A stretch of DNA of 64,000 bases from positions 58,575,444 to 58,639,443 of the forward strand of contig NC_081832.1 in the NCBI RefSeq assembly GCF_030867095.1. The letters run 5' to 3'. Each line of letters begins with the position of its first letter. Positions within the stretch are counted from its first letter, which is position 1. Made by a program: the position numbers and the translations under genes. Origin of the DNA: Alligator mississippiensis (taxonomy: Eukaryota; Chordata; Crocodylia; Alligatoridae). The notes beneath the pieces are model-generated. The model searched no databases. It worked only from the letters and a program-made list of their open reading frames with translations, and was not told the DNA's origin. This document shows positions 1 through 64,000 of this stretch, in pieces.

Positions 1-420
1 AAATATCTTCCAGAGCTGGGGGTCAACTGGGGGTATGCGTACCCCTGGGATTACTTAGGACGACCCCAGGGGGTAAGCGTGGTGGCATGGGGAAGTGGTG
101 CATGGCAGTGGCACAGAATAGTAAATGGCAATGGCGGCCGCTGCAAGCTGCTTCCCCATCCCCCACTGTAGCCATTCACCACTATGCGCCACTTCCCTGC
201 CCCCCGCCATTGTCATTCACTGCTCCATGCTGCCACTGAGCGCCACTTCCCACTCACCGCCATGCACCACTTCCCCACCTGCCACTTCCCTGCGCCACTG
301 CACACTGCCAGCTTTGCTTCTGGCTGCCCGTCAGCACGCCCTCCGCCCATCTGGAAGGGGGTACACTCCAGAAGGGGTACACACCAGAAGGTGTACACTC
401 CTTAAAATTTCTCCCATGAA
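1..420. repeat. GC-rich degenerate repeat, possibly the end of a hAT-like element
   Basis: The first 60 bases carry pairs such as gggggtatgcgtacccc, and the right edge (350-400) repeats 'ggggtacac' three times. Between them the words 'gccacttccc' and 'atgcaccacttcccc' recur on one strand, with partial complements near 90-115, so the block could fold back. The style resembles the body of the small hAT at 46102-46316, but no terminal repeat or target duplication can be seen because the window starts inside it. The short open frames here are low-complexity and not credible genes. Confidence 0.3.
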
Positions 421-734
421 AATTCTCTGCCTATTGTTCCAGCTCAATCTGCATGTTCACACAGCTCAAAGTGCCTCAACACAAGAGAATTTCCTGCCCA
501 GGAGAGCATCCATCACACCATCCTCCTGTGAAATATGAAATATTATAACCAGAAGGAAATGTAATTCAACATCCTGCTTGGCACCAGACAACACTGTGGT
601 AAATCAACTGTTCTAACTTTTATTTGAGCCTAATTTGCACAGAATGAACTATTCCAACTAGGAGACCTTACAACACCTTCAGCTCTCCTGCGAAATATGA
701 ATTTTCATAGGAGAAATTCCACCTAGAAGAATTT
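421..734. other. No recognisable feature
   Basis: AT-rich sequence with no credible reading frame. It may be the decayed body of the Penelope-like element whose tail follows, but I see no domain in it. Confidence 0.4.
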
Positions 735-850
735 TTACAATCTTTGCATTCTCTTATGCCCGAGGAAGGGTGTGTGTGCCCCAAAGCTTGCAAATAAAGA
801 ACGTTTTTTGCAAATATCCAGTTGGCCTAATAAAATATATCACCTCTATC
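735..850 (+). mobile_element. Penelope-like element, 3' tail fragment
   Basis: The sequence has the order usual at the 3' end of reptile Penelope-like elements: 'gcccgaggaagggtgtg', then 'ccccaaagcttgcaaa', an AT/T-rich stretch, and 'ggcctaataaaatatatcac'. The same words occur on the minus strand at 15415-15530, and the upstream part also at about 18140. No coding part is attached. Assignment to the group rests on remembered tail sequence, so it is moderately sure. Confidence 0.6.
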
Positions 851-3004
851 ACAAGTTCTGATTTCTAGTGATATTATATACTAAGGGTTTGTTCTGATGT
901 TGAAACAACCTAAGAGTAACTCAACTTCTCAAAGCTCTGAATAAACATTAACTAGTTAATCCTACCAGCGTAGCATTTGAATTGTTTCGTGTTTCCACCT
1001 ACAAACTTTTGAGCAAAATCTGCAGACGGATGAAGAACGAAAAGGCTGTCTTTAGTGCAGCATTCCTGAAGCCACCCTCATGTTAACTGATCCCTTTCCA
1101 GCTGAGTGAAACAACAGGGCTAGCTTGCTAATGGGCTTTCTAGAGTCACCCAGCTTGCCACACCCTGCCTATAATTGCTTTGGCCCAAGAACCTAAGGAG
1201 GGGAATTAGCAAAGGAAAGTGCAGTAAGAAAGAGGTTTTTTGTTACCTGCTAGCTGAACTGAAATCCTGTTTGTATTTTGATTTACTAGCTACCAAGTGA
1301 AGCGAGAAAGGGAGTTAAAGAAATCAGCATCTGCCCACTCCTCTACTATTTAACCAATAGAAAACTTTGCAAGTACCTATATTTTTTGTTTGAAACTTGG
1401 AGCTTATCAGGAAATAGAAGACAGCAGCCTCCTCTCTGGGCTCCCTGTAGTCAATGCACCCACCGCCCAGTTGCCTAGTGTTCATACTGGGGGACCTTGT
1501 GTGGAAGAACTACCCCAGGCTGGGCAACAAGACAAGAACAACCAAGAAAAGTATCTAATCTTTGAAGGCACCTTTCCTGGATGCAGACTGAGGGCTACCA
1601 TCTCTTTCTGCTAGAATAAACTTCCCTTGGCTAAGTCCTTCCTAGGTAAGCAAATTCCTTTCCTGACAATGTTGTTCCTTCTTTCCCTGGCAGCTCTGTA
1701 CCAGGTGGGTGTCAAACTGAAAGCAGTCGGGATCAGAACCAGAAAGAGGGCATAGGAGCAGCTGTGTGATTCAGGAGCAGCCAGAGAGATGGGAACAAAC
1801 TTCCTGCTAGTACTTGTTTTCTGACCTGGCTGCAAGCACACACTGAACCACAATTTCACACCGGATATTGGACTCTATTTCATTATATCCTAAGTATAGG
1901 CTGCTGCTTAAATAACTGTTTCCTAGGACTGAGGAACCACAAATCTGAGCCCAGCATGGAGCATATTAACATTAATCTTGTCAGTGATGAAAGACAAACA
2001 GGACAGTGTGTGACTGCAGGGGGTCTCCATCAACACAGCCAGATGTGCCTTGTTATTCTTATTAGAGCTGGTCTAAAAAAAGAATTGATTTTATTTTTTT
2101 TTGGTTTTGGTTTTTTCTTTAACAAAATCACAAAAAAAATCACCTTTGAAACAAAATGAAGCTTTGAGAAATTTTCAGGCAGCTGTTACTGACTCTTAGA
2201 AGTTTACAGAACAACCTAAAAGATGTGACCTCCCTGCTCCTCAAAAAGATTGTGGGCTAGGACCCTGAAGAAGTAACTGTTGGTGGACTACACTGACCTT
2301 TATGGAGGTCTATGTCCATGCAAGAGGTGTATCTGTGAAAAATACATTGCTTGCCTGGATTTCAAAGATTCAATATGCAAACATTATTCATGTGCTGACT
2401 TCAAAATTTATGGTGAAGTATTTTGTGGTCCTTTAGGTGAGATCTCTGCAATATTTAATACTATCCATGAATGTGACTGATAGGATTTGGTTTTGTCACA
2501 AATGGTTGGAGCATCTTCTTCCAAAATGTGTCCATTTTGATTTTCTTCATTCTACTTCCAGTAGATCTTTTTTTGTTAAAATAGTCAGTTTCTATATAAA
2601 TCATTTGTGGGCCTTTGTGATATTGAAAAGAGCATTTGTGTCTAGAGCTCAAAATGTTAGTTGTCTCCGTGCAAAGGTGTCGTTATTACTGATGCTTTGA
2701 TTGATTTGAAAGTATGAGGCTGAGGCAAATCAGTCTTAGAAATGGTGCTTCCTTAATTGTATTGCTCTCATTTCTATTAAGTACTTAACTACTATGCTCT
2801 CAAATATAAAGGTTAATTTCTTAAAGTATTGGGAGAGAAGAATTAGGCAAATAAATAGGTCTACAACACATGCAATCTTGAGTGAAATCATGGCCCACTG
2901 ACTTTCCTTATCTTTTTTTATGCATGACTAAAATAATAGGTGATATAATCTGTCATAGTAAGTCAGCCATTTTATTTTACTGATAGCATGTGAACCATCA
3001 TTTA
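851..3004. other. Unique AT-rich DNA, nothing recognised
   Basis: About 2.1 kb of AT-rich sequence without a convincing reading frame or repeat. Short frames such as those at 1390-1614 and 2280-2480 have no recognisable protein features and no splice context I can defend. A T/A-rich patch lies at 2090-2140. Confidence 0.5.
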
Positions 3005-3062
3005 CTTATGTGGCGAGCTTGCCGACAGCAGCCTGGCTGCCGGCTCAAAAAAGGCTTCAAGC

Positions 3063-3227
3063 GATTGGTGGGGCATTCCCACCAATTGGATGATGGCTGG
3101 GGAGAGGCTTGCCCCACCCCCACCCAGGGCGAGGTGAAGAGTCCAGACTTGGTTAAGGACTACACCCCCCTCTTCCTGATTGGTCCATCTGCAATCTGGA
3201 GACAAAGCCTCCAGAGGGGATAAAAGA
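3063..3227 (+). promoter_or_regulatory. LTR promoter region: CCAAT boxes and TATA-like box
   Basis: Forms of ATTGG occur at 3064, 3093 and 3178. The TATA-like 'gataaaag' lies about 40 bases after the last one. This arrangement is typical of U3 promoters, and activity is inferred only. Confidence 0.45.
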
Positions 3228-3424
3228 GCGCACAGGCAGCTGCATCAAGGGATGGGGAAGATAGCAAGTGAAGAAGAGCTTCTGAGAGCTGGCCAGCAGG
3301 GTGGAACTGTTGCCCTGAAGAGCCCAAAGTCCTCTTCACTGGATGAGAGCAGTGAGCGGCCATGTCCCCAGCCCCACCACTGAGGAGCGCAGTGTTGGTG
3401 CACAGCTCGATGCACAGAGCAAGG

Positions 3425-3840
3425 CCCTGGGAGCTGCATGAGGTAGCTTGGGTCTCCAACCCCTAATACAGGGCCAGAAATTCAGTGCATGAGTGGTACA
3501 TGGAGCGAGACCCTGGGAGCCGTTCAAGGGGGCTCAGGTCTCCAACCCCTGGCACGAGGCCAGGGTTTCAGTGCAGACAGTGCTGCACAGGAGGTCAAAA
3601 AGGGACTGGGACCCTGGGGCTTGGGTCTCCAACCCCTGACCAGTCAGTGGACAGCCAGTGGACAAAACAGTCCAAGAGGGACAGAGGCACTGGGAGCTGC
3701 TTGAGGTGGCTTGGGCTTCCAACTCCTGGCACAAGGCCAACCACTCGGTGCACAGACAGTGTATGGTGGCTCTAGGAGCAGCCCGAGATCTTGGAGCCAC
3801 ATAAGGTGGCCAGGGTCTCCAACCCTAAGCAAAAGGGTAG
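3425..3840 (+). repeat. Minisatellite inside the solo LTR
   Basis: About five imperfect units of 80-105 bases share the core 'gggtctccaacccctgg' preceded by 'ctgggagctg'. Cores lie near 3450, 3537, 3627, 3713 and 3817. Shadow reading frames run through the array on both strands because unit lengths vary, and none is a credible gene. Confidence 0.7.
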
Positions 3841-4620
3841 GGCCCACAGTGCACATGACAGTGCACAGGGGCCCAAGCAGGCCGGTGGCGCAGAGGGAGC
3901 CCAAGGCAGCTAGGGCCTCGGGAACAGAGGTGGCCACTCGCCTGGGGAGATGAGGGCCTCCCACCAGGCCCCCAGAGTCATGAGTTACCAGGAAAAGGGA
4001 TTCCCACAGGGGAGGGGAAATCTACCCAGGGCCAGTGAAGCTGACCACTGGAGGGGAGGCCCAGGCAGAAGAAGCTCCCCAGGTTTGGGGGTTTCTTTTG
4101 AGTTGTGGAGGGCCTGAAGGGCACTAGGGATCTTTCCATTGGTCACTGGAGCGCAGCCAATGCTCCAGGATGGCCAGGGCCTTGGGACCCTTAAAGAGTT
4201 AAGTTTGTTTTGATGTTTATGTGCCTTATATTTTGTGAGAGAGCGCATTATATTTTGTGCATCTATACTAGAGTTAATATTGCATGATCTTTTTTGAAAT
4301 CTTTGTTGGGGTTTTATTATATTACCTACCTGTCTCCTGAATTGGGGGTATACAATTGAATAGACATTGCCTATAGTTCATGTTGTTGTCTACATACATA
4401 CAGGTAGATAGATAGATAATTTCTGTATATATATTTATATTATTGCTTTAATGATTCATTGTATTAATAAATTTGTACATGGTTAAGTCCTGGCTTGGCT
4501 CTCTATAGGGGAAGGAGGGAAACTGCATGCAGCCAGCAGTTTCACCCCACAGCTCACATGCCATGCTAATTTATTTCAATTGGAGAAGGGAGTACTTACC
4601 CAGGTACTAGCCAGGCTACA

Positions 4621-6260
4621 CTTAAAATGTTTCTATCATTCAAATGAGAAATGGCTATGACTGGTGCTCTAAGAGTAGATATTATATTGTGTATATAATT
4701 CTAGGAAGAGAAATGTCCTCAAAAAAGAATTAAAATTGGTATTTAATTCTAACTATATTAATTACAAAAATCAAGCTGTTTTCCTTGTACATCTCTCTGC
4801 AATATAGAACATTTGAAAATATGCATAATTTCTTCCAAGTCTATTCAAGTGTAATTGGTGCAATAAAGATACCCACAAAAATTCTTGCCCTAAAAGGAAA
4901 AAATGGAATTTCTTGTCATGACAAAGAAATACAACAGGGGCCGATTCAGAAGTTCTTACTAAATAAAAATGTAAATTGAGTTCTACTTGAGTAAGGTGGA
5001 ACCAACTGTGATATGAAACTGATACAGACTCGTTGATCCATGGATATATGAAAGAAAAATGATAGGGATACTCATCTCTGGATCTGCAAAGAAAAACAAT
5101 TTCTCTGGTAGATAAAATTTGGAGCCTAATGAGGTTGATGCAATGGACCATATGCTTCCATGGCATGTGTGCTAAAAAGCATAAATGCCTACTACAAAAA
5201 AGCTATTTATTAATTGTATGGTACCATAAGTGTTCTTGGCACAGTACGGAAGGTGGAATGTGCCAAGCAGAATGGATTTCTGTCTCTAGACAAGAGGTGC
5301 TATATAATTCTCTCTTTCTCCCTCTCCTCCCTGAAGCCTCTGCCTCAAAGTCTTCTATTTAGCATGATGCTATTCCAGTTTGCAATAACAGTAAGGATGT
5401 CTCAGTTAATATTCCCTAAAGGTCTTTCTAGAATCTGAAGGGAAATGTGGGAGGAGCTGGGAAGTGAAGAAGCTGTGGCATACAGTAAATCTTTTACATT
5501 TCTGTTCTGAGTTTGTTATTCATAGTCATGTATCAGTATAAATGTTTTAGTGGATTTGCTATTGGATGTATTCTGCAAATGATAAGAGTGTATGGATTTC
5601 AACTTTGACCAGCAAGAGAGAAAAATTAAGTTTTCTTGCTCAATCTTGAAAAGTATCTTGTATAGACCTTTACGTTGATTTAGAATTTAATCTGATTTCA
5701 GTTGCATGGTATTGATAGTATTTCTTTACTAGACCAGCTCCCCATTAAGATTCATTCTACTCAGTGTGTTTTACAAAAGAAATCAGGATTCCCAGAGGGA
5801 GGTAAGAAAATATTGTTCACAGTTGAAAGGAATAAGTTAAGACAACAGTCTGTACTCCACAATACAATAGTGCCAGACTCGGAATTGGAATATGTAAGTT
5901 CTCAGTTCCTATACCCTTGATCAAATCACTAATTTGCTGGCACTGTAAGTTATGGAAATAAGTTTCCTTCATGCTGTATATGTTAAATGTGTAGCAGCAC
6001 TCCATGCTTTTGCTTCAGCAATCTGTTTGAAGACTTTTATCTGGTTTCAGTGGTACTGGTAGCTGTGTCATCAAATAAAAGAAAAACCCTCCTTGTACAT
6101 TATTTTTGGAGTAGAATTGTATGGTTAATACGTTGTAACTAAGGAAGATATAAATACAGTGATTTTTTTTTTTTTTTTTACTTTCAAACATTTTTTGATG
6201 TTTCAAAAATGTTCCCGTTCCAATTGGGATAAATGCAGGACCTCTTGAAAATTATTGTGA
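4621..6260. other. Unique AT-rich DNA
   Basis: Apart from the 4-base duplication ctta at the start, nothing is recognised. The minus-strand frame at 4771-5166 (131 codons) has no recognisable motif and lies in AT-rich sequence, so I do not call it. A short tacatacatacaggtagatagatagata microsatellite lies just left, at 4390-4420. Confidence 0.45.
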
Positions 6261-6267
6261 AAAATAC

Positions 6268-6312
6268 AATTGTTGAGTAATTGTCTACAGCATAGACAAT
6301 TACTCAACAATT
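6268..6312. repeat. Perfect 20-bp palindrome with 5-base loop
   Basis: Left arm aattgttgagtaattgtcta (6268-6287) and its exact reverse complement (6293-6312) are separated by cagca. A perfect 20-base stem in otherwise decayed AT-rich DNA stands out. It may be a small foldback element or a recent inverted duplication. The stem is short for a typical animal microRNA precursor. Confidence 0.9.
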
Positions 6313-6317
6313 AGTGC

Positions 6318-6960
6318 ATTCATTGGGGAGGGAGGACACTGAGGTTCTAGTCCATATTCTGAGTAAGCAAAGCAAGGAACTAAACCTGGGTATCCCACAT
6401 CCCAAGTGAATTTCCTAATACTGAGTTAGTAGCTATTCTCTGGTGGGTGTCCCTCTTTATCTTCTTCCCACCAACACTCAAATCACTCAACCATTCTGGA
6501 CCCGAGAAACTTTTTCTGTAGAAATTTCAATCTTTTTTTTTTTTCTAGATCAAAACCTATTTTGTTGCAAAATTCTCAACTAGCTCTAATAATAAGGCCC
6601 AGTAATGACAACAGAAATTTGAATACCCTCATACAGACAACAGGCTGCGTGTGTGTTTGTATTTCCTTTAATCCACATACACAAATTCTTCCCTCTGGAG
6701 TTCAGTGAAAAATGTAGGCTATATCTTATTCCACTTAGGAGGTGCCTAAGTGTGATCCTATTCCACCTTGGAAATACCATTAGCTCATTTACTTATGTAG
6801 TGCACTGCCTTCTTAGCCTAAGATGAAATGACAAAAAGCAACAAGGAGAAGAAAGATGCTTCCTACCTTTTTTAGAGAATTGGCAAGCTAGGGCAGGATG
6901 ATACTTGGGTGCCTAAGTCCATTTACCTGCCTAAAAGGTGGAATAAGATCTGGCCTTTTG
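6318..6960 (-). repeat. Old interspersed repeat with tRNA-like segment
   Basis: Reading on the minus strand, 6330-6440 gives words like 'gggatgtgggatacccagg', reminiscent of a repeat common in reptiles with a tRNA-like promoter core. The phrase 'ggtgcctaag' recurs at about 6740 and 6910, and similar phrases occur at 62110-62320. The (T)n run at 6532-6543 interrupts it. Family and ends are unclear. Confidence 0.3.
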
Positions 6961-7487
6961 TGCATCTACTTTTTTAGCTTTGGCACATGTACGTGCCTTT
7001 AAAATGTCTGTTATGCAACATGAAGATATTACAGGTGAGGAAACGATTGGATGGTATCTCTTCCCCTGTCCATAGGTTAAATGCTTGGAATTGAAAGTAG
7101 ACTGAACGACATTCCATGTAGCTATACAGTTACCCTTTCCAGAAGACCTGGCTTACACATTGGCTACCCATTCTCTAAATATTCATTACTGCATGCTGAA
7201 GTAGCTCCTGAAAACAAACATCAGTAAATATGAAGTGCAATGCAGGACAGAACAGATTTCACCTTATTCACATTTCACAGACTATAGTTGCTAAGTAACT
7301 GTTTAATAAATTCAGATTAATTAATGACACACTAATCTATTCTGAAAGACTTTCTTTGTTTATCATGGATATCTTGCACATTATGATATTTTCCCCCTTA
7401 ATTATCTTACTGAAACAACCACAGTCTTATAAACTACAAATAACTGATTGGCTCTTTCATGTTCCTCAGCCTTCCTTTGTTTTGGTA
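6961..7487. other. Unique DNA, nothing recognised
   Basis: AT-rich, no credible frame, no repeat recognised. Confidence 0.5.
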
Positions 7488-7495
7488 CTCTAGCA

Positions 7496-7850
7496 CAGGG
7501 CTGTCTGACTTCCAAGCAGTGAGGGGCTGTGCACCCCATGGGCTGTACCAGTGAGGGTCATGCACCCATGGGCTACACTCGGACAAAAAACTACCTTCCC
7601 CCCATCCCACCCTAGAACACACACCATGCAGATGCCCCCCTGCTGCATGGTGTACCTATATGGTCCTGGGCTTTTGTTTAGTTCCCTGTGTTGCACTGCA
7701 TTGGCCCACCCAGGGCAGAGGCAGAAAGGAGAAGCCAACAGAGAGATGGGGAGCCTGAAGGCTATAGCTGCTCATGGGGAACACAGGGACTGCAACCTAG
7801 TCCCTTGTGGGGTACATGCAGCTCTCAGGGCCACCAGTTGGACACCTCTG
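7496..7850. mobile_element. hAT-type MITE with 8-bp target duplication
   Basis: The left end cagggctgtctgac and the right end gttggacacctctg (reverse complement cagaggtgtccaac) form a hAT-type inverted repeat. Flanks are ctctagca (7488-7495) and ctctaaca (7851-7858), matching at 7 of 8 bases, the duplication length hAT transposases make. The 355-bp body is GC-rich and lacks a transposase, so this is a non-autonomous copy. Frames on both strands here are chance. Confidence 0.8.
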
Positions 7851-8019
7851 CTCTAACAAGTAATTGGTTTCTAACAAAAGCCTGAGCTGGCATGCCAATG
7901 ACAGCAAAGAGAAGACTTTTATGCTGGAAAATCTACATGGGATGGTGGGAGAGAAAAAAGAGAAGAGGAAAGAGAGTCATTGACAGAAATGTGGTGTTTG
8001 ACCTGTGGAAGTGTCCAAT

Positions 8020-8828
8020 AGAGGTGTGAAAGGTTAAATGGTTAAATTAGAATTATATTTATAATGTGTATGTATTACAGTTAATTTTCAAACTAGCCCA
8101 CTTTTGCACACTGCCTGACCCTTCCATCAGCAGTTTACACTGCATAAATCAAAGTGCTGGGGCTGTGGTTGTGGGAGGAGACAGTGGACCTGAGCTGAGC
8201 TAGCCTTCTCCCCAGAGGAAGAAAGACAAGGAAGGGGATGCAGGGCAAGATGCGGTGGCTGGCAGCAGGAGCGCCACTTGCTGCCTAAGGGTCTCCCTGA
8301 CTCCACCCCTCCCTTCTCAGCTCACTCACCACTCTAGATCTCATTGCCCATCTTGGCAGTGGTGGCGTTCCCCATGGCTAGACAGGCTGGCAAACAGGAG
8401 GGACTGTGACACAGCATGGCCCATGGGCACTGCAGCTGGCTTGGCAGTAGTGTACTTCCTTCACCCTACCCTGGGGCTCTGTGTCTCCACCCGCCACAGA
8501 GGAGGAGGAAAGTGCTCTGCTCCCCTCCCTTGCTCACACATGGCAGAAATGACAGACAGGGAGGGCGCTTCCCTCATGCTGCACCACCTGCACTCTCACC
8601 GAGTACCCAGTGCAGGCTGCCCAGGGCAACTTAGATGTGAGATTCTGGGCATGAGCAGCTAGTCATACCAGTGTGGGGAGCTGTCTCACAGCAGAAGCTC
8701 CAAGCCTCCACAGCACGCCCCCCATACAGCCACTGCACCCCCAGCCCTTCATAATAGGTATGTGTTAGCGATTAGCTAATATAATTAGAAGAGTTTAAAC
8801 AGCTAATTTTAAATCCTATTTACATCTG
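8020..8828. mobile_element. Probable hAT-like MITE
   Basis: AT-rich ends surround a GC-rich core (8160-8750). The left end agaggtgtgaaaggtt and the reverse complement of the right end, agatgtaaataggatt, are similar, as in a decayed inverted repeat. I could not find a matching target duplication. The 135-codon plus-strand frame at 8255-8662 lies in the GC-rich core and shows no protein-like pattern. Confidence 0.4.
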
Positions 8829-9360
8829 TCGTGCCCAGTGCATTTTTTTTGTTTGGTTTTTAGTATTCTAGTCTTTTCCAGTTAGCCTTTGCAGTAGCAC
8901 AGAAAAGACAGAGATCATCTGGTTACATGACTTCTTACTGACTGGAATTTATATCCCTAGAACTGATCTGTTTGTTCTGGCATGCTTGTGTTGTGGATTC
9001 ATATATTTGGACTAAATACATAGGCATAAAAGAGCAGATCAACAGAACCGTACACATGCATGCACACACATTGACTGTGCTGTGAAGGTCAAACTAAAAA
9101 GGATTTTCATAGGAATGATAAAGAACACCTTGTTTCTCTATGTTTCAAAAGTTTTAGCCATTGTATTCCTGCCATTCCCAGAGCAATCAAAAAAAGTATA
9201 CTGCTTTATATTTAAATATAAAACATACCTTACTGGCTTTCCTAGAAGAGTTGCTGCATTCTGGTTGTTCATCTTTACAGATAATAGTCCAAATGTTCAA
9301 ATTTGGTTGTTCTGTTTTTAAAACTATTTGGGCACCTAAAATGTTAATTGACTTTTCATC
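8829..9360. other. Unique DNA, nothing recognised
   Basis: AT-rich sequence without a recognisable gene or repeat. Confidence 0.5.
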
Positions 9361-10115
9361 AGGGCTAGGGACAGATATTCAAAAAGCCTGACCATGAATT
9401 CATTCAATCTTTTCAGGTTAATCTAACCTGCAAAGGCTAAACTGGTTTATAACTGCACAGACATCCCCTCTGGACTGAAATAATGCAGCGACATGCCTGC
9501 AGTGGCTCAGACTAGAAGCTAAGGTCACTCAAGCACCCCTACTTTTCTTTCTACATTGCTGAGCTGAAGGGGGCATGACCAAGCCTGGCAGGATGCTCTG
9601 ATTAAGGAGGGGAGTCAACAGGGAGTTGATAACAGAGCATTGAGTTACACAGCAGGGCGTTACGAAGAGATTTGTTAGTATTTATCAGCCCATCAACAAA
9701 ACACAACAGCCTCTCTCATTAGTTCAAGCTCTTCTTAAACAACTTTTTCCAAGGAAGGCACAGAGGGATGTTACCAGCTACCTGTTGATTTAGCTCCAAA
9801 AAGCTCTAAGCCAACACTGTCCTGTCTGCCTTTGTCCAGTCTTCCACAGCATGGACCATAGCTAGCATGTGGTCTGCTAGCTAATGCTGAGAGGTGTCTG
9901 CGTAAGGTAGAGGGGAAGAGAGTGGTGAGGGGGAGGGAAGGGAGCAGGAGGAAGCCAGGCAGATGCTATTGTATCTGCAATCTTCGTCGGAGCTGCAGCC
10001 AGGGAGCAGAGGAGCGGGGCCTGTCCTGCTGGGCTACAGCAGAGAGAAGAGCTCCACTCAGAATTGTAATTCATCTAGGATGCTGGAGGACTCTGAGTTC
10101 ATTTGAACCAAGAAG
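9361..10115. repeat. Possible longer relative of the 10116-10312 MITE
   Basis: The left edge reads agggctagggacagatattc, close to the reverse complement of the right end of the neighbouring MITE (gggctagggacagacatt). The body includes a 'ctaaactggttt' word also seen next door. It may be a partial copy, or the left part of one larger element ending at 10312. A purine-rich patch lies at 9900-9960. Confidence 0.35.
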
Positions 10116-10312
10116 GGGTCTGGGACAGACATTACATAAACTGGTTTGAGCCAAATCAGTTAAATCTGATACTCTATTCAACCAGGTTTATCTCAAACTG
10201 GTTTCAGACATTTTCAAACTGGTTTATGTGCACTGAACATCTGTTCTGTTATACGTTTAAAACAGTTTCTGATCACTTAAACCAGTTTATGTGTAATGTC
10301 TGTCCCTAGCCC
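10116..10312. mobile_element. Small MITE with about 30-bp inverted repeats
   Basis: The left end gggtctgggacagacattac and the right end (reverse complement gggctagggacagacattac) agree over about 30 bases into aaactggttt. The whole element is 197 bp. A 3-base aag lies directly outside each end (10113-10115 and 10313-10315). No coding capacity. Superfamily not certain: a 3-bp duplication would suit PIF/Harbinger or CACTA, although aag is not the TWA usual for Harbinger. Confidence 0.75.
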
Positions 10313-10329
10313 AAGAGTTGTGAGTCCTT

Positions 10330-10902
10330 TTTTCCTGAAAATCAGGCTGTGGATGCCTAGAGCTAGCTCCTAAATCCATTTCTGAGCATTTAAGTGACCC
10401 AGCTTTCAGATATACTGAACAACTCCAACTCCATTTCAAACCAATGGGGTCATCAGGAGTTTGGCAGCTTTATGGGGTAGTAAGAACATATTGAGAACTG
10501 GCAGATCCCATTAGTGTGTCTAAAGAGCTTAGATAGGAATTTAACGTCTCGGGAAAATAAGGCAATTTCTCTTTAAGTGCCTGAAATGAACTAGTAACTT
10601 AAATTTCAGCCTCTGGTTCTGAATACCTCTCAGTTTCTCCCAGTGAATTTGATGACTCTTTACGCATTCACTCTTTTTTTATGAGCTGCAGTCAAATTAT
10701 TTTTAGTGGTGGTAAAACAGTAGACAAATTGCTTTCTGATAAAAGGTTACTTGTGATTTACCCTTCACCTTTTTGCTTATTGGCTATAACCTGCACCTGT
10801 ATGATATTGTTGGTCACTGTTTCATGCTATCCTTTGTTAAGGATTATTTTTGGTTTATGTAAGTATGAATATTTCTTGGTGAAAATAATGATACTTCATG
10901 CA
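10330..10902. repeat. Old interspersed repeat remnant, then unique DNA
   Basis: 10340-10460 contains the phrase order 'gatgcctagagctag...ctcctaaatcc...tttcagatatactgaac...ccaatgggg', recalling a very old amniote repeat. Orientation and family are unsure. From about 10640 to 10902 I see nothing, and the 98-codon frame at 10681-10977 is hydrophobic but runs into the next MITE, so I do not call it. Confidence 0.3.
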
Positions 10903-11179
10903 GGGCGTGTCTACATGTGCCTCTATGTTACCATTGTTACTATGCTGCCATTTAGCACTTCCTTTTGGATGTACTAAATGATGGCGCAGTAGCAGCCCGT
11001 ACTTCGCCGTCTGTGCAGCGCACAGTTATTTTTAGCCACTGTGTCACCATAACAACATACTATACCAAGGGAGCGCATTGCTATGGTGATGTAGCTACAG
11101 CATCATGGTTTTTGCCTGCTGAAGCTATGTCACTATAGTACATTGCTATGGCGACATAGTGTCTTGTGTAGACATGCCC
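10903..11179. mobile_element. MITE with long inverted repeats (GGGC...GCCC type)
   Basis: The left end gggcgtgtctacatgtgc and the right end (reverse complement gggcatgtctacacaagaca) match well. Similarity continues inward through 'ctatgt.accat' words, so most of the 277-bp element could fold on itself. A target duplication is not obvious. The end motif resembles those of the MITEs at 12.1, 22.4 and 50.0 kb. Confidence 0.7.
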
Positions 11180-12103
11180 ACAGACATTTAATATGCTCCC
11201 TTGATTATTTGCTTTGTCAAATTAGGGCAAATTTGCTTTGTCTTCTATTTTTCTTTCAACAAGAATTTGGTAAAAATGGTTTATTTTTTAATAAATTGGA
11301 CAATGATATAATGTGTCTCCACAACAATAAAGGCAAACAGTTTAAAGATGTCTGTTCCACTTCAGAAATAACTTAATGGATGAGACTTAATGGATGTAAG
11401 TGCCAAAAATGTGGATACAAACTTAAATGGGATTTTCATAGCAATTTTCCCTCTTCCCCCACCCCCCTCTCTTTCCCCCCAGATCTGGCCCCAAGTAACT
11501 TAGAAAATTAACTAAGACACTCAAGGTACTCAGACCCTCTGGAAAATTATTTTCAAAATCCTGAAGGTTAAAACTTTTACAGGTATCTTTTCCTTTCAAT
11601 TGTTTACATCAGAGAAAGCTGTGCAAAAATCTTAAAGCTGTAGTATTGGCTGAGGAATGAGTCAGTATGTGATTACCATGTAATAACGTGAAACCCGCAA
11701 AAATATATTGGAGAAAGGAAAAATGATTCTCTAATTGTTGAGTTACTGAACAGTAAACCAAGGTACTAAATAATTCAGAGGACAGGAGGTGTGGAATATC
11801 CCTGACTACTTTTTCTTTTCTGAGCACTCTTTGCTATAAAGAGAACTACCATCAGGTTTTTTGCTTATTCTATGCTGAGACTATCTAAATATTCCTACTA
11901 TACAAATGTTGAAGCTTTGATAATATTTTAAGAAGAAAAAACCTATTTAAGATGCTCTTTTTAAGGCGTGTTCCTTTAAGACAATTTCCTTCTGTTGTAG
12001 GGCAGATTCATTGATAGGGAAGTCAGTGAAAATGCTGTTCTTAGCATATTGAATCAGTGTCCTGCTTGGGAAGAAGTTATATTATGTCTAGTGGTGTGAA
12101 TAG
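11180..12103. other. Unique DNA, nothing recognised
   Basis: AT-rich. A pyrimidine-rich patch (ccctcttcccccacccccctctctttcccc) in three parts lies at 11450-11480. No credible gene. Confidence 0.5.
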
Positions 12104-12426
12104 GGGCATTTTTACATGTGCTCCATGGGTAAGGGAGCTTTAATTATTGCAGCTCCAAGAGCTGCTCTAATTAAAGTGCCTTCAGTGGCTTGTGTAACAG
12201 CATTCCCACCCTTCAAAACGGTGGTGGCAGTGCTTTAAGTAAAGCTCATCGAACAAGTTTTAAAGTGCCCCCGCTGCCATTTTGAAGCACAGGAACACTG
12301 ATACACGAGACGTGGAGCCTGACTGGAGTGTGCTAATTAGTACACTCAACAGACTTGATTAATCAAATCTGCTCTGACGTGCTGTAATACAGCACATTAG
12401 AGCAGCCTCCACGCATATGTACAGCC
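12104..12426. mobile_element. GGGC-type MITE, copy 1
   Basis: Starts gggcatttttacatgtgctc and ends catatgtacagcc. It shares with the copies at 22407-22763 and 50011-50336 the order: gctttaatta near the left, 'gtggcagtg', 'aaagctca', 'ctgccatttt', 'cactgatacac' and a terminal 'aattgaatctgctc'-like palindrome. About 320 bp, no coding capacity. This copy shows no clear target duplication. Confidence 0.75.
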
Positions 12427-13690
12427 AACCTAGAAGACTGGGAGCTAGCGTACATCTTAATGTCATTTCTGGCGCATTCCATTATCTAGCACCAATGACA
12501 CCCTCTCTCCAACTACCTTTTCAGTCCATAAAGTACAAATATTAAGAGTCCACATCATAGAATGGTTTAATATAATTGGATAGGACTCCGAGAGTACTAA
12601 GAATTACTTACAGAAGGAAAGATCCAATACAACATAGATGGATCTTTGTCAGTGCTGCCAAAGAAACATGCCACTTAGTGCTGGAAGCTAAGCAATCCAA
12701 GGAATTATATCACATCTAATAATCACCCACAAAGATGGTCATCAGCTACAGCAGTGAATGGAAATCAGGATTGAATACTGGGACTGGGGAAGTCCTGTTC
12801 TAGCTACAGTAGTTCAAAATTACAGATGGTTTGTGCTAGGCCACTCAGGAAGGTTAAGGCATCTGTGTGTCATGTAAGTAACCTCCGTGCTTGGGATATG
12901 AGATTATCTTCAAACAGAAAAGTATTATTTCCATTTTATGAATAGATATGTGCCCTTACCTTTTACATTATCAGCTGCAGTAGGGTACAGAGAACAGAGC
13001 TACTTTGGGTACTAAATATAGTCCATGCATGGAGCTCAGCACAGGCTAATTTATCTTCCCAGGAAGCTAGCCTGAGAAACTACACTGCACTGCAGTCTGT
13101 GGTCTAGATATGCTAAGGCATAGATGGAGTGACCAGACCAGGAACTGACCCTAGTGTACTGATACAGTTCTAAAGTCCAACTTCAAATATCCCAGGAATC
13201 TATAGATTTTGAGAGTAAATATTACTCTTTCTATATGTTTCCCCAGCTATCTTATAGAACATAATTATATTCCTACTACTATCTGTAAAATGTGTCCTGT
13301 AAATGCTCTAGTAAGGTGATAACTTTCTATTAAATCCTCCAGGACTAAATTTCCATAATGGTTCAGTGGGATGATTCCTAACTTATTTGTAAAGATGAGA
13401 GCTGAATTTGTTATTGCAGCTTTGAAGGGATAAGCTAAATCTGTTGACTCTAGATTTGTTTCAAATGACAAGTCCTTCCTTTTATTTTGAATCCACAAAC
13501 AATAATTGGTTTTTTGAAGATTTTGCAAAACAGGTTATCTGGTCACAAACATTCCTTATGTAATTGATATCAGGATTAAGTTTTCTACTGTATAAAATTT
13601 TACACTTCTTCTGTCTCCAATGCCCACACAAGTTAATCTGAAAGAAAGATAGAAATTAAGGGCTAAAATTAGTTTTGATGTACTGCAGTG
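12427..13690. other. Unique or very old DNA
   Basis: No gene or repeat I can support. The minus-strand 87-codon frame at 13265-13528 lacks recognisable motifs. Confidence 0.5.
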
Positions 13691-13805
13691 AAGTTGTCCT
13701 TATATAGCATCTGATGAACTGAGCTCTTGCACCTTATAGACTAACTTATCCAGAGGTGAATAAGCTTTCCTGAACATCTCTACCCTACCTTCTTCAGTGA
13801 AGGGG
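13691..13805 (+). repeat. Possible Penelope-like tail remnant
   Basis: Contains 'gcatctgatgaactgagctc', then 'ttatagactaactta' and 'ataagctttcctgaac', words typical of the reptile Penelope tail 'gatgaagtgagct...gtctataaggtgcc' but out of the normal order. Weak evidence. Confidence 0.3.
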
Positions 13806-15414
13806 ATATGCTTATATTAGGGGTGAATTTGGTCCTTTGGGACATTTGACTTTCATGTGTTTTCACAGATCAGTATATTTTTCTTTACAGCTCTCTTTTA
13901 GATATGTAAGATTCCTTGAGCTATGAAATCATAGCGCTGTTGGCAGTTATGTCAGTCTCAGTTGTTTTCCTAGCCCACTTCTACAGCAGTTCCTGTTGTT
14001 TGATTAATAACCACTGGGTATAATCAAAATGATGCCTTCAAAATACAAGGAACCCCTCTTAATACTTCTTTTAATTATTTGGTGCCTATGTACACCTGAT
14101 GTGTTATTATATGGATGAATGATTTATTCTAAGTTATGTGGTTGCCTACATTTATCTCAATATGTTATTACAGAAATAGTTGGGTCCTTTGACTCTGAAG
14201 GCTTTGTTATAAGCAACTCTGTATTGTGAGGAAAAAAACAATTTGTTTCCATTTTAGGCAGAGGTAAAGTGAACTCTCTTTTGGTTTTCCATGTGCATAT
14301 GACACATTAACACAAGTGTCAATGTCAAATAGAAAATGAGCAATGCCTTGGTGCTTGGTTAGGAACACTGACAGGTAAAAGCTTTTAGCAAGTGACCAGG
14401 CAAGTGCCTTGAGGATGCATCTAGGTGGTGAGAGAGAAATAAATCTACTTTGACCTCTGCTCCAACTGTGAACATTTACAACTAAAGTTTGTTTGTTTTT
14501 TTTAACCCAGTAGATCTTTTCCAGGGTGACATCATGGCTCATTTACAGTTAAATATTCAGATCTAAACTAATAGTGAGAAAAACTAATAAGAAAATATAA
14601 GGAAAAACATCCCAAAAGACTGCAGTGAATGCCTGTCCTTGTCTTGTAAAAGCACTTTCCTGGTTGCTTCAGCCTGAGAGTTTGGGTCTTGTAGAAATGT
14701 AGCACACAGTACAATTGTGTTTTGTCCTTTGGGAAACTGTAAGTGATAGAAACTGAGGATTAGATTATGAACAAATGGGAGTATTGAAACACCAGCATAG
14801 GTTATGAATATATAAATGAGGGTTTCAGTACTTTTTTCCTTGAAATTTAGCTACATGCTTCTGGGTATGTAAAAGCAAGCATTATTATTGTAAAAGCAGC
14901 TATGGTTCACCTAACTACCTCTAGATATTGAATTCTAAAATCTGTGCAGTGTACACCTTTTAAACCCAGCACATCAGCTATGGTTAAGCGATTTACCCAA
15001 TATAATTCGATTGGTCAGTGGAAGAGGCAGGAATTATGTGGGAAGGTAAAACTGGTTTTGATTTTTATCATTAAAAAGTCAATGTGAGGTAGCATTCTCT
15101 GCTTCAGGCTTCTGTTGTAAAAATAACTGATGAAAAGTTTCATTTGCTCTCTGCTTCTTCCAGATGAGATTAATTTTGCATTACACCAGACTCTGAAAAT
15201 GCATTGGGTGCATCATTTCTCAGACAAAATAATTTGTTGGATTGCTTAGATTTCAGGACTAATAAATGGAATGTTTCTTTGGCAACATTGGCAAGTCTGT
15301 GATCCAGATGATAAATTCACTTTAGCTAGCCTAGTATAAATTCTGAGTAGCTTCAATAACTGCATTGACACCTGTATTATAATGGTGTAAGTGAGAGCAA
15401 GATAAGGCCATAGG
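13806..15414. other. Unique AT-rich DNA
   Basis: No recognisable repeat. The 111-codon minus-strand frame at 14207-14542 has no known motif and no sign of conservation I can judge. Confidence 0.45.
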
Positions 15415-15530
15415 CAGGCAAACTTCTTTGGTTACATATGATATCTTTTATTAGACCAAGTGAATAGTTGGAAAAAAAGTTCTTTGCAACCTTCAGGCAC
15501 AAACACCCTTGTTACCAGATTTTCCTGTCC
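15415..15530 (-). mobile_element. Penelope-like element, 3' tail fragment
   Basis: On the minus strand this reads 'aagggtgtttgtgcctgaag', then 'gttgcaaagaacttttttt', 'ccaactattcacttggtc' and 'taataaaagatatca'. It matches the tail at 735-850 in order and wording. It could be the displaced 3' end of the Penelope copy at 18060-19720, which is on the same strand and stops near 'gaggaagggtgtt', but 2.6 kb with other insertions separates them. Confidence 0.65.
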
Positions 15531-15725
15531 CTTTGGGGTATGCTAATTTATTAGAGTTATGTTTCTGGGGTCTCTGCAATTCTGTCAATGTACTGCTTGT
15601 GTCACTTGTGTTTTTATATGGAGCTCTGTCTCTTCTTCCCGCAAGTCTTCACCCCCAATAGAGCTAAATTGCAGGGCTTAGTTTCAATGGGACTTGGTTC
15701 CTCCAACTACTGAATCAGCTGAACA

Positions 15726-15728
<3 letters not shown>

Positions 15729-15756
<28 letters not shown>
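15729..15756. repeat. (CA)n microsatellite
   Basis: Fourteen uninterrupted ac dinucleotides. Confidence 0.95.
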
Positions 15757-15757
<1 letters not shown>

Positions 15758-15759
<2 letters not shown>

Positions 15760-16020
15760 CAGAGCACATCTGAGTGGTCAGCATTTCCAGGCTGGTACCC
15801 TCACGTGCCACAGACTCAGCACAGGAACAGAGCAAGCACATCTGATCCAGCTGGGTCAATCAGCATTTACAGGCTGACACCCTAATATGCTTGACGCAGC
15901 ACAGAACTTAGTTCAGCTGGACAACAATAAAATGCAGTCAGACATATGCACAGAGGTTAACAGAGCATATCTGAGCGGGCAGGGTGGCTCAACATTTACA
16001 AGCTGACACCCTCATATGCT
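15758..16020 (+). repeat. Three-copy imperfect tandem repeat
   Basis: Three units start with 'aacagagca' (15758, 15828, 15958) and share 'cagcatttacaggctgacac' followed by 'cctcatatgc'. Unit lengths vary from about 70 to 130 bases because of insertions. Confidence 0.7.
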
Positions 16021-16804
16021 ATGGTTTGGCACTTCCCAATCTCTTGTCCCAATTGTCCTGAGAGTAACTCCCTTGATGAGCAGACCCCACAGGATTTTGG
16101 GGCTTTACAGGGATCTTTGGCTTAGGTAAAAGAAGCATTGTTGCAGAGCAAATGGGGGGGTGGGGGGAGGGCAGGTTGAAGAGAAGAAAGTGGAAATGAG
16201 GTTCGGAAAGAAAGTATGGCAACCAGCTTGGCCACAGAAGTTATTTTATTACCAGGTATATGAAACTTTGAAACTTATGATGATACTAGTAGTAATAGCC
16301 ATGCAAGGAAAAACAAACACAGCAGTTATAGTATTACACAACGTCAAATGGGTATTTTGGGAAATCTAGCTCAAGTCTGATCAACAGAAGTCAGGTTTAT
16401 AAAGTAATACTTGGAGTAAGAGAGGAGAGAGAGAGAGATTAAATCAAGTCTGTGGCTTAGAAAGTGGACTTAAACAGAGAGAGAGAGAGAGAGGAAGTCA
16501 GGGTCTCGCCACTCCATGATGCTTGAACCAGTCAAGGTTCCAGGTGTTTGTTGCAGCTTGCAGACAAGATGTTCAGTTTCCGGTCCAGAGTGCTTGAGAC
16601 GGGCAGAGCCCCCAGCACAATCGCTGAAGGTATTCCAGAAAGCAAAGGAAAAGGTGAAGTCCCGGTGGAAGTGGTGCAGCATTTGGATCCAAGCACCAGA
16701 ACAGAAACTTGAGCTTAGGTAGGGGTTTTTGTAGGGAAACAACAATGGTACAAGGGAGAACACTGGGTTTGTTTATGAGTAAATGATGGCTTAAGGGAGT
16801 ATAC
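16021..16804. other. Unclassified DNA with (GA)n tracts
   Basis: Purine microsatellites lie at 16421-16438 and 16476-16493. Nothing else is recognised. Overlapping frames on both strands at 16470-16920 share no protein-like pattern. Confidence 0.45.
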
Positions 16805-17577
16805 TGTGCGGGCCGGGTCAAACCCCGGGCCCTTTTCGTCGCTCTGCACGCGGGCTGTGGCCGGCAGCCCAGGCAGGCCAGGTTGGAGAGGGTGGGCGCC
16901 GAGCTAGAATTAGGCACAAACACGTAACCGTTGATTTTAAGATTGTTTACTTACACTGAGATGGTCGCGGTGCAGGCTGAAAACTTGCTTGAGTTGCGGT
17001 TACAACAGAAAACACGAACAATCACGTGGAGTTTGCTAGGCTCCACGCAGACAGAACATGAACAATCACATGGAGTTTGCTAGGCTCCACGCAGACAGAA
17101 CTCCAGATGTCCAGGACAAGGGTGCCTCAAATAGAAAACTCGTTGATACGTCTTATAGAAAGTTACCGCTCGAAGACGGGAAGAGGTGGGCGGTGGATCA
17201 GGCCACCAAACTCCTCTGAGCAACACACAGGGTTTCTATTACCCTGCTGCGCACACCCAGAGTCCCCACGAGATGGATGCGGAGTCCTCTTCGGCTTGGG
17301 CGGAAACTGCTCAAGCCTCTTATACGGCTAGCAGGCCAATCGCTAGCCACCACGTGTGAATAATTTAGCACTAGCCAATAGCGGGACACGAATTTGCATG
17401 CGAAGAGCGGGAACTCCTTTGCACCGTGCATTTCTGTGTTGCAAAGGAAATGCACCCTGCAAAGACAGCTGCAAAGTGGCGGGAACACTCTCCTTTGCAC
17501 GCGGGTTCTCTGTGCAGCAGAACTCCTCCGTGCAATGAAGCTGTAAACCCAAGGGGATAATTCTTAGTGCTGAAGCA
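16805..17577 (-). mobile_element. CpG-rich solo LTR
   Basis: On the minus strand the block runs from tgcttcagcactaag to cccggcccgcaca, the TG...CA form. Reading that way there are CCAAT-type boxes (attggctag, gattggcc), then a TATA box 'gtataagag' at about 17325, and then a long GC-rich leader ending near a splice-donor-like 'cagtgtaagt'. Flanks tatac (16800-16804) and cacac (17578-17582) could be a decayed 5-base duplication. CpG content well above its surroundings suggests a younger insertion than its AT-rich neighbours. No internal genes, so a fossil solo LTR, probably of a retrovirus-like element. Confidence 0.55.
17016..17103. repeat. 44-bp tandem duplication inside the LTR
   Basis: Two adjacent copies of a 44-base unit starting gaacaatcacgtgg and gaacaatcacatgg differ at about one base, so the duplication is recent relative to the LTR family. 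Confidence 0.85.
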
Positions 17578-18059
17578 CACACAAAAAATCAGACCTTTGG
17601 GTCATGACATATGCCAGAGTTGTTTTGTTATGATGGACAATAGGAGCTGATCATTCCTGGTTATGGGCGGCTGTTACTCTGAGGGAGCTCACAATTCAAA
17701 CAGGCAGATTCAGTGTCTTGGGTACCAATAAAGGAGTCATCACTAGAATTGGTCTGATAAATGCTGAGCTGGGTGTGCGCAGACATGGGTTGATTAGCAT
17801 TTGGAGCAGTGCTCCCCTGCTTCTCTGGTCCCAGAGTTAAGTGTAGTCTTTGCCTTGGTATCTTTGTTCTCCACTCTGCATGCTAATGGAGGTGCTCTTT
17901 GTCCCATCTTTGATGTAAATCAGACTGGGGAGTTGCCTTACTCCTTTCACCCTTGTCCAGAGCAGTTTAGGAGTGTCTCCCACTGCATCTTCATTGCCTT
18001 TTGTAAGTCCTTCCTCTGATCAGTTCCAGTTCAGGAAAGGGGGGGGGGCAGTAGGGGAG
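17578..18059. other. Unassigned DNA, possibly 3' part of the Penelope copy
   Basis: No recognisable coding sequence. Its position just 3' (on the minus strand) of the Penelope-like coding region suggests it may be the tail of that element, but I see no diagnostic word here. Confidence 0.35.
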
Positions 18060-18439
18060 GTGCTTCATGAGTCAGACAGGCTGGGTGCTGTGCCAGAGTT
18101 CCCCAAGAACACAGAACTGATAGGTAACACCCTTCCTCAGGCATAGGGAGACACTGGTGTGTTCTCCAAGGTAGAAAAGAAGCTAATTTACAACAAACAT
18201 GTCTGTGAAAATGTAGATGAGTGGAAATTGAGAAGACAATGGGTAGAGATGTAGGGGGGAAGGGAGGGAAATGTGTGAAGGAATGTAAGTGGTCATCTGA
18301 AGGCAGGTTACCTGTGGTATCAGATGTCAGGCAGGTTGTAATGTGTCATAAATCCAATGTCTATATTGAGTCCATGATTTCTGTATCCAGTACATTTATA
18401 AAGTGAAGTTTGTAGGCCTGTCTATGAAAAGTGTTTTGT

Positions 18440-18660
18440 GAATTCCTTTTGAGGATTAGAACTGAGAATTTGGAGAGGGAGTGATTGTCTTGTGAGAAGT
18501 GTGCATCCACAGGTAATCAGATATTTTTGTCTTTGGATTTTTGGTGTGCATTCATTCTGGTACACAGTTGTTGTTTGGTTTCTCCTACATATTTTCCATT
18601 AGGGTATTTAGTGCACTAGATGAGATATATTACACTTCTGGAGGTGCAGGTGTAGGATCC
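18440..18660 (-). pseudogene. GIY-YIG endonuclease fragment of the Penelope-like element
   Basis: The translation keeps VIYLI (GIY position), YVG (YIG position), the T-x-Q-x-L spacing and the downstream R-M-N-x-H. In this family the domain nicks target DNA. One in-frame break is visible between VIYLI and CTKYPNG. Nothing suggests it is still made. Confidence 0.7.
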
Positions 18661-19299
18661 AGGAATGGTGATGGTTCTGTTGTGAGGGGTAGTTATTGTG
18701 GGACTGGTGGAGATGTGTTGTCAAGCTTAACTTTACTTGTCCTGGCGTGGTCTGCATCCATTTGGTGTGGCTTGAATTGTAAGAAGTTTGCTTCTGGTGA
18801 TGAGGTTAGCAAGGTTCAGTGATTGTTTAAAGGCTAGGATGGGTGGTTCTGGAAAGATTACTTTAAAAATTGGGTCTTCTTGTAATATGGGTTACAATTG
18901 TTTGAGGATTTTCTGTATAGGTTCCAGGGAAAGATGGTATGTCATAATGAATGGTTTGCATTTCATGGGGAGGGATTTTTCTATTTGTACTTCAGCAATT
19001 CTTCATGTGGTATCCAGTTGGCTCTTTCAAAAGTGCAATCTATCTCTCTGGAGGAGTGTCCTTGCTGGGTTTTAAGATTTGTGAGGAGATGATCGTGGGT
19101 ATCTTCCTCAGTGCAAATTCAGGGGCATTGGAGAGCTTGGCTGTAAATGTTGGTGTGTTTAGGGTGATTGCTGGTTCTGTGTAGATATGTATGTAGGTCT
19201 GTTGGCTTCTTGTATATGGTTGTTTGTATTTTACCATTCTGGATTTTGATCATGGTGTCTAAAAAAGGAAAAGTTGGTGCTGGAGTATTCAAGAGATAA

Positions 19300-19720
19300 T
19301 CAGATGGAGAGGTGATGATTGCTGAATTTGTGATGGAAATCGCAGACTACCATTTTTTGATCCAAATGATGATGATGTCATCTTTATATCTCAGGTATAG
19401 CATGGTGGCCCATAAAAAGTTTGACATATTGTGTGGCCATTTTCGTGCCCATAGCTGTGCCCATGGTCTGGAGGAAGTGTTGGTTGTTGAAACTGAAGCT
19501 ATTGTGTGTGAGGCTGAAGGGTATAAGTTCAGTAATATCTTGAGATCTGTACTGTGAATTGTAACCTTGATCTTGTAGATGTGAGGCAGGCTTGGCTGCC
19601 ATCCTGGTGTGGGATTTTGGTATATAAGCTGGCGACATTCATGGTGACTAGAATAGTATTGCTGGGAAGGTAGTCTATGTTTCTGAGTTTTCAAAGAAAG
19701 TCTGTTGTGTCTTGGATAAG
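19300..19720 (-). pseudogene. Penelope-type reverse transcriptase fragment
   Basis: Covers the RT region with TAMGTKMA and RYKDD boxes. The family uses it to copy element RNA into DNA. Only the central part is recognisable and it lies in two overlapping frames, so it is a relic. Confidence 0.75.
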
Positions 19721-20169
19721 GCCAGAGCCTTGTACTATATTTACGTACTTAATACTGATTCATATTCACATAAGTCTGTATTTGTAGTGCTCTCAGTCAT
19801 TCTTATGGAAGTATATGCTTGACTGTGTATTTTAAAAGCTGGAAAACAGAGGTAGGATTTTTTTAATGAGAGGATTGCAAAACTGAGGGACAAAAGTCAT
19901 AAAAAATTAAAAATTAATTAATTAAAAAATTAAGTTAATTTTACATCTTTCCTCCTCATACAAAGTTCATAAATTGTATCTGTGCAGGCATTTAAGTGGT
20001 CATACAATTTGAATCTTTTTAAGATGGTTCACGACTGAGTGTTCTAAGACTTGAATTCTGTTCTCTTCTTAGCCCAATGACCGACTCTGGACAAGTCCCT
20101 TCCTTTCTTCCTCTGCTTTCCTTCAACCATCCTTTTCCCGTTTTGCTTGTTTAGGCTGTAAGGCTTTAG
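19721..20169. other. AT-rich spacer
   Basis: A/T-rich patch with repeated 'attaattaatt' at 19905-19940. Nothing else recognised. Confidence 0.5.
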
Positions 20170-20496
20170 CCCCTTGTCATGTTCTACATTAGCTGTTACC
20201 ACACAGGAAAGAGATCTGGCAGTCATTGTGGACAGTTTCTTAAAAACATCAGCTGAGTTCTCAGCAGCCATCAAAAAGGCAAACAAAATGTTATGGATTA
20301 TTAAGAAGTGAACTGTAAACAAAACAGAAAGTATCATCGTGCCCTTTTATAAATCCATGGTGCATCCACACCTTAAATATTGTGCTCAGTTCTGGTCCCC
20401 ACACCTCAAACAGGATATAGAAGACCTAGAGAAAGTATGGAGAAGGGCAACAAAGGTGATTAGTGATATGGATGGGGCTTCCATATGAGGAGAGGT

Positions 20497-20802
20497 CATG
20501 GAATCATAGAATCACAGAAAATTAGGGTTGGAAGGGACCTCAGGAGTTTATCTAGTCCAATCCCCTGCTCAAAGCAGGACCATACCCAACTAGATCATTC
20601 CAGTCAGGGCTTTGTTGAACTGGGCCTTAAAAAACCCCTAAGGATGGAGATTCCACCACCTCTCTAGGTAACCTGTTCCAGTGCTTCACTACCCCCCTAG
20701 TGAGAGAGTTTTTCCTAATATCCAGCCTAAACTTCCCTTGCTGTAACTTGAGCCCATTGCTCCTTGTTCTGTCATCTGCCACCAGTGAGAACAGTCTAGC
20801 TC
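20497..20802 (-). mobile_element. CR1 LINE 3' end, inserted in older CR1
   Basis: Reads on the minus strand as a CR1 3' terminus: the plus strand begins gaatcatagaatcacag, then 'gggttggaagggacctcagg' and 'ctagtccaatcccctgctc', the hallmark last 70 bases of amniote CR1. Upstream coding words such as '[19 protein letters not shown]' translate on the minus strand. Strongly 5' truncated (about 305 bp). Confidence 0.85.
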
Positions 20803-21001
20803 TAGGTCTATTCAGATTAGTAAAGAGATGCTTGACAGAGGAACAGGATAAGGGTTTACAAAACACTAAATGGCAAAAATCAAATAAATAGGGATTTATT
20901 CTTTGCTCTCTCTCTCTCTCAATATGAAAACAAAGGGTCACAAAATTAAACTAGTAGGTAGTAAGTTAAAACTAAACAAAAGGATGTTCTTTTCCACAAA
21001 G

Positions 21002-21374
21002 TGGGTGCATATACATGTGCTATTAACATGTATAAACACAGGAGTTTATTGCCCAAGACCACAGCACACTGAGGGAGTAGGGGGCCCTGGGAGACATCCT
21101 GCCAGCCCAGGGCTGCTTCCCATGGGCTTAACATACTGTGGAGCGGCTGGCTGGGGCATGACAGTGCTCCAGTATGGAGCCCCGACACTGAAGTACTCTC
21201 ATGCCTCAGGCAGCAAGGGTAGCATCACACATGCGCTGGCACAGAGTTTTTTACAGCTGCAGAGTCAATTAGTTTACTCCAGCCTAATAGGGGTGCACAT
21301 GTAGACATGCAATGTTTACTGCAGACCTAATTAGTCTGCTCTGCATGGAAATGTCTCATGTAGATGCTGGCAGT
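21002..21374. mobile_element. MITE-like insertion in the old CR1
   Basis: The block separates two parts of one CR1 ('ttcttttccacaaag' and 'taattaaagtgtataactca'). Left edge gggtgcatatacatgtgc and the reverse complement of the right edge, gccagcatctacatgag, look like a decayed inverted repeat of the GGGC type. About 370 bp, GC-richer than its host. Confidence 0.5.
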
Positions 21375-21754
21375 ATGTAATTAAAGTGTATAACTCATTG
21401 CCACCAGATGGTGTGGGAGCTATCAGCTTAGCCAGATTCAGAAATGGGATTGGACAAAGTCTTGGAGCAAAGGGGGATCAATAGCTATTGAGCACAGGAG
21501 TTAGGGGTACAACCCCTGAATTAGAAATTCCTATACTTGAAATGCTGGAGACTGAAAGTAAGAGAGGAGCAGTCGGAAAAAAATGCTGGTTATATCCAGT
21601 TCATTTTCCCTTTCAGCATCCACTCTCTGCCATTGTGTGACAGGTACTGGGCTAGATGGACCTATGGTCTGACCCACTAAATGGCAATTCTTATGTTCAT
21701 GGGCATTAGACAATGAGTTCCCAACCATAGACCTGCATTTTATGTGTTTAAGAG

Positions 21755-21810
21755 CAGAGTAAGGTAGCTAGCCATGTTAGTCTGAAATCAGGCTGAAAGC
21801 AGAATAAATA
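21755..21810 (+). repeat. Short Penelope-like terminus remnant
   Basis: 'gtagctagccatgttagtct' followed by gaaatcaggctgaaagcag resembles a terminal segment common to reptile Penelope-like copies. A similar phrase, 'gtagttagctgtgttaacct', lies at 44030. Very short. Confidence 0.35.
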
Positions 21811-21919
21811 TACACCTATTACTTTAGCTGCTAAAGTAATTCTAACTGATTTTGTCTGAGTCAAAAGGAGTCCCTAAACTGGTATAGTTTGCATGTCAGT
21901 GAGACAGAAAAAAATGTAA

Positions 21920-22403
21920 ACTTAATATGAGCCACCAGTGTGCTCTTGTTGCAAAAAAAGGTAATAGCATACTGGGTTGTATTAACAGGAGTGTCGCTTG
22001 CAAATCAAGGGAAGTGATTCTTCCACTCTATTCAGCACTGGTGAGGCCTCCCCTGGAGTACTCTGTCCAGTTTTGGGCCCTGCACTTCAAGACGGATGCA
22101 GACAGTTTGGAAAGAGTCCAGCACAGAGCAACAAAAATGATTAGAGCCTGGGAGACAAGACTTATGGGGAAAGGCTGATAGAGCTAGGGTTATTTAAGCT
22201 GGAGATGAGAAGACTCAGGGAGGATTTGACAAATCTTCAAATGCCTGAGGAGAAATTACAAAGAGGATGGAGCACTTCTCTGTTACCACAGGGGCCAGAA
22301 CCAGGAGCAATGGCCTCACACTTCAGCAGAGGAAATTTAGACTGGAAATTAAGAGGAACTTCTTGACTTTGAGGACTGTCAAGCATGGGAACAGGCTAGT
22401 AAC
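21920..22403 (+). mobile_element. CR1 LINE, first segment of a split copy
   Basis: Encodes the C-terminal part of CR1 ORF2: 'SREVILPLYSALVRPPLEYS', 'QFWALHFKTDAD', 'LERVQHRATKMIRAWE', then after a break 'TRSNGLTLQQRKFRLEIKRN' and 'FLTLRTVKHGNRL'. The frame breaks off at caggctagtaac, and the sequence continues at 24114 with tagagaagttgcagaatc and again at 30537. The three pieces join in the CR1 order, showing that everything between was inserted later. At least two frame breaks lie within this segment. Confidence 0.85.
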
Positions 22404-22406
22404 AGA

Positions 22407-22763
22407 GAGCATTTTTACACATGCTCTGGGATGCAGCACCAGGAGCTTTAATTAGGAAATTGCACTAATTAAAAGCACCTGTGCATTACATGTACCAGTG
22501 TTCCCATGCTGAAAAAATGGTGGCAGTTGCTTTGAACTAAGCTCATAGAACATGTTTCATTTTGAGATGCCCCACTGCCATTTTTTCAGCACAGGAATGC
22601 AAGACACTGATATACATGATGTGGAAGGCTGCTGAAGTGCAGCAATTTCCATGCTGCAGCAGACTCAATTAAAGGAGGGCAAGAATCAGATTAATTGAAT
22701 CTGCTCCAATGTGCTGGATTTCCAGCATGTCAGAGCAGGCTTCTCACATGTCTGCAGGAGCCC
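22407..22763. mobile_element. GGGC-type MITE, copy 2
   Basis: Starts gagcatttttacacatgctc and ends acatgtctgcaggagccc. Internal order agrees with the copies at 12104 and 50011. A 3-base aga lies on both sides (22404-22406, 22764-22766). In fact the longer cagagagc occurs on both sides, so a shifted 8-base reading is possible. 357 bp, non-coding. Confidence 0.75.
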
Positions 22764-24111
22764 AGAGAGCTTGGGGCTCCCTGTTACTTAGGGAAAGAAA
22801 CTTAGCTGATAGAGCCCAGGCAACTGAACTCAGGCCAGTTACCCAAGGACAGGCAACAAAGAAACATGGCTGCCTAGGCAGGTAACTCCCTGTTAGAGAA
22901 AAAGGACACACCTGCAGACAGTCATGAGAACTATGCCTAGGGCAAGTTGGCTGCAGGGGAACAGGCAGCTTGGCAAAAGAGGCTGTGACTGCCTATTGCA
23001 GAACTAGCTGCCGGGTAATAGGGCAGAGATGAGTTTGGGTAGCAAAGGGCTACCAGAGCAACAGTCATAAGCTTCCATGATAACCAGCCTTAAGGCCCTA
23101 ATGAGGAATTCCTGCAGGACTGGAGCACCACCTGACCAGAAGGGGTAGGGCTTAAGTGGCCTGTAAATCTAGTGCCTGAGTCAGGGCAGGCAATCTGTCC
23201 AGAAACCTGCAGAGAGAAAAGCTCCTGATCTGGAAGGCTACAGAAGGATGCTTGGCTCACTTCCGAGATGCCCTTGGGACTATGAGTAAGATACTGAGGC
23301 CTTACAAAGCAATACAGCCATAGGTAAGAGGAAGCCTTGCTGCAAAGCAGTGAACTACTGTTGACTAGAATGGGTTAAGTTTATGTTATAGCCAATGCGC
23401 TTGTTCCTTTTTTGCAGTTTACACGGGTGGACCCAGTTTGGGACTGTAGGGGAGCTTTGGAGGTCCCAAGGTGTCAGGGAACACAAAGCTTAAGCCTACC
23501 TGGGCAGGGTGCAATCTGCTTTAGCCCAAGGAGGGCAAGAACCAGGGACAGGGATCCACAGCCCAAGGAGGGCAAGAACCAGGCCCAGGCAGCCCATAGC
23601 CCAAGGAGGGAGAGAACCAGGGCCCAAGAAGGATAAGTCGAGGGCTGGAACCCAGAAGCCAGGTCATGCACAGTTGACTTAAGCTAAGGGAACCAGCAAG
23701 AGTAAAGGGATGGTGTAGGGGCCTGTGGTGGCCTGCTATCTGACTGGGGGCCAAGTGCCTACCAAAGACATTAATTGTAACACCTCCAAGGCATGGACGT
23801 GGCTGTAATGGAGGTTGGAGGCCATGAATAGGCCCTAAAGCTAAAAGTACCCTGAGGGGCATGGGGGAGCCAAGAGGGCCCTCCGAGCATGAAGTAGGTG
23901 GAAAGCAGCAGGGTCTGGGTGGGACCTGCTGGCTGTCAGAAGAACTGAAGGCATGCTCTAGGACCCTTACACAGCTTCCCTTTCTAGCATTCAATAGTTA
24001 CATCAAGGTGTGGCAGGAAAAAAGTGGAGGTTACCCAGGAGCCAGAGCAGAGCAAGGGTTGCATGGCCACTAGGGGGCATCACAGCTGCCCCTGGAGCAC
24101 AACTTGCCACA
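22764..24111 (+). mobile_element. LTR-like insertion in CR1 (relative of 31234-32218)
   Basis: This block sits between two CR1 segments with gtaac (22399-22403) before it and gttaac (24114-24119) after it, a likely decayed target duplication. It ends cttgccaca. Shared landmarks with the solo LTR at 31234-32218 are 'gaccagaaggggtagggctt', 'ttatgttatagcc' and an internal minisatellite. No TG start is visible, and the MITE at 22407-22763 sits at its left edge. No coding content. Probably a decayed solo LTR. Confidence 0.5.
23520..23630 (+). repeat. Minisatellite, about 3 units
   Basis: 'gcccaaggagggcaagaacc' recurs near 23524, 23561 and 23599 in slightly different forms. The opposite-strand frame at 23521-23994 (157 codons) arises from this repeat and is not a gene. 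Confidence 0.7.
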
Positions 24112-24113
24112 AA

Positions 24114-24235
24114 GTTAACTAGAGAAGTTGCAGAATCTTCTTCCTTCTAAGTTTTCAAAAGAGGTTGGATAGACCTTTGGCTGGAGTTGCTTTGTCAGGG
24201 ATGATCGTGCCTTGGGCAGGCGGTTTGGATTAGAT
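24114..24235 (+). mobile_element. CR1 LINE, second segment of the split copy
   Basis: Continues the CR1 from 22403: gagaagttgcagaatcttct, 'ttcaaaagaggttggataga' and 'ggatgatcgtgccttgggc', the last coding and 3' untranslated part. It stops at gattagat, which is the left target duplication of the hAT. Confidence 0.85.
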
Positions 24236-24434
24236 TAGCATTTCTCAACCCATAGGTCATGACCCAAAAGTGGGTCACAAAAAGATTTTATGGGAAACAC
24301 TGCAAGGCTGCATGGAACCAGCACATGGTGGCGGGGGGTATGGTGAGCACATAGGAGGACAACATAAAGCAGCAGAGGGGAGGGGGGCTGGATGCAGCAG
24401 CTGAAGGGGAAATGGGGGAGAAAGAGATACTCTG

Positions 24435-25320
24435 TGTGCCCGCCTCTGCTCCAGAAGGTGCTCTCGGGCAGCTCTTGCGTGGGTGGCGAACCGGGCCTGC
24501 CCTGCTCTCGCTGGGGAATCCCCGGAACTCGCTGACCGCGGTCACGGCTGGGCCCGCAGCAGGGGGGTCCCCCTCACTGCGGCCTCCAGCGCTGAAGCGC
24601 CCCTGGGCGGGCTCACACGGGGCTCCGACCTCCCCTACACCCCGGCCAACGCCACCTTTGGTCGTGGACATTCGGTTCCTTGTCCCCGAACAAGGACTGG
24701 GCGTCAAGGGGCCTCCCTGCCCCTTGCGGCCCTATTCCCCGACGCCCCGCCGGCGTCTCTGCCTGGTCTTCCCTGGTTCCCTCACCAGGATGCCCACCGG
24801 CTCCAGTTTGGTTCCCTCACAGGAGTTCCCGCCGGCTCCCGCTCCGGGCTCCTCCCCGAAGCCTCTGCCCGCTCGTCCCTGGTTACCTCACCGGTGGTTC
24901 CAGCTGGCCCTCTCTCTGGGCTCCTCCTCGGAGCTTCTGCCGGCCCCCTCGTCAATTTCGCCACTCTTCCACGGTGGCGCGGCTCTCCCAGCCTCCGTCG
25001 CTCCCGGCACGGCTGCAGCCTGTTCGGCCCATGGCAAAGGCCCCTTGCAGGGGCCTGGTTCCACTCCCGGGCTTCCTCCCGGGTTCCACGTCCTCCCACC
25101 GCGCGCTCCCTCTGTCTTCGGGGCCGCGTTTTATTTCCCCTGAGTGGCACCTCTCTCTGACGTTGCTCCGCCCCAGCCGTATGAAAGCACGGCTAACGAG
25201 CCGCGCGGGCGGTTCCCCAGCCTGCATGCCGCTGCTGCTCCCCCCTCCTGTGGGGCATAAGTGAGTGTTTCCCCTGGCCCTGGGCCGGGGGCTCCCTCTA
25301 GTCCCGTTGTCCCTGGGACA
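24435..25320 (-). repeat. LTR (3' LTR of the Gmr1-like element)
   Basis: 886 bp. On the plus strand it starts tgtgcccgcctctgctcc and ends gttgtccctgggaca. It matches 29529-30449 throughout. GC-rich, so it produces long open frames on the plus strand that are not genes. Confidence 0.9.
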
Positions 25321-25334
25321 TAACCCCCCCTTAA
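25321..25334 (-). other. Polypurine tract
   Basis: On the minus strand 'aaggggggggtta'-like purine run (plus: taacccccccttaa) directly precedes the 3' LTR, where plus-strand DNA synthesis is primed in this family. Confidence 0.75.
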
Positions 25335-25399
25335 GATGCCTTGGGGCGCTGCTTTGTTTCCCCTGTGTGTCGTACCTGTAGGGTCGGTCCACCCTTTCC

Positions 25400-25961
25400 C
25401 CGGGTCCTTTTGGTCCCCGGCCTGGTCTTCATTTCCACACCTAGACAAGAAGTCCGCCACGGTGTTGGTTTTCCCAGGTCGGTATGTGACGCAGAACTTA
25501 TATGGTTGGAGCGCTAATGCCCACCGGGTGATCCGAACATTATCGGACTTGGCCATACTTAGAAACTTCAGTGGGGCGTGGTCCATCACTAGTGTAAATT
25601 CTCTGCCTATCAGGTAGTACCTGAAGTAATCCACCGCCCACCAAATTGCCAGGCATTCACGCTCAATAGTGGCGTACCTTTTTTCTGCCGGTAGTAGCTT
25701 GCGGCTCGCATATGCCACAGGTCTTTTGCCCCCCCCCCCTTCTTCTTGGGTGAGGACTGCACCCACCACCATCTCCGAGGCGTCTGTCTGCAAGATAAAG
25801 GGTTTTTGGAAGTCAGGGGTATGAATTATGACGTCTTTGCATAATGCCCTCTTCAACTTTTCAAAACTTTGTATCATCTCCTCCGACCACCTGACTACTC
25901 CCGTTTTCCGCCCTTTGAGATCCCCTGACAGGGGTGCTGCTAATTCTGTGAAATGGGGCAC
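25400..25961 (-). pseudogene. RNase H region of the Gmr1-like pol
   Basis: Shows the typical gypsy RNase H start 'KPFILQTDASEMVVGAVL', then 'YATIERECLAIWWAVDYFR' and 'REFTLVMDHAPLKFLSM', and the closing 'PGKTNTVADFLSR'. In life it removes the RNA strand after copying. It follows the RT directly and ends close to the 3' LTR, so it is the last pol domain. Fossil. Confidence 0.85.
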
Positions 25962-25968
25962 AAATCGT

Positions 25969-26721
25969 CTATAATAGTTGGTTAGTCCCAGGAAGGACCG
26001 TAACTGGCGACAATCTTGCGGGGCCGTAAAGTATCAGATAATTTCTACTTTGTCGGCCAAAGGTTAAATTGTGCCCCTGCCAACCAAGAATCCCAAATAT
26101 TTTTTCTTTCTGCGCAAAAGCGCAATTTCGAGGATTTGCGGTTAGGCCGACGCGTCTCAACTCTGCGAGGACGGCCCAAAGGGCTCCCAGGTGTTGTTCC
26201 CAAGTCCGGGTGTATATGATGATGTCATCTATATACGCGGCTGCATATTCGGTGTGGGGCGCCAGGATCTGATCCATCAAACGTTGGAATGTTGCGGCGG
26301 CGCCGTGCAATCCAAAAGGCATCCTAACAAATTCGTACAGCCCCCATGGGGTGCCGAATGCCGTCTTCTGCCAGTCTCTCTTGGGTACCGGAATCTGCCA
26401 ATATCCCTTGGCCATGTCAAGGTTCGATATATACCGCGCATCTCCTATCCTTTCTACCAGCTCTGCCACGTGGGGCATGGGGAACGCATCAAAGACTGCC
26501 ATGGCATTCAAGCGCCGGTAGTCCACGCACAGTCTTAATGATCCGTCCGGCTTACGCACAGGTACCAATGGGCTTCTCCAGGGACTTCTGGAAGGCCGGA
26601 TAACTCCTAGTTGCAACATGGACTCAACTTCTTTGCGGACCGTTTCCCGGAGATGGTGGGGAATGGGCCGCCATCTCTCCCTCACTATTGCCCCAGGGGG
26701 TGTTTTGATGGTGTGGCACAT
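25969..26721 (-). pseudogene. Reverse transcriptase of the Gmr1-like pol
   Basis: Carries the gypsy RT landmarks in order: 'GVIRPSRSPWRSPLVPVRK', 'DGSLRLCVDYRRLNA', 'FPMPHVAELVERIGDARY', 'SNLDMAKGYWQIP', 'KTAFGTPWGLYEFVRMPFGL' and the active site 'YIDDIIIYT'. It lies downstream of the integrase in the reading direction, the unusual order discussed under findings. Confidence 0.9.
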
Positions 26722-26949
26722 ATTCCGAACTCAGCCGGGCTCTTCACGAAAGACCCCTCTGAATTCATCTATCAGGGTTCGGGCCTCTCGCTGTTGTGCC
26801 AGAGTTAGTTCCTCCCCCAGCCTGACTGGGGTATTTTCTGAAGAGGGCTCCATCCCTCTCTCTGGCCCTTGGGGTCCTAGTTCTTCATCCTCAGCCTCGG
26901 AAAAGGCTGCCCATCCCTCGGGATCCCGCCATTCCCGCAAGAGGTTCAC

Positions 26950-28110
26950 GTGATAAATCTGCTTCTCCTGGAGGTGCCTGGGTCTGTGAACCTCATAATC
27001 TACGGGCCCCACCCGGCGGAGGATCTCAAATGGCCCTTGCCACTGCGTTAGGAGCTTACTGGTGGACGTGGGGAGCAATACCAGGACCCTCTGCCCCGGT
27101 TTGAATTCTCGCTCCTTGGCCCGGCGATCGTACTGGCCTTTTTGGCGGGCTTGGGCTTCCCTGAGGTTCTCGTGGGCTAGATCTCAGGCCAATCTGATAC
27201 TCTGTTGGAACGTCTGCTGATATGTCTTCGCCTCCTGGAAGCGTCCTTCTCCTCGCTCCCATTCTTCTCTTAGGACCTGTAATAGGCTCCGCGGGTGATG
27301 CCTCAATACCAGCTCGAATGGTGAGAACTTTGTGGATTCTTGGGGGGTGTCCCTGAGAGTGAATAGTATTAGGGGGAGGAGGAGGTTCCATTTTCGGGGA
27401 TCCCCCTGTATGCACCGGCGCAATGCCCGTTTTATGGTTCTGTTAAGGCGTTCTACCAGCCCGTTGGTCTGGGGATGGTAGTCCAAGGTGCGGAGCTGCT
27501 TTATCTGAAGGGTCCAGCATACCGATCTTAAAACCCCAGACATGAAATTTTTCCCTTGGTCTGTCAAGATTTCTTGTGGGATCCCCACTCGGGCTATCCA
27601 ATTTATTAGTTCCTCCGTGATACGCGATGCCGTTACCGTTCGCAGGGGGGTTGCCTCCGGGTATCAAATGGCATAGTCCACGATAACTAGAATATATCGG
27701 TGACCCGAGTTACTGCAGGGCACAGGGCCTACGACGTCTAATGCAATCCTCGCGAACGGGGTGGTAATGACAGGCATGGATTGGAGGGGGGCCCGAGGAG
27801 GGCGTTCGGTTCTCGTCTTTTGACAAATGGGGCAGGCCGCACACTGGCGGGCTACTTCCTCCCTCATCCTGGGCCAAAAAAACCATCTGTTCACCTTCAC
27901 GAGGGTTTTGTCTCGGCCCAGATGCCCCCCTGCAGGGCTCGCTTGCGCCAACTGCCAAATAGCCTGGCGGAATTGGGCGGGCACCACTAGCTGCGGGCCC
28001 TCGATCTCCTCCCTCTGTCCCCCTGTAGGCGGTACAGGAGTCGATCCCTTACCTCAAAGTGGGCTCGTCCTTCCGGTGTCGATGTAGAGGCCCTCTGGGT
28101 ACCTTGGGCC
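26950..28110 (-). pseudogene. Integrase of the Gmr1-like pol
   Basis: In minus-strand order: an HHCC zinc part with 'GGHLGRDKTLVKV' and 'CAACPICQ', the core starting 'IALDVVGPVP', later 'EILTDQGKNF' and 'YHPQTNGLVERLNRTIK' with the catalytic acids, and a C-terminal 'WQGPFEILRRVGPVDYEV' and 'KQIYHVNLLREW' tail like the GPY/F module. It inserts the DNA copy into the genome. Its place between protease and RT is the diagnostic trait. Fossil. Confidence 0.85.
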
Positions 28111-28397
28111 TGTTCTCGAAGCGTCCCAATCTCCGGATCCTTCTCCTGGGCGTCACGGAACAGGAGACTACTCGTGAGGTTGTCGAGGTCCAACATATTC
28201 GCCTCATTGGTTGGCCCCTCGCCTTCTTCCAGCTCGCCCAACCAGCCTTCTCGGCTCTGGATCCTTTTTTGGGCCCCTTCTGCGTCCCTTACCCTGTCTA
28301 GGACGTCGTATATCGGTGCCCAGTCACGGTCCAGGAGCATTTCACAGGCTAACCGGGGCACCGCGCCCACCAGGCGTTCTCCTTGATGCTCCATTAC

Positions 28398-28640
28398 CTA
28401 TAGGCGGACCCATTGGTGCTCAGTCCGCTTCACATCCCCATGGAGGCTGGAAATTCTCACGGGGGAAGCTGCCCCCCGACCGTACGGTGGTATCAAATCT
28501 TCCCTGACGAGGGATTGAGCACATCCCGAATCCAAAATAGCTTGCACAGGGCGGCCTTCCACCCACGCTGTGACAACCGGGCGCTTCCACGCCACATTCC
28601 CTCCGCCAACCGCATAACTGCAGTCCATAGGCTCGCCGAA
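28398..28640 (-). pseudogene. Aspartic protease of the Gmr1-like element
   Basis: Contains 'VEGRPVQAILDSGCAQSLV', with the D-S-G active-site triad of retroviral-type aspartic proteases. Located between the CCHC knuckle of gag and the integrase. Fossil. Confidence 0.75.
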
Positions 28641-28649
28641 GCCTTGACC

Positions 28650-29520
28650 TCACCACCGCTCCACTGGGGCCTTTGTTCGGTTGTCCAGGGCCCACCGTTC
28701 CATGGCCTGCCGCGGGCATTCTCTGGAAAAATGGCCCTTCTGCCCGCACCGGAAACATACTGTATCCCTGGGAGTCCCTCGGTTGGGCAGACGCCTGCGC
28801 TCCGGTTCTCGTGAGGCTGCCACCGAGGGCCCCTGGCTCCTTCTCTCCCTAGGGTAGTACACCTCTGAGGCAGAGAAAGCTTCGGCCAACCTCAGAGCTT
28901 CCTCACTATTCTGTGGGGTATGCTGCCGGACCCATCATTGCGTCCGCTCCTCTAAGTCGTTCTAGAACTGCTCCAGGATGATCTGGTCGGCTAGTGCCTC
29001 TCGGTCATGCCCCGCTGGGCTCACCCACTTATCCAGCAAGTCGCGCAACTGTTGTAACAACACTCCCGGCTGTCTTATCTCGTGGCCCTTCTTAGCTCGG
29101 AATCGGCGCCGGTAGTGCTCGGGGTTGATCTCTAAACGATATAAGATGGCTTCCTTTACGGACTTGTAGTCCAGGGCATCCTCCCTCGACAGGGCCTGGT
29201 ACGCGGCTTGGGCCTTGCCCACTACTAAGGCCCCACCTGGCTGGCCCAGTATCTCTTATCCAACCCCGCCACGAGGGCATGCCGTTCAAAGGCCTCAATA
29301 TACGCCTCCTGGTCATCCTCTTTAGTCATCTTAGGCATCTTAAAGGATGCCAGGCTGTGCTGGTGCCATTCTTGTTGCTGGTCCAACATCAGTTGCTGGG
29401 AGCCCAGAATCTGGGTCAGCAGTTGCAAGTTCTGCCCGATAATATCAACGGGGCCCATAGCCGGGGCCTGCACGTCGGCATAAGTCACCAGATCGGGGTT
29501 CTCCATGATCCCACCACTGC
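28650..29520 (-). pseudogene. Gag with SCAN-like segment and CCHC knuckle
   Basis: From the start: 'MENPDLVTYADVQ', a glutamine-rich helix 'MLDQQQEWHQHSLASFKMPK' and 'EAYIEAFERHAL'. Then comes a SCAN-like stretch 'LLQQLRDLLDKWVSP' ... 'ADQIILEQF', and near the end the zinc knuckle CFRCGQKGHFSRECP. The gag forms the particle that packages element RNA. The match to the L-x2-L-x2-W...LEQF pattern of SCAN domains fits the published idea that SCAN derives from gag of such gypsy elements. Fossil. Confidence 0.8.
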
Positions 29521-29525
29521 CACCA
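29508..29525 (-). other. Putative primer-binding site
   Basis: Three bases inside the 5' LTR the minus strand reads TGGTGGCAGTGGTGGGAT. It begins TGG as expected and agrees at about 12 of 16 positions with the complement of initiator tRNA-Met. The primer identity is an inference. Confidence 0.5.
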
Positions 29526-29528
29526 CGT

Positions 29529-30449
29529 TGTGCCCGCCTCTGCTCCAGAAGGTGCTCTCGGGCAGCTCTTGCGCAGGTGGCGAACCGGGCCTGCTCCGCT
29601 CTCTCTGGGGAATCCCTGGAACTCGCCGACCGCGGTCACGGCTGGGCCCGCAGCAGGGGGGTCCCCCTCACTGCGGCCTCCAGCATCGAAGCGCCCCTGG
29701 GCAGGCTCACACGGGGCTCTGGCCTCCCCTACACCCCGGCCAACGCCACCTTTGGTCGTGGACATTCGGTTCCTTGTCCCCGAACGAGGACTGGGCATCG
29801 AGAGGCCTCCCCGCCCCTTGCAGCGCTCTTCCCCGATGCCCCGCCAGCGTCTCTGCCTGGTCTTCCCTGGTTCCCTCACCGGGATTCCCACCGGCTCCAC
29901 TCCGGTTCCCTCACCAGAGTTCCCGCCGGCTCCAGTCCAGTTCCCTCACCAGAGTTCCCGCCGGCTCCCGCTCCGAGCTCCTCCCCGGAGCCTCTGCCCG
30001 CTTGTCCCCGGTTACCTCACCAGTGGTTCCAGCTGGCCCTCTCTCTGGGCTCCTCCTCAGAGCTTCTGCCGGCCCCCTCGTCAATTTCGCCGCTCTTCCA
30101 CGGCGGCGCGGCTCTCCCAGCCTCCGTCGCTCCCAGCGCGCCTGCAGCCTGTTCGGCCCACGGCAAAGGCCCCTTGCAGGGGCCTGGTTCCACTCCCGGG
30201 CTTCCTCCTGAGTTCCACGTCCTCCCGCCACGCGCTCCCTCTGTCTTTGGGGCCGCGTTTTATTTCCCCTGAGCGGCACCTCTCTCTGACATCACTCCGC
30301 CCCAGCTGTATGAAAGCGTGGCTAATGACCCGTGCGGGCGGTTCCCCGGCCTGCACGCCGCCGCTGCTCCCCCCTCCTGCGGGGCATAAGTGAGTGTTTC
30401 CCCTGGCCCTGGGCCAGGGGCTCCCTCTAGTCCCGTTGCCCCTGAGACA
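29529..30449 (-). repeat. LTR (5' LTR of the Gmr1-like element)
   Basis: 921 bp, starting tgtgcccgcctctgctcc and ending gttgcccctgagaca on the plus strand. It carries one more 35-bp unit ('gttccctcaccagagttccc') than the other LTR, at about 29900-29960, which accounts for the length difference. Confidence 0.9.
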
Positions 30450-30536
30450 CTGGTTTGGGGACTGGGAGGGTGTGGGTCATGGCAAGCTGATAGTTATACT
30501 AATGGGTCCTAGTGTGAAAAAGGTTGAGAACCACTG

Positions 30537-30600
30537 GACTAGGTGACCTTGTGAGGTCCCTTACAGACCTACTTCCCCGTGATCCTTATATTAAAATAAG
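30537..30600 (+). mobile_element. CR1 LINE, last segment of the split copy
   Basis: gactaggtgaccttgtgagg and 'tcccttacagacctacttc' give the CR1 3' end. This closes the split element and includes the right target duplication of the hAT. Confidence 0.8.
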
Positions 30601-31228
30601 AAGCCGGACTTTACATTTAAACTTTATCATTTTGGGTTGGTTTTCTTCCTGTAGTCTGCAAAGCAGAGCACTGCAGACTCCTAAAGGCTTGTTAAAAGTA
30701 CTCAGAGGAAACCTGTAAAATAGGGTGGTTAAATTTACCTGATGGTTTTTTTTAAGTACAGTAGGTCTGCCTGTAGGAGTTTTTTAAATTGGTATAAGAT
30801 ATGCAATGGTGGGACCTGAAGGCACAAGTTATACCAACTTAGGTTCTCTAAACTGAATTACTCTCCTCTAAATTCTGTCCTTTACCTTTTTCATCATTCA
30901 GACAGCAATGATAGCTCAGTATATTCACCTTTTCAAATTGTTTTATATCATTTCATTGGTCACAGCTTTAAAAAGAATACTGTAAAATAACCTTTAGGAA
31001 ATTCTTCAAGAACTAATGAAGATTTTCAGAAAAATGAGAAGATTTTTCATCCAAATCATCCATTCCCTTTTTCTTGTTTGTTAGCCACCTCCAGAGCTGG
31101 TCCAGATGTGTAAGTTTGAATAGGTAAGTGTTTTCTTCTTTAATAATTACTCATCACACATTTTTGAGACTTACCTAAATGCCCAGACATGCTAGCTTTA
31201 TGGGGCTAGAAGAAATGAAACAATGTAA
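30601..31228. other. Unique AT-rich DNA
   Basis: No gene or repeat recognised. Just before the solo LTR lies its target gctac (31229-31233). Confidence 0.5.
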
Positions 31229-31233
31229 GCTAC

Positions 31234-32218
31234 TGTCGCAGGGCACTAGGGTGTCCTGCTCCTTTTAAGGGCTGGAACTGCTAGGGAGAGAGCTCTAGCA
31301 GTCAGTTGGGAGCCCCAGCTGCTGGTTACCAGGGCAGCCAGAATGAGTTAGTTGGCCCACACCTGCTAGTGGTCAGCTGACCAGAAGGGGCAGGGCCTGG
31401 CTCATATATAAACCCCCAGGGCTGAGGCCAGGAAGGCAGTTCCCTGCTAGCAGCCAGAGGGGAAGGAACCTCCAGGGCTCAGTGCCCTGTAATGCTGCAA
31501 CTGCCTGGTATGCTGCACCTAGGGCTAAGGGGGCTCCATGAGCTCCACAGGTACCTTTGCCTATTAGACACTTAGTACAAGGGATGAAATCTGATCCTTT
31601 TAAAGGGTCAGAGCACACCCTGACCTTTTGTATTATGTTATAGCCCAGGGGCTTGTGTTTTGTTTGCTGTTGTATAAGACTGGTGGTTTGTGTGAAGCTA
31701 TTTGGGGAAGGAGGAGGCCTCACTGGGGGCCCACTCCAGCGTGGGGACCCCGGCACCAGTGAGGGCACAGCATTTGGGGCTGTGGAGAGCCCAGGTGCCA
31801 GTGGGGGCATGGAGACAAGGGCTGTGGAGAGCCCAGGTGCCAGTGGGGGCATGGAGACAAGGGCTGTGGAGAGCCTAGAGAGGACAAGGGGGCCAATTCA
31901 TACCAAGGCCCAGACTGAACAATGTCAATGCCATCTGCAAGGCTTGGGGTGTGGTAAAGGAGCGGTTGGAGCCATACATATAGCCCATAAGGCTGGGGTG
32001 TCCTGTGACATCTATTTTGAAATGGGACCCACAAGGGGTCCGGGAACCTATGGGGTTCAGAGAGCCCATCAAACCATGTCCAAGAGGGCAGCCTCCCTAT
32101 ACTATAAATCCATCAAGACATGGCGGGCAAGAACTGAGGGTGTGCAGTGGGCCAAACTGGCATGGTTGAGGGGCCTTAGGGGTAATGCAGCCATCCTTAG
32201 GGACCCTGTCCCGTGACA
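31234..32218 (+). mobile_element. Solo LTR with perfect 5-bp target duplication
   Basis: Begins tgtcgcagggcactag and ends ggaccctgtcccgtgaca, TG...CA, with gctac repeated exactly outside both ends (31229-31233, 32219-32223). A TATA box atatataa lies at 31405-31412. A 41-bp unit 'ggagagcccaggtgccagtg...' is present twice at about 31783-31865, and a partial third follows. The plus-strand 187-codon frame (31653-32216) comes from these repeats and has no protein-like features. A 5-bp duplication suits Ty3/gypsy. It is related in its ends to the LTR at 60046-60966. Confidence 0.8.
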
Positions 32219-33259
32219 GCTACTCAAACCTACACTCTGGCACCCAAAACACTGAATCTGAATTGGAACAGAAGGCTCTGAAACATCTCTGAAATGAAAA
32301 GAACCATTCAAAATGTTTCGGTATGTTTTGGAGGCGGGTTTGCGGGGAAACAAACTCAGAAGAAGGAGGAGGAAGTGGGGGGGGGGCATGTCTGATATTG
32401 ACATCTGTAGCTGACCAGTGTCTGTGATCTGTCCCTGAGGTCCCTTCCAATCCCAGTGCCCTGGGGGAAGGATGGAGAAAGAACATATATAAGGCTGTCT
32501 GTGAACTGTTCTCTGCCTTTTGTCAGATCTGTCTCTTGCAGTACAAGCAGCAGAGCACAGCATCTGAAGGGTCTAGGCTGGTAGTAGTAGGTAGCCTGTT
32601 GCTACCAAGTTGTAGCCAGTCATTAGCCAAACCTTTTCCATTTACCCTTGCCTACCATCGCTATTGTTAATCCCTTTCAAATATTTCTTCTCCCAACATC
32701 CTGTTATTTACTTTTTGTTATTTTTTTTCACCCCAAACAAAAAGAAAGCTGTGCTTTGCCTGGTGGTGTCTCATTACTGTGCAAGAAAGCACTACACATA
32801 TACCGACACATATTTTCCAGAACACCAAAGCATGGTGTGAAGTATGCTGGAAAGGCAGGTGCCTGGTCTTCTGGCACAGGGCAGAGGGGCCAGAGGGAGA
32901 GCTGCAAATTCCACCCCCCCAAAACATAGACGCACCCTCTTCCCTAGCAGCCATGAGGCTTCTGCTGCTAGCAGGAGCAAGGACATGGGAGCAGTGTCTG
33001 CACCTACCCCACCTCCATTAACACTAACAATAATAATAACCCCCAGCACTACCAGCATGACAAGCACCAGCAGGATAGTCTCCTCTACTCCAGTGGCAGT
33101 TCCCAGCCTGAGCCTTACAGTGCCAGAGGAGGAGCTGGATCTGGAAGCAGCAGAGCTGAGTGCCATAGCCAGAGAAGTTCTGAGGAAGAAGGGGTAATCT
33201 GAGTTTGTGCTCCACACCCCTCAAAGTTTCCCTAGATCCAGGTCTTCTCCAGAAGGCAC

Positions 33260-34800
33260 TGCAGAGAAGGTTGTGGAGGCAGGTGGCTCGGCTTCTCCTG
33301 TCATTGTGCCTCTGCCTGCTGAGGAGGGCGATAAGACAGGATCTGCACCCACACTCCAAAAGTGAGGGGATAGTGTAGTGTGGGATCATTCTGAGGTGGC
33401 AGATGATCCCACATATGCTATCTCCCTGCACTGTCAATGCAAGACCAGCTGGGGCAAGGAGGTGAAACACTTCAGCACTACGGGGATGCTGATGCACCTC
33501 AGGAGGCACCACCCCCTTACCCTTGCTCCTCCTTAGCCTGGCACCAGTGGGAACATGCCCAAAGGGAAGTGCCCATCTCTCTCCAAAGCCCCCTTCCTCC
33601 CTGTACCAGTGGAGGAAAGGTGGAGGGAAAGGGTAGCGCATTCCAAAGGCAAGCAAGATCACCCAGAGCACCGGGGAGATGCTTGCTCTGGATAGCCAGC
33701 CCTTCTCCCTAGTTGAGTGGCCAGGTTTCAGGTAGTTCATAGCACTTCTGGCCCCATCTTGCAAAGTGCCTGCACATACCACCTTCAGCAGGACAGTGGT
33801 GCCCTCCCTGTATAAGGCATGCAGGGAGTACTTGAGGGAGGAGCTGCACGAGGCAGGTCTGCAGGTGGCCTTACACTTCACCTCGGACATCTGGAGTAGC
33901 CGGGGTGGAGATCATGCCTACCTCTCCTTCACAGGGCACTGGTGCAATCAGTCAGGCCATTGGTGGGCTGTCCTTCAAGCAGAGGTGATGGATGAGTCCC
34001 GCACGGCAACAGAGATCATGGGGGCCATGAACGACATGGTGCAGGGGTGGTTCATTGGGCAGAGCGAGCTCACCTACAAGTTCATGGTCACTGACAACAG
34101 GGCCAATATGGTCAAGGTGGTACATGATGCCAACTTTGCTGGCATCCACTGTGGCACACAAGTTCCACCTCATGAGTCAGGGACACCTTGGAGAGGGACA
34201 GAGCTCCCAGTGAGGGTGCCATCACAACCAGCCAGCTCATTTCAAAATGCAGAAAGGTGGTGGGTTACTTCCACCAGAGCATCAAGGGGGGCAAGATGCT
34301 GCAGGACAAACAGGCAGAGCTGAGCATCCCACAGCATAAAATCATGTAGGATGTGGAGACTTGGTGGAACTCCACATACCTGATGCTCGAAAGGCTGGTT
34401 GAGCAACAGAAGGCCATCCATGAGATGGCCTTGGTCGGAGAGATTGGGATCAGCAGCCCCCTAAACAAAACAGAGTGGGATACCATCTCCCAAATCTTGG
34501 TGGTCCTCAAGCCATTCCTTGAGGCCACCGAGAGCCTCAGCACTGGTGATGCCTTCCTTAGCCAGGTGGTCACCATAGTGAGGATTCTTCAGGACCAAAT
34601 GGAGAAGTTCCAGGGGATTGATGTTCCTATTTGGGGCAAACCACTGTCACCAGAGGTGCAGGCACTGTTGAACTGGCTGAAGGAGGGCATCAAGAAATGG
34701 CTGGATCCGTTGTGGTCCAGTACAGTCTACATGCTGGCAGCCATATGTGACCTGAGGGTGAAGAGGAGTGTGTGCCCCAGCAAAACCCTGAATCACTAGA
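33260..34800 (+). pseudogene. hAT transposase (BED-finger type), broken
   Basis: A BED zinc finger is at about 33376-33525: 'VVWDHSEVADDPTYAISLHC' and 'HFSTTGMLMHLRRHH'; the first zinc-binding Cys is Ser here. Then 33790-34150 reads 'YLREELHEAGLQVALHFTSD' with the first catalytic D in 'TSDIWSSRGGDHAYLS' and the second in 'MVTDNRANMVKVV'. From 34350, 'DVETWWNSTYLMLERLVEQQ', normally 'ETRWNSTYxMLER', leads into 'FLEATESLS' and 'YMLAAICDLRVK'. Several stops and frame changes separate the parts (for example tga at 33364, and a frame change between 34150 and 34350). The C-terminal dimerisation part is not found; tandem repeats take its place. In the family this enzyme cuts and pastes the element. 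It is like ZBED-type host genes, but with breaks. Confidence 0.75.
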
Positions 34801-34894
34801 TGGAAGTGCTGGTGAACAGAGTCAGGGAGGCAGAAGAGCAGAAGTGGGGGGACATGGAAGAGGGGAAACCACTGTCCCATGCTAGCACTCCATC

Positions 34895-35245
34895 CACCTG
34901 GCAAGCTTAATGGCCTCAGAAGGGGCTACCATGCCTGTTTTCATCCCACTACGCCTTAACACACGCACAAAGTCACACACGTCATGAGTTTTACTTTGAA
35001 CAGTTTCAGGTACAGTTTCATATAAACCCCTGCAACTATCTTCTTGAAACCTGGCAGGCTTCATGCTCTGAGAAGGGGCTACCATCCCTGCTGTTTTCAT
35101 CCTGCTCTGCCTTAACACACACATCTGACAGGAGTTTTGCTTTGAACAGTTCGAGGTGCAGTTTCACAGAAACCCCTGTACCCATCTCCTTGAACCTTGG
35201 CAAACTTCATGCCCTCAGAAGGGGCTATCATTCCTGCACTTTTCA
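34895..35245 (+). repeat. Tandem repeat of about 150 bp (2.3 copies) in the hAT
   Basis: The phrase 'ggcaggcttcatgc' plus 'cagaaggggctaccat' occurs at about 34900, 35054 and 35201, with 'agttttgctttgaacagtt' and 'aggtgcagtttcac' between, giving periods of about 154 and 147 bases. It lies between the transposase remnant and the right end. Confidence 0.85.
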
Positions 35246-35624
35246 TCTGAATCTGGAAAGAAATGACCAAGTTATAGGTATTTTAGTGATTTCCCATTAT
35301 AGACTGTGGCTGAATCACTGAAATAGTGTCAAAACTCCAAAACAGTTGGCCAAATTGAAGCAGAACATCAATCCGAAACACCAAAATGAATCACTGTCCC
35401 TCTGAAATGGCCAAATCTGAAACTGAATCAAAACATAGCCATTTTGCACAGCCCTGCTCTTTATGTCTATTGACTTGTGACTAACTTTAGTCCCAAATTG
35501 GTCTTCATACCACGTTGATGTACCTTAGTGCGTACATGTGCAGACAAATGCCTATATTGCCTTAATGAGCATTAGGCAAATGCACATTAAGTTTAGGCAT
35601 GTGTAAAATCATGTGTAGATACAC

Positions 35625-36440
35625 TCAGTATGCTGTTAGCCTTCTTCACCAAAAGGGAGCACTGTTGGCTCACATTTAGCTTATTGTCCCATGAAAGCCC
35701 TAGGTCCTTTTCTGCAGAGCTGCTGCTTAGCCAGTCTGTCCCCAGCATGTACCAGTGCATGGGATTGTTCCATCCTAACTGCAGGATTTTGCACTTCTCC
35801 TTGTTGAACCTCATGAGATTTTTGTTTTAGTCCAATCCTCCAATTTGTCTAGGTCTCTCTGAATCCTAGCCCTACCCTCCGGAGTATCTACTATTCCCCC
35901 CCAGCTTGGTGTCATCTGCAGACTTGCTGAGGATGTACTTCATCCCATCTTCCAGGTCATTGATGAAGATGTTGAACAAAACCAGCCCCAGGACCAACCC
36001 TTGGGGCACTTCACTTGATATCGGCTGCCAACTAGACATCAAGCCATTGATTACTACCCTTTGAGCCTGATGATCCAGCCTATTTTCTATCCACCTTACA
36101 GTCCATTTATCCAACTCATATTTTCTTAGCTTGCTTACAAGAATGTTGTGGGAGACTGTATCAAAAGGCTTGTTAAAGTCAAGGTATATCATGTCAACTC
36201 TTCTCCCTGCATCCACAGAGCCAGTCATCTCATCATAGAAGGCAATCAGGTTGACCAAGCATGACTTGCCTTTGTTGAATCTATGCTGACTGTTCCTAAT
36301 CTCCAAGTGCTTAAAAATATCTTCCTTGAGAACCTGCTCCATGATTTTTCTAGAGACTGAGGTGAGCCTAAATGGTCTGTAGTTCCCTGAATTGTGCTCT
36401 TTCCTTTTCTTAAAGATGGATACTATACTTGCCCTTTTCG
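35625..36440 (-). mobile_element. Older CR1 LINE, part 1 (split by the CR1 at 36445-41014)
   Basis: On the minus strand the CR1 RT is readable: '[20 protein letters not shown]', '[20 protein letters not shown]', '[20 protein letters not shown]', '[20 protein letters not shown]' and 'SADDTKLG' (the A-D-D active site), then 'MRFNKEKCKILQLGWNNP'. The 5' end breaks at 36440 in 'acttgcccttttc' and resumes at 41015, on the other side of the younger CR1. It has a few frame breaks and lacks its 3' end. Confidence 0.85.
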
Positions 36441-36442
36441 AA

Positions 36443-36466
36443 TTAGGGTTAGGGATAGGGTTAGGG
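36443..36466 (+). repeat. Short vertebrate telomere-type repeat (TTAGGG)n
   Basis: ttagggttagggatagggtt and aggg: four units, one imperfect, lying exactly at the 5' junction of the young CR1 and overlapping a possible target duplication aatt. Either the CR1 family starts this way, or telomere-like DNA was added at the junction. Confidence 0.85.
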
Positions 36467-36912
36467 TAACAGTAAATGCGCGCAGCTTAAAAGGGCCCGC
36501 CGACAGGGAGAAAGCCTGTTAGACATGGGAGCGGCAAGAGACGTGCGGGTGAAAGCCCACTGCGCCCCCGCTCCCCCGAAACCCCCCAGAGACCCTCCAG
36601 CAGCCGCGGAGACCCCAGCCGACCCCCAGCACAGCCGGAGGTAAGCAGGGCCCATGGAGAGAGGGGGCTAACCCTTTAGTGTGTGTGTGGGAGGAGGCGG
36701 CTGAGTGGAGCCGGGCCGGGTCAAGCCCCGCCCAGGCCCATACTTGGCCCAGCCACCCAGGGAGCCACACAAACAGGCGCGCTTCTCTGCCAGCACGTGA
36801 GTTAGTGCGGAGTTCGCGCGGGAGGGCACACGGGAGGGCCCGGGACCCTGCCTGCACACCCCCCAGGGTAGACAGTTCCAGCCGTAGCCAGCCTACCAGA
36901 GGCATGCCACGG

Positions 36913-38000
36913 ATGGGCATGCGCTGCACCCCTTGGGTCCCCTCGGGCTCCATGGCCCCCCCCCCAGCACCTCAGAGACTGCCACCCAGACGGAGCCCTT
37001 GGTTCCGGCCTCCACGCAGACGGAGCCCCTGGCTCTCGGCTGCGGGGGCTGCCTGTCCCTTTTCCAGGCTCTGGGGCCTGGGAGCATGGTGACCTCCCCT
37101 TGTGGGGTCTGCTCCCTTTTGGGGTCTCTGGTGCACCAGCTGGAGGAGCTCCAGGCCACAGTCCAGAGACTGCGTGCCATCAGGGACTGTGAGCAGGAGA
37201 TAGACTCCTACTGCCTGGCCCTTCTCCCCTGGGAGGTGGAGGGTAGACCACAGTCTCCCTCCAGGCCAAAGGAGGACTCCGGGACCTCCCGCTCTGTCCA
37301 GCCAGGGGCATGGACCACGGTGGTCAAGGGCCCTAAGGCCCATTGCACCAAGGCCCCTGCCCCACCAGAGCTGGCCAACAGGTATGCACCTCTTGCCGCT
37401 CCAGCAGAGCCTGCTGAGTTGCCGGCTCCCGCAAGCAACATGGGCCCATCTACACCTCCCGCCCCTGCTCTCCCCAAGACAAAACGTAAGGTGTTTGTTG
37501 TGGGAGACTCCATCCTGAGGGGGACAGAGGGGGCAATCTGCCGCCCCGACCCCTTAGCCCAGGAAGTCTGCTGCTTCCCGGGGGCCCGCATCCAGGACAT
37601 TGCGGAGAGGATCCCAGAGCTCCTCCAACCCACAGACCACTATCCCATGCTCCTAATTCATGTGGGCACCAATGACATGGCTCGGAGTGCTCCCAGCTGG
37701 GTCATGAGGCGCTACAGGGATTTGGGAGTGGGGCTAAAGGGTCTGGGGGCACAGGTGGTGTTCTTGTCGATCCTCCCAGTCTCAGGCTATGGGCCGAGGA
37801 GGGAGAGGAGGATCCACGTGGTCAACCAAAGACTGTGGCACTGGTGTCGTCGGGAAGGCTTTGGCTTTCATGACCACAGCCTGCTCTTTGGCAAGAGAGG
37901 CAGTGAGCTGCTGGGAAGAGATGGCCTCCACCTCTCTCCCCTAGGGAGGAGGCTCTTCTCAGCCAGACTGGCTGACCTGCTCCACCGGGCTTTAAACTAA
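36913..38000 (+). CDS. CR1 ORF1 protein with SGNH esterase domain
   Basis: The frame from 36933 to 38000 (355 codons) has no ATG at its start. An ATG at 36913 begins MGMRCTPWVPSGSMAPP in another phase, and a run of ten C (36956-36965) lies exactly where the two phases must join, so one base has probably been lost or gained there. Residues (from 36933): 'TATQTEPL' repeats about 17-34, Cys pairs CGGC and CGVC (36-60), a leucine-rich coiled coil 'LVHQLEELQATVQRLRAI' (66-84), a proline/alanine-rich linker, and the esterase with GDSI (190), GTND (about 244) and DGLH (about 330) motifs, i.e. Ser, Asn and Asp/His catalytic positions all kept. In CR1 elements ORF1 binds the RNA, and the role of the esterase is unsettled. 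Confidence 0.85.
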
Positions 38001-38140
38001 GCCTGCTGGGGGACGGAGGCACTACCGCCACTGCTGGCCCGCTGAGCAATCCTTGCAAAGCCAGCAGGTCAAGGCACTTAAGGGAGCCCACCCCTGCCCC
38101 AGCCCTTGTAAAATCTGTGGGCAAGGAAGGAGCCCCCTAG

Positions 38141-40914
38141 GGGGCACTTGCTTGCCTGTACACAAATGCCAGAAGCTTGGGGAATAAGCAGGAGGAGCTC
38201 ATCCTCCTGCTCAATGCAAATAATTATGATGTCATAGGGATAACGGAGACCTGGTGGGACTCCACCCATGACTGGACCATGGGTATAGATGGCTATACCC
38301 TGTACAGGAGGGATCGTGTAAAGAAAAGGGGCGGGGGTGTAGCTGTCTATGTTAAGGAAAGCTATGCATCCCTGCAAGCCGATATTGGCAACCAGGGTGG
38401 ATGGCTGGAGACCCTCTGGGTTAAAATCCGTGGGGAACACGGCACAGGGGACACAATGGTGGGAGTCTACTACAGACCTCCCACCCAAAGTCCTGAGCTT
38501 GACCAGGAGTTTGCCCGGGAACTGGCTGAGGCCGCATGCTCCAGGACTATGGTTGTCATGGGTGACTTCAATTACCCGGACATCTCGTGGGAGGATCGCT
38601 CAGCAAAATCTGAGCGGTCACAAAGCTTCCTCTCATGCGTGGATGACCTCTACCTGACTCAAGAAGTCTATGGGCCAATGAGAGGCAAAGTGCTGCTCGA
38701 CCTGGTACTGGCTACTGGGGATGACCTAGTCGGTGACCTAGTGATCGATGGGAAACTGGGTGACAGCGACCACGAGCTGATCACCTTCACCATCCGCCAA
38801 AAAGCTGGCAAGTCAGTCAGCAACACGCAAGTCCTTGACTTCAGGAAAGCCGACTTTGACAAGCTCAGGAGCTTGTCAGTGAGGCCCTAAGGGACCATGA
38901 TGACGGGGAGAGGGGAGATCAAGAAGAGTGGTTGCTCCTCAAGGGAGCGATCCTCAAAGCACAAACTAAGTCTATTCCATCTTGGAGGAAAGGCAGCAAG
39001 AGGGCACAGCAACCCCCCTGGCTCTCCAGGGACCTAGCAGACCTCCTGAGGCTAAAAAGAAAGGCCTACAAAGGATGGAGGATGGGAGTCACCTCCAAGG
39101 AGGATTATTCTGCACTGGTCCGGTCCTGTAGGGAGCAGATCAGGAAAGCCAAGGCTGCAACTGAACTCCAACTAGCTTTGAGCATCAAGGACAATAAAAA
39201 GTCCTTTTTCAGATATGTGGGGAGCTGGAGGAAAAGCAGGGGCAATGTTGGACCCCTGCTGAACCAGATGGGGCTACTGACAACTGACACCCAGGAAAAA
39301 GCCAACCTATTAAATAGGTACTTTGCGTCAGTCTTTCATCAGTCCCATGGGACGCCCATGCCTGCTACAGGACAGGGAAGTCCGGGTGAGGGTGATCCCC
39401 TGCCCTCCATTAATGCTGACTTCGTGAAGGAACATCTTGAGAAGCTGGATACCTTCAAGTCAGCCGGCCCTGACAATCTTCACCCCAGGGTACTCAAGGA
39501 GCTGGCAAGTATCATAGCCCAGCCTCTAGCACGGATCTTTGAAAACTCTTGGCGCTCTGGTGTAGAGCCCGAAGACTGGAAGAAGGCCAATGTGGTGCCT
39601 ATCTTCAAGAAAGGGAGGAAAGTGGATCCGGCTAACTATAGGCCCATCAGCCTGACTTCTATCCTGGGGAAGATCTTAGAAAAGTTTATTAAAGAGGCCA
39701 TCCTTAATGGACTGGCCGACGCCAACATCTTAAGGGATAGCCAGCACGGGTTTGTTGCGGGTAGGTCTTGCTTGACCAATCTCATTTCCTTCTAATACCA
39801 GGTGACCTATCACCTGGACAAGGGAGATGAGATTGATGTCATATATCTTGACTTCAAAAAAGCCTTCGATCTGGTTTCCCATGATCACCTCTTGGAGAAA
39901 CTGGCCAATTGTCGCCTTGGGTCCTCCACAATCCACTGGCTGGAAAATTGGCTCCGGGGTCGGACCCAGAGGGTAGTAATTGATGGAAGTCACTCATCGT
40001 GGTGTCCTGTGACCAGTGGGGTCCCCCAAGGCTCTGTCCTTGGACCCATACTGTTCAACATCTTCATTAATGATGTGGACACTGGAGTCAGAAGCGGACT
40101 GGCCAAGTTCGCAGATGACACCAAACTTTGGGGCAAAGCATCCACACCAGAAGACAGGCGGATGATCCAGGCTGACCTGGACAGGTTCAGCAAGTGGGCG
40201 GACGAGAATCTGATGGTGTTCAACGCCGATAAATGCAAGGTTCTCCACCTTGGGAAGAAAAACCCACAGCATCCTTATAGGCTCGGCGGTGCTATGTTGG
40301 CTAGCACTATGGAAGAAAGAGACTTGGGGGTCATCATTGACCACAAGATGAACATGAGCCTGCAATGCGATGCTGCAGCTAGTAAAGCGACCAAAACGCT
40401 GGCTTGCATCCATAGATGCTTCTCAAGCAAATCCCGGGACGTCATTCTCCCCCTGTATTCGGCCTTAGTGAGGCCGCAGCTGGAGTACTGCGTCCAGTTT
40501 TGGGCTCCACAATTCAAAAAGGATGTGGAGAAGCTTGAGAGAGTCCAGAGAAGAGCCACGCGCATGATCAGAGGTCAGGGAAGCAGATGCTACGATGACA
40601 GGCTGAGAGCCCTGGGGCTCTTTAGCCTGGAAAAGTGCAGGCTCAGGGGTGATCTGATGGCCACCTATAAGTTTATCAGGGGTGACCACCAGTATCTGGG
40701 GGAACGTTTGTTCACCAGAGCGCCCCAAGGGATGACGACTAGGTCGAATGGTCATAAACTATTACAAGACCATTTCAGGCTGGACATAAGGAAGAATTTC
40801 TTTACTGTCCGAGCCCCCAAGGTCTGGAACAGCCTGCCACCGGAGGTGGTTCAAGCGCCTACATTGAACACCTTCAAGAGCAAACTGGATACTTATCTTG
40901 CTGGGATCCTATGA
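38141..40914 (+). pseudogene. CR1 ORF2: endonuclease and reverse transcriptase, two breaks
   Basis: Open from 38141 ('ALACLYTNARSLGNKQEEL') without an obvious ATG. The APE-type endonuclease spans to about 38860: 'VIGITETWWDSTHDW' (catalytic E), 'GGVAVYVKE', 'VVMGDFNYPDISW' and 'LGDSDHELITF' (D/H pair). A frame change near 38875 leads into 'EALRDHDDG' in the next phase. The RT follows: 'FKSAGPDNLHPRVLKELA', 'NVVPIFKKGRKVDPANYRPI', a stop at 39793-39795 in 'LISF*YQV', then 'IDVIYLDFKKAFDLVSHDHL', '[20 protein letters not shown]' and 'KFADDTKLW' at 40105-40131 (active site), and a C-terminal 'LEYCVQFWAPQFKKDVEKLE'. Without these two changes the protein would be of normal length. It nicks target DNA and copies the element's RNA in place. 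Confidence 0.9.
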
Positions 40915-40986
40915 CCCCAGCTGACTTCCTGCCCTTTGGGCAGGGGGCTGGACTCGATGATCTTCCGAGGTCCCTTCCAGCCCTAA

Positions 40987-41014
40987 AGTCTATGAAATCT
41001 ATGAAATCTATGAA
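40987..41014 (+). repeat. CR1 3' terminal octamer-like repeats
   Basis: Three tctatgaaa units, the form of short tandem repeat that ends CR1 elements and is thought to be recognised by their reverse transcriptase. Confidence 0.85.
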
Positions 41015-41086
41015 ATTGTCTGGGACTTACCCTGATCACCAGAAGTTTTCAAAGATAATGGACAGTGGCTCTGAAATCACACAAGC
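41015..41086 (-). mobile_element. Older CR1 LINE, part 2
   Basis: 'ttgtctgggacttaccctga' and 'agttttcaaagataatggac' continue the minus-strand CR1 that broke off at 36440. This confirms that the 36445-41014 copy inserted into it. Confidence 0.75.
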
Positions 41087-41878
41087 ATATCTATTTCCAC
41101 ATATCTATAATCCTGTTATTTTTCACATTTTTTATGTTTTCTGTTCTTCTGTTTTAAATGGTATTGTTGTGTAACTGACTTCCAAATTTTGTTTCACAGG
41201 GAAACAAGAATTCCTTTTTTCAAGTTTTTCATTCTGAATAGAAATAACTTTTACTTTCTGTAAGTAAAGGCTGAGATTTTCACAGGCAGAACTGATGCAT
41301 GAACACAAACACATTTGATGCTATGGAACAGGGATATTGCCTGTTTTACATGCTAGCGCTCATAGGGTCATTTGTGCTCTGTACTGTGCTCTGTATTGTC
41401 TTCAGTCTAACATTAAAGTAGGAAAGGATTGTGCATTACTGCAGGCATACATTAGACAATGATAACGTCTTGTTCTTCCTGCTGTGTAGTTTTTAATGTG
41501 ATGGTATGGCAGGCATGTTTTAATAAGCATTCTGGTAATTAATTCAGTCTAATCTGTTGAACAATGGACAATCTGATAATTAATTGAACCTGATATTTGA
41601 TAATTAGATAATATAACAAATAGCCAAATACAGTTACTTTTTTAAAATAAATATTGTAATAGTATTACAACACATCTTTCAAACAAATTATAAATAGTTA
41701 AGCCTTTTTTTCCAGGGGGCATGTCTAATTTTAGGACTCAATTTAGTAAAAAGATTCTGACTCAGTTCTTCTACAAAGGCAATGGATGTCAGTTTGGGTA
41801 TACAGAAGTAACAAGGTGTTTTTCTGTTACTTGTTGTTTGATTCCAAGGATAGTCAGTTGATCTCTTTGTTTCAGTTA
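41087..41878. other. AT-rich unique DNA
   Basis: Nothing recognised. The right edge holds the left target duplication gtttattt of the next element. Confidence 0.5.
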
Positions 41879-41886
41879 GTTTATTT

Positions 41887-42518
41887 CAGGAGTATCTAAC
41901 CCACCTGGTTCTGTGCACCAAATGAGTGGTATGGAACCAGTCCATGGGCTAGATAAATGGCTTGGGGTTTGCCACATGAGCTGAATTGGGCCCATCAACT
42001 CCTGTATGCTGGATTGAGCTCAGGCAGTGCCCACTCTGGTCAGTCTGGCACTGTGCCACATGTGGCTCTACAAGTCCTGGTGGGGTGTCACACATGGTGC
42101 CTGCTCTGCAACATCAGGGACTCAACGGGAAGAAGCCGGGCACCACAGGGGCTTGGCTACTGCTGCAAGAACAAGCTGCAGTGTCAGGCTTCTTCCCACA
42201 GTGGTGCTGGGGCTTCAGTGCCACTGCTTTCTCCCAGGTGCTTGGCAGCCAATCAGGTGAAAGCCCCAACAGCATCACAGGAAGAAGCCTGGTATCACAG
42301 GTGCTTGGCTGCTGCTGCTGCAGGAGCAGGCTGCAATGTTGGGCTTGTTCCCATAGTGTGACTGGGCTCCCAGCACTGCAACTCTTGCTCAGGCATTTCA
42401 CTGCCTCCACAGATCCCCCATCTCCCATTCCAGCCAGGATCAGAGCAAAGTCTGTGGGCCAGAAGACCCAGGTCTTTGGGCTGGATCTAGGCAGTGGGCC
42501 ATATGTTTGTCGCTCCTG
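41887..42518. mobile_element. hAT-type MITE with decayed 8-bp duplication
   Basis: Left end caggagtatctaacccac, right end gtttgtcgctcctg (reverse complement caggagcgacaaac). Flanks gtttattt (41879-41886) and atttactt (42519-42526) match at 6 of 8. The 632-bp body is GC-richer and non-coding. Frames on both strands (up to 177 codons) use the repeated 'ctgctgctgc' and 'gggcttcttccc' words and are not genes. Confidence 0.75.
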
Positions 42519-42526
42519 ATTTACTT

Positions 42527-43049
42527 AATCATTTCACACATTTTGTGAATGACCAACATAGCTATCTGCTCTGTAAAGGTGCTGGAAGATGAGATCAATT
42601 GTTTGTAAACTTAATAATTGCATGAAATATGTTATAATAGAACCTGTTAAGAAGCCTCAACATGGACCATCTCTCTATGCATTTTCCACAGATTTCTCTT
42701 AAAAGTAGCTAGGGGCTGAAATTAGCACACTAACCACTGGCAAATACTTGTTTTTACTGACAATCACTTTGCATAAGTAAAAACTAGAACAGTAATTTTT
42801 AGAACTTTTCAGGCTATTGGTGAGGAATAATATTCATTGCACTGTTTCTCTGCATGAAACATTGATTTAAACAAACTAGCAACTTGATCTATGAAAATCT
42901 AGGCCAGTTCATAAATTGGTAACCTAGCTTGCCTGCCAAGCCAAACATTATGCAAAAAGGAGGCATTATGAATAGTTCATGGATTAGATGAAGAATGTTG
43001 CTATTCTTCATATCAGCCAATGTTCCTGCTAGATCCTAATGCTCCAGGA
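42527..43049. other. Unique AT-rich DNA
   Basis: No feature recognised. Confidence 0.5.
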
Positions 43050-43444
43050 CAGGAGTGGGTAAAATACAGCCCACAGGCCAGATCCAGCCTGCCAATGGAT
43101 TCAGTTCAGCCCACAACAGGTCCCTCAGCCCTGCCTGGCCCAAGCATCAGGGGAGGCAACCCAGGCCAAGGTGTTTACAGCTGGTTCTACCACCCCCGGG
43201 CACACACTGGGGCAGGAGTGGCACAGCAGCAGTACTCTGCTTCCCAGCAGCCCCCACGGTGCAGCTCACTCTGCCCGGCTGCCACTGTTATTGTCTCCAC
43301 CACAACCAGACCCAGCCCTGCTGCCCGGGCAGATTTGTCCATCCCATACCCACTGTTGGGGCTTCTGGACAGAGTGGATGAGGTCTCCATGGAGACCAGC
43401 CCAGGACACCCATGTGCAGGGTGCGCTCACCAATCCCACTTCTG
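43050..43444. mobile_element. hAT-type MITE
   Basis: Left end caggagtgggtaaaatacag followed by cccacaggccagatccagc, a common hAT start, and right end ccaatcccacttctg (reverse complement cagaagtgggattgg). The 395-bp copy is non-coding, and no convincing target duplication is seen. The 141- and 108-codon frames are GC-rich chance frames. Confidence 0.65.
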
Positions 43445-43814
43445 AAATTGCTTTTCTAGTAGCATATGGCAAAAGTTTGAACTGGTAATACTGCAGAAGG
43501 AGTTGGGTTGAATGCTTGTGGTTAGCATTAGATAAGAGTGTTGGTTTGCTTTCCTTTGGAAGAGAGAGATGATTTTTAAAAAGTAAGAAAAGACAGGGAG
43601 CTGAAGAAAAGCTTTTTAATTAACAGATTTGGTTGTTATGTTGTTTCATGGGGTGTGAACTATCCATTTTATCACTCTAGTCACACAGGAAAACGCTGCA
43701 TGATGTTCTTCACTGTCTCATTGTTTGATTAGATTAAGAAAAGTTTAGTGGAGCTAATTGTGTTAATTAAGAGGGTCATTCTGTGAAATCTGGAAAAGGC
43801 CCCATTTATAAGAA

Positions 43815-43935
43815 GATAAGGATTTGTGTACTAGAACAAACCAATGATCCTTCCAGTCTGGTATGTTATCTCCTACTGGGACTCAATGTTCAAGCAATAG
43901 AAGGTGGTACAGAGACTATATAAAGCGCTTACCTT
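43815..43935 (-). mobile_element. CR1/L3-type 3' end fragment
   Basis: 'ccaatgatccttccagtctg' and 'gtatgttatctcctactggg' resemble the minus-strand copy of the 'cagaccaatggtccatctagt' CR1/L3 end. Short and diverged. Confidence 0.45.
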
Positions 43936-44689
43936 ACTGTCTGGTGCAATAAGAGACACTTTTCACCCCAGGTGGCTGTCACATTATTTTATAGGCACCT
44001 TGCTCTATTATACACATATTTTACAGAGAGGAGTAGTTAGCTGTGTTAACCTGAGGTCAAGCAGAAGACAGGCAGGATTGCTCATTAGAGATGCACTTAT
44101 ATATGTTATAGGTTAGCTCTTTTAAAAGAGAAAATATTTAGTAGAAACATGTCAGTGATCTCTTCTAAAAAGAAGGCAATAGAAAAATTCCAGCAAACTG
44201 CAATGTCGGTTGTCTTAGTAAGTAAAGGGGTCTTAAAATACTATGTTTAATTTTTTTCAAGTTAGCAGAATTTCTCCTTACAATTCCTCTGCTTTGATTC
44301 TTGCTGACTTGCTAACATAACTCCTTCCCTTTGCATAGACTATCTTTTATTTTTTCCATTTGCCTCTTTCAGTTTCTATCTAATGTGATAGAAATCCCTG
44401 AGAGTCAATTTGGAGTATTAAAAATGTGATAAGAGAAGCTTAGAGGAAACTTTAAGAGAACAGCCATTCTCTCATAGTTCCTCCTTATTGTTCTTACAGT
44501 GCTAATTCTGCATCTCCATGAGGACGCTGTTCTGCACATCTTGACAGTTGAGTGGACCTGCCCTGTAAGCCGTCACCATCTCATCTTTTGCTATGATGTC
44601 TGAATTCTGGCACTGTTCAGATCTAGTTACAATCTTGAAATTTACCACTTCTTACATTGAAGTAATGGCACATGACCTGCCAGAGTTAA
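43936..44689. other. Unassigned DNA with a possible Penelope scrap
   Basis: At 44030-44070 'gtagttagctgtgttaacct' and 'caagcagaagacaggc' look like a Penelope terminus (compare 21764). Otherwise AT-rich, nothing recognised. Confidence 0.35.
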
Positions 44690-45660
44690 GAGTGGCACTG
44701 GGCAAATAGGGCCTTGTTAGATGTTATGCTGTAAGTGTTGTTTGGCTTAGTGGAGCAGTTGTACAGTGAGGAAGAAAACCTGCTGTGACTGTCCTTCTGT
44801 GTCAGTTCTAGCGAGACCAGAGACACCCGGTGAAGCAGCTTCCCTGGGGCTCTCTGGTCTCGCTGAAAGTGACACAGTGGCTCCACAACAAGAGTGGGGC
44901 TGTCGGACTTGAGTCCTGTCACCCCTGCTGTCAGCACAGAGTTGCCACAGCTCTATGATACCAAGATGCTTCCCCAGAGCTCATCGAGCTGTGGCAGGTC
45001 AGTGCTGAGAGCAGGGCTGTCACGGCTTGAGCCTGGTGATCCTGCTCTCAGCACGGAGCTGTTGTGTCACTTTCAGCGAGATGATAAGAGCTCTCCAGGG
45101 ATGCAGCCCTGGAGCTTGCTCACTCCAATGGGCCAGATTCCTTTTTTTCCCCCAGACAGAGCTCAGGCGACACCTGCTGCTGTGCAGACTGCTGGCCAGA
45201 TGGGTACTGCCTGAGCTCTGAGGGGCCCGATCCTTTTTTCTCTAGAGCTCAGGCAGCACCCACTGCCCACACCGCCACTAGTGAGAGACACCACAGCCGT
45301 TGGGCACTCTGGGGCCACAGCACTTACTCTGCCTGGTGTCCCCAGGGGGTAAGTCACTGTACTTGACCTGGCTGCACCCCGGTGTCGCCGTTTACCATGA
45401 GTCAGCAGGGGCCACTGCATTCTGGGATACTGGAGGACTTCAACTTGGGTGTAAAAGCTGTAGTAAGTAGCAACATGTTAATGGTACAGGAACAAAATTA
45501 GGCAGATTAGAGATAATCCTGCCCTGCAGTGACATAACTTTAAAATGAATAATGAGTGTTTTAAGCCACTTAAAAGGTGTTAATGTGCAACCAGTCCAGG
45601 GGCTAAGAGCTCCAGAAGACACCTAAACTTACCATAAACAAGGCCTATGTAGTCCCTGCA
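44690..45660. repeat. GC-rich foldback element, probable MITE
   Basis: Left edge gggccttgttagatgtta and the reverse complement of the right edge, aggccttgtttatggtaa, look like inverted ends. The inside carries several foldbacks, for example 'gtgacacagtggctcc' near 44870 against 'ttgtgtcactttcagcg' near 45063, and the perfect stem listed separately. No coding content. Superfamily unknown. Confidence 0.5.
44810..44864. repeat. Perfect 14-bp stem with 27-base loop
   Basis: agcgagaccagaga (44810-44823) pairs exactly with tctctggtctcgct (44851-44864). It is GC-rich, so stable as RNA or single-stranded DNA. Confidence 0.9.
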
Positions 45661-46093
45661 CAATTTTACTAGAACTCGAGATTTTCCCTTCAACCAGCAG
45701 GTGTTACTACAGTCCAGTAACTGCCGAATATAACCCCAGAAACTCCTAGCATTCGTTATCTAGAGAAAAGGCAAGAGCACAGTATGAAAAGAGGACATTT
45801 CACAATACTATTTCTGTTGGGGAAAGATAAATAGCATTCAAAAGAAATCATACAGCTGGAAAGAGATAGTGAGGTATAAGATTGTCTTGGAATGGGAAGA
45901 TGAATGTAAAATTAAATAAAGTCTTTTTCCCTCTGGTGCTTTTCTCTATAACTTACTGGCTTGTTCATAAACAGAACAGATCCTGTTTTGTGCATTCAAA
46001 ACTCCTCCCAGCCTGTGAGATGTCTGGGGTGCTTAAAGAATTCAGGGTCAAAGTTGAAGCTAGTGACAGAAGCAAATGAAATAAAATTACATG
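45661..46093. other. Unique DNA
   Basis: Nothing recognised. Confidence 0.5.
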
Positions 46094-46101
46094 AGGTAGA
46101 T

Positions 46102-46316
46102 CAGGGCTTCCCAAACTGTAGTACACATACCCTGGGGGTACGCAAAGACATCTTGGGGAGCACATGGGACAAATTGTGTAGTGGCGGATTTAATTTTCAT
46201 TATAATAATAATTGCCGTTTAGGAGTTAAAGTATAAAATGTATGCGGGTAGGGGTACATGAGCAGCTGGTAAACCTGGAAGGGGGTACACAGTAAGAAAA
46301 AGTTTGGGTACCTCTG
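46102..46316. mobile_element. hAT-type MITE with 7/8 target duplication
   Basis: Left end cagggcttcccaaactgt, right end agtttgggtacctctg (reverse complement cagaggtacccaaact). Flanks aggtagat (46094-46101) and agctagat (46317-46324) match at 7 of 8. At 215 bp it is a minimal non-autonomous copy. It contains 'ctgggggtacgc', similar to words in 1-60. Confidence 0.85.
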
Positions 46317-46324
46317 AGCTAGAT

Positions 46325-47609
46325 AGCATCTTCATGATAACTCAGTGCAAATTCTCCTTGAAGTCCAGTCCTGCAGAGAGAGAGAGAGACCCTCAGATAC
46401 TCCTCTCCCCTCCCTCATCTTTTTTTACATTTTTGATGTACCATAGAATTTGGGTCAATAAATCCAGTCCCTTGTTCATCAGGCAGCCACATCATATAAT
46501 TCCTTTCATAAACTGAAAATAACTTGCAATTACTTCAAGTCCTATGAACCTACCTAGCCTTTGGTTATATCTTGAACCATTTTAGCAATTGTTTTATCCA
46601 TCACAAGTGAATCAGTATTTAAATGAACTAAAGAACCTCTTATAATCATGTTAATAAAGAGATGAGCATAGAAAAAAGACAAATTGTTAAAGAATATAAT
46701 ATAGCAGCTTAATAATACTATAATAGGAAAATCTTTTTCTTTCCTCCATTAGTTCTTGGTGTACGTGAGAGTAAAAGTAATAAATTAAGTTTTAATGTTC
46801 ATTATATGTGGCATGCACACTGAACTTAGTATGTACTGTGAAATTTGGTTTCTTTTCAACTATAGAGCTAAAAAGAAACATTTTTTGCTGTCTCAGTCTA
46901 TCTAAGGCTTTGTGTTATTGGTGAGATTTTTGTCAACTTCCTCTGGTGGCAAATATCTAAAATCTACTCCATTTTTATACAAGCTGTGTAGCTTCCTGTA
47001 GAAGGGCCTTAACTCTGTTCCAGAATGAATACTTAAAGTCAACATTTTGCACTTATTGTGCTGTTGAGAATGAAGTTTACATTGGCATGAGATATGGATT
47101 TCCCATATGTAACCTGAAATAAAATTAAATAAAAAGTTTGGAAGGAGGAACCTGTAGCAAATTTTGAAGGATGGGATTCCAAAGTTTCAGATGTTGTACA
47201 AAATGTTAGTTCCTGGCTCTATTTCTTCTAATTTAATTTTTCTTCTCATTTAATTTTTAGCATACATTTTTTTTAAATCTTAGAATTTTGTGGGAATGAA
47301 AGAGATCAGAGGAAAAAATGTTTGTCAGGAGGGAGAAAAAGGTAAGGTATGATCTGTCACAACACAAACATTTTGGTAGACTAGTGCTGATTTTTTTTTT
47401 CATTTGATTTGAATTTTTTCAAACCAAGATTCTAGACAAACAATCAGAAAAGAGAGAGAAAGAAATCGATCTCCATACAGAGAGCTGTGTATTTGGATTA
47501 TATTACTTTGGTGTATTTAAAAAAAAAGTTCTGTTACTACTGTAGTATCTATTGTATTTCAAGTGACAAAGATTTTTTTTTTATTGTAGCTAATTATTTT
47601 TTCCAAGCA
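46325..47609. other. Unique AT-rich DNA
   Basis: A (GA)n tract at 46375-46391. Otherwise no gene or repeat is recognised. Confidence 0.5.
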
Positions 47610-49835
47610 GCTCCCCCATAGATTCATAGATGTTAGGGTCGGAAGGGACCTCAATAGATCATCAAGTCCGACCCCCTGCATAAGCAGGAAAGAGTGCTGG
47701 GTCTAGATGACCCCAGCTAGATACTCATCTAACCTCCTCTTGAAGACCCCCAGGGTAGGGGAGAGCACCACCTCCCTTGGGAGCCAGTTCCAGACCTTGG
47801 CCACTCGAACTGTGAAGAAGTTCTTCCTTATGTCCAGTCTAAATCTGCTCTCTACTAGCTTGTGGCCATTGTTTCTTGTAATCCCCGGGGGCGCCTTGGT
47901 GAATAAATCCTCACCAATTCCCTTCTGTGCCCCCGTGATGAACTTATAGGCAGCCACAAGGTCGCCTCTCAACCTTCTCTTGCGGAGGCTGAAAAGGTCC
48001 AGTTTCTCTAGTCTTTCCTCGTAGGGCTTGGTCTGCAGGCCCTTGACCATACGAGTTGCCCTTCTCTGTACCCTCTCCAGGTTATCCGCATCCTTCTTGA
48101 AGTGTGGCGCCCAGAATTGCACGCAGTACTCCAACTGCGGTCTGACCAACGCCCTATAGAGGGGAAGTATCACCTCCCTGGACCTATTCGTCATGCATCT
48201 GCTGATGCACGATAAAGTGCCATTGGCTTTTCTGATGGCTTCGTCACACTGCCAGCTCATGTTCATCTTGGAGTCCACTAGGACTCCAAGATCCCTTTCC
48301 ACCTCTGTGCCACCCAGCAGGTCATTCCCTAGGCTGTAGGTGTGCTGGACATTTTTCCTCCCTAGGTGCAGCACTTTGCATTTCTCCTTGTTGAACTGCA
48401 TCCTGTTGTTTTCTGCCCACTTGTCCAGCCTATCCAGGTCTGCCTGCAGCTGTTCCCTGCCCTCCGGCGTGTCCACTTCTCCCCATAGCTTTGTGTCATC
48501 TGCAAACTTGGACAGAGTACATTTGACTCCCTCGTCCAAGTCGCTGATGAAGACATTAAAGAGTATCGGTCCAAGGACCGAGCCCTGCGGGACCCCACTG
48601 CCCACACCCTTCCAGGTTGAGACCGACCCATCCAACACGACTCTTTGGGTGTGACCCTCTAGCCAACTTGCCACCCACCGGACTGTGTAGTCATCCACAT
48701 CACAGCCTCTTAACTTGTTCACCAGTATGGGGTGGGATACCGTATTGAAGACCTTCCTGAAGTCTAAGTATATGACATCCACCCCTCCTCCTGTGTCCAG
48801 GCGTTTCGTAACCTGGTCATAGAAAGAGACTAGATTGGTCAGGCACGATCTGCCCGCCACAAACCCATGCTGGTTTCCCCTCAGCATAATCTGCCCTGCC
48901 GGGCTCTCACAAATGTGAGCCTTGATAATTTTTTCAAAGACTTTACCAAGGATGGAGGTGAGACTGACTGGCCTATAGTTGCCTGGGTCCTCCTTCCTCC
49001 CCTTTTTGAAAATGGGGACCACGTTAGCCGTTTTCCAGTCCTCCGGGACTTGGCCCGTGCACCACGAGCGTTCGAATATTCCTGCCAGTGGCTCTGCAAT
49101 GATGTCGGCCAGTGCCTTCAGCACCCTCGGATGGAGCCCGTCCGGGCCTGCCGACTTAAATGCATCCAGTTCTTCCAAGTGACTCTGCACCACCTCAGGA
49201 TCTACGTATGGAAGTCTGGCGCCTTGCTGCTGCCTCTCTACAACCCCAGTGAGAGACTTGTCGTGCCCCTCACTTAGGAACACTGAGGCAAAGAACTCGT
49301 TGAGGAGTTCAGCCTTGTCCCCCCTGTCTGCCACCAATTGTTTCTGCCCATTTAGCAGCGGTCCTATTCGTCCCTGGGCCTTCCTTTTACTCCCAATATA
49401 TCTAAAAAACAATTTCTTGTTGTCCTTTACTTGGGTTGCCATCCTCAGCTCCATGGTAGCTTTGGCCCGCCTAACTGCCTCCCTACAAGCACGAGCAGAG
49501 GAGGTATATTCATCTTTAGTGATCTCACCCTGTTTCCACTTTTTATGTGCTCCCCTTTTGGCCCTTAGGCTGCCCTGGATTTCTCTGGTCAGCCATGGAA
49601 GCCTCCTGGCCCCTTTCCCTCTTTTGCTTCGCTCGGGGATCGTCTTGATTTGTGCCTGAAGGATCGTTTCCTTTAGGCACAGCCACTTGGGCACCCATCC
49701 CATCAAAACTCCTACTCTGCAGTGCTTCCTTGACTAATCGCCTGAGTGCATTGAGATCAGCTTTCCTAAAGTCTAGCACTTTCACCCTACTAGTTACCTT
49801 ACCCACTCGCCGTCTTATGTTGAAGACATCTTACA
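47610..49835 (-). mobile_element. CR1 LINE, 5'-truncated, with open RT frame
   Basis: The 3' end on the plus strand starts tagattcatagatgttagg, then 'gtcggaagggacctcaatag' and 'atcatcaagtccgaccccct', a typical CR1 end of reptiles. It runs back to the linker between endonuclease and RT ('GKVTSRVKVLDFRKADLNAL', 49806 downward), where it is cut off. The endonuclease and ORF1 are missing, as usual for LINE copies whose synthesis stopped early. Low decay suggests youth. I found no clear target duplication. Confidence 0.9.
47703..49706 (-). CDS. CR1 ORF2 reverse transcriptase, uninterrupted 667-codon frame
   Basis: A continuous frame from a TTG at 49706 (next codon ATG, 49703-49701) to the stop at 47703. 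Landmarks: 'GARRLPWLTREIQGSLRAKR' (about 30-50), 'FKSAGPDGLHPRVLKALADI', 'NVVPIFKKGRKEDPGNYRPV', 'HGFVAGRSCLTNLVSFYDQV', 'GVDVIYLDFRKVFNTVSHPI', 'GVPQGSVLGPILFNVFISDL', the active site 'SKFADDTKLW', 'RMQFNKEKCKVLHLGRKN', and the C-terminal 'LEYCVQFWAPHFKKDADNLE' to 'FKRRLDEYLAGVI'. Just upstream the reading continues in another phase ('EALQSRSFDGMGAQVAV'), so there is one frame change near 49690. In the intact protein this RT copies RNA primed by the nicked target. Without the endonuclease this copy cannot act alone. Confidence 0.85.
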   Translation of the reverse strand: MMGWVPKWLCLKETILQAQIKTIPERSKRGKGARRLPWLTREIQGSLRAKRGAHKKWKQGEITKDEYTSSARACREAVRRAKATMELRMATQVKDNKKLFFRYIGSKRKAQGRIGPLLNGQKQLVADRGDKAELLNEFFASVFLSEGHDKSLTGVVERQQQGARLPYVDPEVVQSHLEELDAFKSAGPDGLHPRVLKALADIIAEPLAGIFERSWCTGQVPEDWKTANVVPIFKKGRKEDPGNYRPVSLTSILGKVFEKIIKAHICESPAGQIMLRGNQHGFVAGRSCLTNLVSFYDQVTKRLDTGGGVDVIYLDFRKVFNTVSHPILVNKLRGCDVDDYTVRWVASWLEGHTQRVVLDGSVSTWKGVGSGVPQGSVLGPILFNVFISDLDEGVKCTLSKFADDTKLWGEVDTPEGREQLQADLDRLDKWAENNRMQFNKEKCKVLHLGRKNVQHTYSLGNDLLGGTEVERDLGVLVDSKMNMSWQCDEAIRKANGTLSCISRCMTNRSREVILPLYRALVRPQLEYCVQFWAPHFKKDADNLERVQRRATRMVKGLQTKPYEERLEKLDLFSLRKRRLRGDLVAAYKFITGAQKGIGEDLFTKAPPGITRNNGHKLVESRFRLDIRKNFFTVRVAKVWNWLPREVVLSPTLGVFKRRLDEYLAGVI

Positions 49836-50010
49836 TCTTACAGTAATAATAATAAAGCTGGTTTCTATATACATAAAGTTTTTAACCCTTGAAATTGTTA
49901 ATTGTCAGAGCACCACTGGTCAGTCTCCCCCTAATATTCCATGGGTGGAGTCTTTGGAAAAATAAGGATAGATCAGTGACTGTAAAAGTCTCATTTATTT
50001 TAAGCACTTG

Positions 50011-50336
50011 GGGCATTTTTACATGTACTGTGGGATACGGCACTGGGCACTTTAATTAGCGAGCCGTGCTAATTAAATGTTCCCATGGATCATGTGTATC
50101 AGCATCCCTGCATATCCCCATACTGAAAAAATGGCAGTGGGGTGCTTTGAACTAAAGCTCACTGAACGTGTTTTATTTCAAAGCACCCTGTGGCCATTTT
50201 TCAGCGCAGGGATGTGCTGGGGCACTGATACATGTGATGTGGAAGGCTGCCAGAGCACATCAATTTCCGTGGTCCAGCAGACTCAATTAATTGAGTCTGC
50301 ACCAACACCAGGTTCTGTGCATGTGTATACGAGCCC
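50011..50336. mobile_element. GGGC-type MITE, copy 3
   Basis: Starts gggcatttttacatgtactg and ends gcatgtgtatacgagccc. A 3-base ttg lies on both sides (50008-50010, 50337-50339). Internal order matches the copies at 12104 and 22407, including 'ctgatacatgtgatgtggaa' and 'ctcaattaattgagtctgc', a 13-base palindrome near the right end. Non-coding. Confidence 0.8.
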
Positions 50337-50339
50337 TTG

Positions 50340-52979
50340 AGCCCCTCTTATCCAGCAAAGTACTTGTGCCTGTATTTAAATTTAAGCACTTAAATACTCT
50401 CGCCAACTTCAGTGCCTTTTTGGCTTCACTCCCTAAACAAATACTTAGCTCAATCAGCTAAGTATTTGTACTGCAAAGGCATAAGTCCTTGTGCTTTTAT
50501 GTTTAATCTTTCTTTGTGTAGGATTCTACATTCTACAAGGCCCTGCAATATTGGGCAGATATTATACTTTACAGATGATTGAGCCATAAAACAAACCAGA
50601 AGTGATTTGCCAGTCATTGGTGTGAGTCAATGTAAGAGGCTGAAACAGAATCTGAGTCTGACACCCTATCCTCTGCTGTAAGTGTAACCACTAGGAAACA
50701 CTCCGATGAGTATTTTCTGATACAAAAAGCCCAGTGTACACAGGGATACTCAGGGCTGTTTGAAATCACACTCAGGAGTGGTGGTTCTCATTCAGGGTCA
50801 CTAACATAATTTCATGAGTTGTTCCATAAGGCTTCATTCTTCACTGATTTTTTTTTCCCACTGCTTAATGTGCTTCCTCTTTAAGGATTTACCAGGTGTA
50901 GGAGAGAGCACATTTATCTCTATCTCAATAACCATTTTAAGGACACCTTAAACCTTCAAGCTAGAAAACATTTCTCCCCAGGCACCTGTTTTCTCTGGCC
51001 TGTGGACATGGGGCTTCAGTGGCATCTGGCAGCAGGGAACTTTGGCAGCAGTCTCTTTCCCTTGCCACTGAAGGGAAAAATGCCAGAAATGGCTGGGTCC
51101 TAGCACCTGCCCATTCCTGACCCAAACTGGGGTCACTCTGGCTTGCACCCTAAAAAAGTTTCCAACTCTTTCTACAATAGTAAGGATGACTGAATCTGAG
51201 CCCTTATGATTCTAGGGTTCAGGTGTTCTGTTAGCCATAGTAAGCCATCCCACGACTCTGTGATGCAATGTAAATAATCCCAATGGTAAATTATTAATAT
51301 GAATGTTAGTACAGCAAAGCTATAGAATTTTAAATGGAAGGAAGTTTGGAGAAAATAAACTTTATTTTTTTGCTCCATGGACATGAAATTCACTCAACTC
51401 CTCCCTCCCTCCCTTCCTTTCAGGTTGCTGGTCCAAAAAGCAGGTACTACCAAGTTTGCATTAATTTGGCCACAATACTCCAGTGACTTTTATGATAGGA
51501 AATGTTGCTTTGGATTGGATGCCAGACACCATATCAGTTGCAACCCTTTGATGACAAACAAGTAATGTGTATACTTCTCTTTGTCTTTTTTGTCTTTTTT
51601 TTAAACCATATCCATTTAATGTCTGTAACTTACAACAGCTCTAAATCACAGAAAAGAAATGCAGAAACAACACACAGCATACAAATCTTTTTACAGTTAT
51701 TTATGAATCTGGCTGGTTTTGCTCCTTGTTCATTCAGAATTTGGCTTTGTTTTTAGCATTTGAATGTACCCAAAGGCCCAAAGATAAACTCTCCCAAATT
51801 CAACATGTTTACAGCTTGAGATGTTGATTTCATGTTACAGGTGGTATTAACTGAAGAGTAAAAAAGTTGTGAAGCTTAACAGCAGCGCAAGTGTTTGAAG
51901 TCAGCAATCTCTCTTTGTGTTTGTTACAAATGACTCCACTCCTCCACTAAGATGTATTGGGCCACCCAAACAAAGTATAATATTTTGAAGGATTACTAAT
52001 AACAATCACTAACTGCTGGTTTTCACAGTATTACTTTTTTAGTGTTTCCTTGAGCATTCCAATCTTGATGGGCTATAAGTAACCCATACCGCAAGGAAAG
52101 AAACAAACACTTTGGTGCTATTGGGGATACAATTAGGTGTGCAGACTCATGCTGTTCAAAAGACGTAGTCAATGACATTATGTACCAAGTTGTCTCTACA
52201 ACTATACTTAAGGGATAACAAGTGCTGCCATAAGATAAGAGTTTCCTGCTGATCTATAAAAGCCTAAGCATTTATGGAAAACAGATGCGGAGACAAAGCT
52301 CAGATTTCAAAATCAGGTCACACTGAACCATCAACAAAATTCTATTTCACCTTTATTTTGGTTGTGCTGAATTGTTAAAGAACTGGAATTGCAGTCAGTA
52401 GATCTGAGGGTAGGGAGAGTTATACTGCTATTTTATGGACTGTCTACAAATGGTATGAAGCAAAAAACAAACAGCAAAAGCTTCTTCAGTCATAAAAATA
52501 AGTATCATTGCCTCCAAGTTCCTATTAGGTCATACTGCAACATGGTTAGAATAAGCATGCAGCCCAGCTTTTCCGTGAATATTATTCAGGCTATCAGCAA
52601 GGTGATAAGACTAGCTGACAGCAGAGAAAACGCAGGGTTAAACACAAACCCAAAGTGCTTTTGTATTTTACTCTTTTTGCATAATAGAAGTGCTTACAAA
52701 AAGCCTGCATCATTGCCCACACATGACCAATCACATTTGGTGCCATGCATCTTAAAGTTTTCTGATTTAATGAACTAACTTAACTACAACGTTCTTACTG
52801 TCTTCCAAGGTATGTACTAGGTTTTGGTTGTACTGTCCTACATACTTATCTACTGTGGGAGGTAGTACTGATCCTTACATCCCAGGGTTCTTGACCAGAT
52901 TTCAAAGTGTTCTTATATGCTTTGGTCATAGAACTTTAGACTTGCAGATTTTGACTATTCATATTCTTGCCCTATCTTA
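50340..52979. other. Unique AT-rich DNA, longest plain stretch
   Basis: About 2.6 kb with no recognised repeat. The 129-codon plus-strand frame at 52389-52778 has no recognisable motif. I see no splice-bounded exon. Confidence 0.45.
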
Positions 52980-54900
52980 TGGTCTACAATAAGGAGAACT
53001 AGAAAAACAGAAATGGGACCACTATGCATTGAAGATGGGGTGGAGATCAAAAATAATCTAGCTATGGCCCAAATACTGAATACATGTTTTACTTTAGTCT
53101 TCAAAAAGGATGAAGATATAATTAAGGTTATAGTAATTGCCAAGTGAGAACAAGTATACGGTGTGGCAATTACCACACCTGAGATGGAAGCAAAACTTAC
53201 ATGATTTGTTATGACAAAATCAGAGTGCCAAAATAATTGCCATCTCAGGATAGTAAAAGAACTGGTACACAGCTTATTAACAGGGCTCTTCAGTGAATCT
53301 ATCAACTTTGGGGTAGCACCCTATGGCTAGAGAACAGCACATTTCTAGTACTCAAGAAAGGAGGGAAAAGAAAGGCATAAACCAGGCAATTGCAGGCCTG
53401 TTAGCTTTTTTCAATATTATGCAAGGTTTTCAGATGGTAGGGGTGTGCGAAATGAGCCATACTTGATTTGGATTTAGCCTGAATTGGGGACAGTGATTTG
53501 ATTCATTGATTCGGATCAGTGTCCTGATTTGATTCAGCTGAATCCTCTGAAGATTTGATGCCAATTCGGAGAGTCTGCGATTTGGCCATAGACACAGCTT
53601 TAAATGCTTTTTCTACATATCTCGAGGTACCAGGCATGGTTCATGAACACTGCGATGGTGGGACAGATGGAGTGTCCCACAGAGCACAGGGGGGTCCCCA
53701 GCATGCTTGGCACTGAACCCAGAAGTGGACTGGAAGTACTTCTGGTCCACTTCTGGGTCCACCACCAAACATGCGGGGGGCCCTGGCCCCCCCACCCCAG
53801 ACCCAGGAGGTACCAGTCGTCCAGCACGGGGTTGGGGGGAACCCCCAGCATGCTCCCCAGCAGACCCAGGAGTGGGCCGGAAATGCTTTTGGTCTACTTC
53901 CAGGTCTGCTACCAAGCACGCTGGGGACCCCCCCATGCTCCCATGGGACACTCCATCTGCCCCAACATTGCAGCATTCATGAGCCACCTGGTACCTTGAT
54001 GTATGTAGAAAAAACATTTAAAGATGTGTCTATGTCCAAATTGTCAAACCTTTCTGAATCTCTCCAAATCAATTCGGAGGGCTCCGATTCAATTCAGGGA
54101 GATTAAAGGGTCTCCTGATTCATTTTGGATTCAGGAATTTGGCCACTGAATTGGGCCGAATCGAATCAGCAACTGAAGCTTTGCACAGCCCTATCAGACA
54201 GATACTGAAGGTGAGCTAGTCAAGGATATGGAGCTAAACAGAAAACAGACAAAATACAACACAAATTTATCCATGGAAGATTGTCAGAGCAAGCTAATAT
54301 CTTTATCTGAAAGCTTAACTTACTGCTTAAGACAAAGCAATAGAAAGTGGACCTTATCTATCTAGATTTAAGCAAAGCCATCATAAAGTGGATAGGGAGT
54401 TGGCTCTAAGCAAAATTAAACTGTGTTATGTTTGAAAGGTGAGTTACCAGATTGGAGGAAAGTTAAAGAGTTGGTCTTGGGACATATCCTGTTTTTATTA
54501 GCAGCCTTGGTACAGGAGTTAGATGTGCACTTATAGAATCTGCAGATGACAAAATTGGGTTGTACTGCCAACATAAAGGAGGACTGCATTTGTTATGTAG
54601 TAAGATCTACATAATTTTGTGGAGAAGAGCAATATAAATTATATGAAATGTAATGATACAAAATGCACTAAAGGACAATATCAGCCCAAGATAAAATGGC
54701 TACAAACTGGTTATGAACAAAATTAGATTGGAAATTTGGAGGACATTTCTAACCATTTAAAGGATTGATATTTTTGGAATGGTTTTCTGAGCACAGTAGT
54801 CAGCATGAATCACCTGACTCTATGCAAGAGAAAACTCAATAAGGTTACAAATGGGATGTTTTCATAGGATAAGAGGTGATTTGGGATCAATAATCATTGC
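52980..54900 (+). mobile_element. Old CR1/L3-type LINE, split by a hAT element
   Basis: Readable words of ORF2 in order: 'aatatttcaaaaaggatgaag'-like linker (53090-53120), 'gtactcaagaaaggagggaa' and 'ggcctgttagctttttt' (the 'KKGGK...ACLAFFN' region), a break at 53437, then 'accttatctatctagattta' plus 'agcaaagccatcataaagt' ('LIYLDLSKAI') and 'gaatctgcagatgacaaaat' (the A-D-D site, about 54537). Full of stops and shifts, no 3' end seen. Among the oldest elements here. Confidence 0.6.
53438..54193. mobile_element. Non-autonomous hAT, relative of the 32-35 kb hAT
   Basis: Left end taggggtgtgcgaaat and right end tttgcacagcccta form the inverted repeat. Flanks tcagatgg (53430-53437) and tcagacag (54194-54201) match at 6 of 8. 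Subterminal sequence is rich in 'gattcggat' and 'ttgatttgg' words also present, inverted, at the right end of the hAT ending at 35456. The 756-bp body has a GC-rich middle with 'gaccccccagcatgct'-like repeats facing each other and no transposase. The frames there (up to 134 codons) are repeat shadows. Confidence 0.8.
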
Positions 54901-55570
54901 ATGTGATAAGTGGATTAATGTACAACCTCCATGTTAGGGCTGAAAGATTACTCTACCCGTTCTGCACATGTAGTTACATGTTACAGTTCAAATGTGCTAA
55001 CTCTAAGGAATGTTAGGCTATGTGAAAGTTGGCATGTGCTGTGAGCAGTTGCATGTTAAGGGTTAATGCCGTTTCTAATGTGCACAGATCGGGCCTGCCA
55101 TTAGAAGCGTTAGAGGGCTGGTGAGCAGGAACGTAGCTTGGAGCTGGCAAGTCCGCTCCATGCCTGCCTGACTCACTGCCCCTATAGTGGTGGTATAAGG
55201 TCCACGATTGGGCCTGCATCTCCCCTTCCGGCCCAGTTTAGCCTCCTGCACTGCCCCAGCCAGCCCAGATTGAGCCTACAGCTGCCTGACAGCTCCCCAT
55301 GAGCCCAGATTGAGCCTGTCCTGCCCCCACCAGGCATTGCAGCTTCCCACCCACCTGCCCCTTTCCCCTGTAGGAAACTAATTTGGAACTTAAAATGTTA
55401 GAAGTCTGTATGCACCTGGAGCTTTACAGTGTTGGTTAGCAGAGATGGAATGGAATGAATAACATTGCCATCCAAGAGGTAACATGGCCTGGATGTGGAT
55501 ATGTTAAGTGGAGAACTATTGTTCTAAGGTAGAACAGATACCCCAGAGTTGTTAGTTAATAGTGGAAAAC
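54901..55570. other. Unassigned DNA
   Basis: 'gcccagattgagcct' is repeated at about 55262 and 55300. Nothing else recognised. Confidence 0.45.
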
Positions 55571-58240
55571 AAATATCTCACTTTAAATCAAGGAAATGGA
55601 GTTTATAAGTGAAAGACTACTACATCTGCAATGAAGAGGAAGAGGGCATCACATCCATTTGGTTAATATCCATGCCCCTACAGAGCATAAACATAAAGAC
55701 ATCAAGAATGAATTGTATGGGAAAACTAGAAACTGTGAAAAATTATCAAGAAGATTGCTATGCAGCATGAAGATTATTTTAGGTGACTGCTAGGTTAAAA
55801 CAGGAAAAGAAGGATTCCTGGCAAGGTACAATAGATAAGAGAGCTGCACGATGAAACCAAAGACAATGGTATAACGCTAATAATATTTGCCACTTCCCAG
55901 AACTTGATTATTAAGAGCACAACACTCCCACACAATAGTATACATATAAGCTATCTGGTGTTCTCTTGATGGAAGAATATGCAAGCAGATCAACCATGTT
56001 GATTTCATACTAATATTGCTGATATCTGCTTATATTGTGAGCAGATTCTGGACACTTTCTTATGGGAGTAAAGTTTAGGCAGAGGCTGACCATGAAGGAC
56101 AGCAAGTTTAACCAATGGACTCAAGCAGAGCAGATCACACAGGTGCTCTTCAAAATGTGGAAGTGGGAGAAGAATATTGATTAAAGCTCTACAACAAATT
56201 TTGGGCACTAGGAGATATGGAAGATATGGATATTGAAGAGAGGGGGAAAACATCCAGTAGAACACTGAAGGAAGCAGTAGTAAAAGGACAGGAGTAAGAC
56301 CAAGAAACAAAACAGATTGGATTGATGGAGAATGTCAACAAGTAATACAAGTAAGAACACAAGTAAAAACAGGGCACAGCAAAATCCAGGGCAGGCCAAG
56401 GGAGTGAGATATCAAGAGTACTGCAGGGAAATGAAGAAATTAATCAGGGTAAAGAAATGAGACTATAAAGCAGAAAGTTGCTGAAATAGAAGGTAAAAGA
56501 TGAATCAAAAATGTAAGAGACTTGTTTAAATGAGTTAGAATGGAGAAGAGGCTACCAGCTGAGGTTGACACTGTTGTATGACAAAAATGGGAATCTAAAG
56601 ATAGCCTGACAAGAAAACCTGAAGGTTTGGAAAGACTATCAGAGAACTTTACAAATGGAGAGTATGAAAATGAAGGAAGAATTATTGAATATCAGACTGC
56701 TGAAGTCAAAATAGTCTTTTCTAGAAGATATACAGATCCCTGTTCAAACATTTAGGAATAATAAGGCACCAGGGATAGACAACCTTCCAGCCAAGTGCCT
56801 GACATTTGTACTGAAGGCATTGAAGCATCATCTCCACAAGATGATTAAAATGTCTGGAGAGAGGAAAGAATTCTTGGATAATGGAAGCAGGCAATAGCAC
56901 ACCCAATTTACAAGAAGGGTGTTTGAAGAAAGTGCAATAACATTACTGTGCACAGTGTACAAAGTTTGTTTTTTTTTTTCTCAACTGCCGCTAAACCAAT
57001 TGCTCCCCTATATGCAAGAAATTGTGGGAGATCACCAGTGTGGATTTAAGAAAGATCAACTTGTGATCAGATATTTTCAGTGAGATTGTTTCTAGAAAAG
57101 AAATAGGAAGTTGCAAAAGATGTACTTCAAATTTACATAGACTCTATCATAACTTATAATACATTAGAAGAGTGCCACTGCAGTCAATCATGGTGGGATT
57201 TGGAATTCCCCAAAAACTGGTATGTCTCACTAGGATGCGTAGTGAAGGGTCAAGGAGTTACATGAGAATTGAGGGAATGCTATCAGACCTGATAGGAATC
57301 AATAGTGGGCTCAAACAAGGGGATGTGCTGTCACCAGTGCTTAAGAAGAAGGAAAAAGTCTGCAGCTGAATGAACTGCACCAGGTATTTTGCTTATGCAG
57401 ATGATTCATGCCTGTAAGGAAAGGAAATGGAACTGGTACAAAAGGATATAGGGATCACAGAGATAAACAGCAAAGAAGTCGGGCTTGCTCTCAATGCCAG
57501 CAAGACTACATACATGATCACATCTAGAAATAAATCATAGGATCACAGGAAGATAAGGATAACGAACAACAATGTGGTAAAGGTTGAGAAATTTAAATAT
57601 TTTGGAACCGTAAAGCACTGAGGAAAATCAAATAACTGAAGAAATCAGGGCAAGAATTTAGTGTGCTAATATATGCCTGTTGAACCTGGATAAAACGATA
57701 GCATCAAGGAAAATCTCAAAGAACCTTAAAATCCAGAACATTTATAGTCCAACTTATAGTACATTTATTCCACCTGTCCTTTTATATAAATATATGGATG
57801 CTGACAAAGGCAAATGGAAAAAGGCTGCAAGTGTTTGGTGAAAAAGAGCTAAGGAAAATATTTAATACAGTGCAAGAAAACAGAATATGGGGGAGGCGGT
57901 GCAATCAAGAGCTTGCAGCCATTTGCAGAAGACCTGATGTCTTGAGCTAGGTAAGAGTGCAGAGAATGAAATGGGTGGGGCATATCATGAGAACCAATGA
58001 GAGAAGGCATGGGAGGCAGATTTTTGAAGCTGAGGTGAAAAGTATCAGATCTCAAGGTACACAAAGGCAATGGTGGGAAATAATATAAAAAGCGACCTGG
58101 AAGGGATAAACAAAGATGTGGTACAGTGGAAGGAGACTGTGCAAGATAGGAGGATAGAAGACTGTAGTTAAAAGCAATTGCAGGCCCTTGAGACCAGAGA
58201 GAGAGCAGCTTGTGGAGCAGGCTGACCTTACTGCAACACA
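55571..58240 (+). mobile_element. Decayed RTE-like LINE (non-CR1)
   Basis: Endonuclease part (about 55640-56060): 'NIHAPTEHKHKDIKNELYG'-like reading, 'NETKDNGITLIIFATSQN' and 'NMQADQ', as in APE endonucleases ('NVHAPTE...FAxSxN...IDH'). RT part: 'APGIDNLPAKCL' (56770), 'CGDHQCGFKKDQ' (57030), 'GINSGLKQGDVLSPVL' (57295-57345) and 'YFAYADDS' at 57385-57408 (active site YADD). After it, 'EVGLALNASKTTYMITSRNK', then 'NGKRLQVFGEKELRKIFNTV' and 'VQRMKWVGHIMRTNERRHG' (57960-58010), the typical C-terminal region. The wording differs from CR1 (YADD, not FADD; GLKQGD, not GVPQGS). At least ten stops or shifts; an old, dead copy. RTE versus a sister clade cannot be settled by eye. Confidence 0.7.
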
Positions 58241-60040
58241 GACTCCCCAACCTCAGCAATCCTCACCTGAAGAGAATTCTCCTTGATACGCTCAGAGGGT
58301 TTTTTAGCTCATCTCTTCCTGCCTGAATGTGCGGATGTTCCTGTCTTAAAAGCATTTAACGCATTTGAAAGATAATGTGTAAAACTGCACCCTGAAAGAC
58401 TAGTTCTCTGGTAGTCCAGTGCTTCTGTTAGTCGCTCAAAGAGATGAGAAGGCATCTTTTTTGCTTCTGAAGAAAGCTTTATTGACTTCTGCTTCTCCTC
58501 CTTCTCATGACTAGTTTTTAAGCATTATGCACTAGCCACACAAGGGTGGGAGTTTTGACTGAGAAGTTCTGGTGCCCCTGCTGATACTGAAAAAATCTCT
58601 CAGGTACCCATTTAGAGGTATTGTTCTTCTGCTCAGGGTCACAGACCAATCACCAGATTTGGAGGCAGAAAGGAATATTGCCCATAAATCACACTGGCAA
58701 GGTCTAGCAGAGAGGAGGGTCATTTTCCTCTGTAGCATTACATGTGGTCCATGTCATCATCCTTGGCGCTGGTCATCTCTGCTTTTTCCTTTATGTTCTG
58801 ATTGCCCAAATTTATTTTAGTGTCTTGGAAGGCCCCTTTCACTAAGGCATAACTAAAAATACATTTTTAATTACATGCAAGAATGTAATGTCATGGAACA
58901 ATGTAATATTAAGTTTGTTTGTTAACTAGATATTTTGGTATATTTAATCATGTGAGCTACATCATCTCTCACAAATGCAAATGATCTTAGCTGGTCAACA
59001 TTACATGCAATAGTCAAGTGAATGACATCAGGGCAGTGTATGGGCACTGTGGATTACTTTGCAGTTTCCAGGAGTGGCAGACAGCATAGGCTCTTGGCAA
59101 AGGAGAGGTATTTTAGGAAATAATTTCAGAAGATCCAGCAACTCCTCCTGGTACTTAAAATAGATAAATCCACCAGGATCCCAAGGCAAGCTCCCCACAA
59201 CATTGCGGATTTACTGTATCTCCACAAAAGTGGTTGCACATATAGTAATTGTGCAAAACCTATTTCTCTGCCTGCACCCTGGTTGCTTAGGTACTTTTTG
59301 TGCAAGCCTGTATGAATGCATGGTATATCACATCCAGAATGATGGCTCTTTCAGTAATTCAGTATCTTTTAAAGGCATGCTGTTTGCGTTTCTTTGTTGC
59401 AAGTGACAGGTCCAGAATTCTGGTGTATGTAGCTTGGCATTTGAAAACTGTTCTTTTTTCTCTTTCTCTTCATGGCAATGGACCATATGTTTGTTGTAGC
59501 ATATCTGTCTTCATTTGCTCATGAAGAGCACCTACAGCACAGTCTAAGACCATGAAGCACTCAAATGAACTTTCTTTGCATTATGAACTTGTTTTCCTAT
59601 CAAAATAAATATGGTACAAAAATATTGTATTAAAAACTTATGTAACATTTCATTTCCAACAGACCATACCATGTGGAGACAGCACTTTGAACAGAAAACA
59701 TCAGCTTAATATTAGAGAATGTATCCATTTACATAATAAAAGTCCTATTGCTTTTTGTTACTTTACAACACTGTAAATCCATCACAAATGCATTCTGGTT
59801 GACTGAATCCAGATTTAAGCAAGCTTGAATGCTGGCAGGAGCTTTTTAAAAATATGTTTGCTATGGTAAATAATGAGATGAAACTTGAGGGACATGTGCA
59901 GGATAATCTACAACAAAATGTTAAAAAGAAATAAATATAAAAAAACTGCACAGTATGTTTACAAGAAAAATAATACCCAAAATCAGTACATTGGATCAGG
60001 TATGACCTCCATTATTTGACTGTACTCTGTACAGTAATGT
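58241..60040. other. Unique DNA
   Basis: About 1.8 kb without a recognised gene or repeat. Short frames at 58532-58820 on both strands lack motifs. Confidence 0.45.
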
Positions 60041-60045
60041 AGTGA

Positions 60046-60966
60046 TGTAACAGGGGTGCCTTCTCGGGGCCAATCTACCAACACCTACCCACCTGTTCGG
60101 AGCCAACCACCTGCCTTCTCACCTGCCATGCCTTGTTGTTATCTAATTAGGATGTTAAGTAGGTGGGAGACTGCCCATTTCTTACCCCGATGACAGGGGG
60201 AGCTATCTGTGGTTCCGTTCCTCCCCTACACTGCAGCCCAAGCCTCACAGATGGCATCCACTGTTCTTCACATCACTGGCCCCACACTGGGCCCCAGAAT
60301 CCTCTAGCCCAGACCCCCACAAGATCCCTCCACTCAGGCAGCCTACTTCACCTTCATTCTGGGATACCTAGCTCCCTGAGCTGTTCCCCCTTACAGGTGT
60401 GGTCCCCCCAGGACCTTTGACTACACAGGCCCTGGCCTCATCTCCAGGTCAGTCGGAACCCCAGGCCCTCAGCTCTGGGCATCCCTCACAGTGGGCTCCT
60501 GGCCCTTTGACCCTTCCGGTCCTCGTCCCAGCATTGACCAGTCAAGGGATTTCAAGTCAGGATTCTGGGTCTATAGCCCCACTGTCTCTCCTGGGTCCTC
60601 CATCTGGACCCTACTAGGGGGTGGTTGTGGGAGCTGGGGTTATTAAGGCACCCTGACCCACCTCACACTAGGGTGGTACTGGCCTGGCATTTCCTGAGGG
60701 CTCCCATACCACTGGGGGCCCCACCAGACCACCCATTCCCAGCAGGGTGCAGTTTTAGGTCATGCCCAGGACCAGGAGCCTCCGAGCCATCCCCTACAGC
60801 TCCTGCCCTTACCTCCAGGATGAACCTTGCAGTCGGGCAATATTACTGCCTGCCTGCCAGCAATGAACTGTTCTGCTTATATAGGCAGCCAAGGATCGCA
60901 ATCAAGCACCTGCTGGCTGCTCGGCTGGGCCCTTAAAGTGGCAGGCACCAACAGTGCCCTGCCACA
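60046..60966 (-). mobile_element. Solo LTR, relative of 31234-32218
   Basis: Reading on the minus strand it starts tgtggcagggcactgttggt and ends ggcacccctgttaca, the TG...CA form. Flanks agtga (60041-60045) and ggtga (60967-60971) match at 4 of 5. A TATA box 'cctatataag' lies at about 60885-60876, some 85 bases into the LTR. The first 45 bases resemble the start of the LTR at 31234 ('tgtcgcagggcactag...cttttaagggc'). GC-rich; frames on the plus strand (60163-60936) are proline/serine-rich shadows. No internal region remains. Confidence 0.7.
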
Positions 60967-60971
60967 GGTGA

Positions 60972-61319
60972 CCATAAATGAATGTGCTTACAATGTGACT
61001 GTAATGTCATTACACTGATTTATAGCTGTTGATACCTCCTTGATCACACGTTTGGAAGAACTGCATCAAGAAATTATTCATTTTAAATAAACAATACTTT
61101 TATTTTTTTCAACTCAAACTTTACCAACTTTGTATTCATATAGGTGTTTTTGTTTTATTTTGGTAAAGAAAACTACCATGAAAGGTTCAATTTCAGTGAT
61201 AGCATGAAATTCCACCTGAGACTAAAGATCAGGAGTATGGGACAGGATGTACTTTCTGAATTACCATATTTAGTTCCCTGCCATCACACACAACTTTTTT
61301 CCTGTAATTCCATTAATAA
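60972..61319. other. AT-rich spacer
   Basis: Nothing recognised. Confidence 0.5.
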
Positions 61320-61825
61320 TTTTATTAATTGGGATGTTGGCTCCCCTTTCTGGTAGTCTTCCAGGGAGATTGTTCTAGAGATCCACTCTAAGCTACCTCC
61401 CAATATACAGCCTAAATTTATTCAGGGCCAGTTTATATGTATTTGTTCTTGTTCCTTCTCCCAGCAGCACTGGTACAGCTGGCCAACATCACCAATGGCT
61501 GTTATTTGTGCACTCCATCCTCCCCCCCAAATTGGTACTTGGAGCTGTTGCCTCCCACCCCCCACCCCTAAGCTATTCTATTGTTCCGCATCCTCAACAC
61601 CCTCCTCACTCTTCTTCTAGAACTGCTCCGTCTTTCTTGAAGTTGGGATGCCCAGACCTGTACGCAGCATACCAGATGATGCCTTACCAATGACTTGAAC
61701 AATAGTATTAATATTGTCCCTCTTTACTAGACATACCTCATCTAAAAGATTCTGTATTTGCTTTTTCACTGCCTCATCACATTGGTGGTTCATGGTTATC
61801 TTATTATCAAATAACAAGTAAAATT
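61320..61825 (-). mobile_element. Old CR1/L3-type LINE fragment
   Basis: The plus strand holds 'ttgttcttgttccttctccc' (about 61442) and further 'gaagttgggatgcccagacc', 'tgtacgcagcataccagatg' and 'ttcactgcctcatcacattg', the minus-strand image of the CR1 C-terminal 'LxVQASKIQ...NHQCDEAVKK' part. 'MLFDNKITMNHQCDEAVKKQ' translates at 61817-61758 on the minus strand. Confidence 0.65.
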
Positions 61826-62089
61826 TTTTTACGTCTACAGTATGTTTAGTATGGTTTGTGTGGTAACACAGTAATTATGAAAATTATAAACGTATATCAT
61901 GGAAAGAAGTTCAAGGAAAGCGCTGGGCTCGGTTTTGGGACATCTGCTGTTCTACCACAGATTTCTTGTGTGACCATGGTAAACGTAGCCCAAGATTCAA
62001 ATAGTCTCAGAATGTACCTTGACCTAGGTGCTTCTCAACCTATCTACCCCAAGAGAATGATTCAAAATGACCTAGTTAAGTGGTAGAAT

Positions 62090-62760
62090 CCCTATACAGT
62101 GAATGGAGAGACTTTGGAGGTGCCTAAAGTGATCCAGTTTTAGGTGCCTGGCTGTGTACATAGTATGGAGAACATTAAGCTCCTCCAAAGGTTAGTTTTA
62201 AAAGTCTGGGGATGCTTGAAGGTAGCAAGTGCAAACTGCTGAAGTACAGGTGCATCTCCTGAACTCTTGCCTCTGAGGAGCTTAGGTGCCTGATTGAAGC
62301 TGTCCTTTAGGCATCTCCATTCACTTGGGATCCACAATGCTTTTATACACTTCAGAGGATACACAGCCACACCATGGATTTCTGAAGATGGAATTCAGAA
62401 TGCCTAGTCTCTCTTGTGTGACAGTCTCTCCTTCATCCTGTTTGCCTAAAACCCAGTGGTTAGAACATTTGCCCAGAAAGTCTTGGGTTATTAGCACCAA
62501 ATACCAGAGTGGGGATTGAATCCATTTCCCACTTCTCAGGGGAGTGGCCACTGAGCACCTCACCTACGAGTACAAGAATCAAAAGGCCAGAGGAAAAGCA
62601 GGCTAGAGGAAGTATTCCTCTACTGCCTACTGATTGCTGTACTCCCTTGGCAGGGGGAAGGTCCTCAGTTCTGGTCCCTGATCTTGTGGAAAGGAAGAGA
62701 TTTGACTTCAAATACCCTCAGAGTGAATTAGATCTAAAAAAAATTATTGCACTTCCTGTG
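62090..62760. repeat. Old repeat: small foldback plus tRNA-like segment
   Basis: cagtgaatggagagactttg (62098) and tctccattcacttggga (62315) are facing copies that bound about 230 bp containing 'aggtgcctaa' and 'taggtgcctg', a MITE-like unit. Beyond it 62450-62540 reads 'cccagtggttagaacatttg' and 'ccaaataccagag', weakly like tRNA box A and box B. Compare 6318-6960. Confidence 0.35.
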
Positions 62761-62769
62761 CAAATTTTC

Positions 62770-64000
62770 TAGGCACAGAGCCATAGAAAAAAAAGGAGCA
62801 CCAGCACCACTCATTTTTTAAATAGAACTTAATACTGTCATATGAGTTAGTGATGGTCTTTGTCCTCTTATCTTTATGGGGATTCAGGTAGAATTTGGAG
62901 GCTTCCCAGGGACAATTTGAATTGCAATGAAGCCGAAGCAGTGATTGAAGTGCTTCACTTGAATCACTTCTGACCATTCACAGAAACTTTAACATAGGAA
63001 AATTTTCTTCTAGTTTGTAGTATTTTCAAACTGTCTAGACATCCATATCACATGCCTAAGTAAGCCCTCCTGTAATACTCCCAGTCCATACAGCAAGGAC
63101 TGGAAAACTTAAACCTGGGTCTTTTGCTCAGCAATTTAGGTTACTCCTAGCAGGCCATCAGGCTGGGGAACAAAATACATTTGATAAATTTCTAAGTGAA
63201 TTGTTAGAAAGAAAGTCAAGAAGAGCTTGAACCTTTTGGCCAAATTTCAAATTGAAACATGAAACTTTAATGGAAGCCCATAAGAGTTCAGCTACTGTTT
63301 CTTGCTGCTGCTATTTTAACTCCAAATGCTGCTTTCTACTAGTTTCAGCAGGAATGGAATTTGCAAGTGCCCATGTGCATTAGAAAAGCCTACTGCAGAA
63401 ATCCCACCTAGTTTTTCAGGCACTGAAGATTCAGACTGGCATGAGAAAGCTTTTTGTGTCTGTTCCAATGTGAATTTAAAGTTTACCTGGCACAAACTTC
63501 AATTCTGCAGTATTTGGTCCAGTCATTAAATCTGTCTTGATTACAATTTAATAAACTGTCCCTCTCACATTCTGTTAAATGAATGACTCAGTGATTTAGG
63601 ATTATCTCAAGTAAGAGCAATTAAAAAATAAAGTTTTTTCCATGCCCTCATTGAGCTGCATATTTTGTTTTATCAGGTTGACTGCATGTGATGCCTGTAT
63701 TTTGCCTCTGCAGAGGAATAGAGTTGTGCAGTGTTTTCTTTGCCAGCTAGTATAGCCAAAGCCTTTGGCCTTAATAAGAGTTAATGGAAGGTATTTAAGG
63801 ACAGAATTATTGGCTTTCAACATACAGTTTCCCCTTTTGAATGGGGATGGTGGGGGTTACAGCTATACTGTTAGTGGAGTGTGAACAGAATTAACCTAAG
63901 TGCACATGTAAAGAATAACAAAATAGCTTGAACTTTCTAGAAGCCTTTTGTTTTTACTTTTAAGTAAAGGAAGTTTTAAAAATTCTATTAAAATCTTAAA
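62770..64000. other. Unique AT-rich DNA to the window end
   Basis: No gene or repeat recognised. Confidence 0.45.

Follow-up and report, generated by a model that had tools for sequence, protein, structure and literature searches.

Goodwin and Poulter reportedly described Gmr1 in 2002 as a clade of Ty3/gypsy retrotransposons, and in 2011 Emerson and Thomas are said to have put forward Gmr1-like elements as the source of the SCAN domain. Three papers define Gmr1-like elements by an integrase encoded upstream of reverse transcriptase (RT) (PMC3587641, PMC2774666, PMC8220671). The fish elements Gmr1-4 have a fused Gag-Pol of 1506-1634 aa (PMC11117352). It is also reported that the SCAN domain of vertebrate gene regulators derives from a Gmr1-like gag (PMC4592553, PMC3424704) and that over 50% of frog Gmr elements carry SCAN (PMC4131045). 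The initial annotation of the locus studied here described the group as known from deuterostomes; this is outdated, since such elements are also reported from crustaceans (PMC3587641) and an annelid (PMC8220671).

We analysed a 64,000-nucleotide stretch of the Alligator mississippiensis genome (the window). Positions 24435..30449 of its minus strand are very probably a degenerate copy of a high-copy Gmr1-type Ty3/gypsy LTR retrotransposon. The family is very probably an additional member of the known Gmr1 group and, apart from the interest of its SCAN-type Gag, an ordinary one.

Organization of the window copy

Pfam searches were run on the separate open pieces of the copy. Between the two LTRs they gave the minus-strand order SCAN-type capsid, CCHC knuckle, protease, integrase, RT and RNase H. 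This agreed with the initial annotation, which had placed integrase before RT in a recognisable though broken copy with all domains; gag, protease, integrase, RT and RNase H were each matched, close to the coordinates given earlier. The SCAN-type core of Gag was absent from that annotation and was added by the Pfam search. The parts are as follows.

29529..30449, minus strand: 5' LTR, 921 nt, from the pair alignment; starts with TGT and terminates in CA
29508..29525, minus strand: primer binding site, 17/18 match (one mismatch) to the 3' end of tRNA-Leu
29225..29506, minus strand: N-terminal part of gag, ATG at 29506; 88-96% identical in siblings (five of them partial)
28650..29255, minus strand: gag capsid region and CCHC zinc knuckle (SCAN 40.8 bits, zf-CCHC 31.9 bits)
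28398..28649, minus strand: aspartic protease (RVP 24.1 bits, cut-off 20.7)
27664..28053, minus strand: integrase HHCC domain and start of the catalytic core (Integrase_H2C2 58.5 bits)
27184..27663, minus strand: integrase catalytic core (rve 23.2 bits, under the cut-off of 32.6)
26900..27183, minus strand: integrase C-terminal GPY/F-type module (Integrase_p58_C 38.0 bits, SH3_Tf2-1 36.6 bits)
25969..26730, minus strand: reverse transcriptase with YIDD (RVT_1 95.1 bits; Ty3 RT 2.6e-42)
25437..26033, minus strand: RNase H and connecting region, as the extent of the Ty3 alignment (2.1e-28)
25321..25332, minus strand: polypurine-type tract AAGGGGGGGTTA, adjoining the 3' LTR
24435..25320, minus strand: 3' LTR, 886 nt, from the pair alignment

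The two LTRs, already recognised in the initial annotation, were 89% identical across 921 aligned positions. They differed at 64 of 886 ungapped positions, and the resulting K2P distance of 0.077 marks an old copy. The copy is dead and mutated, with reading frames disrupted in many places from gag through RT. The 5' LTR holds imperfect tandem repeats of about 35 nt and has the same termini as in sibling copies. Assignment of the primer site used a tRNA sequence that we take to be that of tRNA-Leu; a tRNA 3' end matching the site occurs in the alligator's own genome, and the tRNA-Leu primer site was also found in siblings. A comparable purine tract precedes the 3' LTR in those siblings whose LTRs were delimited. 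Thus an LTR pair with TG..CA ends, a primer site and a purine tract are present, with a short target duplication in siblings. Both flanks of the window copy were searched for a clean target-site duplication and none was clear. A second copy within the window was not found by BLAST among matches touching 23000-31500, and tblastn queries taken from RT, RNase H and integrase (E up to 0.01) returned self matches only.

The SCAN match lay on piece 28962-29255 and the zf-CCHC match on piece 28650-28934; in-frame stops cross the capsid region. The HHCC domain, placed near 27900 in the initial annotation, stood on its Pfam score and on matches of the same piece to PFV integrase (1.4e-13) and Ty3 (4.9e-10), but one of the four expected zinc ligands is non-canonical by eye. 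Likewise, the core that had been traced to 27200 has its second Asp and the Glu 35 residues apart, as judged by eye, but its rve score fell short; this shortfall was counted against a Gmr1-type assignment. The GPY/F-like tail proposed near 27000 was recovered with both tail models, scored on piece 26731-27183. RT lies in the frame of this upstream integrase tail, with a single stop in between. RNase H gave 134.7 bits for RT_RNaseH on piece 25131-26033. Between the point where the RNase H match to Ty3 ends and the 3' LTR lie about 115 nt. This is too short to hold an integrase, and a second integrase downstream of RNase H was rejected.

Integrase before RT is normal in Ty1/copia elements, and the pol order alone would favour a copia element here. 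However, RT matched RVT_1, the best PDB match for both RT and RNase H was Ty3, and a GPY/F-type module is present. RVT_2, which we take to be the copia-type RT model, was absent from the Pfam matches of the window copy. A copia element was rejected on RT type, as judged by the RVT_1 and Ty3 matches, and we give it a negligible probability. The Ty3/gypsy assignment that had been made initially for RT and RNase H is upheld by the RVT_1, RT_RNaseH and Ty3 matches.

Inheritance of the integrase-first order

Twenty sibling copies, 94-97% identical across the RT query, were fetched from elsewhere in the genome and their order was read after dropping matches shorter than 80 nt or on the strand opposite RT. 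Integrase lay ahead of RT in all 20, and in 14 of them an open frame spans the integrase tail into RT. Among RNase H loci, the best-scoring 30 of 150 listed (RT protein identity to the window 60-90%) all had the integrase tail upstream of RT. When the 150 listed RNase H matches and the 150 listed HHCC matches were paired by coordinate, 50 pairs resulted; among these listed matches, HHCC was 2.1-2.5 kb upstream in 49 pairs, and the sole downstream pair was two adjacent tandem copies joined. For the other 101 of the 150 listed RNase H matches, none of the 150 listed HHCC matches lay upstream as a partner, and these 101 are uninformative on order. In the deep relative L059 (RT 44%), HHCC, rve, RVT_1 and RNase H fall within one 887-aa open piece, its integrase-tail matches scoring under the cut-off, and a 1567-aa open frame is present at the locus.

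A gypsy element of the usual layout that was scrambled once inserted, whether by rearrangement, nested insertion or assembly error, would be in keeping with the many breaks in the window copy and its want of a clear target duplication. Against this, the same order recurs in the siblings and in the 30 further loci, and a single frame runs through the integrase tail and RT, open in 14/20 siblings and in L059. Post-insertion rearrangement is refuted by this inherited order, and scrambling of any kind is exceedingly improbable. The order check on siblings therefore came out as the initial annotation had anticipated. These results confirm from raw sequence the reversed pol order of a large family, and the integrase-first order is common to relatives with RT protein identities of about 90, 75, 60 and 44% to the window. 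The initial annotation had called the group rare; the window family is abundant in the alligator genome.

LTR measurement covered 11 of the 20 siblings, the script not finding both LTR ends in the other nine. Exact 5-bp target duplications flanked seven of these 11, and sibling LTRs were about 0.88-1.1 kb long. Four siblings (L020-L023) did not have the same LTR and primer site; these four, and the window copy for its want of a clear target duplication, were counted against the Gmr1-type assignment. Gag and pol are in a single frame in two siblings, L022 and L023.

SCAN-type Gag

The window gag matched the SCAN domain of ZNF24 at 7.8e-5. All six sibling gag pieces tested with Pfam scored 61.7-77.6 bits for SCAN. 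The deeper lineage in the alligator genome, likewise integrase-first, scored lower, at 49.8 bits for a gag piece (L063, same locus as L059). Against the human ZNF24 SCAN, sibling L020 scored 53.6 bits versus 31.5 for the deep lineage. SCAN-type Gag gives an independent pointer to Gmr1-like elements, and it joins the inherited integrase-first order in supporting the Gmr1-type reading made initially. The host genome also holds at least 150 strong, clustered SCAN matches (best 150 of 2002 candidates), which look like host SCAN genes.

It is conceivable, though on balance doubtful, that within Gmr1 the window family is part of the sublineage closest to the donor of the vertebrate SCAN domain and persists as repeats beside apparent host SCAN clusters. 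Its higher SCAN scores are suggestive only as a sign of closeness to the donor. If this were true, one animal would offer both a donor-like element and the host genes descended from it for comparison. Two SCAN-positive integrase-first lineages and clustered SCAN matches in one genome provide material both to root and to date the event in which host genes acquired SCAN, which makes the SCAN-type Gag a more useful result than the pol order.

Phylogeny and order control

An RT plus RNase H tree that included a single degraded RT-first element placed L059/L060 beside Ty3 at weak support (61.7/32); it did not resolve the basal branching among L059/L060, L062 and Ty3, and named Gmr1 elements were not among the taxa. 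The weak placement and the lack of a named Gmr1 sequence in the comparison were counted against the Gmr1 assignment. Given this support, a single origin of the integrase-first order is not established. Since the deep branches are unresolved and no named Gmr1 sequence was compared, the proposed Gmr1 membership of the window element rests on architecture and SCAN-type Gag. A gypsy lineage that gained the order independently of Gmr1 would fit a tree that leaves the integrase-first lineages of the alligator genome unresolved relative to Ty3. However, SCAN-type Gag, a trait reported for tetrapod Gmr1-like elements, is found both in the window family and in the deep lineage, and we regard such convergence as very improbable.

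L062 served as an RT-first control. Its RT and RNase H survive as degraded, stop-containing pieces (C10:29110860-29111762), and an SH3-type integrase-tail match at C10:29108991 lies downstream of them on the same strand. It was read as RT-first, and the reading method therefore distinguishes both orders. L061, tried as a further RT-first control, gave no match. Viral contigs were scanned for relatives of the window element and none was confirmed.

Proposed life cycle

What was observed for the family is the inherited order of its domains, its LTR termini, the primer site and purine tract, the 5-bp duplications of siblings, and the single gag-pol frame of L022 and L023. In working members, transcription would start from the LTR, and tRNA-Leu would prime reverse transcription at the site following the 5' LTR. 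A single predicted Gag-Pol chain would comprise SCAN-type capsid, zinc knuckle, protease, integrase, RT and RNase H. The protease would probably cleave this chain, so that integrase could function despite its place ahead of RT. The RNA would then be copied by RT and RNase H, and integrase would insert the copy, producing the 5-bp target duplication.

Comparison with known systems

By published description, the window element is like the Gmr1 clade in that its RT and RNase H are gypsy-type and follow the integrase. At the L059 locus, the open frame of 1567 aa is close in length to the 1506-1634 aa of Gag-Pol in fish Gmr1-4, whereas the LTRs of those fish families, at 337-518 bp, are shorter than the 0.88-1.1 kb of the window family. 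Yeast Ty3 is alike as the best PDB match for RT and RNase H and in its HHCC integrase, but encodes integrase after RT (chain 7q5b: RT match 586-792, integrase 1088-1195). Chromoviruses have integrase after RNase H plus a chromodomain; the window element has the reverse order, and no chromodomain was among its Pfam matches. It resembles the Gmr1-like elements proposed as the source of SCAN in that its Gag capsid matches the SCAN family, in a host genome rich in strong SCAN matches.

The integrase precedes reverse transcriptase in the window copy

The Ty3/gypsy element on the minus strand is bounded by two LTRs, which are 89% identical when aligned with each other.

Features of the window copy (positions within the window)
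30449-29529, minus strand: 5' LTR
25320-24435, minus strand: 3' LTR
29856-30031 and 24762-24902: imperfect repeats of about 35 nt, inside both LTRs

In element direction, separate open pieces gave Pfam matches in the order SCAN, CCHC (gag), RVP (protease), Integrase_H2C2 (the zinc-binding HHCC domain), rve, Integrase_p58_C with SH3_Tf2-1, RVT_1 and RT_RNaseH, the rve match falling below the curated cut-off. This order places the integrase ahead of RT. The RNase H alignment with Ty3 ends at 25437, and the roughly 115 nt from there to the 3' LTR at 25320 are too few for an integrase after RNase H. The initial annotation was right in describing a gypsy LTR element with integrase before RT. Motifs recognized by eye were DSG in the protease, GPF in the integrase tail and YIDD in RT, with 35 residues between the second Asp and the Glu of the integrase.

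An 18-nt primer binding site starts 3 nt past the 5' LTR and differs at one position from the 3' end of tRNA-Leu. The gag ATG lies 1 nt beyond this site, and a polypurine-type tract, AAGGGGGGGTTA, adjoins the 3' LTR. The matching tRNA-Leu 3' end has 65 exact copies in the alligator genome, all on contig 4 (95.545-95.954 Mb). With most neighbours separated by about 4.6-4.7 kb, they form an extensive tandem array, probably of tRNA genes.

The window copy is non-functional and cannot work. By a count from coordinates, the coding sequence is interrupted by at least 3 frame changes and at least 7 in-frame stops, spread over gag, protease, integrase and the entry to RT; one HHCC zinc ligand is non-canonical. 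Across 886 ungapped positions the LTRs show 64 differences, of which 57 are transitions (K2P 0.077). If an assumed, unmeasured rate of 1.0-2.2e-9 substitutions per site per year holds, this divergence corresponds to roughly 18-39 million years. A search of its flanks found no clear target duplication.

Other elements in the window (positions within the window)
36888-40914, plus strand: fragments of a LINE, probably CR1-type, in which a GDSL esterase-like frame is followed by endonuclease and RT
47703-49733, minus strand: probably another LINE, with an RT domain (109.6 bits) in an open frame of 676 aa
35872-36486, minus strand: further RT fragment (63.5 bits)

Sibling copies share the order

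A 701-nt RT query returned 648 candidates in the genome, of which the 40 scored, including the window's own locus, were 92-100% identical. The 20 top-ranking copies apart from the window's own, 94-97% identical across the query, were taken as siblings. The initial annotation had proposed a check of the order in such copies, and all 20 carry gag, the SCAN region, CCHC, protease, integrase HHCC, core, GPY/F piece, RT and RNase H in succession. In 14 of them a single open frame joins the integrase tail to RT; the other six (L014, L017, L018, L024, L026 and L028) lack it. Primer sites with at most 2 mismatches were present in 15 of 20, and absent from L013 and L020-L023.

In 16 of the 20 the body stands between two long LTR matches. 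Both LTRs could be delimited by script in 11, with lengths of 875-1117 nt and pair K2P of 0.048-0.093. Exact 5-bp target duplications were found in seven of these 11 (L009, L011, L014, L016, L024, L025 and L027); L012 has 4 bp common to both flanks, in L010 and L018 four of the five positions agree, and no duplication was found for L015, whose 3' end is not of the usual form.

The bodies of L020-L023 are closely alike, two lying on small contigs and two on contig 11, and their match to the window LTR is limited to 83 nt on one side. They may be a subfamily or duplicated segments. Gag and pol share one frame, interrupted by stops, in L022 and L023.

The wider family and a deeper lineage

Searching the genome with the Pfam RNase H model yielded 5769 candidates, and 150 were scored. 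The integrase tail lay upstream of RT at all of the 30 best-scoring loci, fetched with 1.5 kb flanks (RT protein 60 to 90% identical to the window's), a sample of top scorers that leaves other gypsy clades of the genome outside it. The 150 RNase H matches were also paired by coordinate with HHCC matches, for which the top 150 among 5273 candidates were used. Among the matches listed, HHCC lay 2.1-2.5 kb upstream in 49 of 50 pairs, and the sole downstream pair joins two tandem copies; the 101 RNase H matches lacking an upstream partner among the 150 HHCC listed are uninformative on order.

L059 and L060, whose RTs are 44 and 43% identical to that of the window, represent a deeper lineage, integrase-first and SCAN-positive. 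At L059, HHCC, rve, RT and RNase H score above cut-off within one 887-aa open piece, with tail matches below it; the gag piece of this locus (L063) matches SCAN over positions 1-89 of 90 (49.8 bits). The locus holds an open frame of 1567 aa and comparably long ones are listed elsewhere, so this lineage may have seen more recent activity.

The best PDB match of the window RT was Ty3 (148.4 bits), followed by chain 8r0s (97.5 bits); retroviral chains also scored lower. An RT plus RNase H tree, with Ty3 as its named reference, was built from 55 rows (52 distinct after 3 duplicates were dropped; 397 columns). The window copy nests among its siblings, and L041/L051 form the next lineage outward from this large family. 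At the base, L059/L060, Ty3 and a degraded RT-first gypsy control (L062) stand in no firm order, L059/L060 falling beside Ty3 with support of 61.7/32.

A SCAN-type Gag and the Gmr1 group

The window capsid piece matches SCAN at 40.8 bits despite a stop that cuts the domain, and in the PDB it matches SCAN domains, among them those of human ZNF24 and ZNF174. All six sibling gag pieces tested scored 61.7-77.6 bits. The best 150 of 2002 SCAN candidates in the genome scored 100.7-136.1 bits, many of them clustered; clusters of strong matches lie on contigs 1 (449-486 Mb), 5 (220 Mb), 2 (2.0-2.3 Mb), 7 (0.5-2.3 Mb), 15 and 16, and are probably expanded host SCAN genes.

Literature searches found nothing on turtle Gmr1 retrotransposons and, for turtle SCAN zinc fingers with retrotransposons, just a DUF3669 paper; this says little, as most subscription papers lay beyond the search.

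Beside domain order, the SCAN-type Gag is the strongest reason for filing the element with Gmr1. On these two grounds the Gmr1 assignment made in the initial annotation is the best-supported reading. Two reviews describe SCAN as a homologue or a derivative of the capsid found in Gmr1-like gypsy elements (PMC4592553, PMC3424704). In a frog survey, more than half of the Gmr elements contained SCAN, and no other element type carried it (PMC4131045). The literature describes integrase-first gypsy elements as a group (PMC3587641, PMC2774666, PMC8220671) and reports them from fish, frogs, a tunicate, crustaceans and an annelid (PMC4131045, PMC11117352, PMC3587641, PMC8220671).
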